Source: Apostichopus japonicus (Eukaryota; Echinodermata; Holothuroidea; Aspidochirotida; Stichopodidae). From it: DNA of 64,000 nucleotides. The position numbers and the translations under genes are program-made. Under the pieces are notes generated by a model. That model was not told the DNA's origin and did no database searches. It saw only the letters and a list, made by a program, of their open reading frames with translations. Where the stretch lies: positions 16,361,876-16,425,875 of the forward strand of contig NC_092567.1 of the NCBI RefSeq assembly GCF_037975245.1, in the 5' to 3' direction. This document shows, one piece after another, positions 1 to 64,000 of this stretch. Position 1 is the first letter of the stretch; each line of letters starts with the position of its first letter.

Positions 1-1208
1 CTTAAAACAAAACACACACTTACGAATCAAGCACCGATGTGCAGGCAAACAGTCACACTTTGTGTGCATGCTGCTGCATTAAAAATCATGTTGTCATAAA
101 GAAGTGGGACCTAACCTGTTGTGAAAATTTATTATTTAGCATTATTTAACGTCAGATCCCGTCAACATTTACCCATCATGTAAAAATAATTATATAAAAG
201 GAAATTAAAGCAAACTAAAAAAACCAATCTTCATTACTAAACAGCATGATAGAAATTATTTATGGTGAACAAATCTCTCAACCAACAAATAATTCGAGTT
301 TGGAAGACAAGATCGTTTCGCCAACGGCAAGAGTGAATTGATCTGGGTCCTGATCGCATAGATCTTGTATTAAAACATTTCTTGTTTTTCATTGTCAATG
401 TTTTTGGCTGATTTCAGAGGTGACATATCTGTAAATGTAAGTTCTTTAATAGTACTAATTTATCGACATATTAACCTTATACCATGCACTCAGGTTACAC
501 TCGGTAGCGACTTCCTAGAGGCACTATGACATCACATGTAAAGAAGTTGACATTTTCACATGCTATAGTTTTAAATATTTATGAATATTTATGAGTTAGT
601 CTGTACAGTACTTTGCAGTAATTATTTCCATCACATTTCTTTGACTGTCAATTGAATTAGTGTTTCACCTGTTTTTGTACCTAGAGAGTCGATCTTGTGT
701 TGATCCTCGAGCCCTTCACACCTACTGTAAGTTCAACATTCCGATACTGCGAGCCTTAATTTGTCAATATTCTGCTGGCAGGTCATTAAATTAATTAAAC
801 TTCCTGAGATTAACTTCCCCACATGTCTTCATGTTTTTCCTTTGGATTGCAGACTTACAATAGGACAAACTGATAGCCCAATGACTTAACATTTAAGATT
901 TGAAACTTCCTAGAGGAAGTGGGGGGGTGATTTGGGAGAGGAATTGTTCATCATAAGTGTCTTTATAACTTACAGTAGTAAAGATGAGGGTTTAATCGCC
1001 TTAGAATGATCACGAATTTGTTTTGTTTTTATAGTACCTTCACTGTTTGATCATAAACATTTCTTAACAAGATTTGAATTATTTGGCAAAGAAACACACA
1101 AAGCTTAAAGGCAATCATGCATCCTATTCATTCATTCATTTTGATCTGATCAATTTCTTGGATAGTGTGCAATTGCTTTTGACTGACACCAAAGGAGAAG
1201 AGGTGACT
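1..1208. other. Downstream flank of APIP, no gene seen
   Basis: AT-rich sequence 3' of the APIP stop codon. It should contain the APIP 3' UTR; an ATTAAA-type signal on the minus strand lies near 991-996, about 210 nt past the stop, but this is weak. I see no other coding exon or recognisable repeat. Confidence 0.4.
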
Positions 1209-4200
1209 TTATGAGGGCGCTACTTCTTCTCCTTTTGGTACCTCAGCTGGATCAAGTCCAAACTGCTTCATCTTGATCGCCGTCTCAAATAAGTAGTCGT
1301 AACTCTCGCATCTGTCATAGAGAGAAAGAGAGAGACAAGAATGAGATGATGAATGCTGAGAATTAACTTTTCTTTAGCTTATGTGTTTAGCTGTATGTTT
1401 AAAGGGTGTGAAGACTCGCACTAAAAGAAACGTCTAATGCCGGAAATTCGACCTAGTTTCGAAAGAGGTGTAACAGAAGTGTTAAACACCACCATTGATC
1501 CCAGAAAATACACACACAGCTTGCTGCCGTCGGTAATTAGACACTAGTGTATACAGTCTGTACATACAACTGCGGTCAATTTCATTTTCATTACTGTACT
1601 TTCTGCATTTTGTAGCGACACTAACAAAACGTCACTTGCAAGCAACAGAAAATAAACTTTTTCAGATGGCCGCACGCGGTTTGGGGCGAGTCTTCAATGC
1701 CTTTAAGAATGTGTTTTAGCTATCGGGTCTAGCTATGTGTTTAGCTCTGTCTTAGCAACGTATTCATGTTAGCTATACGTTTTCAGCTGTGTCAGCTAAC
1801 TGTGAATCTACGTGTTAGCTTTGTGTTTGGATATGTGTTAGGTCATGTGTTAGCTAGATGATTATCTAACATGAACTACATTACTGCATAATGTGCCCAG
1901 CATCCTTCAATGACTTCACTTGTTTTGTTTCATTACAGGTCTCGCACCATACGAACAGTAGCTGCCGCACATGATGAAAGACACATGATTAAAGATATAT
2001 AAAAATATTTATAACTTACCTTAGTTTTACTTTCTGCCAAGATTCACCCCATACATAGATACTATGTATCTGATTAAAATATTTATAACTTACCTTAGTT
2101 TTACTTTCTGCCAAGATTCACCCCATACATAGATACTATGTATCTGACTAAAATATTTATAACTTACCTGAGTTTTACTTTCTGCCAAGATTCACCCCAT
2201 TCATAGATACTATGTATCTGCCTAAAATATCTATAAATTACCTTAGTTTTACTTTCTGCCAAGATTCACCCCATACATCGATATTATGTATCAGACTTTA
2301 AAAATTATAACTTACCTTAGGTTTACTTTCTGCCAAGATTCACCCCATACATAGATACTATGTATCTGCCTAAAATATCTATAAATTACCTTAGTTTTAC
2401 TTTCTGCCAAGATTCACCCCATACATAGATATTATGTATCAGACTTTAAAAATTATAACTTACCTTAGTTTTACTTTCTGCCAAGATTCACCCCATACAT
2501 AGATACTATGTATCTGATTAAAATATTTATAACTTACCTTAGTTTTACTTTCTGCCAAGATTCACCCCATACATAGATACTATGTATCTGACTAAAATAT
2601 TTATAATTTACCTGAGTTTTACTTTCTGCCAAGATTCACCCCATTCATAGATACTATGTATCTGCCTAAAATATCTATAAATTACCTTAGTTTTACTTTC
2701 TGCCAAGATTCACCCCATACATCGATATTATGTATCAGACTTTAAAAATTATAACTTACCTTAGGTTTACTTTCTGCCAAGATTCACCCCATACATAGAT
2801 ACTATGTATCTGCCTAAAATATCTATAAATTACCTTAGTTTTACTTTCTGCCAAGATTCACCCCATACATAGATATTATGTATCAGACTTTAAAAATTAT
2901 AACTTACCTTAGTTTTACTTTCTGCCAAGATTCACCCCATACATAGATACTATGTATCAGACGAAGATATTTATAACTTACCTTAGTTTTACTTTCTGCC
3001 AAGATTCACCCCATACATAGATACCATGTCTTCTGACTATGACAGCATTGGTATTAGGATAGTCATCAAGTGCTTTCTCCATTTTGGCCTTTAAAAAGAG
3101 AAAAGAAAAAAGAGGAGATTAAATTTACAATATAATAGAAGCTTTTAGCTTTTTGCACCCAACTTTTTATGACTTCCTATAAAAAGAAGAGCCAACTCAG
3201 CTATGATATTTCGCATTTTACTTGAGAGTTATTAGTGAGAGAAATTCTGACCAAAGGGAAGACGTCATGTGACAAGGCTTCCATGTTGGCCAGCACGTGC
3301 TGTGTTACTGTCACCATTCTTTAAAGGAATAGTTCAGGTGTCACAAATGTTTATCTTATATGAAAAAGGACAATAAAAGAAACCCAACGGTGAAGAAATT
3401 ATTCAAATATCTTTTTCCATTTAGGAAATATTCAAGTTTAAAGTTCTCTCTGAATGTGTAGAAACTGCTGAAATCAGACTACACGTAGCTGTGACGTCAT
3501 ATCCTCACATTCCTGAAAAGTCTTTGTTATTTCATTAATATTTTGTAAGATTTTATGACCTACAACCAAAAGATACGTTAGGAGATCTCATATGTGTCAA
3601 GGGAAGTATTTGAGATTTAACATCTGAAGAATGTTTTTTATATTTATTTTTTAGATTTGTGAGAAAAAAAATGAAATTATTTTTTAATGAAATATATTGA
3701 CACATGTTAAGGAAGTGAGGATGTGACATCACACCCTCACAGTTAGTCTTTCTACACCAGTCATTTGCAAAGAAATTTTGAAATCTTCAAAGTGTGATAT
3801 CTCCTGAACAGAGAATGCTATCATGGTAGTTTCTTCACTATTCTGTTTGTCTTTTAAAGCTCTTTCATACAAGATTGACATATCAGACACCTGAACCAAT
3901 CCTTTAAAAGTGATCTTCTCTCCAAGCCCACCCCTGCCTCTTCCCCCTGCCCCATATGTTAAATGATGTCTTCTGTTTACCTTGCACTACGTTGCAAACT
4001 GAATTTTATGTCGTCATTGTAACACAGTCAAATATCAAAGCATATATATATATCAAAGCATCATGTATCAACGCAGTCAAATATCAACTTCGTAATTAGA
4101 GAAAACAAATTACATAACTGAATAAAAAAACCACTAAAAATATTAAAAACTGTTGGCATTTCCTCATTAGTCATCTTGTTTCTAGCAGATCTGTTTCTCA

Positions 4201-7200
4201 CAAGCATTTCAATTACAAATTAATCCCCGACTCACTAATAACTGGGTCCGCGTTTTTTTCATTCCACTCCTTCCCTCCCCTGTTTTCCTATTTCACAATT
4301 TTTCATACCATAACATAAGCAGTACGCAGGAGCCACGAAAAAATTTCCTTTATTTCAGTGACAGACATTCTGTACCAATTTCATGAAATTTGGGGGAAAG
4401 TGACTTTCAGTCAAAACAATACCATATAAATGCTACAACATCTGTTCAGCCACTAAATGGTCATAAAATAACAGCTATATTTACAGATATATGTAATATA
4501 AAAATAATTGTCCCAAGACTTCTAAAGCAAAAGGAAACGATACATTTTGCCGTTCAAAACCTTACAAAGAATTTCCACAGGATTGTCAGAATTATGTGTA
4601 AGAGTGAGAACAAAGATTAGTGTTAATTTAATGGGAATTTTACTTACAATTGTTTTTGTCTCATCATGTGCATTCTGTATGATCGGCACAACTAGTTCTT
4701 CATCATATCTGTGAAAAAGATGAAATTACTTCTACGATTATCAATGCATATACTACACAATACGTTTAGAAAATCTTTGAATAAAGCAATCCAAATCATC
4801 TTGAAAATGAGAGGGAAATTTAATTCTGGCATGTGACATCTTTTATTTACTCTCACTGCATCAAGGGCCACCAAAGGATTCGCACATGGTACTCGCAAAC
4901 AGAGGACTCCAGCTTTGAAAAGAGAAACATTTGCTTTTAATGTTGCTTGAAGCAATAGTTAGAACTGTGGTAGAATATACAATTGTTGTTAAACTCAATT
5001 ATTGAAAACGAAATAAACTGAAAAAAATGTAATCGACTGATGTCATATTTAGACTTGATCAAGTCTTCAGCGTGACCTGTGAAGGATCATTAAATCTGTG
5101 ATATCTGTTAAATGGAACAAGATTTTCATTAGTTGTTTGGGAAAACTGTTTTTATAAAAGTCATCTCTATCATAGAGACCATAAATGATGGTAGGATTTT
5201 GTGTCTCCTTGAAAACATCTAACAATCCAACATTTACTTTCAAGCAGTGGCGTAGCCAGCATTCTATCGTTAGGGGGGCAAGATTTTTCTTAAGGGGGGC
5301 AACCCTGTGATGGTTGATGGTGGCAATTACCAAGGAATATATGAAATTGAATATATTGAGTGGCATCATTGGTCGCTGCAAATGCACATGGGTTGCTAGC
5401 GCTTATTTGTAATGGTTATACAACCGGCCAAATTATTGGCACTTATTCTGCAGGACGATATTGATCAAGGGTCTCCGTATGTGGGTATGATGAAGGCCCA
5501 AAATTTTTAATATCTCGGTCTGATTACCAAGTTCTGACCTTTTAGAACTCGAAAAAATATAATTTTGAATACATCACTGGATTTCATTTGGGGGGCAAGA
5601 CTGTAGCACAAAGCAAAGCCCCCTTCTGGCTACAACACAGCTTTCAAGGGATGTTATTAATACTCTATTTCTGCAGAGAAGATGAGAAAATCTCCAACTC
5701 ACCGGCCACCAACTCCCCTGATCATCTGTTGGTGAGTGATGCGGAATTCATTGCCGGGATATAAAATACTGATGAAGGTGGCAGACGGTGAATGAGTGTG
5801 GAAGACAGCACCGGGATCTTAAAAATTCAAATCGATGACGACAAAGAGAAAATATGATTATATTAATTGGCAATTTTCATCATTGTAAATTTCAGAATTT
5901 TCTGTGTTCATAATTTGTACTGTGACCCTTAAAGGGTGTGACGACTCGCCCAAAAAGAAACGTCATATGCTGGTAATCTGACCTAGTTTCGAATGAGGTG
6001 TAACAGAAGTGTTAGACACCACCATCTATCCCAGAAAATACACACACAGCTTGGGTACTGTTGGTAATTAGACACTAGTGTACAGTCAGTACCATATAGC
6101 TGCGGTCAATACCCACAGCAAAGTGTACAAACTATACAGCGATAAACATCTCAGGTCCAGCTAAAGATACTGTAACAAGGTATCATATTTCATTACTGTC
6201 TGCATTTTGTAGGGACACGAACAAAACTTCCCTTGCAAGCAACGGAAAGTTAACTTTTCAGATGGCAGCAGGCGGTTTGGGGAGAGTCTTCAATGCCTTT
6301 AAGTACACCAAATTCACACTACAGGTATGACATATCTCTCAGTCAATTGCAATAAGACATTCGTCTCTAACGAACATCGGTCTGCCTTTTGTTTATGGCT
6401 AGTTTCCAGATTGTCCATCAGCATCGTTGGTACTTCAACACCTTCACAATTAAAATACCCATCTTTGTTTTGTAAGACTCAAGTAGAATAAACCTGTTAT
6501 ACTTTTGTTTTTCATGAACATCACAGTCATGTCAATGTCAAGGAGGAAAATGATTGCATCTTCACAAATTACAAAAAGGCTCATACATCTTGAAATCAAA
6601 ATAAGAAGATAATGTGAAAGCCCTTCGCAAGCTTGCGAACGCTCTTGATGAACTACATACAGACTTGTCGGGTGATTGACTAGTTCAAGCTTCCTCTTGT
6701 GCCGTTCGGCCAAACAGAAAAAAAATAATAATTGCCTAACAAAACACAAGTTAAGTTGATCTTTAAATCAATTTGTTTGACTCGAATCATGTGACATTTT
6801 GTAATTCAATTTTTATATCATCATAGACAAGCATGTGAATAACTCATGCTAACAATGTGCTACAGCTGGTGATTTGATGTCAACAGTAACCCAAAATCAT
6901 AGATGGTAATAAAACTCTTGATAACGACATCTGGTCAAGTGCCACAAAACTAGAAAAATGCCGATATGACAAGCTCTCCAGCCTCTCTGTTGATTCTGGC
7001 AACTGGTGCGGAGAGCCAATGGGGAATCTTTCTTAAACTACAGTTCTCCCTCAAACTTCATCAAATCCCATAACTATGATGTCCAAGATGGATGGCAGGT
7101 CAAAATAAGATTAGATTAGATCAACTTTATTAAACCACGAGGGTACTTGTATGCTTATATAAAACAGGATATGAGATACCAACATTAACATATGAAGACC

Positions 7201-10200
7201 TTAAACGTACAGACTCAGTACAGTATCAAACAAATGTAAGAATATGAAAAAATAAGACATTTTTAAACAGGATTTGAGATAAAAACATTAACATATGAAA
7301 ACCTAAAACGTACAGTATCAAACAATTGTAAAGAATATGAAAACATAAGACATTTTAAAACATGCAGTAAACCAATATACAAGATGTGAATGCAGTGCAA
7401 TGTTTATACAATATACAATAGATGTTAAACTTAGGCACATCACTGACCTCTCTTTTGGTAGGCTGTCATCATAAGCCTGGCACACTGGCTTCGACGTAGT
7501 TTCTTCTCCTTTGGAGGTCCATCTAACTCGTCTCCGTTCAGGTTTGTAACGAATAGATCATCGGGCTGCAAGTCAATGTAAGAAGTATATACATGGACAG
7601 ATGAAGTACTGTATTGCATTGAGGATGTCATCCACTTTCATCAGTTCATTAAAGTGACTGGACCATAAAGTCTAATATTACAGAGACAATAGGTCAGTTC
7701 CTCACATGTAACAAAAAAAACTCAAAAGGAAAAACAAAACATTTTAATGGTCTCATTATGACATGGTTCACAATCATAAATACTTTGTCACTGAGATGGC
7801 TCTGTTGGTTATGTCAACTCAATAACAATTCTGTTGGTTGAGTAAATAATTAGAATTTAGAAAACAACATTTGGATTAAACATTAACATCAAGGCCTGCA
7901 TGTATGGAGGTGGTAAGTCATCCAAGACTTAGCATTCTAAAGGAGCTTTCCAGAATTTTAGCATGTTTAAAGGTGTGTAAATGAATTATCTTATTTGTCT
8001 TCGACTCTAACATATCACAGCAAAAATTCTGAATAAAGTCATACATTCAGCAAAATATTCCAAAATCCTCACATTATACAAAGTCACTTTTGATCCTTTG
8101 GAATAGTTCCAACTTTTATCGTATTGCCCACTGCCACCCTTATCTACCTCTTGAAAATCCCTACCCCTCCCCTTCCCCCTGGACTGTATTATTCCTTTTC
8201 CTTATTTTGTTTATACCTATTCCTTATCAGAAGCAAAAAGATACATGTGATGCTAACCTGAACTCTTTCTTTTTGAACCCCAGATGGTGTTACATAGATT
8301 TCATTTCTGTGAAAGGCAAAGAAATAGAAATAATATTGAAAACAAAACAGATAAAAAGTAACGACAGAAAGATATGGTATTACTAGACTTCTAGTTTTGC
8401 TGTAGAGGCAATCGGAGGCATTATGTTCCACTATCCAGTCATAGGATGGTAGAAAACTTACTATACATTAAAGGAGACAAATGTCAGGTATTTAAAAAAG
8501 GGGTGCCACATACAGAAACACATGTTGTCTACCAACAGCTTACACTAGTAGTAACAGAAATATGGCAATCTTTCCCAAGGTAATGGTCAAAATTTGGAAT
8601 ATTTCCTGGATTAATGCCAGTTGACTTTGCCATTTGTCAGTAGGGGAAAACTAGGCACTGACAATTTTTCTGCTAGTAGATGTCAAGAACAATAAGACAG
8701 GGTACTGTTAGTAACGCCCATTATCAGAACAATAACACATGGTATTGTAAGTACCGTCCATTATCAGAACAATAACACATGGTACTGTTAGTACCGCCCA
8801 TTATCAGAACAATAACACATGGTACGGTAAGTACTGCCCATTATCAGAACAATAACACATGGTACGGTAAGTACCACCCACTAGCAGAACAATAATGCAT
8901 GATACTGTAAGTACCACCCATTATCAGAACAATAACTCATGGTACTGTAAGTACCAACCATTATCAGAACAACAACACATGGTACTGTAAGTACCGCCCA
9001 TTATCAGAACAATAACACATGGTACAGTAAGTACTGCCCATTATCAGAACAATAACACATGGTACGGTAAGTACCACCCACTAGCAGAACAATAATGCAT
9101 GATACTGTAAGTACCAACCATTATCAGAACAATAACACATGGTACTGTAAGTACCAACCATTATCAGAACAACAACACATGGTACTGTAAGTACCGCCCA
9201 TTATCAGAACAATAACACATGGTACGATAAGTACCACCCACTAGCAGAACAATAATGCATGATACTGTAAGTACCACCCATTATCAGAACAATAACACAT
9301 GGTACTGTTAGTACCGCCCATTATCAGAACAATAACACATGGTACTGTTAGTACAGCCCATTATCAGAACAATAACACATGGTACTGTAAGTTACGCCCA
9401 TTATCAGAACAATAATAATAATAAGACTTATAATGCGCACACACCACTCAAAGAATGTTCATGGCGCAAATGACAATGAGAAATGATACAAATAATACAG
9501 AAAAATACAAAACAATGACAGAAGAAAAACTTAATGGTATGAGATCATATAAAAGCTTTTGTCATTAAGTGGGATTTTATGCTCTTCTTAAAGTTAGAGA
9601 GAGTAGATGTTTTTCTGATTTTTAAGGGAAGTTGGTTCCATAAGTGAGGGGCAGAAACAATAAATGACCTATCCCCCCAAGAATGTTTGGACTTAATTTC
9701 AGATAATAAAAATTGAGAGCTGGAACTTAGATTACGAGAGGGGACATAAATATGTAATAAGTCAGAAATATACATTGGATCATGTCCTTTAAGTGGTTTA
9801 TAAACAATAAGGAGAATTTTATACATAATACGATATTTTACAGGTAGCCAGTGCAAGTTTTTTAAGACAGGGTGGATATGACAATACTTATGAGAATGAG
9901 TTACAATACGTGCAGCTGAGTTTTGGATTAATTGGAGTCTATGAATCTGTTCATGTGGAAGACCGAGGAGTAAGGAATTGCCCATATCCAACCTTGAAGT
10001 GATAAAAGAATGTACAATTTGTTCAGTTGCCTTATCATTTAAATAGTTTCGTAATTTGTAGATGCCTCTGAGATGAAATGCAGCAGAACTTGTTATTTTG
10101 GAAATGTGGCGTTTCATAGACATACTGGAATCGAAAATTACACCAAGATTACGCGCATGAGTGGAAGGGCGAACCTGAACATTACCAATTGATATGAATG

Positions 10201-13200
10201 GAATATTAATTTTAGCAAGCTGATGACAAGAACCAACAAGAGCCCAAGGGCACTGTGGTTCCTTGCTTGGGGTATATGACAATACACATCATATTATCAA
10301 GCAAGATTGGGCTGAAATAGTCCAAGTAATTGTCCTACATGTTCCCATAAAGTAACCAACACTATAGCCAACACTTTTGTGATCACAAAATGTGATCTGA
10401 TTTTTTATCAAAAGGCACTTTTGAGATCTATAAATGGCATCGAAAATGTAAGAAATATAAGAGACCTACAAGCGTGTCAACAGATATGATAACAATGGTG
10501 ACCTCAGATGACATGACCTTTAAGTTTCAAAATGTTCCACCACCCCATTCACAACTTGTCCCAAAATATCAACCATGTCACACCATGGCATTGAGATTTA
10601 ATTGCATTAAATGTCAAAAAATTAACTTTTGAACTTGTATGTAACTTCACACACAAAGGTCACCCGGAGGTCAACCAATTGACATTTTTGATCGGTGAGA
10701 CCTAAATAGAGCATGACTGTAAAAATTCAAACATTTTTTCTTTGCCCATTTTCTCCCCCCATGATACTACTTTTTTAACATTAGCTGACCTTTGGTGACC
10801 TTGGATCACATGACCGTTAAGTTTGAAAATATTCCCCTATACCATTTGCAACTTGTCCAAAAAAATCAACCTTGTCACACCTTGGCACTGGGAGTTATTG
10901 CATTAAATGTCTGAAAATTAACTTTGACCTCAAATAACTTCGCACACGAAGGTCAAATGGGGGTCAACCCATTGACATTTATGATCAGAAGGTACCTTTA
11001 ACATCTGAAAATAGCATCGAAACTGTAAAAATTCACAAAACACGAAAAGGTCACCAGAGGTCAAATTGAGGTCAAGGGTCACCCAGATGCGGGTCGACAA
11101 TTAGATTACATTGAAGCAACTCCCAACCCTAACGGACAATTTGTTCTCAAGTTGTCGCAAAAATACTAGTTTTTTATCATTAATTGACCTTTGGTGACCT
11201 TGTATCACATGACCCTTAAGTTTGAAAATATTCCCCTATACCATTTGCAACTACTCCAAAAGTATCAACCTTGTCACACCTTGGAACTGGGAGTTATTGC
11301 ATTAAATGTCTGAAAATTAACTTTGACCTCAAATAACTTCGCACACGAAGGTCACACGGGTGTCAACCTATTGACATTTATGATCAGAAGTTACCTTTAA
11401 CATCTGAAAATAGCATCAAAACTGTAAAAATCCACAAATCACTAAAAAGGTCACCAGAGGTCAAATTGAGGTCAAGGGTCACCCAGATGCGGGTCGACAA
11501 TTGGATTACATTGAAGCAACTCCCAACCCTAACGGACAATTTGTTCTCAAGTTATCGCAAAAAATACTAGTTTTTTATCATTAATTGACCTTTGGTGACC
11601 TCGGATCACATGACCGTTAAGTTTGAAAATATTCCCCTATACCATTTGCAACTTGTCTCAAAATATCAACTGTGTAACACCTTGGCACTGGGAGTTTTTA
11701 CACTAAATGTCTGAAAATTAACTTTGACCTCATATAACTTAACATACAAAGGTCACCTTGGGTCAACTTATTGACATTTTTGATTGATGAGACCTAAATT
11801 AGAGCATCAAACTATAAAAATTCAAACATTTTATTCTTTGCCCATTTTCTACCCCCAAAATACTAGTTTTTTGACATTAATTGACCTTTGGTGACCTCGG
11901 ATCACATGACCGTTAAGTTTGAAAATATTCCCCTATACCATTTGCAACTTGTCCAAAAATATCAACCATGTCACACCTTGGATCTGGGAGTTGTTGCATT
12001 AAATGTGTGAAAATTAACTTTGACCTCGTATAACTTCGCACACGAAGGTCACACGGGTGTCAACCAATTGACATTTTTGATCGGAAGGTACCTTTGATAT
12101 CCAAATCTAGCATCAAAACCAAACATTTTCTTTTTTGCTCGTTTCCTCCCAAAATAAGCACATTTTTTCTAATGTGACCTTTGACCTTTTGACCTTGGTT
12201 TCAGATGTAGTTTAATCTCCTGATTCCAAAAAACAAAACGAAAAGTCTGTACAACCATCCTAACTCCGACCGAAAAACTTTGACCCCATATAACTTCGCA
12301 CATAAAGGTCACACGGGGTCAACCTATTGACATTTATGATCAGAAGGTACCTTTGACATCTGAAAATAGCATCGAAACTGTAAAAATCCCAAAAACACGA
12401 AAAGGTCACCAGAGGTCAAATTGAGGTCAAGGGTCACCCAGATGCGGGTCGACAATTGGATTACATTGAGGCAACTCCCAACCCTAACAGACATTTCGTT
12501 CTCAAGTTATTGCAAAAATACTAGTTTTTTATCATTAATTGACCTTTGGTGACCTCGGATCACATGACCGTTAAGTTTGAAAATGCTCCCCTAACCAGTT
12601 CACAACTTGTCCCAAAATATCAATCTTGTCGCACATTGGCACTGGGAGTTATTGCAGTTTTAATATTTTCGGTTTTTGGACCATAACTGACCTTTGGTGA
12701 CCTTTGTGGGCACCAAAAACAATAGGGCACACCTTCTCTATATGGCGGATCTATAGTCCAAGTTTGGCCTCAATCCAACATTCCCTTATTGAGATAGAGC
12801 GTACCCAAGCAAGTGTCACAGACACACACACACACACACACACACCCATACACACATACATACATACACACACACACACGCCAACCTGACTGCATAGGTT
12901 CCTTTTGCTAAAGCAAGGAACCAAAAAGCAAAAGCTCAGTTTTTTCTTCATTAAGCTTCAAAAAATTACGTCTCATCCACAAACGGATATCATTTATGCA
13001 ACTCTCAAGGCATCTGATGGCTTTAACACTCTCATCTTGAGAAGGACTGAAATCAATGTAAATCTGGGTATCGTCTGCATAAACGTGATATGAAATATTG
13101 TGCTTCACCAAAATTCTACGAATTGGAAGTGTATAAATAGGGAACCACTGAGGTCCAAGGACTGAACCCTGTGGAACTGAATAATCCAATAACACATGGT

Positions 13201-14648
13201 ACTGTTAGTAACGCCCATTATGAGAACAATAACACATGGTATTGTAAGTACCATCCATTATCAGAACAATAACAATGGTAGGCACCGCCCATTATCAGAA
13301 CAATAACACATGGTACGGTAAGTACGTACAGTAAGTACCGCCCATTACCAGCAAATATTGTTGGACTGTTCTCATACCTGTACATTAACTGATGTGTGCT
13401 GTAATTCGGGAAAAAGCCAGAGAGAACTCGAATTTTGACAGCAGCACTTTATTAAGCACCGACAATTTTTAATACCATGTGGCCAAGGATGGGAAACAAA
13501 GGCAACACATAAAACTGTCACCAACTACTGCAAAAACGCAGTTTTACATTGACAAGACAATTAAAGTCTTCTTTCATTTGACAACTAACCCTTCTTTAAT
13601 GGAGAGAGCACCACCAGATCCTGTCATCCAACCAAGATCATAAAATAAACGACACAATTCTGGAATCAGATGTCGCGGATGTTCCTGTGGAAATTGGACA
13701 TAAATGAAACTTCAAACTTCAACTGAATGAAAACGATTTTTGTCAAAAAGTAAAGACCTTGAATTAATTTTTTGACATAACATTTAACCAGCATTGTTTC
13801 GTTTGAGTAATCTGCAGAATAGTCAAAACCGTAGATGGGCAAAGCATACAGTAGTAAGCCGAAACATTTCCTATGGCCTGTGAGGCTTTTAGAACAGTCC
13901 TGATGAATGATATAGCAAAGAAAAAAAACATGCAAAAAGAAATGATACTCTATATCCTGTCAGTTTGCATGAATTCTAATATTTTGATATGACCAAAATG
14001 CAAATGGCAATTTAGATATCATGATTTTTAACATATATACTGTAACTTTAAAAAAAAACAAATTTTCTTTCTTCAGTGTTGAGGAAATGAAATGGTATAA
14101 CATACAAAATTTTACACTTCAGACCAGTGCAACTAAATGTTGAGCCCATCCCTGGTCCATCCAAAGATTAAAATGAACAAGACCATTACACACTGCTCCT
14201 CCAAAAGTACTTTCTGTTTAAAATGTAAAGTATCATGGTCATTCACCTGAATCATGTTTCATAGTTAACCCTAACAAAATTAATATTTTTCTTCATAATT
14301 TGAGGTCAAGTCAGATTTTTATACCTACAGTACAAGTAGAGTAACAGTAGGTAGTACAGTTAGAAGAGTACAGATTCAGTGCTACTGTATAAAGTAGCCT
14401 ACATGCAATATAGTAGAAAACTTGGTTTCATTATATTTTTAGTCTTGCTTCACTTTACAGTAGTCACAATCGATAGAATGGCTGCACAGCACAGCTAAAA
14501 CACGGACCAAAAAATGTGATGGTGGAAAAATGGTATAAAGATACAAATTTGATAGAATGCGCAACCACATGGAGGTTATGTTCCTAGAGTAGTATAGGAG
14601 AAATACTTTGCTATGCAGTACCTTGTCATAAACATTATTGCTACTCAT
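1209..14648 (-). CDS. APIP: APIP: methylthioribulose-1-phosphate dehydratase, 8 exons, complete
   Basis: Methionine-salvage enzyme that dehydrates 5-methylthioribulose-1-phosphate in the cytosol; the vertebrate protein also binds Apaf-1 and dampens cell death. Exons, in order of translation: 14622-14648, 13590-13684, 8258-8306, 7448-7565, 5703-5817, 4648-4708, 2982-3088, 1209-1311. All have AG/GT borders and compatible phases and give 675 nt (224 residues; human about 242). Visible landmarks are [31 protein letters not shown], the SQC cysteine, the HTHS metal ligands, [20 protein letters not shown] (third metal histidine) and CESYDYLF near the C-terminus. The start is the ATG giving MSSNNVYDK, which splices exactly to EHPRH as in the family. 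Two oddities: the catalytic Glu (human Glu139) reads Gln in HQQMIRG, and about 7 residues are missing at the exon 5/6 junction. The identification is firm; catalytic competence is uncertain. Confidence 0.94.
1399..1706. mobile_element. TTAA-flanked MITE, copy 1
   Basis: A 308-bp unit including TTAA at both ends, with imperfect terminal inverted repeats: AGGGTGTGAAGACTCGC on the left, and GCGAGTCTTCAATGCCT on the right (14 of 17 match after inversion). The interior aligns with the copy at 5929-6302, for example around ACACCACCAT and CCAGAAAATACACACACAGC. TTAA target duplications point to the Kolobok or piggyBac superfamilies. There is no coding capacity. It lies in APIP intron 7. Confidence 0.75.
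2005..2981 (-). repeat. 74-bp tandem array copied from the APIP exon 7 3' end and its splice donor
   Basis: Thirteen tandem units of 74 bp directly follow APIP exon 7 in the sense direction. Each unit reproduces the last ~45 nt of that exon (the part encoding [13 protein letters not shown]), the GTAAGT donor and ~25 nt of intron. Eight units keep GTAAGT; the others have GTAATT or GTAAAT. Diagnostic variants recur every six units: GATTCACCCC-type anchors at 2041, 2485 and 2929 are exactly 444 bp apart, so a 6-unit block was itself duplicated. The real exon 7 end (to 3028) is the fourteenth unit. Confidence 0.92.
3321..3907. mobile_element. TTAA-flanked MITE, second family
   Basis: A 587-bp element bounded by TTAA on both sides. 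The terminal inverted repeats are AGGAATAGTTCAGGTGTC on the left and GACACCTGAACCAATCCT on the right (16 of 18 match after inversion). The sequence differs from the 1399-1706 family. It is AT-rich with no ORF. It lies in APIP intron 6. Confidence 0.75.
5245..5640. mobile_element. hAT-type MITE with 8-bp target duplication
   Basis: A 396-bp non-autonomous element starting CAGTGGCGTAGCCAG and ending CTGGCTACAACACAG, flanked by the exact 8-bp direct repeat CTTTCAAG (5237-5244 and 5641-5648). An 8-bp duplication and CAG...CTG ends are typical of hAT. It carries GGGGGGCAAG motifs near both ends. It lies in APIP intron 5. Confidence 0.85.
5929..6302. mobile_element. TTAA-flanked MITE, copy 2
   Basis: Same family and orientation as 1399-1706, 374 bp with TTAA at both ends. 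It has extra internal sequence around 6110-6185 that copy 1 lacks. The left end is AGGGTGTGACGACTCGCCC and the right end GAGAGTCTTCAATGCCT. It lies in APIP intron 4. Confidence 0.75.
7096..7435 (-). repeat. LINE 3'-tail-like repeat with internal duplication
   Basis: Read on the minus strand, it ends in a TTAATAAAGTTGATC stretch followed by ATCTA-type pentamers, like the microsatellite tails of CR1/L2-type LINEs. The segment ACATTAACATATGAA with its surroundings is present twice about 110 bp apart (near 7182 and 7289). No ORF. It lies in APIP intron 4, just downstream of exon 4. Confidence 0.4.
8697..9412. repeat. 40-bp minisatellite, main block
   Basis: About 18 head-to-tail copies of a 40-bp unit built on TTATCAGAACAATAACACAT followed by GGTACTGTAAGTACCGCCCA, with scattered point changes. 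The GGTACTGTAAGTACC part is close to palindromic. The array resumes at 13190, so it was cut in two by the LINE at 9413-13189. It lies in APIP intron 2. Confidence 0.93.
9545..10236 (-). pseudogene. LINE ORF2 C-terminal fragment
   Basis: Open on the minus strand from the insertion junction to a stop at 9545. It contains [36 protein letters not shown] and [10 protein letters not shown], the usual landmarks downstream of the RT catalytic core in L2/CR1-clade ORF2 proteins. It continues the RT fragment at 12925-13189 across the TIR-less 2.7-kb insertion. No internal stop is seen, so the copy may be fairly young. Confidence 0.85.
10786..12703. promoter_or_regulatory. Arrayed nuclear-receptor-type direct repeats of AGGTCA
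   Basis: Inside the 2.7-kb element, three sites (11048-11081, 11448-11481, 12403-12436) read AGGTCA, 4 nt, AGGTCA, 5 nt, AGGTCA, 1 nt, GGGTCA: DR4, DR5 and DR1 spacings in one 34-bp block. Six further perfect DR4 sites occur on the other strand as TGACCT-TTGG-TGACCT at 10786, 11185, 11586, 11882, 12540 and 12688. The spacing is a sequence fact; receptor binding is inference. Confidence 0.35.
12822..12881. repeat. CA microsatellite
   Basis: CACACA runs broken by CCCATA and CATACATA steps, near the right end of the 2.7-kb element. A similar CA tract ends the related sequence at 53961-54006. Confidence 0.9.
12925..13189 (-). pseudogene. LINE reverse transcriptase fragment (palm)
   Basis: Minus-strand coding remnant with the core RT motifs [10 protein letters not shown] and [11 protein letters not shown], then [13 protein letters not shown]. 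It is the N-terminal half of what is left of the L2-like ORF2. Everything upstream of the PQG motif is missing because of 5' truncation at 13189. The reading continues in 9545-10236 after the inserted element. It cannot be active: endonuclease and the N-terminal RT are absent. Confidence 0.85.
13190..13349. repeat. 40-bp minisatellite, displaced end block
   Basis: About four degenerate copies of the same 40-bp unit as 8697-9412, in the same orientation, resuming right after the 5' end of the LINE. One unit is shortened and another has a duplicated GTAAGTAC step. Confidence 0.9.
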
Positions 14649-16535
14649 GTTGGTGAGTCTGTGTTTTAAACTACTCTGGAATAGGAAGTCAATGTTCTCA
14701 TTTCTAGGTATCCCTTAACAGTTATTGTAGACCCGGCTCCACCAACAGAAATAGAACAATTGCTGAAAGCAAAAGAGAAAAAAAGGACAGGGTTAAATAT
14801 TTGGCAACCATCTTTATAACAAGTTGCTTCATTTCATGTTTTTGATGGTTGTAGGAATTAACCAGGAAATGCTATTAAAAAGTAGGACACATACAGTTTA
14901 TAGTACAGTATCAAATAAGAATGGATATGTAGAAATAACAGAATAAAATTGGAAAATTAGTGGGCAAAACTACAGTATGACAATGGCTACTTAGTCAAAT
15001 GAAACTGACATATCATTAACAAGAGGTCTTCCAAATTATGGCATTTGATCGAATTATCATTACGATCTTAATATTATTAGTATTTCCACAATGGAACCCA
15101 CCATCACCCAGTGAGTATCCCACCTTATGCATAATTTTACCCATAGTACAGTACCAGGAAATAATTTAGTATATATTTGAATTTTGTATTGTTTGTATTT
15201 TTTTTCTGTGTACACAAACTGCCAATACTGTACAGTACATCATTGCATTTGTGTAGCTCTTCACTCATTTTACATCTATAGCAATTTAGATGTGATTCCA
15301 GATGAATTATGCCCTTGGTACTTCAGTACAGAAAGTGAAAACCCACATTATCAGTTTCAATATCAGTTTCAGTATCAGTCAATTGCTACTTTTGTTTTAG
15401 ACTGCCATTGAATAGGAAGAAGTTATTACCCACTTCTTATTTCAAGTTTAAGCCAAATTGGGGCCAGCCGAAATGGTTATGAGCCAAAGATTACAACAAC
15501 AAATATGAAGAGAGACTGAATTGTGGCAATCTTTCCTGATTTTACTTTTGCAGACATGTAGAGCTTATATTATAACTCAAAGGTCTTGGTAAATGAAATC
15601 TGGTTTCTTATTTACAAAGAAATGTATGGTTTAACTTACCATCCTTAAGGCAAGCCTATTGTAATGACAATGTACAGTAAGTTATATTGATCACAGATGC
15701 AGGCAAGGGCCTAGGGTCGCCTACTCCTATTAGAATCTACTGTATACATATCAAATATCAATCCGCAGGGATGTTCTCCTTCAGGAAAAGTGCCAAATGC
15801 AGTACGAGACCATCTTTTTTGATACAGTATTAATCATGATCTCTTTTCTTGTGGCTTGCATATTGAAGAACATGAATGTGAGTACAAGTGGTGAAAAAAA
15901 TTGAGGCAATTTTAGACTCCTTTAGGCCTCTTGGGAGCAGTGTACAGTACTGTACAAAAATTGTTAACTACTGAGTGTAGAGGTTTGTTGACTAATAGTA
16001 CTTCAGGCTCTGATAGCAAAAAAATCTACATGGTCATGATACAGAACAAAGATGGTGCCATGAAAGGCCAACTTGTCAGCTATCCAGTGATGGGTAGCGT
16101 TTAGCTAGTGAGAACTTCTATCTAGACTAAGAGTAAGACTTAGACTAGAGACCAAATTACTTTTGTGATTTAGTGTGTAAGTCAATGGGGCTTTTAATGG
16201 GCGTATGCTACCCTAGGCCTAGGCTAGGCCTACAGTACTGTAGGTGACCCTTACTATTACGTTAACTTATTGGGTCGTCTTAAGTATATACTCAAGTTAG
16301 AAAAGAAAAAGCTATCACTTTGTCGATACCTTTATGCTTGGTTACACTAAAACGTCTACGAAGATGCCTAATACCATTTGGTTAAGCTGCTTGATCGTTG
16401 TGCACATCCAAGGCAAGTGCGTGTGATAAAATGGTTCGTGAAACAGGTACCACGCCTGTCAGGTGACAAGGGCGTACATAAATATTACAGTTACCTACAC
16501 AGAGTAGGCCAACCTCTTGCAAGACACATGTAACC
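14649..16535. other. Region upstream of APIP, no further gene seen
   Basis: Should hold the APIP promoter and 5' UTR. AT-rich, with frequent GTACAGTA-type words but no clear tandem array, TATA box or CpG-rich block that I can defend. Open frames here are short and lack splice support. Confidence 0.4.
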
Positions 16536-17575
16536 GCATAGGCGTGGGGGGGGGGGGGGGGGCTGGGGGGTTGCAGCCTCCCAACCATATTTTTTGGTGA
16601 AAATTCGGGCAATATTCTGAGAATTTTTCGGGCACCTACTGGAAGAATAATAATTTGCAGTGTGTTTTTCATTTTTTGTAGGTGAAACTTCGGCAATATG
16701 CTGAGAATTTTTTCGGGCACCTACTGAAAGAATAATAATTTGCAATGGTTTTTCACATTTTTTGGTGAAAATTCGGGCAATATGCTGAGAATTTTTTCGG
16801 GCACCTACTGAAAGAATAATAATTTGCAGTATGTTTTTCAAGTTTTTTGGTGAAAATTTGGGCAATATGCTGAGAATTTTTCGGGCACCTACCAGTGGCG
16901 GAGCGTCCATACAGTCAGAGGGGGTGGATGCCCCCCCCCCTGACGGACTCAAATGGACTGCTTGCGCCCTTTTCAGCTTTTTACCACTTTTTTACTTATT
17001 CGCGATTATTGACTTTTTTATTGCCCTCTGAAATACCTATTGACATTTGTCACATTTTGTTGGTGCAATTTTCTGACAAATGGCGATGACACCTATTTAT
17101 TCTTCGTTAATCTGCAAAATAGCAAGGCCTGGAAAGGGTCATTTCCGGCGATCTAGGGAGTATCTTTACTCAAAAAAATGTCTGTACGCTCCGCGCCAAC
17201 CCGTGGTGGCGCTCCGCTTAGATAGTGTCGAAAGCGACCGTACAGACCATTCTCTCCCGCCTGACCAATACCCCTAGCTCCGCCACTGGCACCTACTGAA
17301 AGAAGAAGAATTTGCAATGTATTTTTCAATTGTTAAGCATATATTATTATTATTATTATCATTATTGTTGTAACGACTTCCCCAATAATTATAACAATAT
17401 GGAAGGTTAATAACACGGAAAATGATTGTACGTTATTGGCATGTGATGTAATAACGGAAGAATACCTATATGATATGCACATTAACATGTGGAACGCGCG
17501 CGGAGCCCGCGAAAAATTTTGGTATATTTTTCGGGCAAGCCGTTACAGCCCCCCCCCCAAATCAAATGAGGCTCA
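16536..17575. mobile_element. Probable composite MITE with an internal 84-bp minisatellite
   Basis: Left end CATAGGCGT followed by an 18-G run; possible right end with C9 and CTCATACGCC, an inverted match to the left end. Inside, four to five 84-86-bp units (16590-16892, then 17289-17335 beyond the nested hAT element) carry GGCAATATGCTGAGAA, CGGGCACCTACTG and AATAATAATTTGCA. Their minus-strand frame stays open by repetition only and is not a gene. No exact target duplication was found. Confidence 0.45.
16893..17288. mobile_element. hAT-type MITE nested in the 84-bp minisatellite
   Basis: A 396-bp element with 12-bp perfect terminal inverted repeats CAGTGGCGGAGC / GCTCCGCCACTG and an exact 8-bp target duplication GCACCTAC (16885-16892, 17289-17296). 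The duplicated octamer belongs to the minisatellite unit, so the insertion is younger than the array. The interior motif GGTGGCGCTCCGCTTAGATA recurs in degraded form at 38058 and 38262. Confidence 0.92.
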
Positions 17576-18615
17576 TACGCCTTACAGTAACCCCATAAAG
17601 AAGTATACTTCCAATTCACCTTTCTGGCTACTTCCCGAGCACCAAGTCATACAGCGACCCCCGGGCTTCTGCCCTTCATTGTTTTTGATGAAATTGGCAC
17701 GTGAAGCATTTTTCTTGTCTAGGACATTTCACATGTGAATATTTAATGTACTGTGACAGTGCAGACAAGATTTTGTAATATAATGCTGCAGAATTTGCTA
17801 GTCCAGCAAAGATTTAACACTCACGTGGACCTTGTTACCTTGACCTGACCTGAAATAAACTGTAAACTTCAAAAAAGACAAAAGGGTTGTTGTATTCACC
17901 AGCCTATCATATGAATAAAGAACTCAGTGTTATAGTATAGTGTGAATTTCCTTTAAGATTTACTTTGAGAGTTCAGTGCATACAAGGTGGAGGAAGTTAC
18001 GGATTTTGACCTTTGTTGATCGATCTAACAAAAACTTTGACCTCCAATAGAATTGCTATAATTCATCAAGGTGGATCCATATACAAAGTATGGCATTTTT
18101 CAAACCTTACTTTTCTAGTTACAATATTCACAGTTTTGAGATTACGACCATACATCAAAAAACGTTTAGTGCCTACACAGATAACAAAATAGGGTCCTTC
18201 CACTCGATGGTTGATTGACATACAAAGTAGGAATTTTATCCAAGTTCTACTTTTAGATTTACAATATTTACATGCGGCAAATAACATTTATACGTTACAG
18301 GAAACAGTAGGGTTCTTACACACGCTTTGATCGTTTAACAAGTATCAGGGTCTCCAAAGAATTGTTTTGGTTTTACTATGTGCCCCCCCCCACCAATTGA
18401 TAAAATAACCTTAAGCTGCCCTTATTTGAAATGTCTATTCAAATATATGTAGGTTCTCTGGATAGTGAATATAGTAACAGATCGGCTATACAGTGTCGCA
18501 CAGGGCGCCAGATATAGAGGCCCCTTTATTCATTTCATAGTACCACGTACCATGTCTCACATGTAGGCCTACCTCCTTGCTAAAAACTGTGAATTTCAGC
18601 AGATGGCAGATTTTG
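17576..18615. other. Intergenic, nothing identified
   Basis: AT-rich sequence. A pair of imperfect ~120-bp repeats is visible (around 18095-18185 and 18215-18300, sharing TTACAATATT and CATACAAAGTA words). No exon or known element is recognised. Confidence 0.35.
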
Positions 18616-19040
18616 TTAATAGACAGTGGCGTAGCTAAGGAGGGGGGTGGGGTCAAGGGGCACGTGCTCCGGGCGCCGGGCTTGAGGGCGCTGAAATGGG
18701 AGAATGAGAGTAAAAATATAAGCACTTTTTAGAAAAACATAACGAAATTGATGTATGTCGTCAGGCATGAATATTTTCCAGTTACTAATAAAAAGCTGTA
18801 TCTAGTTGTTTTTATTGGCAAATTTATAGATTGTGACTTCTTTTCAGTCCATTTCGACCGTTTTCTCTTTTTTTTTATCCTGTTCTGTAATGACTACTTG
18901 TGAACAGAAATCTCGGGCATTTCAGTATACTGTCCCAAGGATAGATTTCGAAAGGTGGAAATATATACCACGACGTCGAGCGAGACTATCTGCTTTGGCA
19001 CTCCTTGGTATTGAGCGCGATGAAGCAGGTAACATTTAAC

Positions 19041-19402
19041 CCGGGGCGTAGGAAGGTACTTTTGAGTGGTGGGGGGGGGGGGCGGCTGAAGAGTGATGGC
19101 CGGCCTGGGGGGAGGAGTCTAAGGGGAGGGATGTCCCCCTCCCCTTTGGATTTTTTTTGCATTTCCGGGTGGCCTCAGATGCAATTTGGTGCAATATAGC
19201 AAACTTCAACACCCACTCCAATTTGTAAATAATTTTGCATTTTCACCTGGCCTTAGATGCAATTTGGTGCTCCAAATGAGAATTTGTTCTCATTTGGAAA
19301 TTAAAAAGGGGTTTTGTGACTTGCGAAGTGGGGGGGGGGGCGCCCACCATATTTTACACTGGGGGGGCTGGCGCCCCCAGCCCCCCGGTTCATACGGCCT
19401 TG
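19041..19402 (+). mobile_element. hAT-type MITE copy A, 8-bp target duplication
   Basis: A 362-bp element starting CCGGGGCGTAGGAAGG and ending GGTTCATACGGCCTTG, flanked by CATTTAAC on both sides (19033-19040, 19403-19410). The interior contains AGATGCAATTTGGTGC twice, and G-runs of 14 and 10. It aligns over its whole length with the reverse complement of 19677-20048. Confidence 0.88.
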
Positions 19403-19676
19403 CATTTAACTGAGTCTTTGATCATGTTATGAACTTATTTGATGATGCAAAGGAACGCAAAATGCAGTTGCGAGTTTAGACAATGTTACAAATCTTAACA
19501 ATTTTACAGCTTAAGAAAATAGTAAACTTGTATACAAAGTTGCAAACATCGTAATGCAGTTTCAATAGTAAGAAAGAACCTACTATCTATGAGAGAATAA
19601 CGGGTTTTGAATGATTTTATTTAGACAGTTTACTTGTTTTTACAGTGCATGGTACGGTACGAATATGCTTAAGGCC

Positions 19677-20048
19677 CAAGGGCGTAGGAACCGGGGGGCT
19701 GGGGGGGCGCCAGCCCCCCCCCAGTGAAAAATGTGGAGGGCGGAAGTATCATTCCGCCCCCCGCTTCGCAAGTCAGAAAACCCCTTTTTCATTTCCAAAT
19801 GAGAAAGAAAATCTCATTTGGAGCACCAAATTGCATCTAAGGCCTGGTGAAAATACAAAAATAAGTTTACAAAATGGAGTGGGTTTGAAGTGTGCTATAT
19901 TGCACCAAATTGCATCTGAGGCTACCTGGAAATGCAAAAAAATTCAAAAGGGGAGGGGGACACCCCCTCCCCTTAGACCCCTCCCCCAGGCCGGCCATCA
20001 GTCATCAGCCCCCCCCCCCCCACTCAAAAGTACCTTCCTACGCCACTG
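19677..20048 (-). mobile_element. hAT-type MITE copy B, inverted, 8-bp target duplication
   Basis: A 372-bp element, same family as copy A but in the opposite orientation 275 bp away. Ends CAAGGGCGTAGGAACC and CCTTCCTACGCCACTG; target duplication TTAAGGCC (19669-19676, 20049-20056). The different octamers of A and B show two independent insertions. Together they form a fold-back pair. Confidence 0.9.
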
Positions 20049-20559
20049 TTAAGGCCTATACAACCAATATCAATTTATTTCACAATATTATAATTATAAT
20101 TGGGGGCGCAATTTTCTACCCTTGAACCCGAGCGCCAAAACCTCTAGCTACGTCACTGATCTAGCTCCATGATCTGCATATTGCTTAACCAAAGTCGGTT
20201 TAAACTAGCGATTCAATTTAGGCTCACATCTTCATTTTTAAAACTTATGTAGCTATATTTTTAAATGAAAGTTGTGTATAAGCATTTAACCTAACCAAAC
20301 TACGTTAGCTAAAAATAACTCATAGCTTTCATGATACCACAAGCGATCGCCTCTAAGATGGCGAGGCCTACGTAAAGGTTACAAATTAACAAGAGTAAAT
20401 TTTAATCCACTAATTATCATACCGACATTGTAACGTTTACATGTGTACCCAGGTGCCCACTTGCGGATTTTGATGTTAATGTTTGGTTGCATAATGAGGC
20501 TTTGAAACTGTCTGCGATCGCACTAATGCAAGCAAAGTCCAAAATGTACGGCTTGATAC

Positions 20560-21065
20560 AGAGGTTTACACCAGTAAGACTGTACAAGCGCGTCATCGAA
20601 TCATACGGAGTATTATCATATCCATATACTGGATTCAACTTTAATCAGTTAGCCCTTGAGTTGCAGAATTTTCACAGCAGTAAAACAAATATATCCATTT
20701 TATGAATGCAAATATATCGGCTGGTAAACAGTTGATTGCTATTTGTGGTATGCCTTTACAGTGACTCATCTCACCTTTAAGTAGTTTCACTTTGTCTTTA
20801 GTTGCAACTCTGCAATACATATTTAAAAAAATCACGTATGAAACCATGGTCCCTTTGCAGCGGAATATGTAATTTGGCTTATTCGTTAATTCGGCGAATG
20901 TCGATTTAAATCAAATGCAACATCAATAAATTTCTTTAAAAAAGAGTACAGTTATATTTCCTTTTTTATTTAAAGAAACCATTGAAGAGACAATTTATTT
21001 TGTTGTTGAGAAAATGTCATAACTATACAAAGTTTCAAAGTTCCCAATGATAAAAGGGATAATCA
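20560..21065 (+). repeat. Interspersed repeat, copy 1
   Basis: Aligns in patches with 39775-40280 in the same order: ACACCAGTAAGACTG, AGTATTATCATAT, GGAATATGTAATTTGGCT, TATTTAAAGAAACCATTGA and AATGAYAAAAGGGATA. A third partial copy covers about 39560-39700. No RT, transposase or inverted ends are seen, so the class is unknown. A short open frame across 20487-20705 is not supported as a gene. Confidence 0.55.
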
Positions 21066-21787
21066 ATATAATGGTTATGTATAAGTATCACATTTAAAAC
21101 TATATAAGATATAGATATGTATAGGTTATACAAGTTCGAATGCAGAAACAAAGCAATTGCATGTATACGTTATGTTTAAATATCGAAACTACATTGTAAA
21201 AGTTTTTTTTCATTATACAGAAATGAGGGTTTAGCGATCTCCAGTAAGTACGTGCAATAAAGACATGCATGATATGCGAATCTGTTTTATGTAATTAAGT
21301 GATCATATTCAATTTGAATATTAAGCAAAATTATTCTGCTAAATTTTGCATTAATTATAAAGGCTATACGCTACTTCATAATATCACGTGACTAATTTTG
21401 TTCTCCGCAATGTTGGATGGAAAATGTTGGCACTACATGTCAAATTAACAATGATATGGTTGCCTGCAATATGCCAAAACGAAAAACGAATTTGTGCATT
21501 TTCCGGAAGATAGTCATCTCAGTGACGACACAAAAGCGATAAGCTGAAAAATTTCTGGTATATGAGGCTTGGTGATCCGCATTGAATACCAGAGCGCCAT
21601 GTAATGAATAAATTACAATAATATCTAAATATTGGCTACGACGCTTATATTCGGGAACAATATAAGCCATTGTGAGAAGATGTTACAGGTGGAGAAGTGA
21701 TTCAAGCAAGCTGTTCTGGAAAATAATTTAAGCTATTAACATCAGCCAAGAGACTGAAAACTGAACCCACGTTATCCTACATGGAGT

Positions 21788-22415
21788 AACTAAAGCACTT
21801 TTTATTGCACCCGCCCTACTAGAACCAAAACGTCACGGCCAGAGGCACTGAAAAACCAACCCCCTCTCACAAACAAAACTCACAACTCACTCAAGCCAAA
21901 TAAAAGAGGCCCACAGACCAGCGGAGACAAACACCCCACCACATCCCACATAACTTTCAAAATGCTACAAACCGACGACCAGCCTGCATCGAAACAAAAC
22001 ACCCCTCCCCCAGCAGAAGAGCGCCCGAAGAAATCAGCCCAAGATTAACGGCGAAAATCAACTTCAACCTGAAGGCGAATGTCACATTTCACCGCCTCCA
22101 AGACTGCATGCCAAGGAGTACCTTTCCCTTAAAACACATCTATTCCTCCTTATATATTTTGTTCTCAAAATAACAGCCTGGATACAAGTAGAACGGCATA
22201 AGACACCAACAGAACAAACTAGAAGGTCTACACCATACAATACAAGCCCATGTCGTACCGACCATGTACGGTCTAACGCTACGCGGTCGTTCAAGTTCTG
22301 AAGCCACCCCCACAACATTGAAACAAAGGAACAATGCCAAAAAAACAAAAGATGAGCGTACTCTCTAGGCTGTCACAGCCAGTCCCTGGGCACATCCTAT
22401 CATCCAATCGACTTC
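21788..22415 (-). mobile_element. 3' fragment of the Tx1-like LINE
   Basis: Minus-strand remnant matching 31485-32098 of the long element: it includes the counterpart of the C-terminal CCHC-like region and ends with GACGTTTTGG and AATAAAAAGTGC, the equivalent of the element's GTAAAAAGCAC terminus. Broken by stops and frame changes. The 5' part is absent, as expected of a truncated insertion. Confidence 0.7.
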
Positions 22416-22682
22416 TGCCTAGTGTTTTTAAATATCTCTTAACAATTACGATCGAATTTGCATATCTACTACCGTAATGCCATGTCGGGTCAAATAGACA
22501 GGTTCGATATAATTACGCCGTCTGATTTAAACCGCGAAACTGAAACTGAAACTAAACCTGGCTTTGTTTGTTCACGAAAGCAATACAATAAAATACAGAA
22601 TTTTTTTTTTTATCTGAACACCACAATATCATATCAGTTCCACGTAGCTCATCTGTTTCAAATCAACGGTAATGGTTACTGG

Positions 22683-25600
22683 ATGAAATTCGTAACTCTC
22701 ATCATGAATCTTCACGTTTTCTTTGTGTTTCTGTTTGGATTGATTGCTTTATGCAGAGTAGGTAAGCAAAACATTATAATATATAAATTCATTTTTACTT
22801 GTTGCGTAGAACTATTACCATAGTTATTCTTTATTGAAACAGTGCAATATCTAATGAACAAGCTTATTTTGCCTATATAACCATTCTCATTTTGACCTAG
22901 CTACTTTATTGTCAATTAGTAATCTCAATCTGTAATAAATATCTCTGTGGCTGATCACCCCCTTATGTTCGAAGCCTCATTGGTCCAATTAATCCAATAC
23001 AGAAAAGTCTGCATCGTACCTATCAGTACCTACCTGGCAGTATTTCATTGTTTCATTTGACAGTTATGATCTTTTCTCGTGCGTATTTGGGGAACTAAAT
23101 TAACGTTTAAGGTATCTCATCATACTTCCTTTACAGGCGACTTTAATACCAAAATGGTGACAAAGCGAATAATGAACTCAAGTGCAAGGCAATGCACTTT
23201 CTAAAGTGATTTGGTACAAACATTTTGTAGGAAAGAGCATTTGATGGAAACGAATTTGTACGAATCTGTTATTAGCAATTAAGTTGCACGGTGTTCATCA
23301 TAGTGACAAGTCTAGGTACCCTGAACCTGGAGTTATCATGTTGCGGAGCTATATATATGATTAAGAGTTGTTGCGCTTGATTTTCTTTTTTAAAGTTTTC
23401 TCACTTGTCTTTAGTTCACATGTACTCATGACAGTTGGCCTCAATGAATACTCACCTTGCATTACTACTATAATCAACATTTACGGTTTATTTAACAATC
23501 TGCTCGTAACTAATACATCAACTACATTACAATCGATTACCAATTTTCGTAATTCCTAAGTGTGCAATGAAGAGAAATAATAAATGTATAAGGACCAAGG
23601 TTGAAATGGCTACTGTCTCGTATCTATAGTTACATGTCAGAGTTCAGGATCTTTTTTGAGCCATGCACTCTTCTTGTAAATTCATTAACTGTCTCTGCAG
23701 TGTCTTTGTAAGATGCTAACAAAACTTCACATGAGAGATAAAAAAGTACGAGAGTGGGGGGAAGATTTAATTAATGAAATGAACTGGGGAACTATAAAAT
23801 GGAATATTGGAGGAGCTTCAGCCGATTGTTGTCCGTTTTACTTGCGCTATTTCAGTCCTCCACAGCTATTTAAGATGACAACAGTAGAAACCAGTAGAAC
23901 AAATGGAATTACATTGAGCTAAATAACTGCATGCATCGTTCCAATCTGATTTAACGACCTCTCCACATATCTAAGGTTATCAATGACGTACATAGTGTTT
24001 CTATATTCTTATGGTCATAGGTATACCATATTTTTAAAGAGAGAAGTAAACAAACACACAGTTCATTGTAGTGTTTATGATGTTATTGGATAATATTTAC
24101 ATTTTGCATGTTTTATAGGAAAGAGCTTTGAAGGTGGTGGTGATGGTGAGTAAACAGAATTCAAATTTTATTTACAAAAATTACCATTATTATCCACTTT
24201 GATAAATTCTGAGAATACTTTTTTTCTACCAGTTAACACACAGTAGGTATATGGCAATACATCAAGCTGATGTTTGAGAGACATTTTAGAAATAAACGGA
24301 TTTTAATCATCACATGGTAAGGTAATCTATTTAAATCCCCGTAGATTAGTCTGATCCATCGGTTTACCTCTACTTTCAGCTTGTGGCAAAGCAGCTAATG
24401 CCGAAGGAGAAGAAGGAAATGGTGGCGTACATGCGTATGCTAAGACAGGTATGGTAATGCGTGCTTTTTACTTCCGAAACGTCACGGTCTAACAGGCACT
24501 TAAAACCAAAACTTACCCGCACAGTAACTAAACTATCTGCGATAAACAATTACCACAACCACTCACACCGAACCAAGCATGAAACTTATACAAAAGTACA
24601 AAGATTGGAACGGTATGAACAAAAGTGATCTGAAATTCATACAAAATGCTGCAATGTACACTTATGATCGGATGTCTACTGTACCAATATCTAGTTTATA
24701 ATTCGACAAACGTTATGCGATATAGTAATTTGTTGAAGGTCGCATCAAAGGCTTTGATATGCTTTAGGATATGTCTATTAGTGCCTTCGTAATCGACGCC
24801 GTTGCTAAGGAGAAGCACTGATAATTCATTGGACATTGAATATTCTATATTTTATTAACTTTGACAAGTTTTAGGAGGAGAGTAACATCGGTTAGTATGT
24901 ACATTTTTACTTATCTACTTATACTTTTAAATTCTAATTATTTTTCAGATTGCGTAAAATGCTACGAGTGCTCCGGATGTAACTCCACAAAAGGAGTTAC
25001 TGTGAGGGATTGTGATTGGACAAGATGCTACAAGGAAATAGATGAGAATGGAAGTAAGTTGATTGTTACGTATCTGATTAAGTACATACAGGATTTACGT
25101 CTGTCACGAAGGTGGTGTGATTTCAACAAATGTCTTTTGGAACCTACTGAGGTTTGCGACGAAATATGTTAACAGGAAAATGTTGATGAGAACTTGTTTA
25201 AGTCTCGTCAGGAGCGTTAAAATGCGGGGATAAAGAACGATAAAGAGAGATAATGAACCAAGGAATGGGCAACATGACATTCTAGATTTTTTCTGATAAC
25301 TTCCCTTACACAACCTAGTTTTTGAACCCTTCTGACACCCCTGGTTTGACCTAAACTCTCCCTCAATATTCTGATACCTCCTAAAGTTTGAATACCTATA
25401 AAGTAAACCAGGCAAAGTCGCACTTAAGAGCCACATTAAAAGTAAAGAACACGGTATATCGAACGGAATTTTTAAATGGCGCAATTATATAGCGACAACG
25501 CTATTTTATCCTCCTTTCAATTCAATCTAGTGTTAATGTCGGTGAATTTCGTGTTGGTGTTCTGATGATCAACTATTCAAATGTAATATCTTACTGCACG

Positions 25601-25997
25601 AGCTTGATTGTTTAATGTTTCAAATTGATAAAAACTTGAAACTTTTCTGCCTTTCGGCATTCTATCGTTTGGTATTCTCTCTGTGTCTCAAAAAGTAATC
25701 ATTTTACTCCTGTGTAAAAAAGGAATCACTGTAAGTAGAGTTATTCAATACGTAAAGTTATGTATATTTTTGCTTTACTTAGATAGAAAAATTTACAATA
25801 GAGCTTTTGTTCTTTACCTAGGAGTGAACAGAGGGTGTGTTATAGCATCCAAAAGCAGCTTCTGTAATGAATGTCCAGTGGAAGGACCAGACTGCAGATA
25901 TTGCTGCAATTCCAACAAGTGTAATGACTCCTCCATCCTACGTGGATCATTGATAAGTTTGTTCAGTGTCATTGCAGCGCAGATATTATTGCAATAA
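22683..25997 (+). CDS. Ly6/uPAR three-finger domain, GPI-type surface protein, 5 exons
   Basis: Exons 22683-22761, 24119-24145, 24380-24448, 24949-25053, 25822-25997; every intron is phase 1 and AG/GT bounded; 456 nt, 151 residues. The start is the ATG giving MKFVTLIMNLHVFFVFLFG, a clear signal peptide, although the frame is open further upstream. Residues about 27-58 are a Gly/Glu-rich spacer from two small exons. The three-finger domain starts CVKCYECSGC and ends CRYCCNSNKCN, the canonical Ly6 CC...CN finish. The hydrophobic tail SLISLFSVIAAQILLQ after it predicts a GPI anchor. The protein should be secreted and held at the cell surface; the ligand is unknown. A paralog lies at 60949-63262. 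The family call is strong; individual small exons are less certain. Confidence 0.85.
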
Positions 25998-25998
25998 A
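25993..25998 (+). terminator. AATAAA overlapping the Ly6 stop codon
   Basis: The sequence CAA TAA A at the end of the Ly6 frame creates a perfect poly(A) hexamer that contains the stop codon. If used, the 3' UTR would be only about 15-25 nt long. It may be coincidental. Confidence 0.3.
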
Positions 25999-26744
25999 GA
26001 TGAATACATTACCTGTACGGCTATTTGTAGGTTAGTTTAGTTTTACCTTGAAAAGCCATCATAAAAAAATAATCAAATAACACTGTGCTCTATTCATGTT
26101 TGCACGATATCAATTAATAGAAGGCAGAGCTCTTTCATTTTTTTTTCATTAAGCGATATTAGCTATTTCATTGTCATGTTATTGTGTGGAATATATAATG
26201 TGATATGCTAAGCCCCTTTTATATATTACACTTTAAGAACACGTTAAACATTGCTTAAACATTATCTTAACTAAACCCAACCTATGAAAACTATAAATAA
26301 GACGATAAAGGTGGGAAATTAATTATTAAAAAGGTAACCCAACTAACAAAATGAATACTTTAAATATCATAGAAGTACGAATGTAGGCGAAAAGAACTTT
26401 GAACGCTGTTATCTTCACTTCTGATTGGCACTTCTCAGCATATAACTTACTTCATTTCTAAACCTTAAAGGGGCCAGCTTAACTCTACCGATTTCAACGT
26501 ACTATATACAATTTCGAAATTTTAGTCTCCGCCAAGCTTCAAGGAAAACTTTTAATGTAATACATTGGCATTTGTTTTTCACAGATCTTAACTGACTTGT
26601 TGATCAGATCAGAAGATCTCATAATCATTTTTTAACGTCATCAGTTCTAATTATCATAGGAATACAGAACAGAATAAATCAAACGCATAATTCATTTGAC
26701 CCTTATCTCGCTTTTTTCTTCTTTTCGGAGTTGCCAGTCTGTAA
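25999..26744. other. Between Ly6 gene and LINE, nothing identified
   Basis: AT-rich spacer. The 5' edge of the LINE is not sharply visible; I place it near 26745, where base composition rises in GC. Confidence 0.35.
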
Positions 26745-27398
26745 TTTCTAGGCTTCGCAGCCTATTCCTTCCCACTCCTACTCTACATCCGACGCTACAG
26801 GGTGTCTAGCACTTTGTTCCAGCTGCGTGCTGTAGACCTTTTACATCCATTCGTGAATTCGCTTTTCTGTTTAGGCGAGATTTCGTTTTGCCGGTTTGTA
26901 AAAACCCTTAATACCGCGTTTGTGGAGAAGTCATGGTGGAAGAAATACATCGTCGCAGATTTTTTTTCTTAAGCGTGGCTGCATGGGATTTTCCGTTGGC
27001 TTGAGGTCGGCAAGGGTCACTACTGCCCTCGTCCAATGATGTTTAGGGTGAGGCCTTTAATACCCCCTCTCTCTTTTTTTGCACATGTAAGTACTACATG
27101 GGTTGCAAGCTTCATTCCTCTCCTGGTTCAGAGTATTATCGCGTGTGCTGTGGTTACAGACAACTTATAACTGTATTTGGCTTTCGTGGAGTGCAGACGT
27201 GTTTCGCTCTCGCTCTCGCTCTCCATCTGATAACAGCTATTTTTTCACTGTACTGTACTGCCCTATACTTCCCGCCAGGCGGGTGTGCGCGCCAGTTCGT
27301 ATATCGTTATCGTATATAGTTATCGTATATCGTACTTTATCCAAACTGTCCTTAGTTTGTTTTTGTTACTCTTTTGTGGCCTAGCCACCTTTGGTATC

Positions 27399-28517
27399 AT
27401 GGCATCGCGCCGTGATTCCAAAATTGTTAAGTTAACCTTCACCGGTGAACAAGCGGTTCCACCGGTGCAAGTTTTTAGTATTTTGAAGAGTAAGGGTGTT
27501 GTTGTGCCTGGAGAGGTTGATGCTTTGCAAGCTCTCCAGGGTCGTAATACGTATGATCTACGTTTTACCAGTGACGTGACCCGGCAGAAGGGTGTCACGT
27601 TGCTGAGTGGGGTTGATGGTTTGACAGTTACTCCATACGAACGTTCCGTATGGGTAACTGTCATCCACGTAGGACTAGAGGTGCGTCAGGAACTTGTCGC
27701 AACTGTTTTAGGTCGGTTTGGGGCTGTCAAGGCTATGAAAATGTGCTCCTACGCACAGGCCCCTGGGGTGTTGAACGGGCACCGACAGGTTCGGATCGAC
27801 CTCAAGCAGGACATTCCCTCCTTCCTTTTTATTGCCGGGCATAAAGCTCACGTGCGTTACCCCGGTCAGCCCCGTACCTGTTTCAGGTGTGGGGAGACCG
27901 GGCACGAAGCCAAGGGCTGCCCGAACAAAAAGTGTGGGCGCTGCCTTCGTCTTGGGCATGATACCTCTGCTTGCCCAAGCGAAGTTGTGTGCTCACTCTG
28001 TGGGAAGGAGGGACATGTTTTTCGCGCTTGTCCCTCCTCTTATGTCTTTATGACAAAGAGTGGGGGTCAAGCAAAGGCGCCAAGTTCTGGCGCACCTACT
28101 GCCTCGGAGGAAGCTCCACGCAAGGAGGGGGAACCGGGTGAAGATTCACCTTCCGCACCTGGTACACCCTCCCCCGTAGTTGCAGACCCCAACCCCGTGC
28201 CCGCACCGAGAAAGTCTCCACCAGCTTCCCCCATCAACTCGTCCAGTTCCGTCCCCAGTCCGCCGCTGGTATCGCCAGATCCGGAGACTCTGTCCGACGG
28301 CGACTCCGGGGACTCGGTAGTCATCGGGTCTCCGGAGGCTCTGTCTGACAGCGACTCCGGAGACTCGGTGATCGTAGAGCCGAAACGTGTCACCGGGACG
28401 AACTGGTACGACGAGATGGGGGAACCCTCTCTAAAAAGGTCGGCCTCAAGTGACGACTCAGACTTCGATATGTCGTCTAGAGCTCGCTTGAAGCTTACAG
28501 AATCCTCGTCGGCGTAG
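27399..28517 (+). CDS. LINE ORF1: RNA-binding protein with three CCHC zinc knuckles
   Basis: Intact 372-residue ORF1 from the ATG giving MASRRDSKIV; the frame is open upstream but that part reads as 5' UTR. Three CX2CX4HX4C knuckles sit at residues 161-174 (CFRCGETGHEAKGC), 179-192 (CGRCLRLGHDTSAC) and 198-211 (CSLCGKEGHVFRAC). Residues about 80-155 could be an RNA-recognition-like fold, as in other Tx1/L1-type ORF1 proteins. The C-terminal 150 residues are Pro/Ser-rich and then acidic, with a duplicated GDSGDS motif. Its role is to bind element RNA in the ribonucleoprotein. The ORF ends 2 nt before the ORF2 start. Confidence 0.88.
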   Translation: MASRRDSKIVKLTFTGEQAVPPVQVFSILKSKGVVVPGEVDALQALQGRNTYDLRFTSDVTRQKGVTLLSGVDGLTVTPYERSVWVTVIHVGLEVRQELVATVLGRFGAVKAMKMCSYAQAPGVLNGHRQVRIDLKQDIPSFLFIAGHKAHVRYPGQPRTCFRCGETGHEAKGCPNKKCGRCLRLGHDTSACPSEVVCSLCGKEGHVFRACPSSYVFMTKSGGQAKAPSSGAPTASEEAPRKEGEPGEDSPSAPGTPSPVVADPNPVPAPRKSPPASPINSSSSVPSPPLVSPDPETLSDGDSGDSVVIGSPEALSDSDSGDSVIVEPKRVTGTNWYDEMGEPSLKRSASSDDSDFDMSSRARLKLTESSSA

Positions 28518-28519
28518 TT

Positions 28520-31500
28520 ATGCCTCATAACCCTCTCATGGCCCATACATTTTCAGTTGCCACTTTCAACGTCAATGGCATGAGGGATCATCGCAAGCGC
28601 AGTCGCATTTTCCAATATTGTATTTCAATGGAGGTCGACTGCGTTTGCCTGCAAAGAAACACATATTTTGGAAGAAGATGTCCCTCTATGGGCTTATGAG
28701 TGGGGTGGTGGGCTGCATGCTTCGTTTGGTTCGTCTTCATCCTGTGGCACTGTCATCCTTCTGTCACCTCGTCAGGCGGGTTGTGCCACTAGGGTGGAGA
28801 CGGATCACGAGGGCCGATTGGTTTGCATTCTTTTCAAGTATCCACAGGGTAACATCTCCCTTTGCAATGTGTATGCTCCCAATCGGCCTTCTGCTAGACG
28901 AGAATTTTTTAACACGCTGCCTTCCTCTGTTCCTGGTAGTGCACCATGTGTCATGGTCGAAGACTTTAACTGTGTCCCAGACTCGGGTCTTGACAGACTC
29001 GGGGCTTCTGTGTCTGCTAGTCCTGACGCTGGGATGACAGAATTGGACAGATTCACTTCGGCACACCTTTTAGCCGATGTCTGGAGGCATATGCACCCGT
29101 GTAGTACGGTGTATACGTGGGTGAGGCCTAACGGAGAAGATGCCTCCAGGATAGATCGAGTGTACGCGCCCGTAAGTTTTAAATTTTCGGGTTGCGAGAC
29201 GCTCAGCTGTCCGCTCTCTGACCATGACACTGTAGTAGCACGTTTTGGTTTGCCTTCCATTTTCCCGATCGGGCGGGGCCTATGGAAGCTTAACTGTCGG
29301 ATTCTTGGCGAGGCAGAGTTCCGCCAGGGTTTCGAAACCAGGTACAAGGGATGGCAAACATTGAAGCCGGCCTTTGCTTCTACATCCCAGTGGTGGGATG
29401 ATGTCAAGTTGCGCATCAAACGCTACGCAATTCAGTATTGCGTGACCCGCGCACGGCGTCGAAGAGAAAAATTCTCGAAGCTGTGCACGGAGGTGAAGTT
29501 TGGCGACCCTTCGGCTGTCATCGCTTTACAGACTTATCTCGATGAAAAGTACCACGGTGCCCGCGTCAGGGCCCGTGTCGAAGCGGTGGAAGCCGAGGAC
29601 CGCCCTTCACTGAGGTTTTACCAGTCCGTAAGCTCATCGGCGGGTGACAGACGCGTCCCATCTGTGCGCGCTACTGATGGGACCGTGGTTAGTGACCCTC
29701 ACGGCATTGTCCGCGTATACAAGGATTATTATTCGAGTTTGTTTACGCGTGGCAACGTCGACTTGTCGGCACAGGCCGATTTATTGAGGGGAATCTCAAA
29801 AACTGTTCCCCACGATGTCAATGATATTTTGGGGGGGGGGGGGGGGGCGGAATAACCACTGTTGAGCTTTGGAAGGCGCTTTCGAAGATGAAGAATGGCA
29901 AGTCCCCGGGTTCGGACGGGCTTCCGAGGGAGTTCTACCGAACCTTCTGGGCATTAATAGGACCCGACCTCAGAGCCGTCTTCGAGGACGCCTTCCAAAA
30001 CGGACTGTTAAACCAAAGTCAACGTCTGGGCATGATTACTTTGCTGCCCAAGTCTGGGGACCCCTTGGATCCTCATAACAAGCGTCCAATCACCTTGTTA
30101 AATGTAGACTACAAGTTGCTGGCTAAGGCTTTGTTCAACCGCCTTGCACTGGCTATGCCGCATCTTGTGGGTGATCTCCAGACTTGTGCAGTCAAGGGTC
30201 ATTGCAGAACTTGTGGTTGATGCGCGACTTGACCGACTTTGTTATGGACCGAGATCTGCCATGTGCATTGGTGTCTCTGGACCAGCAGAAGGCCTTTGAC
30301 ATGGTGGATCGTGGGTTTTTAATGAGTGTATTGGAGACGTTTCAGTTGCACCCAAATTTTCGTAAATGGATTTCTGTTTTGTATCAGGAAAGTTTCAGTT
30401 CTGTTATCGTAAATGGGTTTTGTTCGGAGGTTTTTAACGTGGAGAGGGGGGTGCGCCAGGGGTGCCCTCTGTCTCCATTACTTTATGTTTTGTTTAGCGA
30501 GTCCCTCTCCCGTCTTTTGGAAAGGGACTCAAGACTTGTTCCATTCGTGTTGCCAGGGGGTGCCAAAGTGAAATGCGTTCAATATGCAGATGACGTCACG
30601 TGTGTTGTTTCGAGTCTGGGCTCCTTTCGTGCCCTCTCGCAGGATTTGTTTATCTTTGAGAGAGCTACCGGGGCGAAGTTGAATCCGGAAAAGACAAAGG
30701 GCCTTCGCCTTGGTAGCTGGAGATACAGAGACTTGCCATTCGGTGCATCGTGGTCGGATCAAAATATCAAAATTAATGGTATATGGTTCGGCTGCGATGC
30801 ACCTTGTGATATAACCTGGAACGAGAGGGCTGAGGTATTTGAGAGCAGGCTCGAAACCTTTGGCACCCGCTGGCTTTCGATCCTAGGGAAAGTCACCGTA
30901 ATTAATCGTTTTGTTTCGCCCATCTTGTGGTACCCGGGCGCGGTGTATCCAATTCCGCGTCGCGTCCTGGTGCGGTTGGAGAGAGCGATATTTTCATTTA
31001 TCTGGTCGGGTGGTACAGAGCTTGTCAAAAAGTCGGTAATGTACCAAAACCTGGAGAAGGGTGGGTTAGGGGTGGTTCATCTGGGAAGTAAATTGACCTT
31101 TTTGTTATTTAAGCAGTTGTTTGTAGCGGTAACTGACCCAGGGTTGCCTTGTTCATATTTTGTACGTTTTTGGGGCGGTTTGCACCTGCGTCGATGGGTC
31201 CCGGCGCTGTTTAGCAACAGAGAACCGCATAGTAGTACTCCAAACAGGGTGGTGCGTGTCATCTGCTCCGCTCTGATTGAGTTGCCCCCTGTTGACCTGT
31301 CACAGCCGGCCCTCGTTCACAGTTCGTTGCGGGATAAGGCCTTGAATGCAACTTTTGTCCAGGGACGTCATTCTGCCGAAGTATGGTGTTCGGTGCATTC
31401 AAGGCTGAATGGTTGCAGGCTCCGTGATCTCGCATGGAGAGTTGCACACGGTGCCTTGGTGACCAACCTAAAAAGATATCATTGGCGATTGGGTGATGGA

Positions 31501-31935
31501 CTGTGCCCTAGGACCGGCTGTGACAGCTTAGAGAGTACTGCTCATGTTTTTTGGCATTGTTGCTTTGTAGTAAACTTATGGGAGTGGTTCCAGACCTGGA
31601 CCGACCGTGTTACGGGAGACCGTTCATGGTCGGTAGGGCAGGGCTTTATTTTATATGGGGTAGACCCTCCAGTTTGTTCGGTAGCTGTGTTGCACCGCAT
31701 CATTTTTGTTTGCTCTATTGTAAAAAAACATGTTTGGCGGAATAGATGTAATTTGGTTTTTAGGGGGAAATTTGCCAGTTGGCAGGCAGTCCTGGAGGCG
31801 GTGAAGTCTGACATTCGCCTTCAAATTGAAGGCGATTTTCGCCGTTTATCTGGGGCTGCCTTTTTTGGACGCTGGTGTGCTGGGGAGGGGTGTTTCGTTT
31901 CGCTGCGTGCGGGTCGTCCTTTTGTAGGTTTTTGA
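28520..31935 (+). pseudogene. LINE ORF2: AP endonuclease plus reverse transcriptase, three frameshifts
   Basis: Starts at ATG 28520, two bases after the ORF1 stop. The endonuclease shows ATFNVNGM, CNVYAPN, EDFNCV (the usual G of GDFN is E), SRIDRVYA and LSDHD. The RT shows LDQQKAFD, GVRQGCPLSPLLY and QYADDV; the C-terminus carries CPRTGCDSLESTAHVFWHC, a CCHC-like finger. Breaks: a one-base insertion at about 28653-28655, a 17-G run at 29831-29847 where the sister copy has only four G, and a 7-nt loss near 30198 relative to the sister copy. Without these the frame would be continuous. The copy is dead unless they are assembly errors. Confidence 0.88.
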
Positions 31936-32039
31936 ATGTTTGAGTGGGGGGGGGGGTTGGGCGTTTTGTCTCTGCAGGTCGGCGGGCGTATGTTTTTTTG
32001 GCTCGCTAGACCTGAGTTTCGTTTGTCAGAATGGGATGG

Positions 32040-32165
32040 TTCGGTAGTGCCGTTTGGCCGTGACGTTTTGTATCCCGCATGGCGGGTCACGTAAAAAGCA
32101 CTTATAAGTGTACTTTTTACGTGACCCGCCCTGCGGGATCCAAAACGTTACGGCCATACGGCACT
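32040..32165. repeat. Tail-to-tail LINE palindrome
   Basis: Centre at 32104/32105. Left and right arms mirror each other over about 60 bp (GGGTCACGTAAAAAG against CTTTTTACGTGACCC, then CCGTGACGTTTTG against CCAAAACGTTACGG) with only CACTTATAAGTG in the middle and no other spacer. The mirror symmetry continues, less strictly, through the two LINE copies. Confidence 0.9.
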
Positions 32166-32811
32166 ACAAGTCCATCCCATTCTGACAACCAAAACTTAAG
32201 TCAAGCGAGCCAAAAAAGTAAATACGCCCACCGACCTGCAGAGAGAAACCCCCAACCACCCACTCAAACATTCATAAAACCACAAAAGGACGACCAGCAC
32301 GCAGCGAAACGAAACACCCCTCCCCAGCACACCAGCGTCCAAAAAAAGGCAGCCCCAGAAAAACTGCGAAAATCGCCTTCAATCTGAAGGCGAATGTCAC
32401 ACTTCAACGCCTTCAGGACTGCCTGCCAACTGGCAAATTTTCCCATAAAAACTATATTGCATCTATTCCTCCAAATAAGTTTTTTTTCTTCGAAGTAGCA
32501 CAAACACAATTAATACAATGCAACAAAGCTACAGAACAAACTGGAGGATCTACTCCATATGAAACAAAGCCCTGTCCTATCGACCATGAACGGTCTCCCG
32601 TTACACGGTCTCTCCAGGTCTGGAACCACTCCCATAAGTTGCAACAATGCCAAAACACCAGAGCAGTACTCTCTAAGCTATCACAGCCAGTCCCTGTGCA
32701 CAGTCCATCACCCAATCGCCAATGATACCTTTTTAGATTGGTCGCCAAGGCACCGTGTGCAATTCTCCAGGCAAGATCACGGAGCCTGCAACCATTAAGC
32801 CTTGAATGCAC

Positions 32812-32945
32812 CGAACGCCATAACCACCAAAAACCCAACTGAAAACCCACAAACAGAAATCTCTCACTAACCCACAAATGTATACAATGTAGCGTTCAAC
32901 GTGACGTGAAAAGGACACGGACCCAAAGGCCAACAGAACCAAAAC
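32812..32945 (-). repeat. Foreign 3'-tail segment inside the inverted LINE copy
   Basis: This stretch does not match the corresponding ORF2 segment (plus copy 31241-31383). Read on the minus strand it matches tail modules at 42395-42540 instead: GGCCTTTGGGTCCGTGTCC, TTTTCACGTCACGTT, GTTAGTGAGAGATTT and TTTTCAGTTGGGTTTTTGG. About 143 bp of coding sequence is thus replaced by about 134 bp of tail. Confidence 0.7.
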
Positions 32946-33263
32946 AATAAAGCTCTATTATGCGGTTCTCTGTTGCTTAACAGCGCCGGGACCAATCGAC
33001 GCAAGTGCAACCCGCCCCCCCCCAAAAAAAACGGACAAAATATGAACAGGGCAACCCTGGGTCAGTTACTGCTACAAACATTTTGCTTAAATAACAAAAA
33101 TAATTCTTCCCAGATGAACCACCCCTTTAACCACCCCCCCCCCTTTTCCAGTTTTTGGTACATAACCGCCCTTTTGATAAGCTCTGTACCACCCGACCAA
33201 ATGAATGAAAATATCGCTCTCTCCAACCGCACCAGGATGCAACGCGGAATTGGGTACACCGCG

Positions 33264-33703
33264 ACCTCATTGCCTTGGTGCCCTTCTAAATGTTGCCCCA
33301 TTCAAGGCCAAAGTGGCCTTGCCCTAAAAATTGTGAAATTTGAGGAGTGTTGTTCATCTCACTAAAGGGTAAAGTCTAATCATAATAGGTGATTTAGTCA
33401 TGTGACCGCTGTTACACCGCACATATATGAAAAGCTCCACTGCCGCAACGGAATGCGGGAAACACAGATGATAGCATTCATAGTAACCATAGTGCCACTC
33501 TCAAGTTTTATACGAAGTCCATAATAATATTTGTGTTTTCGTCTGCCTAGATTTATAATTGATGCTACCTATTAAAAAAACGCCTTTCTCTCATTGTATC
33601 AACAATCAAATCTACCGGGATTTAACTTCGCGCCAGATGGATAGTCTTCTGAGCAATCAGTAACAGATGAGACACCCTATTTGAAATTTCTGGCTAAGAC
33701 CCT
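33264..33703. mobile_element. 440-bp insertion flanked by a 34-bp direct repeat
   Basis: The LINE segment from CACCAGGA to TACACCGCG is present on both sides (33230-33263 and 33704-33737), with a few differences between the copies. The insert contains CAAGGCCAAAGTGGCCTTG, a near-palindrome, and is otherwise AT-rich with no ORF. A 34-bp target duplication is unusually long; a small retroposon is possible, or the duplication may have another cause. Confidence 0.55.
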
Positions 33704-35225
33704 CACCAGGACGCGACGCAAAATTGGGTACACCGCGCCCGGGTACCACAAGATGGGCGAAACAAAACGATTAATAACGGTGAATTTCCCCAAGATCGAA
33801 AGCCAGCGGGTGCCAGGGTTTTTGAGCCTGCTCTCAAAAATCTCAGCCCTCTCGTTCCAGGTGACATCACAAGGTGCATCGTAGCCGAACCATCTACCAT
33901 TAATTTGATATTCTGATCCGACCGCGATGCACTGAATGGTAAGTCTCTGTATCTCCAGCTACCAAGGCGAAGGACCTTTGTCTTGTTCGAATTCAACTTC
34001 GCCCCGGTAGCTCTCTCAATGATAGATAAATCCTGCGAGAGGGCACGAAAGGAGGTCAGACCCGAAACCACACACGTGACGTCATCTGCATATTGAACGC
34101 ATTTCACTTTGGCACCCCCTGGTACAACGAATGGAACAAGTGTCGAGTCCCTTTCCAAAAGACGGGAGAGGGACTCGCTTAACACACCATAAAGTAATGG
34201 AGACAGAGGGCACCCCTGGCGCTACCCCCTCTCTACGTTAAAAACCTCTAAACAAAACCCATTTACTATCACAGAACTGAAACTTTCCTGATACAAAACA
34301 GAAATCCATTTACGAAAATTTGGGTGCAACTGAAACGTCTCCAATACATTCCTTAAAAAACCGCGATCCACCATGTCAAAGGTCATCTGCTGGTCAAGTG
34401 AAACCAATGCACATGGCAGATCACGCTTAATAACATAGTCGTTCAAGTCGCGCATCAACCACAAGTTCTGCTGGATGCAATGACCCTTCACTGCACAAGT
34501 CTGGAGATGCGGCATAGCCAGTGCAAGACGGTTGCACAAAGCCTTAGCCAGCAACTTGTAGTCCACATTTACCAAGGTAATCGGGCGCTTGTTATGAGGA
34601 TCCAATGGGTCACAGACTTGGGCAGCAAAGTTATCATGCCCAGACGTTGACTTTGGTTTAACAGTCCGTTCTGGAAGGCGTCTTCGAAGACGGTTCTGAT
34701 GTCAAGTCCTATTATTGCCTAAAAGGTTCGGTAGAACTCCCTCATAAGCCCGTCCGAGCCCGGGGACTTGCCATGCTTCATCTTCGAAAGCGACTTCCAA
34801 AGCTCAACCGTGGTTATTCCGCCCCTAAAATATCATTTACCTCATGGGGAACAGTTTTTGAGATTCCCCTCAATAAATCGGCCTGCGCCGACAAGTCGAC
34901 ATTGCCACGCGTAAACAAACTCGAATAATAATCTACATTCACGCGGACAATGTCGTGAGGGTCACTAACAAGGGTATCATCGGTAGCGCGCACAGATGGG
35001 ACGCGTCTGTCACCAGCCGATGAGCTAACGGACTGGTAAAAAACCTCAGTGAACGGCGCTCCTTAGCCTCCACCGCTTCGACACGGGCCCTGACGCGGGC
35101 ACCGTGGTACTTTTCATCGAGGTAAGTCTACAAAGCGATGACAGCCGAGGGGTCGCCAAACTTCACCTCCGCGCACAGCTTCGAGAATTTTTTCTCCGCC
35201 GCCGTGCGCGGGTCAAGCAATACTT

Positions 35226-37189
35226 AAGTAGTATGTAAGTAGTATGTAAGTATTCTGTATGTTATATATAGGTATTGTAGGTATAGTTATTGGATACTTG
35301 TTTATTACATTTATATATTTGCATTTAATGTGATTTTGCTATATGCTTGTGCCTGTTATCCTTATTGTCTTTCAGTGTATTTGTTGTTTTGCTAATTTGT
35401 TAGGGTATCTTCAGTTAAAGTCTTGTCTTTGAAGAGTATTTCTCCAGAGGTTATTATTTAGTTGGCATTACATTCTCCTGAAAGAAGCCGTAAACCATGG
35501 AAACCTGATGTAAGCCCCTGAATGACCCTGTATGTCGCAGTTTGCTGTGCTGGTAGTTAGCCCGGCAACGATTGTAAGTTGAGTGTTGGTTATTATTAAG
35601 GCTGTAATTGTCGTCAATGTAACTCTGTTTCTTCTGTGTTTAATCTTACCAAATTGTTATTTGTTATGATACTTCCTTTCGTGCAGAATCGATGAGAAAA
35701 TCTTATTCTATAATATGTTACGATTGATTTGTGTGAATTCATGTTTGCCCAATGTTTGTATATTAATGTGTTTTCTTTTATAGTTTTCTTCATAGTGTTT
35801 CAGTCGCTCCACGTGTGCAAAATAAAAGTGTAAACATCCTCCGCCTACTTCTTTAGCTTCATTGAGCGTCGTCTCGGTGACACAAGGTATGCTACTTTGG
35901 ACGTATTTTGCTTTTGACTGATATGGACACTTTTACATACCAATTTACAATTATATAATAAAGTCATAATTGATATATATGCACGATTAAACTTTCAATA
36001 TAGGGGATAATGGTAAACAGCTTGCAAAACGCCTGCCCCTTACCAGTCCTCTCTTGATTAAATGAAATAAATAAAAATACAAACTATAATGGGCTACTGT
36101 ATAAAAACGCCAAATCAGTCATTCCCAATGCGCCCAAAAGCTTGCAACAATCCAATCGCTGTGGTTCCCCGTATTACTAATTAACGCCAACCAACTTAAC
36201 TAACTCACGAACGGAGATAAAATCCTCAGAAGGTTTAGAAGAAGACACTCGTTATTGATTGTTAAATCTGATTCAACCACATTATATAAATTATCTGATC
36301 AAACCTAGCATAAGTTTAACTTATGTGGTTATATATATTTATTATAGGTAAATATATAGGTAAATATAGATTTATTTATCTTAGTTATCTTAAAGTTCCT
36401 CGATTTCCAGGTCATTTCCCCTTAGTTGCATATTATCCAACAAATGGTTCTTAACGAATTTAACTAACAGTTTGTTTGATAACTGCATAAAGACAGTGAC
36501 CTTAAACTCCCATCGAGTCATTTATTAACAATGCTTGTGTACTACTAAATGATAATGAAGAGTGTCTTTTAATCTTGGTGCAAGTCAGTACCAAACAATT
36601 TGGTTGATAAGAAATCCTATGAGACGTATGAATTTGGTTTGCGAAAAAGTTCAATGACCATGACCCTGGTATAACTAATTGTAAAACTATTTCTGAGTTG
36701 GGAAAAGATCAAAACGAGCTTGCTCTTTATTAAATCATCAAACGAACCTTCTGAAAGCTAATCATATTAAGTTCGTAATAAAAAGTCTTGCTTGAATATT
36801 GATATTAGCGAAAGAACTATCTTATCTACCTCATCCTTTAATAAGGAGGAGTAAAATGATGAATTTTACTGAAGACTTTCTTCTTTTCAAGCGAAAACCA
36901 ATTGAACGATTAATTTGACCATAAATGGAACGTTTCTAAAATGTTTTGAGGAAATTAAAATAGAAGTTTGACAATGTTATGAAAATACTTCTTGTCTAGC
37001 AATAAATATTTTATATTTTAATAGTTTGCTTGCAAACACCTATCCTTAACAACTGTATGTGCGATATTTAAATAACATTTTGAAAACAAACATAACGAAA
37101 CTTTGCTTCTTTTTCCATTAACCAATAATGTCTTTTGAACATTGCAAAGAACTTTTGACGAATTGTTTTCCAAAAAAGAAAAACAATAA
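35226..37189. other. AT-rich region, possible solo LTR at its start
   Basis: Directly after the truncated LINE are GTATGTAAGTA repeats, and near 35822-35891 a stretch with AATAAAAGTG, a C-rich block and GGTGACACA, which resembles the R/U5 end of a Gypsy-type LTR. I cannot find a convincing target duplication or a second LTR, so this is only a suggestion. The rest shows no gene. Confidence 0.25.
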
Positions 37190-38390
37190 TTGCGTGATTC
37201 ATGGGCGGGATTACGGGAGGGGGGGGGGGCAAGAGGGGGCATTTGCCCCCACTTTTTCCCAGACCTTAGTTCACTTTTTTGTCGCTTTTGCAGACAAATA
37301 TGCCCAACCCTAATCGAAATTATTCCCCCACAACAGCTATCCAATAGGCCTATTTGTTTTGAATCTAAGTCGAATTTGTGTTTAACATCGTAACATGAAG
37401 CATGCAGAATAACTAGAGCTGGAGCTAGCATTTGGTTCACAGCACAGTTTACGAATCCTGGAGCTAACAAACTAGCGATTCAATTCTGCATGTGATGAAT
37501 CCGCGGCATGTCCTACAGTGCTAGCTTCAGGAATTGATTTTCAACGTTGCTGCTTTACTGAATGCGTTGAATAACTAAATCCAGAGAAAAGATTTACGAA
37601 AGCCAGATTTGCATATTGGGTATATCAATAATTAAATTCAATACACTGACACATGACACTCCCCCCCCCCCCCCCGTGTCAACAATATGCAATGGCAATG
37701 CCGATGTAATTTCTTTACTGCTCGAAATCCTGGAATGATGCATGCAAATCGAATAATGTAAATTACAAATTGGCACTAACACAGTAACACATTAAATCCA
37801 TTGTTACAGTATACAGCACTCGGCAGTTTCGGTAGGAGGGGGGGGGGGGTGTTAAGGTATGTTCAGCCCCCGATATTTGCCAAGTGCTCCAAGAAGTGGG
37901 GACCGCAGGGAGAATTTCGAAGTGGGTGCTGAACATATTCTTGATCGGTCCAATGCACAATATACTAATAATTTTAGGGGGAAAGAACTGTCTAGATGCG
38001 ATTTATTGTTACCAGAGGTGTCATTTTTGCTGATATAGGATTTCCTTTTTGCTTAAATTTCGACGCGCCGCGCCAACTGATGGTGGTGCACCGCCTAAAT
38101 AGTGACGTATAAGCTTCAGTTGTACGTATCACCATATAAGTTCTTCTATCCGTCCTCCCTAAATTTACACACGTTCATTAATTGTTTAGATGCAATGTAA
38201 AGCCAATATGGGTGTTAATTTTACCGATCTAAGGGTACCTTTGATCAAAAAATTTCGACGCTCCTTGCCAACCGATGATGGCGCTCCGCTTAGATAGTGA
38301 CGTATAACAAAAGTTTTACATCACCATCTGACCAATGTTCTACTATCAATCCACTTCAAATTTTTAAACGATAATTAACTATCTGCATTT
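37190..38390. repeat. Degraded MITE region with G/C runs
   Basis: Contains G11 (37219), C15 (37663) and G12 (37838) runs in TE-like contexts. Two ~204-bp-spaced copies (38058 and 38262) of TTCGACGCNCC and TAGATAGTGACGTATAA type sequence are related to the interior of the hAT MITE at 16893-17288. Boundaries are not clear. Confidence 0.45.
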
Positions 38391-39555
38391 TACCGTGGAA
38401 AAACAGGAATACTTCTACGGGCTGACCCCTCCTCTGCCTGTTATCAACCTCATACACAGTATTCATTAGCAAAAACTTGTGCTAAGGGCTACTTCTATAA
38501 ATCTGATTTATTGTCTAAAGATGCCTCAGAATGCACCATGTTACGTCTACATTTTTCCACCTCCATACATAGGAGACGGCAATAACCACAGCTAACACCC
38601 CTTCATAATAAAATCCTTTATTCGCCTCTGTTCCTCCCAAAATGCTCCTTAAAACCTAAATGATAGTTTAAAAATGCCTCAGAATACTCCATTTGCCTTT
38701 GTTTTTCCCCATCTTGTCAATACATGGGAGTTGACCTAATGACCGAACGGGAGCACCCCTGCTTTATAAATTACTTTATACAATCTGGCCTCCCATAAAG
38801 ATTGAGGAAACTATGTAGATCATTCGGGGAATTTTGAGTTATAATCGTTTATTAGCCCAACTTCCGTTTAGACCTACTTGAATGGACCAAAAATGTTGCC
38901 TCATATTGCAACATCTGACATTAAAAACGTTCCTTTTTCTCTTAGGGTTGTGCACAGACCTTCTTACATATATAGAGGTTGGCTACAATGACTCAAGTGC
39001 AGCCCCAAGTACACATATACATACATATTTGACTGTATATCATTTATATATTTGACTGAACTTTATTGGCCTAGCATAGTGGGTTGTTTAATGTGATTGC
39101 CCTAGGTTATAACCATCATCATCAAGTTTTTTTCTTTGTATCGCCATCATCTCTTCATTTCAGCCATCTTTGGGACTCTTTAAGGGACTAAAATAAATTG
39201 GTGAAGCAAGGGGAGCTATACTGATGGGTATACGGACATAAATATATTTCATACATTTAAGGTCATTCCAGGCAGTAACTACATACCCACAATTTCTTGC
39301 TTTCTGTTGTTGATTATACAACACTGACGATCAGCCACAAAAGTATACATTTTAACAAACCTTTTAATTCTCAAAATAACCTCAGACTGTCTTTATTTTC
39401 GAATACACGTTTGTTCTCTGAATAGTGAGTAGTAACAGGCCTTAAGTTATAGGCTCCCATAACCATTTTTTAAATGTCGGTTGATTTCTTTAAAGGGAAA
39501 GTCGTATTAGCCTTTAATCTATAGTAAGTACACTTAGGGATCCGGTGCTTCGTAT
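38391..39555. other. Intergenic, nothing identified
   Basis: Several ~180-bp degenerate segments share CCTCAGAATNCNCCAT and CATACATAGGAG words (38524, 38688), suggesting old repeats. No exon is recognised. Confidence 0.3.
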
Positions 39556-39774
39556 TTATCGGCTGCATAATGCAAACCGCATCGTCGAAGCATACGCAGT
39601 ATTATCATATACATTTCTGGAATTTGATTAGTTAGTAGGTGGATTGCAGGATATTCACAGCAGTATAATACAACCAAATAATATCTCCTCAGCTGAAATA
39701 AAATAATTCGTCTTGTCAAAATATTATTATTATTTGCGAGACGCATACAGAATAATACACTAATATAATTTTAC

Positions 39775-40280
39775 AGATAGGATTACACCAGTAAGACTGA
39801 ATAATCGCATCATCGAATCATACACAGTATTATCATATACATTTTCTGAATTGAACTTTGATCAGTTATTATTTGGATTGCAGATCTTTACACAGTAATA
39901 CAAAGAAATCATATCTCCTCAGCTCAATGGAAACAAATATGCTGGTCAAAAATGTATTGTTATTTGCGAGACGCATGCAGAATAATTCACTAATAAAATG
40001 TTCCTTGAGTGATCATACTTTTAACAACTTTTACTTCATCTTTACTTGCAACTGTACAATACACATTGACAAATAACGTATGCCAACAGGATTTTAGTCT
40101 AGTGGAATATGTAATTTGGCTAATTCGATAATTTAGCCATTTATATTTTAATAAAATTCAAGATCAAACACGATCTTAGAATCATCTATCTTGTGCTCTA
40201 TTATTTAAAGAAACCATTGAGGAGACTTTAATTTCAAAACTTCACCATATGATTAAAATGTCCAATGACAAAAGGATATT
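39775..40280 (+). repeat. Interspersed repeat, copy 2
   Basis: Counterpart of 20560-21065, with a shorter extra copy of the first part at about 39560-39700. The Tx1-like fragment starting near 40305 follows immediately, so its insertion point may lie in this repeat. Confidence 0.5.
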
Positions 40281-40304
40281 GTGTCACCTTTCAAACCATA
40301 ACCA

Positions 40305-41654
40305 TAAGGTAAATAGCATCTGGCTAGGTTATGATGCCTCGGAGGCCACCACTTGGGCCGAGAAGTCTGATCAGGTGGAGGCAAGGCTCGACACATTCAG
40401 TCAGAGGTGGCTCTCCCTCCCTGTGAAGGTTACAGTTGTTCATAGTTTTATTGTTCCTCTCCTTTGGTTTCCTGTTACGGTGATCGCCGCACCGGATCAT
40501 GCCTTGGTGCAATTGGAGAGGATCATATTTGATTTCATTTGGGGAAAGCGCAAACCAAACCTTGTCAAAAGGACCGTTATGTATAAGACCCCCTTGAGCG
40601 GTGGGCTTGGTTTGGTACACCTACCATCTAAACTGCGCTTTCTCCTTTTGAAAGTTGTTTTTGTTGCGTTTGAGAATCCTTCGTTTCCCTTTGCCTTTAT
40701 TATTAGGTTCAGGGGTGGGTTTCTTTCTCGCCACCACTGGCCCGGATCCTTTTCCAATAACCGGCCAAAGGCGACACTCCCTTCTGGTGTGTATACTCAG
40801 ATTGGTGACTCACTTCGTAGAATCAAAGAGGAGGGTGGGCCAGATGTTCTGCTTAACGTGGCCCCCTCTGTGTTATACCCACCATTGTTTCGTTCAATGC
40901 TCGCGCCTTTGTGCCCGTCGGTAGCCGTCTCCGGGACTTGACGTGGAGGATTGCACATGGGATCCTCATCACTAACCATTTTCGCCTAGTCAGGTGGCGA
41001 TTAGGTGATGGGATTTGTCCCCGTGTGGGCTGTAAAGCCATCGAGACTATACAACACCTTTTGCTGGAGTGTCCCTTTGTCCGGTTGGTGTGGGAATGGT
41101 TTCACGCCTTCGTTATTGGTGTTATTGGTTGCACACAGTGGTCATTAGTAGTGACTTTGTTTTGTATGGTTTGATGCCCCCTGTATGCCCAACCTGGGTT
41201 ATGGATCTGCTGTTGTTGTTTGCCGCTATAATCAGGAGACACATCTGGAACAGCTGATGCCGCCTAGTTTCGACGGGGACGTCTGGAGAGCCGAGGCTGT
41301 CGTCCACCTCGTGCAAAGTGACATTAGGTTGCACATGGAGGCGGACCATGCACGGCTTCCCGACACTGCCTTTCGTAGACGCTGGCGCAAGCCTGTCGTC
41401 TACTATCGGGACGTCGTTCCCCGGATGAAATTTGGAGTGAGTTAGTTGTTAGGTGTGGGGGTTTGTGTGGTCGTTACATAAAATGGTTTAAGGGGGGGGG
41501 GGCTCTGTTTGTGGTGTGGAGTTGGCTTTTTGGGGCTGGTTTGTAGTGATTTATTGTTTTGGTTCTGTTGGCCTTTGGGGGTTGTTATACAGACTGGGAT
41601 TGTTTTGTTTTTTTTACCTTTGGTCCGTGTCCGTTCTCTTTGCACGTTAAAAGC
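40305..41654 (+). mobile_element. 3' fragment of a related Tx1-like LINE
   Basis: Encodes, over several frames, the region after the RT core: TFSQRWLSLPVKVTVV, LERIIFDFIWG, GGLGLVHLPSKLRFLL, LRDLTWRIAHG, WRLGDGICPRVGC and VQSDIRLHMEADHARL. These align with the long element but differ at many positions, so it is a sister family. Frame changes occur near 40930, 41150 and 41260. It ends GTCCGTTCTCTTTGCACG and TTAAAAGC, a tail motif shared with the fragments at 42003-42610. A G10 run lies at 41493. Confidence 0.8.
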
Positions 41655-41799
41655 ATCGCATATTTACGATACATGCATCCGATGTTGGTGCATTCTCTAG
41701 TTATACACATGGTTATCTTATCCTGAGTATAAGCAAATAAAAGACTTTGCTTTATTTCATAATGTTTCCACGTGTAACAATGACAGGAACGTTAATATC

Positions 41800-42770
41800 A
41801 ACTAGGGTTTACTCTACAGCCGATACTCATACTGGTACAGCAACTACTCTTCATGTCCCACAACCGTGCATCAGTAATTACTACTTTGTGTTTGTGAGAC
41901 GGTAACATTGTTACAGGTGGCACTTTCACAACTGCGAAGCTGTTAACTTGTTCCCATGTAAGACAAAGACTGGACAAGGGGTCTATGAAGATGAGAAAGC
42001 CTACGAGATTTCTGTTTGTGGGTTTTCAGTTGGGTTTGTGGTGGATGTTAAACAGACTGGGATTGTTTTTGGTTTTTGGTTTTTCCGTGTCCGTTTTCTT
42101 TGCACGTAAAAAGCGATTCTTTGGATGATAATCTAAGTTTATGAATCATTTCGGACGAAAAACATCTCTTACTGCTTTCTTATTAGCTTAATTAAGTCCA
42201 GTTCACTACTTTCAAAACGGCTGAATTTGCGACAAATATGCAAATGAGATGACGAAAGAGGATGGAGTCACGGTATCCTAGCGACGCATCAGGAACAACA
42301 AAATAGCAGTAGATCCGCAAACGTACTTGTGTGTACGAGACGTATTAATATTGTACATAGGCCTAGCATACTCAGTTTAACTGTGGTTTGGAGTTTGCTT
42401 TTTGGGGTCGGTTTGTAGTGTTTTTTTGTTTTGCTTTTGTTGGCCTTTGGGTCCGTGTCCTTTTCACGTCACGTTAAACGCTACGTTAGTGAGAGATTTG
42501 TGTTTGTGGGTTTCAGTTGGGTTTTTGGTGGTTGTTTTACAGACTGAGATTTTGAGATTTTGGTTCTGTTGACCTTTGATCCGTGTCCGTTTTCTTTGCA
42601 CGTAAAAAGCACTACTGTTCATGTCCCACAACCGAGCATCAGTAATTACTACTTTGTGTTCGTAACACGGTATGATATGTTACAGGACATGAACAGTAGT
42701 TACTGTACCAGCTATTAGTATCGGGTGCACTCTACCACAAATAAACAGGACATGACGTCATATACCATAA
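41800..42770. repeat. Hairpin element broken up by LINE 3' tails
   Basis: Left part 41800-41960 and right part 42611-42765 share CTTCATGTCCCACAACCG and AGTAATTACTACTTTGTGT. The right part has perfect 16-bp inverted arms ACTACTGTTCATGTCC (42611-42626) and GGACATGAACAGTAGT (42685-42700). Between them lie three short LINE tails: 42003-42114, 42383-42480 and 42481-42610. Two end in GTCCGTTTTCTTTGCACG and TAAAAAGC; the middle one ends with the variant CACGTTAAACG. Confidence 0.55.
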
Positions 42771-43777
42771 TGGTCTTGGATGACCGTGAAGTGGCGGCAA
42801 CAGAAGTTTAAAGTGTAGGGGTTGAATGAAACAGTTTGGGAAAATTGGAAGTCCAGAAACACACCTATATATCAAGCACACATCTCGGTAAAATAAATGT
42901 TTATTAGTTGTTTCTTAGAATTTTTTTCAATCACATAATCTAAATATTCGATAAACATAAATTAGCTGAACAAAAAATTACTAGGCGTTTGTGCAGATAA
43001 ACAATCATGGGTTATCAGAATCTTGTATGACTGCATTTTTGACGATCGCATTATTCGGAAAAACATTAGAAAAAAAGGAAACAACTACTTGCAAGATTTA
43101 TCGGCCGGACTGAAATGGTCATTCTATACAAATACATTATTTTATCAGATGACATCCTTCCTACAATGAATACACTGTTACTAATGGTTTTGTTATATTA
43201 GTACCGATGTCATACAACTGGTGGCATAAAAAAACTACTAAAAACCAATTCAAATATTGAAAAGATACATAAAACTATGTATCTATCAATATAGTTATCA
43301 GATTAATTTTCTATAACCTACTAGCTACAATTCCAGTACATTAAATGATTATTTTCAATATTAAGTACATATTAAGAATATATATTTAAAATAAAAGTTT
43401 TCCCTTCCTTTACGGTAAGGCAAGCAAGAAAGGAGGATTGCGGATTGCTCCGCCTAAAGGAATACAACATGTGGATTTAAATATGTCTAATCGCATGCAG
43501 TGGACAAAATGTAAACTGTACAAATGTTATCTATGTAACACGTCAGTTTCTGAGATGCGTGTGGTGATGTTCGTCAAACGTCACAGTACAACGTAACCAT
43601 TTCCTTACGTTAGATGACAAATCAGAATTGCAAATCAGAATACTAAGAAAGTCTCAATGAAATACAGTGTTCTTCTATGATTATGTAGGAAAACGTTTTA
43701 ATTGTTATATAACTTGATTACAACTACTTAATTAGTCGCTGGTATTTTCTTTCCTGCATCCAATCTGTAGTATTATT
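42771..43777. other. 3' flank of the NERD/ATPase gene
   Basis: AT-rich. A minus-strand AATAAA lies at 42900-42905, which would give a 3' UTR near 870 nt; nearer weak signals are possible. No other gene is seen. Confidence 0.35.
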
Positions 43778-46700
43778 TCATTTTTCTTCAAGTAATTTTG
43801 ATTTTAATAAGACAGGCAAAATACGTCCTTCGTTTTGGATAAAGCTGTCAAACTTTTCAATTTCTCGTTTAAATCCTTTCATACGCAAGTCATCTGACTT
43901 GAGCTTCTCGATTTCGTCTTGAAACATCTTCTTATGTGCCTCAAGCAACCTCTTTGTTTCGCCTGGTGGTAATATAACATGGACGTATTTACAGGTGCAC
44001 CGCGACAGGAACATTACACTTGTGCTTCCTGATGGTTTATTTGGTAACCATTGCCACATTGATAGCAGATCTATGAATATAAGTCTATCATTCTCACATC
44101 CGCTATATGTGTTTTCATCAACAATTAAATGCTCGGATCGACTGGATTCCTTGGGTTCTTCAAATGCTGCATTTGCCACTGTTAACCAACTGAAACTGCC
44201 AATGTTGACGTTTTTTAGTGCCTCATTTATGACAGATTTGATGTTAGTAAATAGGTCACTTTTAAATGATCTGTTAAAGATGTGGGATACCATAAATACT
44301 ATATGTGGTATTTTATCTTTAACTTTGTAGAAATCTTGATCCTGCAGTATTCTTTTTATTACATCCGAAATTCTCTGTGACAGATACTCACACAATGCTG
44401 ATTCACATTCACATTTACGCACACATTTACATTTGCAGTCGTCCTCAGTACATGTGCATGTTATGTTTTCAATTTTGTACAAGAGGGCTTTTGCTTCGCT
44501 TGGTGTACTGGGGACTCGATTTTCATTGCTTTCCTGATATTCACTCTGATTGAATTGCTGATAAGTTACTGCTTGGTCCTCTCGATTAGAATCTTCACTT
44601 TGTGTTGGATCGTCTCCCCGATTGCTCGGTAAGTCTGAATCCTGAATAGTTGTTTGACAGCTGTTTTGATTACCTGCTTCATTTCCTACTTGACTGTCGG
44701 TTTGCCTAACATTTTCTGTCAGATTGTCTTTGTGATTATCGTTACCATGAGACGCGTGGTTGCTTCTCTGTGGACTTTTACATATGTCTCCGGTGTATTT
44801 GCAAATTGCCTCCATCAGTCTAGAAATAACAGGAGGATTCCTCATATTCTTTGTGAGATACACTGCAGGGAAGTTCTCACTATCGGCCACTGTGTCCTTG
44901 TAACATGTTTCTGTTGCTAACGATATCCACACCTTGGCAATACCGCTACCAGGCTGACTGCATCTCTCAACAATCTGTTGTTTGATTAACTGGAAGAGAC
45001 TCAACGGCATTTCATCAACAAAAATGTTGACTTCCGTTTTCTTATTTGTGTCACTGCTAGATGATTCTGCTTTATTACGTTTCAATTTCAAAAGAAAGTC
45101 AAACACCTTAATAAATATATCACCTGTAAATTTAACTACATTTGAAGCAATTTCATTGGTTAGTGTTTGTTTGTATAAATGTGTAATTGATTTAATATCC
45201 ACTTTCTCTTTATGAATGTCTCTAATGCTCTGTTTTAAATAACTAACAAGTGGTAGTTCCATAAAAGTAGGATTGAAATTCAAGAATTTGTTCAACTCCG
45301 CACAGCTTATTATGTAGGTTCCCAGACCTTCTAATGCATCATTTTGTGCCATATGCGTAAGAAGAAAAGTCTTGCCGGTTCCAAAATCTCCCGTAATAGC
45401 AAGACATTTATGGCGACGCCGTACTACCTGTGCTTGCGCTGGACTAAGATAAAGACGTGCCTTTGTTCCAAATGTGTTTCGACAAGTTTTCTCCAAACTT
45501 GTACAAAGAGTACTGTTTTTAACAAACAACTCACTGATCTTCAAGAATTGTTCATGAGACCACATGATGGGATGTTTATTACATTCATGTAGCAGCCCAT
45601 TAAGCCAACTTTTAGATTCTATCTGTGTTTTACCAAGTATTATATTGTTGTGATCTCTACACACAGGGATACCATTATCGGTTTCAGAGGCATCGAGAGA
45701 TGCAAGCCTTAAGATTTGTTCTGTTTCAACACACGGGAGTGCAATAAACCCCCAAATTGGTATGTTACTAAATGGGAAGTTTGCAAGCTCTCTGCTTATA
45801 ACTGCAAAAGCCATCACGTCTCTGTAAAGTTGTTCTGCAGCATCCTTTACATTATGCCTCGTCGTGCTAAATTTTTTCGGTTTAACTGTAATTCCTTTTA
45901 CTTGGACAAATATTATGCCAAGTTGCTTACAAATAACAACCACGTCGTGTTCCCCATTCTTCTTTTCATTAACATTGTATAACTGATACGAGTATTTGAA
46001 ATCAGAAAATATAAACATGTGCAAGTTGCCACATGTCTCTCCCCACGCACGGATGCTTTCTGAAACGATTTCCTCTGCTTTCCAGGCATTGTTGTCTGAA
46101 TTTGTAACGGTTTTTTTCTTGTTTCTCTTAATTTCAGGAATAGAGAAAGGGACCCTGTACACATATTCTTCTGAATAATCTGTGAAAAACTCAATTGAGT
46201 GTTTTGTTGATGACCTTGTTTCAAATTTCTTCGGTTTGGTAAACCCGCACTTTTGGAATACGTGATACAGGGCACATGCATCATACTAAAAGGAAAACAT
46301 ATAGAAGATAGTTATGCTAGATTACATTAAGTTATTCACTTGTTTAAACATTGTGGCTTATAAATATTAATCATATAATTTCAAGTTTGGATAAACCCTT
46401 CCCTAAACACCCTTCCCAAAACACTTTCCAAGAATAAAATTTACAACCTCAAAATTGCCATTATTTAGGAATTTGTTGTAAATTTTAATGCAACATATAA
46501 AGGGAACTTAACCTTGTGAGGGACTAAGATAATACTTGTAAAAGTAAAAAATTCGATTATTTCATTTGAATTTCTTACATAAATGTTAACATTAGTTACA
46601 ATCGTTACTAAACTCACTATCTCAAATGCACGTTTTCAAACCAAAATAGAAATTGCGTCGCAGAGATTTTTTCCATTGAAATTTGTTCTGTAATGGCGTC

Positions 46701-49700
46701 TTGCTTAGCTACAATCAACCTCAATTTCCACAAGAGGAAGCAACGTGTATGCGTCTTACTAGCCTGGCGGTTTCGCATTTGACTCGTATTACCTTTAGCA
46801 AATATTTTGTGATGGTAAAAGTTTCTAAACAATAACAATATTGATCGAGTAGTGTAGACTATACACATGGAACGAAAATAACTGTGTCTTAATATATAAT
46901 TAATATAAGTGTAATAATATCATATCATTGCAATATCAGTGTTTCTTACTTCTTTGTCAGTAAATTTTCGAAAAACAGCCAAGAAGTCCTTCCTGTTGGT
47001 CTAACAGGTGAGAACAATAAAATGCAATTGAGTAGAGAGTTAAGTAAGGTCCTTATGTGGAAGACACTTTAATAGTTTACATAACTGATTTATTTATTTA
47101 TCATTCTCATCTAGCGATAAAGATTTGGAGAAATTGCAGTTAACAGTGTTATTGTTATTGGAAACAAAACAGCTCAATACTTTTTTATAAATAAATTTTC
47201 GCCACAGTGGTCACGAAGAGCATAACTTGGACTAGACAACAATTTCAGTAAATATTTGATAGCAAGTAAGTTACCAAATTCTTCTACAAATTTCATGCTT
47301 TCGGTGTGTTGTTTAGCATACCATACACAGTTCCTAGTTGCTTATATTAAAGGAGTGTTTGGTATAAATTTCAATATATCTAAACGAGCAATAAAGGTTT
47401 TACCTCCAGATCTGTATACAACTTGTCGATGTCAAGTTCGGGGGCACCTGTGAAGTAAAATTCCAATTTGTCAATACCTAACAGGTTTAAGTTGGGTGAG
47501 AACACTTATATCCTTCTGATGGTCATGGTCATATTAATATATAGCACATATTTTCTTTACAAACACTTATATCGGAAATATGGATTTGTGAGGTCACGAT
47601 AGGTTAGTTACTTGTAATTCTCCAACCATTCATGATTTTACTTGGTGTTTTATTTCGAACCCTCTGTGTCCTGCGTGTCCAGTAGCCTAGTGAGGTTTTG
47701 TTCTTAAACGGTCAACAAAGGTGTCAACAGAAACAATTTAACACAAGGGTCACTTTTTTTTAAACGATCCCTTGAGTTACCACCAGATATTTTGACTAAG
47801 GAACAACACAGTTTGTAATTCATACTTCTAATAAAACAGTGCTACTGAGGAGAAAATGATATTTAATGATAAGATAATACTAATAGTACAATATCAGTAA
47901 TACAAATAAATGTTAGAATTAGTTGCTCATGGCAATACCGATCGATTGTACTATGAATACAGTATCATTAATTATTCATAATATTATGATCGATAACTGT
48001 GTTGTTCTTAATCAATAACGATATTAATTAAGTAAATTCAATTAATTATATTTATTATTATTATTTAATCACAGTATTTCTCATCAGTTTTACTTATAAT
48101 CCTATCTGTTATTAATGATGATAATAATATTCATAAAATAAGAGACATATTTTAGCATAATCTCATTCTATGGTTCGTTCTGATATCTCTAAATTATGAT
48201 AACTTTTTTCACTAGACACTGTTTTACTAGCAGAAAACTGTTAAAAATTAAGAACAATTAAGAACATCTATAAAGTGGAAACCGAGAGTGGCACTTAAAA
48301 TAGGCCGAGCTACCACCGCTTAAGAGAATTTGTAATCATAACTTGGGCAGTTTAAGCTGTACTTGCCTTGGTTCGAGCGTCCCACGTCCCCGCCTTCCTG
48401 TTATGTAAATTGATACTCAGATAACATCAATTTGATAAATTATACAATGTATAGTTTCCTTTAAAGAATGATGCCAGTATACCGTCTCCATTTAATAGTG
48501 GTATTTCTAGAGACCAATGACTACCAATGTCATTAATAATATGTGTCAGTACAAGTCACAATCGATCTAGTCACTGAGGGGTCCAGAAAATATAAGTTAC
48601 AATAAAATTGTGTTAACCTACACCTCAGGGAACATGAAAAAAGAACAAGTGTCCTCTGGTCCGATCCTAAGCGGTACATTTCTCACAGTCCCGAGGGTCC
48701 GTTAGACCATTGCTGATGATATGGTTATTTATTTTAGTAATTTTATAGTAAGAGATGCAGTTTGTTCATTTCTTAAAGGAATGGTCTCCAAGACACTGTT
48801 TTAACATCATCATCACATTCAAGCAAAACAATTAAATTGTATATATTCAAGTTTTCGAACCTCTATCCTTGTCATTTGAGTTCAACATTGTTATCCCATT
48901 AAATAAGTTTAAACATTGCCATAATATTAGATGGTATACTAACTGACAATTTTAAATTGTCCTCAGCAGACAAAGTGAAATTTCTGGGGTTTTTATTTAT
49001 ACTTTCGGTACACAGATTATCCACAGTTCAGGAAATAGGATTTAATTGAAAGTTAACTCAGTCTTAATTTCTGTTGACTTTATGTTATTTGTATAAATTG
49101 TCAAAATGATTTTTCACGCATGCGTGTTTTATGACTGTGTGATGAATAGATTTGGACATAAGCATGTATTAAATAATTATGTTAGTTCGACTTCATAGAA
49201 TTAAAAATATGCTTCATGTTAAAACTTAAAGTTGAATTATTTACCGTCTCGGGGTAGTTTTCCTTGCTTGTTGCCAGCAGGACTTGTTGCAATATCGTGT
49301 TCCATTCCCTCTTTAGGCGATTAAGTTTACGTACTGTCAAATGATGAAACAGCTAATTATGTGCGATAGACGTTATAGTTGTATATGTTGACACATGTCT
49401 TCACTGAAAACTAACATTGCGAAACATTTTGATACATTGCGATACATCTCTTCTCGGCATTTTGGCTAAGATCATGTGTAGTTCCTGTTCCGTTTCGAGG
49501 GGAATGGTGATACACACCCGACGATGATCACACAGTCACAGTCATGCAATGTGACTAGGGTTGAGAGTGGACCAGTCGTTCAGTAGCTTGGTTTTCGTGC
49601 CCTGATTCTTTCCTGGGCGACTTTTCTTAAAAAGTACATGCGATACTGGTTTCAAGTTAAACAATGGAACTATTCGACAGCACAGAAACACCGTACGTTC

Positions 49701-50034
49701 GTTTTAACATAGATGTTTAGCACTTTACACAATTAAGTTTACATGGTAACTAAATATAGCAATATTTGAAACAAGCTTACAAGTATTACTTCTTATTCAT
49801 TTTCAAGATACAAACGGAACCGTTAGTCTTCTTAACGTTCTCTTTTGTAACTATTATTTGTTACTATCGTTATATCAATTATAAATAATGTATTGTCATC
49901 ATTTGACACTATCGATATATCAATTAATTGTTAGTTTTCATATCGATAGAGCAATTATCATTTTTATTAACACCTTGAATTTCCATAAGTTTGAATTTTT
50001 TTTATAAATTTGTCATTTGTTACCTGTGTATTTG

Positions 50035-50089
<55 letters not shown>

Positions 50090-51121
50090 GTTTTTATATC
50101 TTTGTCGTATGACTATTCTTAACACTTATCTAGTGGTATTTTAAATAATATTAGTTTTACAATGATTTAAAATTTATTGGGAAATAGTCTAATTTGGGTT
50201 TATTAGCTTTTTTACCGACAAGAAAAGACAGCGAATAGATCCTCTTACGTGATAAATTTGAAATATTTGAGAATCTCACCTGACTCTTTTTTAGTCTCGT
50301 CTGTCAACCGATTTTCGTTTATGAAACACGAAGTTAAACGTACCCATTCTAAAGCTACTGGCAAACGTTCTGAAGAAAAAAAACACACTCTCTTTTCTAT
50401 CGTACACAACAAATACACTCTGTATATTTTTGGATCAAAAGAGATTGAAATAAAGTTTGATGAAAGGAAATTGAAACGAAAACGAAAGACAAACAGCAGA
50501 TTGTTACTATAAACAGGATTAAAATGAGTCATGCATGGATTTGTACAATCATGGTCGAATTCTGACTGCTCAATATCTGCACTTTTACGTCTGGAGTATC
50601 ACAGATATGGTACCGAAACTTGATGAAAAAGACTAAAGGGCCTTGTTATCAACTAGATTAGTACATCGTTGTAATGAAGTTTGTTGATAAAATGGGATTT
50701 GAATACACCCACTACACACACGCTACACAACTACATACATTCTGCTCGTGGCTTGCCCGTTCATCTAAAAAAAGATATGATCCTTATTTGTAAAGGATTT
50801 TATGTATATTAATATAAAAAAATCATATTGTATTTGCTCAAATAACTTCTTATTAGTTGTCTGTTTTATGTATTTAACTGATCTTTTCAGCCATTTTTGT
50901 AATGTAACACTTTCGTCACAGGTTGAGTTAATATACCCGTAGCCTTTCGTTTATTATATAGGAGTATAGGGAACGAGCTGACCAGTTTGATACCTTGTTT
51001 GTACAAGCAGAGTCCGTTTCACTTCCCTTATACACGTGTACTTTGATATATTATATTGCAAATTTATAAAAGCATTAATGCAACTGCCGCCGTACATACC
51101 GTCGGTCACATTAGAAGCCAT
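43778..51121 (-). CDS. NERD-type nuclease domain plus helicase-like P-loop ATPase, 6 exons
   Basis: Exons in order: 51100-51121 (MASNVTD), 49245-49333, 48367-48397, 47404-47447, 46950-47000, 43778-46285; total 2745 nt, 914 residues, phases all consistent. Intron 3 has a GC donor (AAG|GCAAGT). The N-terminal ~110 residues match no domain I know. Residues about 140-250 look like a NERD (PD-(D/E)XK) fold: Asp193 in EHDVVVI and FVQVKG (207-209, Q-x-K). Then Walker A GDFGTGKT (378-385), Walker B-like VNIFVDEM (Asp503-Glu504), SLAT (534-537) and TKNMRNPP around 560, similar to superfamily 1 helicase motifs. A hydrophilic Asn/Gln/Ser linker and a Cys-rich CTCTEDDCKCKCVRKCEC segment (about 689-706) follow. 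NERD-ATPase fusions act on nucleic acids in bacteria; the role here is inferred and could be innate immunity or DNA metabolism. Confidence 0.85.
50042..50086. repeat. TA microsatellite
   Basis: An uninterrupted TATATA run of about 45 bp in intron 1 of the NERD/ATPase gene. Confidence 0.95.
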
Positions 51122-53960
51122 TGTTCTCGGATGTAATCGGTTAATCCAACACGAAAGAAATGATTGAGCAAACGGTACTGGAATAATTAAAGGATTGCGA
51201 AAACAAAAATTGTTAACATCACGAAAACAAATATAAATATTTAATTTGGCAAGGCAAAATAGCAAAATTAAGAAATAAACCGTACTGGACGATATAAACA
51301 CACTTACTGTCTATCTCCATATGACAAGTTCAGCAATTAATAGCATATAGTCGTCAGCAGTAAAGCACATGTAACCTTTGCAACTGCATAATACAGGTGC
51401 ATCGTAGCCGGTGATGTAAGCGCTTATTTGAACAGAAAAATCATATTCTTTGCCCCCCCAAAAATCTTTTTTTGGGCAACATATTATTCAATCTAAATGC
51501 GGCTCTCCCATTGAAAATAATTCTGTTTTACTATAAATAGGCGAGAATTAAGCCTTTAAGTTGGCATCCACTATGAAATCACCTACTGTACAAAATTGCA
51601 TGATCATCCTGCTCAGTACAGTGCTCATACTCTCATCACTTGAATATCCGTCGTTAACTTTGTTGTTCATTATACCAAGTGTGCGTTTATATCACAATGG
51701 CTGATGATAAGCATTTCCCTTGGCTTTATGGTATTCCCCGACAAAAAGAAACAAACTTACCTTGGGTCACATTAATATTAAACCATGGCTTTTTAGCAAT
51801 ACGGCCTCAAATTTCCCCTCCGGGTCTCGCCCTCTTTGAAACTTCACAACTATTCTTTCACTTCTTGTTTATTTTCTAAAACATTCTTTTATGTAAGAAA
51901 AATCCAATTCCTTTATTTGTAGAATGGTGGACCATATCTCCCGTGGTATCACTGGGACGAAATTAGTAAGAATATTTCAGTTCTGAGACTTTCGGATACA
52001 ATAAACTGGTACACCGGCAATGCAGAATAACACGAAACAATTACTCTCTGTACAAAATCCATGCGCTAAGTTGTATCTTTGTAATGTTGCGGTTAATTTT
52101 CAAATTCACATACAGCTGTCAATGATGAACAGTTTATCATATGAATGTTTTGACACGCTTAATTATGCACAAACTGTTAGCGTCTTACTCTTCTCAAACG
52201 GATAGCTAAACGTACTAGAAGAAATAGGCTACAATACACCTGACCATGCTAGTGTTACTACTTCAATCCGCAATGATGCTTACAACTGACAATATTATAC
52301 ACAGTATGTACACAGTGTACTGCTTGACGCAACCGCACTGACATATCAACCAATCACATGTCATCAGACGGTTGCATTATTAAGTGTATATTATAAGTTA
52401 CTGTTTGTTACTGTTGCAATATGAGCCTCTGCAATAGATCTGGCTAAGTTATAAATATTACAACAGATAACTGTGTGATACATGTTATACAAACAGTTAT
52501 TACGAGGTGCGCGAATAAGCAGCAATCCTTTAGTAGTTACAATGAAGAGAATGAGGATCGAAACTGGAATTTGGACGGAAAAATTGCTTTGCTCTGAAAG
52601 AAATGTGAGCCATTTGTACTCTGTGTTATGGATTAACAATTGTAACAGCTATCTTAGATTACTTAATTTTCCTTTTTTTTATGTGTAAAACTATTTTTGG
52701 GAAAAACTCTCGATGTTGTTTGTAACACAATCTTGTTAAAAAAATAATCAGGTAGGCTTTGTACTGTGACAAGATCTTTAATGAGGGCGCTGTTCAAACA
52801 ACGTTCCAAAATCGTTGTAGTCGATCACATTGACTAGTTTCTCAGTGTAAATTTTGTCTTCTAGTGAATAGGTCACTGGAAACTTGTTAGTTTTGAAGGA
52901 TAACAACTTGCTATGATTTAGTAGAATGGGTAGAAGGAAAGGCATGTTTTGTAGGCGTGCAACAATCTTTACACTGGTGATATGCCTAGCCCTTCTGATG
53001 CAGATGTTGCAGCTATTTCTTTTTGTCAAGCTGCTTATAAAAGGCTCAGCAAGGAAGAGTTATGATAGAGTAGTATGAGTGCAAATAAAAAAAAAATGAA
53101 AAACGAGACTTCGGGCTTACTAAACAGACACTGGTAATGCTCCGAGTTCCGCTACTCCTAAGCACAAAACACCGTCCAGATCAACGCAGCTCTTGGTTGA
53201 AGCTGACATCTATTGAATTAATGCATTGTGCTACATGATGGCCTACTAATGGCGAGGATAAAGTGGTGCTCTAACTTATATATTTTATAAAACCATACAC
53301 AATAAACGCTTTTTTTCAAATAGCTCATATGTTACACTGCGAGATATAATAATCTGCAGGCTTTGAAAACAACTCATTTGCTTCTTTATGACAACACTCC
53401 TTCAGCAAAGGCAAGTTAATGACAAGTACCATATCTTCAATGTGGAGCTTATAGTGTGCTAGGAACTGTTTTAGCCTTGTCGTCTGAAGTAGGATTTATA
53501 AAAAGGCAGTCCACGGTGTTCATTTCAAGTAGCTTGTAAATGATTCAACGGTCTTTGTTATTGAGAGTTAAAATTAACCTTCCCACTTTCCAACACAAGT
53601 ATTTGAAAGTAAACTGAAACTGATGCAAGTGAGCAATCCACTGAGTTGTATATTTAATCGCCAACAAACCGTTTAAAGGAATACGATGCGCTCAATATTT
53701 GTTTGACTTTTATCTAAGTGACCTTTGACTTCGGCTCCTACGACAGCCACATTTTTGATAGCATTGGACTTGTTTATTCTAAGCAACCTATGAAAGCTTT
53801 ATTAAATTTCAATGATATACAAAACGATTTTTACAAAATTTGACTTCTGAGATCTTGACCTTTGGTTCCGGTCCTGCGAGACACAAGTGTTCACCATGAG
53901 GTACTTTCTCACCACGCTGGAGGGAAATCGGCGAAGCCGTTAAGGGGGTTTTGACGTAAA
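51122..53960. other. Upstream of NERD/ATPase gene, no confirmed gene
   Basis: Should include its promoter. One exon-like stretch on the plus strand at 51923-51969 (acceptor TTTGTAG, frame NGGPYLPWYHWDEI, donor GTAAGA) could belong to a gene reading toward 55.5 kb, but it has no linked partner. Otherwise AT-rich with no clear features. Confidence 0.3.
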
Positions 53961-54006
53961 ATTGAACACATACACACTAACACACACACACACACACCCA
54001 CACACA
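53961..54006. repeat. CA-rich tract at the end of a GACC-type repeat remnant
   Basis: The preceding 53700-53960 carries GTGACCTTTGACTTCGG and TTGACCTTTGGTTCCGG, resembling the interior of the 2.7-kb element at 10237-12917, and both end in CA repeats. It is likely a degraded relative. Confidence 0.5.
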
Positions 54007-54326
54007 TAATGATTAAAAACACGGACACGTTTTGTTCCCTCCCTCGGTTGTAGACTTCCAGTCACCCTGGCAAACCTCGCCATGGGTAACCTCCGGGGGT
54101 AGTCTACTCAGAAAATTAACCAATACCATGGCAACTGACGTAGCTGTATATTGCCCAACTGGCAACGGAACTTCAATATCTCTTCCTCTCTATCGGAACG
54201 TTGAGATAATGAAATCTCGAGGTCATTATAAGTTCATTCATTTGCTATTTTTATGTGATCAATGCATGTAAAACTTCCTGTTTTGACGAAAAAAAGATGT
54301 GATATGCAAGATAAAATGATGAAATT

Positions 54327-54506
54327 ATGTCTAGTAAGATGAAGAGTTCAAATCTTTCTATTTCTTCTGATAATTACCAATTTTCTAAATCTGACTTTGT
54401 ACATAGTGACAAAATACTTTTTTTCATGAAATCAGATTTAGATAATGAATGTGAAGTAACCGAGTCAACAAAGAGGATGTTTCCTGTACCACCATTATAT
54501 CAATAA
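54327..54506 (+). other. Short open frame of 59 codons, status unknown
   Basis: ATG-initiated, hydrophilic frame ending PVPPLYQ. A second short ATG frame follows (54567-54713, starting MSDRNFSFTDDEP). Both look like pieces of a longer decayed coding sequence, possibly a mobile element, but no family motif is recognisable and no splice sites link them. Confidence 0.2.
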
Positions 54507-55519
54507 ACAGATGGTAAAGGGAAAAAAGAGCTGGAAGGTGGACAATTTCAACAGGTAGAGATAAAATGTCCGACAGAAACTTTTCTTTTACTGATGATGA
54601 ACCTTTGTTTAGTATATTGAAAACAATAACACGTCAAGTTTGGAACTTATCAATTTTAACCGTCGGATTTTCCGGGCAAAAAAAAAAGACTATTTCTAAC
54701 TATTTCTGATGCATGCTCCTTCAGATTTCTATGAGACGTTCCCTCTTAACTTTCGCAATTGTCAACTATCGGGAGGCTTGTGAAACTCGAAAAACACATA
54801 CTGCATTTTATTTATTGTTCGATGTATACCTGAGTTAACAGAGAGTCTAAGTAACCTCCCTTCACATTCAGTTATTCATTTAATGTCACATCCTTTAATG
54901 ATGAAAGTAAAAGGTTAAATTATTGAGGTCCAAATCTTGTTTGCCATTGAACGACTTTCTATTTACTGATTTCAAGACAAAGTTAACGGCTACGATGTTA
55001 ACATGTATCGTTTCAGTAGCAAAAAGTTGAAACATGTTAAGACCATGTTGAAGAACAGTTTACAAATCGAGCTCTTGACGTTTTGATCTGTATTGTATGT
55101 GAATTTGTGCGTTTTCCCTAACGAGACAAATTTGTTACGTAAGTGTTCAACTGCAACAGTTTGCCTTTATTTTGGTAATACGACCGGTTATTCATAAGGA
55201 AACAGCGCAGTATTTTATTCCGTGAATCAGAATCAATTTTCGATTAAACATGAAGAGAGCAGACCATTTGATATTATCATGAGACCATAAACTGTGTAGC
55301 TATAGTCAAGATTTATATAATATAATAAAGTAACAATACAATTTTAATGATAGATGAAAGTATAAAGTGTTTTAGCTTGACCACAGTCAAGTTTCGTTTA
55401 ATGCAATGAAGAATTGCTACCAGTTCATTGTAAAATGGAAACAACATATAAAGCTTTGTTTTGAGTATATGATCAAGTTTGATTTTAAGCAATGTAGAAA
55501 CGCGACCCTATAACTAGTC

Positions 55520-57049
55520 ATGGATATATTTATGAATTGTTGGGAGGATAGACTGACTGTACTCCTGACAACATTTATCTCTGTCCTTTTCCTTCTCCTT
55601 CACGCCCGATTTAGACCAATGAAGAGCTCGTATGAACAGGGTCTGCAGGTGAGAACTCGTTTTGTCCTGCTACTCTGGTTATGACATAGGGGGTTTGCAA
55701 GGGACGGGGACATTCCTTTTATCAAGAGCCTTCACACGAGCCATTACAAAGGATAACAACTGATTGAAATATTATGTTAAGTATGGAAACATTAAAACAT
55801 TGTCAGTCCAACATTATTGTCACGAAGTATTTCAACTGTGATGAACTGTTGAGTAAATACTTAAATAAATATGATATAATATTACATCAAACCGCTGTTT
55901 CTATATTCTCTTTGGGCTATGGAAGCACCTTTCCAAGAAATAATGTCAAGCTCAATATTTCTGCCATATCATATCAAATGTCATCGTCACAATAGTCCCG
56001 AAATATATATTACAGGTTTGCAACGAAATGTTGCAAAATTTTCAGTGCATTTTTGTCCAGTTTAGCATTCCAGTTTTGCAAGATTCTTATTGTCATCTAA
56101 AGTTTTTAGATATTATTTTGTATATCATCATGCTTTTATTGTCTCAGATATTCTGCCTGACTATCATTTTCATCAATGTCGTTGTTGACGCAAACGACTT
56201 TCCGGAGGAACAGGAAAATTCGATCTCAACCATTCTCGTAATGTTAAACATAATCGTTTTGGTTATCATAGCAGGTATGATGCTGCATGTGTTTTCATGT
56301 TAATTCGTTATGGTTGTTAAGTTGACTTACATAGGGAGCTGGATGACTGTTAAAATGATTAAAAGAAACAATCTCTCGTTATATTTACCAAAAACATTAC
56401 AGCCTCCGAAGAGTTCATTTACCATGCTCTACAATAACAACACATAATATCATAAGACAAAGTCTATCCAAGTTTTTTTGTCGCTGAGACATGGATACGA
56501 CTGACCTGGGTCACGCTGACGGGCAATTTCAATATTAAGGACGCAAAGTCACAATTGTTGTTATGGCATAATTGGATGGATCCTACAGGCAACAATACAA
56601 CAAAGATGATTCTGACTGAAGCTTACCGTTTGGCTGAAATACTTAAGGTGATGTTTCGACTTATTCATAAAAGGCAATAGAAACCTTTGGACTGAGATTG
56701 CTCTCATATAAATATACAAATATCAGACATTTATTCATTTAATTAAATATTTGCTCAGACTGACTGACTGACGGTTCTGTATGAGAATAACACCTGCCAT
56801 GTGGAGAAAACGAACTTGTTTGTTTTTACTCCGTCTTGGCGTAACTGCTCATGATTACTAAATGTCAAGTACAATACTTTCTATCAGCATTTGCTTATCT
56901 AATAGCATTTACTTATCTGATATCTTTTGCATTTTTCAGGAGAACTGCTGGTGACAATCATTATTCATGTCAAACATTTGAGAGTAGCAGATGTATTTAA
57001 GTCGCCAATCCACGGACTTTGCCGGAAGTACAGAAATGCCAATGAGTAA
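55520..57049 (+). CDS. C-terminal exons of a multi-pass membrane protein
   Basis: Three exons with matching phases: 55520-55648 (may begin a little earlier at an AG), 56148-56274 and 56940-57049 (stop TAA). They encode 121 residues. Hydrophobic helices: LTVLLTTFISVLFLLLHA, then after FRPMKSSYEQGLQ a second (IFCLTIIFINVVV), a short acidic loop DANDFPEEQEN, a third (STILVMLNIIVLVIIAG) running into LLVTIIIHV, and a basic cytosolic end. This layout resembles the C-terminal membrane region of large invertebrate receptor- or channel-like proteins, but I cannot name the family. If the ATG at 55520 is not the true start, upstream exons are missing; I found none with confidence. A poly(A) signal at 57199 supports the 3' end. 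Confidence 0.6.
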
Positions 57050-57198
57050 ACAGCGAACTAACATGGCACTTGGGGAACTTGAAGCTTTTCAGCTTCTCAG
57101 AGTATCATGACAACGACCAACATTGTAATACGACATTTACCAAAGTTATTATGTGCAGAGACTCATACAATAATAGAACTTGATAAATGTTATTACCC

Positions 57199-57204
57199 AA
57201 TAAA
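57199..57204 (+). terminator. Poly(A) signal of the membrane-protein gene
   Basis: AATAAA 150 nt downstream of the stop at 57049, on the coding strand. Confidence 0.5.
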
Positions 57205-58149
57205 AATTGGTGTTAAGCAAGCCATGTTACCTGGAATTTTACAACATCACTTTCCATCAAAACAAATCCACGTCTAGTTTGTATTTATAGAACTCGGTCT
57301 TATCATGTAAAAATATTTACCGAAAACAACCAATGTCAATATATCGTGTTCATCCTTGATGTATATCAACGTCATTTAAATTCCTCACTAGTAGAATATT
57401 ATAAATTCTGTCACTTCTGGCGTTCAAAAACACATATTCATGCTACGTATCGTTCATTTTATTCGGTTGACTCATCTTCTTTTTGCAGTAGAAATACCAA
57501 TCTATTCTGTTTATTGATTGGTGGCCTGGGGAGGGATGCAAGTGGAAGGGATAAGCCTGGGGCTGGGCGGGGGACTTAGGGGAGGAGGTGTGTCCCCACC
57601 TTGAGGAAGGTTTGAGTACGTATGACTGTATAAATGCGACATGTTGCGATCATTTGCTACTTACCAAGAACATTAGTTTTCAAAAAATTTAAATTAAAGT
57701 ACGCTAGTAATTTTCATTGAAAATAAGCAAGTCATAGCTTTTAGAGATCAGATGATGCCCATATCATTAATTACACAACCAAATTATTAAGAGAGAACTA
57801 CAAACATTGTCTTAACTGTGTCAAAAATGATCGCCGCAAGACTTTTTAATTCTTAATTCGCTAACTCACGAATTAGCTTTTGGTTGGTTATATTTGATGG
57901 GGTACTTTCTTTTGTCTGTAACATCGAGAGCAATATAATGATGGATTCGTATATTTCAAGTTCACCTTATAATTTAAAAAGCAATTGTAACTTCGAATAC
58001 GCATTAGGGCTGATTGCTAATTTACTTTATTGTAAACATTAAAAGCTTCACTGTCAGCTGGGTGCTGTTTAGCTGCTGCCAAGTTGAGGGATTGGCTCTT
58101 TGTTTGACAGGTTATCGTTGACCAGGGTAATATAGTGATGTGCCTTGAG
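57205..58149. other. Intergenic with a MITE-like remnant
   Basis: GGGAGGGATGCAAGTGG and GGGGGACTTAGGGGAGGAGG near 57527-57590 resemble the G-rich ends of the MITEs around 19-20 kb. No complete element or gene. Confidence 0.3.
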
Positions 58150-58232
58150 CGCTTCCCGGACAACTCCCCCTGGACGACTTCTCCCCGGACAATTCCTACC
58201 CGGACAATTTCCAATCCTGACAATTCGCCCCC
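58150..58232. repeat. Short CCCGGACAATT-type tandem repeat
   Basis: Five degenerate ~18-bp units: CCCGGACAACTCC, CCTGGACGACTTCT, CCCCGGACAATTCC, ACCCGGACAATTTCC, TCCTGACAATTCGCC. Nothing else is attached to it that I recognise. Confidence 0.7.
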
Positions 58233-58660
58233 GTTCTGGCGTAGTGACGAATGTTCAAAATGTGAGTTTTGAGAAAACCCGCTCTAAAGATTTTCACATT
58301 TTGAGTTTAGTATAGCGTAATTAAAAAAGGATCTGTTGTACCGAAAGTTGTCAATATTTTAAATAAAACAAATAAGACTGTGAGTTGTCATATTTGTTGC
58401 TGATCGAAAGATTTCTTACAAAGTAGTAAATTTAATGTAAACATATTCGTCGTTATGTCATGTCATTTTCAGTTAATTTTAAACATTCGTCACACATTCG
58501 TCACTATGCTAGAACTAAGTTTTGAAGTTTCGTCCTGTCACAGACTAGTATTCGTCACTTTTGTGTAGTAGCCATAGGGTACACCGTGAATGTTCACTGT
58601 CACATGGGGAGAGGAGGGGGGTAGGTGGAATCACCTTACGTAAGAAGAAAATAATAGAAG

Positions 58661-59125
58661 GGGTGGTACATTGGTCTAATTGATTTTAAAAAGAACGTCC
58701 ATGGTTTACTATAATGTATAAAATAGACAAGGAATCTGTGTGGGTTATACGCAGGTATCAACAAACGTGTTTTAGTATGTTTTTCTTGAGTGACATGGAT
58801 GGAGTCGGATATGATGAGGGAAGGTGGTATAGAGGGCAAGGAGAGCCGGCTGTTGAAAATGGTGGTATATTGGTCTTATTAATTTTAGAAAGAACGCTCA
58901 CGTTTTGTTGCAATGTATAAAATAGACAAGGAATTTGTATGGGTTATGGGCGGGTGTAAGTGTTTTAGTATGTTTTTCTTGGGTGACATGGATGGTGTCG
59001 GATAGAGGGATGTTGAGGTAGGGATGGCAAGAAGAGCCGGCTGCTGAAAGGGTGATATATTGGTCCTATTTATTTTAAAAGAACCCCCACCATTTTCTAC
59101 AATGTATGAAATAGACAAGGGATAT
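58661..59125. repeat. Tandem triplication, ~200-bp unit
   Basis: Three head-to-tail copies beginning GTGGTACATTGG, GTGGTATATTGG and GTGATATATTGG, sharing AATGTATAAAATAGACAAGG, TTTTAGTATGTTTTTCTTG and GTGACATGGATGG. The third copy is cut short after GACAAGG. Confidence 0.9.
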
Positions 59126-59350
59126 TATGAAATGTGAACACATGCAGTTGCATCAATAGTAGTTCCAGTGGCGTAATCTGTTAAGTCGGAACTTTTATGA
59201 AGCACAGAGACAGAGAAAAAGTTTGTGCAATTCTTCATTTTCAAGTGAGTGTATTACGTGAAATGTCTCTGACAATAGTTTCGAAGTATCCTTCAAAAGT
59301 TTTGCAAGCTTTCCCACTATACGATCCCCTTAAACGGAATGTGATTTTTT

Positions 59351-59668
59351 TCTTAAGCTCACAGGCACATTCATAATATCCAACCCAACCTCGTGTGAAT
59401 CCTCAGATTTTAAGAAGGAAACAACTGTGCCATTGTTCAAGTGTTTCCAAGTTGTACTATAGTATGATGTTCTTTCTTTTTATTTCCTTCCAGTATACAT
59501 ATAAAACATTTCTTACGCTCACAGGCACATTCATAATATCCAACCCAACCTCGTGTGAATCCTCAGATTTAAAGAAGGAAACAACTGTGCCATTGTTCAA
59601 GTGTTTCCAAGTTGTACTATAGTATGTTGTTCCTTCTTTTTATTTCCTTCCAGTATACATATAATATT
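59351..59668. repeat. Recent tandem duplication, 160-bp unit
   Basis: Two copies exactly 160 bp apart (CTCACAGGCACATTC at 59358 and 59518) that differ at only a handful of positions. Each copy contains a TTTTTATTTCCTTCCAG tract that looks like a 3' splice site. Confidence 0.93.
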
Positions 59669-59692
59669 TATAGAGAGGAGTCATATAATACC

Positions 59693-60178
59693 TCAACAAG
59701 AGGAACAACTAATGTAAAAGGTAAATTTTAAATGATAGGATATCATATCAAAGCCATATAACAAACAGACCACAACAAACATTCTAAGTGCTCGGATGGA
59801 TTGTATAAAGCAGCACGGTAAATAAATGAGATTCTGTAAACTTACGTTCGGTATTTTGTGGGGATTTCTTAGAATTCTGCTCAATTTGTGCAGGAGACTT
59901 TTTAGTATAGTATACAAAGGGTGATTCTGATCACTGTAAATCTTATTAGCAATTCGTGTAAACTCAGTTCTTGCAGCAGCATTTACTTTTTCTAAAAGTA
60001 TATTGTGATCTAAATTATATATAGCTGATGTGTATTTAAGAATCTTCATTCTTCTTTCTTTGCTTTTCTTGCAATATAAAATGGTACCAGACAGGCACTG
60101 TATAGATCTCATGTGCCAGGGTAGAATAATAGTATTGAAAACATTTTCCTTAGCATTTTGGTTAAAAAAAAGAGACAC
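59693..60178 (-). pseudogene. Possible LINE C-terminal remnant
   Basis: A 161-codon open frame whose segment around KVNAAARTEFTRIANKIYSDQNHPLY resembles the C-terminal end of ORF2 in some animal LINEs (a KA..I..D..HPL pattern). No RT core is present, and the rest is not recognisable. It might equally be chance. Confidence 0.3.
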
Positions 60179-60948
60179 AACGTATAAGCCACACTAGATA
60201 CTATACTTTTTTCTAATACCTTGATGTTTTGCAAGAAAAGGTCAAACTGTCGTCGCTGTATACTCCCAGTAGTCAGTTGTGGAAGTTATAGCCACCTCAG
60301 ATCCCTCAATAATAATAACACCTTGCGATCTTGATAGAATGAGACCTTCATGTTTTATGGTTTTATTTTCAAAAACAAATTTTTGGGGGTTACACAATAA
60401 AGTCTTGCGGTCACATGTTGGAACTATGTCATTTACAGAACACGGGCAGTACTACATAGCAGTATGGTTGACTAAGTGTAAACTCACTATCTGAAATGAG
60501 GTGAAAAGTTGACGTAAACCTAAATGACAATGATAAGTTGATACTAGTGTACATAAACCTATACTTGAGTGTATGAAGTGACGGATAGCGAACATCAACT
60601 AGTGACGATAAATCATGTGATGTAGTCCATTCATTCTGACGTATACTCATATCATGGCGAGAACTTGCATAAAACCGTTAATCGATTATCAGATCAAAAG
60701 TTTGAAAGGCCATGAATACCACACAGAAGTCTTTATATTTAATTTTCAAAACTTATTACAATACTTGACGATGGTATGCTTTTTAATAGTCTAAAAGTAA
60801 GAATTAATAACTAACAGAGCTTTTCGCTTACTATATACCAAAGTTTAAAAACAAAATACTAGTTCTTTCTTGACATGACCATATAAAGTTCTTTGGCTTG
60901 ATCTTGAGATGGTCATTGTTTAAAGTAGTATGAAGTTATTGAAGCACT
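60179..60948. other. 3' flank of second Ly6 gene, nothing else identified
   Basis: AT-rich; should contain the 3' UTR of the minus-strand Ly6 gene. No repeat or exon is recognised. Confidence 0.3.
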
Positions 60949-63262
60949 TCAGAGCAAGATCAACATCTGTAACATTCCTGCAAGCAGCACAATTATGATG
61001 GTGGACGTTGAGAAATGTACGGCTGTGGCGTAGTTACATTCATTGGCGCTGCAACAGTATCTGCATTCATTTCTCTGGCATGAATCACATACGATGCTAC
61101 TGTCATTTATGCAACCTCTGTTTACATCTTTTGTTAATTATAAGGAAACATAGAGAAAGACAAGAAACAGGAAACTAATCTTTAGAATTCAGATAAGAAA
61201 AAAATAACACAATCAACTAAACATTATTATTTGAGTACCGTACATATAAGAGAGAAATTCAGCCCTATAATGATGCCGTTAGTTTCAAACAAGAAGAACG
61301 CTTTTCATTCATTAAGACTTATATATTTAGTTATTGCTGTTATGTTCCTTACTTGATAATGCAAATTCCCACAGGCAGCGAAAAAGGTGATCCGCAAAAT
61401 ACCCGAAATGTTACCGAACTGAGTACCAAGTCAAAGAAACCGAGCTTATTTACTGTCCGTGTGGTTCAGACTTTCGTAACCAGATCTTATGAAACAAAGT
61501 ATATAGTGATAAGCTTACTTCCAAAAGAATCGATGTCCTTGAAGCATCTTGTCTCACATTCTACGGTAGGAATACCCTTTGTTGAGTTACATCCATCACA
61601 AGCAAAACATCTGACGCATTCTGAACAGAAAAGAAAACTCGTAGTTTATCCAGATATCTCTTAGGCTGAAGGTTAGCCAAGTGTGTGTGCAGATTTTATA
61701 TTGCCATCTGGTAAGTTTTGTAGCCATTACTCTACATGAACACATCCACATATATACAGCATAGGCAATCGTATATTTTGGACCTTTTTTATTCAAATAT
61801 ACTACTATTGAAACCACTCACGTTACATCGTTACTTTTTATTATATATGATCGTCTTCCTGCGGGCCTTTTAATGCTCAAATACAATTGGACCCAATGTT
61901 AACCCCCAAATTATGTTATAAAACCCACTAAAAACCTGTACGATTAAGTCGACATAGCACAGGCATGATGTACAGTCGTTTCTAGGCTGATGAAACATTT
62001 GTAATATTGTGATATATTTATACATCTGTCTGACACAAAAGTTCTAAGTATTGGCATCCTCAGCATTAACTATCATTTACGATTAATTATCTAAGTACAG
62101 CATGATATTGTGAACTAACAAATTGTAGAACGACGGCCCTTCCATGAGGTAACTGTAATCTAAAGATTTTACAGTTTCCTAACTTAGATTGGATGCCAAC
62201 ATCCAAAGCCAAGTTCTGTGTTTGAAGTTTTGAGAAGGTACTCATCTAGCCACATATTTTCTTTGCCAATGACATGAACACATCCGATTTGTAGGTAGCG
62301 ATGCTATGTTCGCTATAACCAATACAGGAAGTCAATCATTCAACAGCATCAATAGTCCCAAAACTGTTACAAAATATCTATGAACAAGAATAGTACACGT
62401 TACATCATGCACCCGGCACTTTAGCATTCTTTTAATATCACACACTTGACAACCATTAACATGTATTATGGTAATTTCAATTGATCGTTGCAATTCTGCA
62501 CCTTATTATCCTGTCATTGAAATTGCATATCGTGGCCATGACGGCACTCTCCTGAACGTTTTGCATTGTCAACGATAACAATGATCTGCATTTCACTTTC
62601 ATTTCACAAAACTTTAGGTTAAATGATGATGATTATGAAGACATTTCATAATACTTTGTTTGTTAATGTCACGAAAGACACAATACCTAGCGTAATATTT
62701 ATACACATACCATAGTCATCGATGGAAAGGCTCCTCTTGGGTCTGGGTCTGCAATCTTAAACAAATATAAAGGAAGACGCCAACAAAGAGAGAGAGAGAG
62801 AGAGAGAGTGGAATGTTAAAATTATTCATTTTTTAGGCATCAAGTAACCTTCTTTTCAAGTTCAGACTACTTCACAATGTAACATTCGTAATGGATTACG
62901 TCCGAGATCATAGCTTAACCTATAGTATTTTCAAGAGATGTGAATAAAGAATTGATTTCCTTTATATGGGTCTTTTATGGTTCTTTCAGCTATAACACCT
63001 GTTTTCAATAGGGTTATAACAACCAAAGTTTTGAACTTCATTCCACTTCAAACTGGTTTCATTGAATTTCTAGGCCATTTTAATAAGGCACAGACTTATC
63101 TCAGTCTCTCTTTTTCTTTCTGGTTTTCTTAATACGTACTGTCTAAACAAACAGGAGCCGTGTTTTAGTATCTTGGTCTCCTATCCACACAGTTATGTAC
63201 CGAGGGAATTATACATAAACTTAACAAAGTAAACTTACCATCACCGCCTTCTATACTGTGTC
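60949..63262 (-). CDS. Second Ly6/uPAR three-finger surface protein, last 4 exons
   Basis: Exons 63239-63262, 62711-62755, 61519-61620 and 60949-61127, all with phase 1 borders. They encode GHSIEGGD, a Lys/Arg-rich spacer (CRPRPKRSLSIDDY), the first part of a three-finger domain (CVRCFACDGCNSTKG...CFKDID) and its end (VNRGC...CRYCCSANECN), then a hydrophobic tail (TIIIVLLAGMLQMLILL) fit for GPI attachment. It mirrors the gene at 22683-25997 in exon order, phases and motifs (CNSTKG, VNRGC, CRYCC). The signal-peptide exon is not found and probably lies upstream of the window end or was missed in 63263-64000. The paralogs are in opposite orientation, 35 kb apart. Confidence 0.8.
62786..62808. 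repeat. GA microsatellite
   Basis: AGAGAG run just upstream of the 62711-62755 exon of the second Ly6 gene. Confidence 0.9.
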
Positions 63263-64000
63263 CTGCAATAAAGAAACCGAAACCATATCCATTTATTTGA
63301 GGATAGTTCTTACCCGGAAATTGTTCGTTTTGAGGTGCTTTCCAGCTAGGCTATTTTAAGCTTCAACTCATTTGCTAGTAATGTACGCGTCCACAAACAC
63401 AGTTTCAAAAGTACAACGAAAGTCGAAAGACAAAGAGTGTTAGTTATTAAATGTATATTAAGTTTCATGCTGATTCTAAGGATGCTTGGCATATGTTCCT
63501 CTTTCATCTGTGTAAATGAAAAGTACTTGACATTACTCTTTTAATTTAAGTTGAATTACTCCTGCCTACGCTCTATCAGTCACTGAAGTAATAAAGTGTA
63601 TGATGTTAAAGGGATGAACTTGCTTTGGAACATTGTAAAGCGGCGTTACTACCAGCCATTAATGTATACTTTGCCCAAAATGATTGCATTATATGTAACT
63701 TTAAAATGACAGTAAACACAACCGCGTAACGGTGGCATTGGTAGCACCAGGGGAAAAGGAGTATAGTTAGCCCCTGACTAGCGAGCGAAGCGACGAGTTG
63801 CAACCATTTCGAAGTGACCTGTTTATGCCCTAGCATCTGCAGTCATAATCTTATTGTTACAACCTCCCGAAAAGGTCAACTCACGTTGGAAAACATCAAA
63901 GATAATATGCAACGCTTAAGCAGAAAGTATTTTCTTTTCTTTGGATCAGGGCCGAAAGATTTCGAAGCCCGGGACCACGAAATTCCCCACCTCGTGGTGT
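63263..64000. other. Upstream part of second Ly6 gene region, nothing assigned
   Basis: No signal-peptide exon with a phase 1 donor could be found on the minus strand. The last ~60 bp (CGAAAGATTTCGAAGCCCGG) look like the edge of a repeat that continues outside. Confidence 0.3.

Follow-up and report, generated by a model that had tools for sequence, protein, structure and literature searches.

The APIP gene and the array in its intron 7

The window, that is, the whole stretch of 64,000 nucleotides analysed here, carries on its minus strand the gene encoding APIP (methylthioribulose-1-phosphate dehydratase). The pieces of this gene, joined by eye, match PDB entry 4m6r with an E value of 2.6e-84; the translation of exon 7 scores 27.4 bits against the Aldolase_II profile (cut-off 22.2), and the junction between exons 7 and 8 restores the APIP reading frame. 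The gene looks intact, to judge from the conserved protein and the open exon 7-exon 8 junction, and this implies that the first donor of intron 7 is chosen in at least some of the transcripts, provided that the gene functions.

Intron 7 carries a tandem array that reproduces the end of exon 7 together with its donor. Tandem Repeats Finder delimits a single array between 2002 and 3039, with a score of 1703, a period of 74, 89% matches and 14.0 copies; in it, 14 units of 74 bp stand in register from 3036 to 2001 on the minus strand. Unit 1 corresponds to the authentic end of exon 7 and the donor that follows it, while the other 13 are extras located in intron 7. The features of this region are the following:

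2982..3088, minus strand: APIP exon 7 (107 nt), with acceptor and donor placed, frame joining exon 8 and a match to Aldolase_II
2963..3036, minus strand: unit 1 of the 14-unit register, the genuine exon 7 end and donor
2976..2981, minus strand: true donor GTAAGT (U1 duplex of -10.6 kcal/mol)
1312..2981, minus strand: intron 7, 1670 nt including the array, from the placement of donor and acceptor
2001..2962, minus strand: the other 13 units of 74 bp, all within intron 7, from Tandem Repeats Finder, the register and the donors
2519..2962, minus strand: first 444-bp block (units 2-7), identical to the second at 441/444 bases
2075..2518, minus strand: second 444-bp block (units 8-13), identical to the first at 441/444 bases
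2907, 2759, 2537, 2463, 2315, 2167, 2093 and 2019, minus strand: first bases of the GTAAGT copies of the donor
2833, 2685, 2389 and 2241, minus strand: first bases of the GTAATT copies
2611, minus strand: first base of the GTAAAT copy
1212..1311, minus strand: coding part of exon 8, encoding the last 33 residues of APIP, joined in frame to exon 7

The exon-derived stretch of each unit measures 47 nt without a gap, where the initial annotation had put it at ~45 nt, and by eye, a small indel allowed, it may go on for another ~10 nt. Some 19 nt of intron sequence were copied along with the exon part. All 13 copies retain the GT, within GTAAGT in eight cases, GTAATT in four and GTAAAT in one. When the 33 nt around the true donor are compared with the minus strand of the window, they have 14 matches at 28/33 or better and, outside the array, a best match of just 22/33; with donor-context matches confined in this way, the array cannot be a product of chance. 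The initial annotation had described 13 extra 74-bp units repeating the exon 7 end and donor, eight of them with an intact GTAAGT. The register bears out the former, and our count of the latter is the same; the units also align in register with the end of exon 7, which answers the doubt, raised at the time, that they might be unrelated to it.

Three APIP-like paralogues lie in tandem on the same contig (C7:16471772-16475550, 16505928-16509675 and 16540247-16543977), ~34 kb apart and ~105-180 kb from the APIP gene of the window, to which they are 56-64% identical over the matched exons. None of the three has an array at the matching donor. On C4, C11, C15, C19, C20 and C21 we also observed 22 short matches to Aldolase_II, which cover about positions 137-183 of the profile, most of them as 63-aa open frames. 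On C19 and C20, many are separated by 100-230 kb; together, the 22 would represent an expanded gene or repeat family.

Growth and turnover of the units

The two versions of the 444-bp block differ at 3 positions, and it is to this single duplication that many of the intact GTAAGT copies trace. The 13 copies are mutually 85-100% alike, as against only 81-88% when compared with unit 1. The block duplication is a recent event, and the array shows ordinary minisatellite turnover. Since the last duplication is recent, the number of copies in the APIP array probably varies among animals.

With one assembly at hand and two 444-bp blocks that are nearly identical, it may be asked whether an assembly artefact accounts for the array or for its number of copies. 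However, the units carry different variants, and comparable arrays occur in at least 39 other places. An assembly error may change the copy number, but would hardly produce the array itself, so that we regard this explanation as very unlikely.

Variable columns among the 13 copies amount to 5 of 47 in the exon-derived part, compared with 10 of 27 in the remainder. The lower variability of the exon-derived part looks like constraint, and an array that is purely neutral would not have to display it. Selection on the copies was considered on this ground and set aside: the changes come down to a small number of shared events and several of them belong to one linked haplotype, and we make no claim for it.

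Repeats that span splice boundaries in other organisms

Tandem repeats lying across intron-exon boundaries have been described in amphioxus globin genes under the name of mirages, and they occur at both kinds of boundary (PMC3087553). According to that paper, RT-PCR suggests that regular splicing is unaffected, and one mirage has 6 units in one haplotype and 3 in another. A second paper, which also refers to Adh and troponin C, adds a mirage in PGBD5 of the lancelet (PMC3902484); the amphioxus mirage genes named in the two include Adh3, the globin genes BflGb6 and BflGb9, and PGBD5. As described there, the units span the boundary in the same manner, many of them carry AG/GT signals, turnover is concerted, and unit lengths (10-72 bp in Adh3, 150-160 bp in the globin genes) are in the same range as the 74 bp of APIP. 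The APIP array differs in belonging to an echinoderm and in having 13 extra copies on the donor side. No report of echinoderm mirages was seen in searches of open-licence PMC papers. The APIP array combines several traits by which mirages are recognized, namely boundary-spanning units, splice signals that are kept and turnover of the units, and on the sequence of one assembly it is to be classed as a mirage-type minisatellite.

Two further cases are related. Human internal tandem repeats reported at exon-intron boundaries are likewise minisatellites across such boundaries; in contrast to the APIP array, they are located in recent segmental duplications, with altered splicing supported by transcripts (PMC2812944). 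In the potato RdRp gene, an intron was gained through a tandem duplication that also crosses a splice boundary (PMC4974935). That duplication concerns the acceptor side (intron 1/exon 2) and the new intron was detected, whereas APIP has many copies on the donor side.

Choice between the true donor and its copies

The predicted pairing with U1 is -10.6 kcal/mol for the true donor and for seven of the copies; it is stronger at the copy at 2167 (-12.1 kcal/mol) and weaker at the remaining five (-6.6 to -8.3 kcal/mol). Thus, 8 of the 13 copies equal or surpass the true donor in U1 pairing. Masking of the copies by RNA structure was examined as an explanation and rejected, the accessibility of the 9-nt true donor (0.021) falling inside the range of the copies (0.006-0.172). 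The true donor is therefore distinguished from its copies neither by U1 strength nor by accessibility. As neither property protects it, the choice has to fall to position, provided that full-length APIP is produced.

The initial annotation had pointed out that an in-frame TAA follows immediately beyond the true donor. This is the case for all 13 later donors: the TAA lies directly after the donor, the frame ends in SWQKVKLR*, and the stop falls 70-958 nt before the last junction. According to the usual rule, nonsense-mediated decay (NMD) acts on mRNAs whose stop lies more than 50-55 nt upstream of the last junction, and mRNAs using the copies are therefore predicted NMD targets. A mis-chosen donor would thus be likelier to result in mRNA decay than in a shortened enzyme. 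The truncated enzyme that the annotation had proposed as the main outcome, short of 33 residues, would require retention of the intron or escape from NMD.

These stops, together with the U1 strength of eight copies, would be expected if the array controlled the dose of APIP, a share of the transcripts using array copies, meeting the TAA and decaying, so that output is lowered or tuned. However, any phase-2 intron that begins with GTAA gives an immediate TAA, which is hence no sign of design; the array is missing from all three paralogues, and published mirages seemingly leave splicing undisturbed (PMC3087553). We consider such control of dose unlikely. Strong U1 sites clustered at the start of the intron could also serve as a U1 landing pad, shielding intron 7 from early polyadenylation (telescripting), but neither AATAAA nor ATTAAA is found on the sense strand between 1100 and 3190, which covers intron 7, and this role is hardly credible.

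The units might also be a source of new exons. In 10 of the 13 copies an AG is placed such that the unit could be spliced in as a phase-matched, stop-free microexon of 54 nt, adding 18 residues in frame, and a route from mirages to new introns has been proposed in the amphioxus work (PMC3087553). On the other hand, a pyrimidine tract is absent, by eye, ahead of the AG, neighbouring units would leave an intron of 20 nt, and a match in phase is expected by chance in about one case out of three. Taken together, this makes splicing of the units as microexons highly improbable.

A minisatellite of human IFI6 (6-16) was reportedly treated by Turri in 1995. It resembles the APIP array in placing several donors after an exon; it supplies splice donors of which downstream units are used in mRNA, and the use of later units keeps the frame open, to go by the isoforms described (PMC4526556), whereas the later donors of APIP all lead to SWQKVKLR*.

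Donor-motif arrays elsewhere in the genome

The genome (671.6 Mb in 35 contigs, the window being on contig C7) was searched for three AGGTAAGT at a spacing of 68-98 nt, and further arrays came from four NAGGTAAGT searches. No excess of donor-motif arrays was seen, the donor motif giving 271 + 182 hits and its reversed form 275 + 183; among the matches listed, however, this control consists mostly of simple repeats of the TGAA type, along with a handful of long arrays, so that the hit counts compare poorly either way. The array of APIP itself is absent among the matches listed for AGGTAAGT, so that this search has no visible positive control.

The AGGTAAGT and NAGGTAAGT searches together yielded at least 39 array loci, of which 38 were retrieved, leaving out C5:21710758. 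For 24 of the 38, picked by upstream openness and by eye, the open reading frames (ORFs) reaching the first donor were scanned with Pfam, and four of these 24 were also compared with PDB. In seven of the 38 cases, the exon at whose donor the array starts is identified by an accepted homology:

L003 and L004: Aa_trans, two related loci, over the Pfam cut-off
L006: Glyco_transf_21, over the Pfam cut-off
L008: Y_phosphatase, over the Pfam cut-off
L066: MoeA_N, over the Pfam cut-off
L070: Fibulin_C, over the Pfam cut-off
L007: serine palmitoyltransferase 1, PDB, best E value of 7.9e-6

The homology reaches to within ~4 residues of the donor in L003, L004, L006, L007, L008 and L070, and ends ~20 residues short of it in L066. 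Matches below the Pfam cut-off were obtained for L009 (Y_phosphatase) and L014 (TSP1_ADAMTS). Of the remaining 29 arrays, 15 were scanned and had no accepted match, and 14 were outside the scan; eight of the 29 look coding by eye (L005, L011, L013, L060, L061, L063, L065 and L071), the others showing nothing clear. PDB searches with L011, L061 and L063 gave nothing convincing. L063 has the look of a diacylglycerol lipase exon, an impression that the searches do not support. The length of exon that is repeated varies: 0-5 nt in L007, 6-10 nt in L008, 23-26 nt in L003, ~40 nt in L006, L013 and L014, and 36-70 nt in L005.

On the strength of the seven named exons, exon-anchored donor arrays appear to recur in this genome. 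The APIP array had first been taken for a single oddity. This view cannot be kept, since similar arrays recur and the type had already been described, in amphioxus, as mirages (PMC3087553). Several boundary-spanning arrays in an echinoderm suggest that mirages are more widespread than amphioxus.

Two of the loci are of a different make. In L060 (C17:196788-198188), each 80-bp unit apparently holds a whole small exon, with an acceptor, CTTCTTTCAG, and a donor, and the locus is possibly a tandem microexon array. In L071 (C22:7784995-7786395), located downstream of at least 110 open codons, the donor-bearing units measure 33 nt, a multiple of three, and are stop-free in one frame; later donors would add repeats of 11 residues, as in IFI6.

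Whether arrays prefer donors was examined with two controls. For the reversed motif, 14 arrays in 16 stretches were available, and 10 edge-crossing ORFs from 7 of them gave no Pfam hit, simple-repeat ORFs and arrays without an edge-crossing ORF having been left out. On the acceptor side, triples of TTTTGCAG gave 60 hits against 36 in the control and defined 26 loci, 16 of which were retrieved and 9 scanned with one ORF each; as acceptors lack a common 8-mer, their comparison with donors is unfair. One candidate of this set, L042, was rejected as an exon: it scores 27.9 bits for DUF2583 (cut-off 27.0), but no single stretch passes and the ORF is made of repeats. With donor ORFs chosen partly by eye, and not blind, Fisher's test gives p = 0.09 for donor arrays (7/38) versus the reversed motif (0/14), and p = 0.013 versus reversed and acceptor sets combined (0/30), or p = 0.058 if L042 is counted (1/30). 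For scanned loci only, 7/24 compares with 0/7 at p = 0.13, with 0/16 at p = 0.019 and with 1/16 at p = 0.08. Upstream openness at the first motif differs between 37 donor arrays and 28 control edges (Mann-Whitney, p = 0.028), L057 being excluded because its array extends to the end of the retrieved stretch. A preference for donors over acceptors or random sites is not established.

A model for the origin and fate of the array

The unit structure, the origin from an exon end, the block duplication and the consequences for the frame were all obtained from sequence. One model would account for them as follows. A tandem duplication would have taken in the junction of exon 7 and intron 7 of APIP, and the array would have expanded by unequal exchange or slippage, including the recent duplication of a six-unit block. 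By what is presumably the simplest rule, exon 7 would be delimited by the acceptor upstream of it and by whichever donor is transcribed first. The 5'-most donor would then be used and the entire array would leave with intron 7, the occasional use of a copy producing an NMD-sensitive mRNA.

We give a probability of roughly 0.75 to this reading, a mirage-type minisatellite close to neutral, whose first donor is used and which is wholly removed with intron 7. It is favoured by the intact APIP gene, the turnover of the units, the paralogues without array, the recurrence of arrays elsewhere and the amphioxus RT-PCR. It is weakened by the true donor being neither stronger nor more accessible than many copies, that at 2167 pairing better. 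It is weakened also by classic experiments with duplicated donors, which often favoured the donor closer to the acceptor. In our analysis, the array is most likely without function and spliced out from the first donor. Of the interpretations put forward in the initial annotation, the copying of an exon end with its donor stands and the neutral option fits best; a decoy buffer or dose control finds no support.

A wider version of the model can be imagined, though it is doubtful: donor-anchored minisatellites would form a standing class in this genome, whose spliceosome would obey a strict "first donor wins" rule even where nine nearly identical donors are set tens of bases apart, with leakage into NMD in some genes, APIP included, so that copy number varies expression from one animal to another. 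The arrays amount to a natural experiment, in which many donors are alike over tens of bases and differ in position. They could reveal, in living animals, whether position alone governs the choice of 5' splice sites, how often this choice leaks and whether new exons are seeded. The value of the locus lies in this positional test of donor choice, and in mirages beyond amphioxus, rather than in the regulation of APIP.

Other repeats in the window and genome

An upstream intron of APIP holds two stretches of a 40-bp minisatellite, at 8686-9415 (18 copies) and 13187-13325 (3.6 copies), flanking ORFs at 9545-10288 and 12911-13204 that resemble, by eye, fragments of reverse transcriptase. This minisatellite may represent a tail repeat belonging to a non-LTR element. 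The stretch 27234-31935 of the window has, by eye, the appearance of a non-LTR retrotransposon: an ORF with a CCHC zinc finger precedes ORFs for endonuclease and reverse transcriptase, which are spread over several frames. In the COX1 gene of contig C35, all 9 AAA codons fall opposite Asn of a vertebrate-type COX1 chain in the PDB, and 4 of 5 AGA/AGG codons fall opposite Ser, in keeping with the echinoderm mitochondrial code (table 9). Flatworms likewise read AAA as Asn, and the assignment to echinoderms is drawn from this code together with the close COX1 match. Finally, C29 carries pieces of COX1 in addition to the COX1 of C35, which would be nuclear or misassembled mitochondrial copies.
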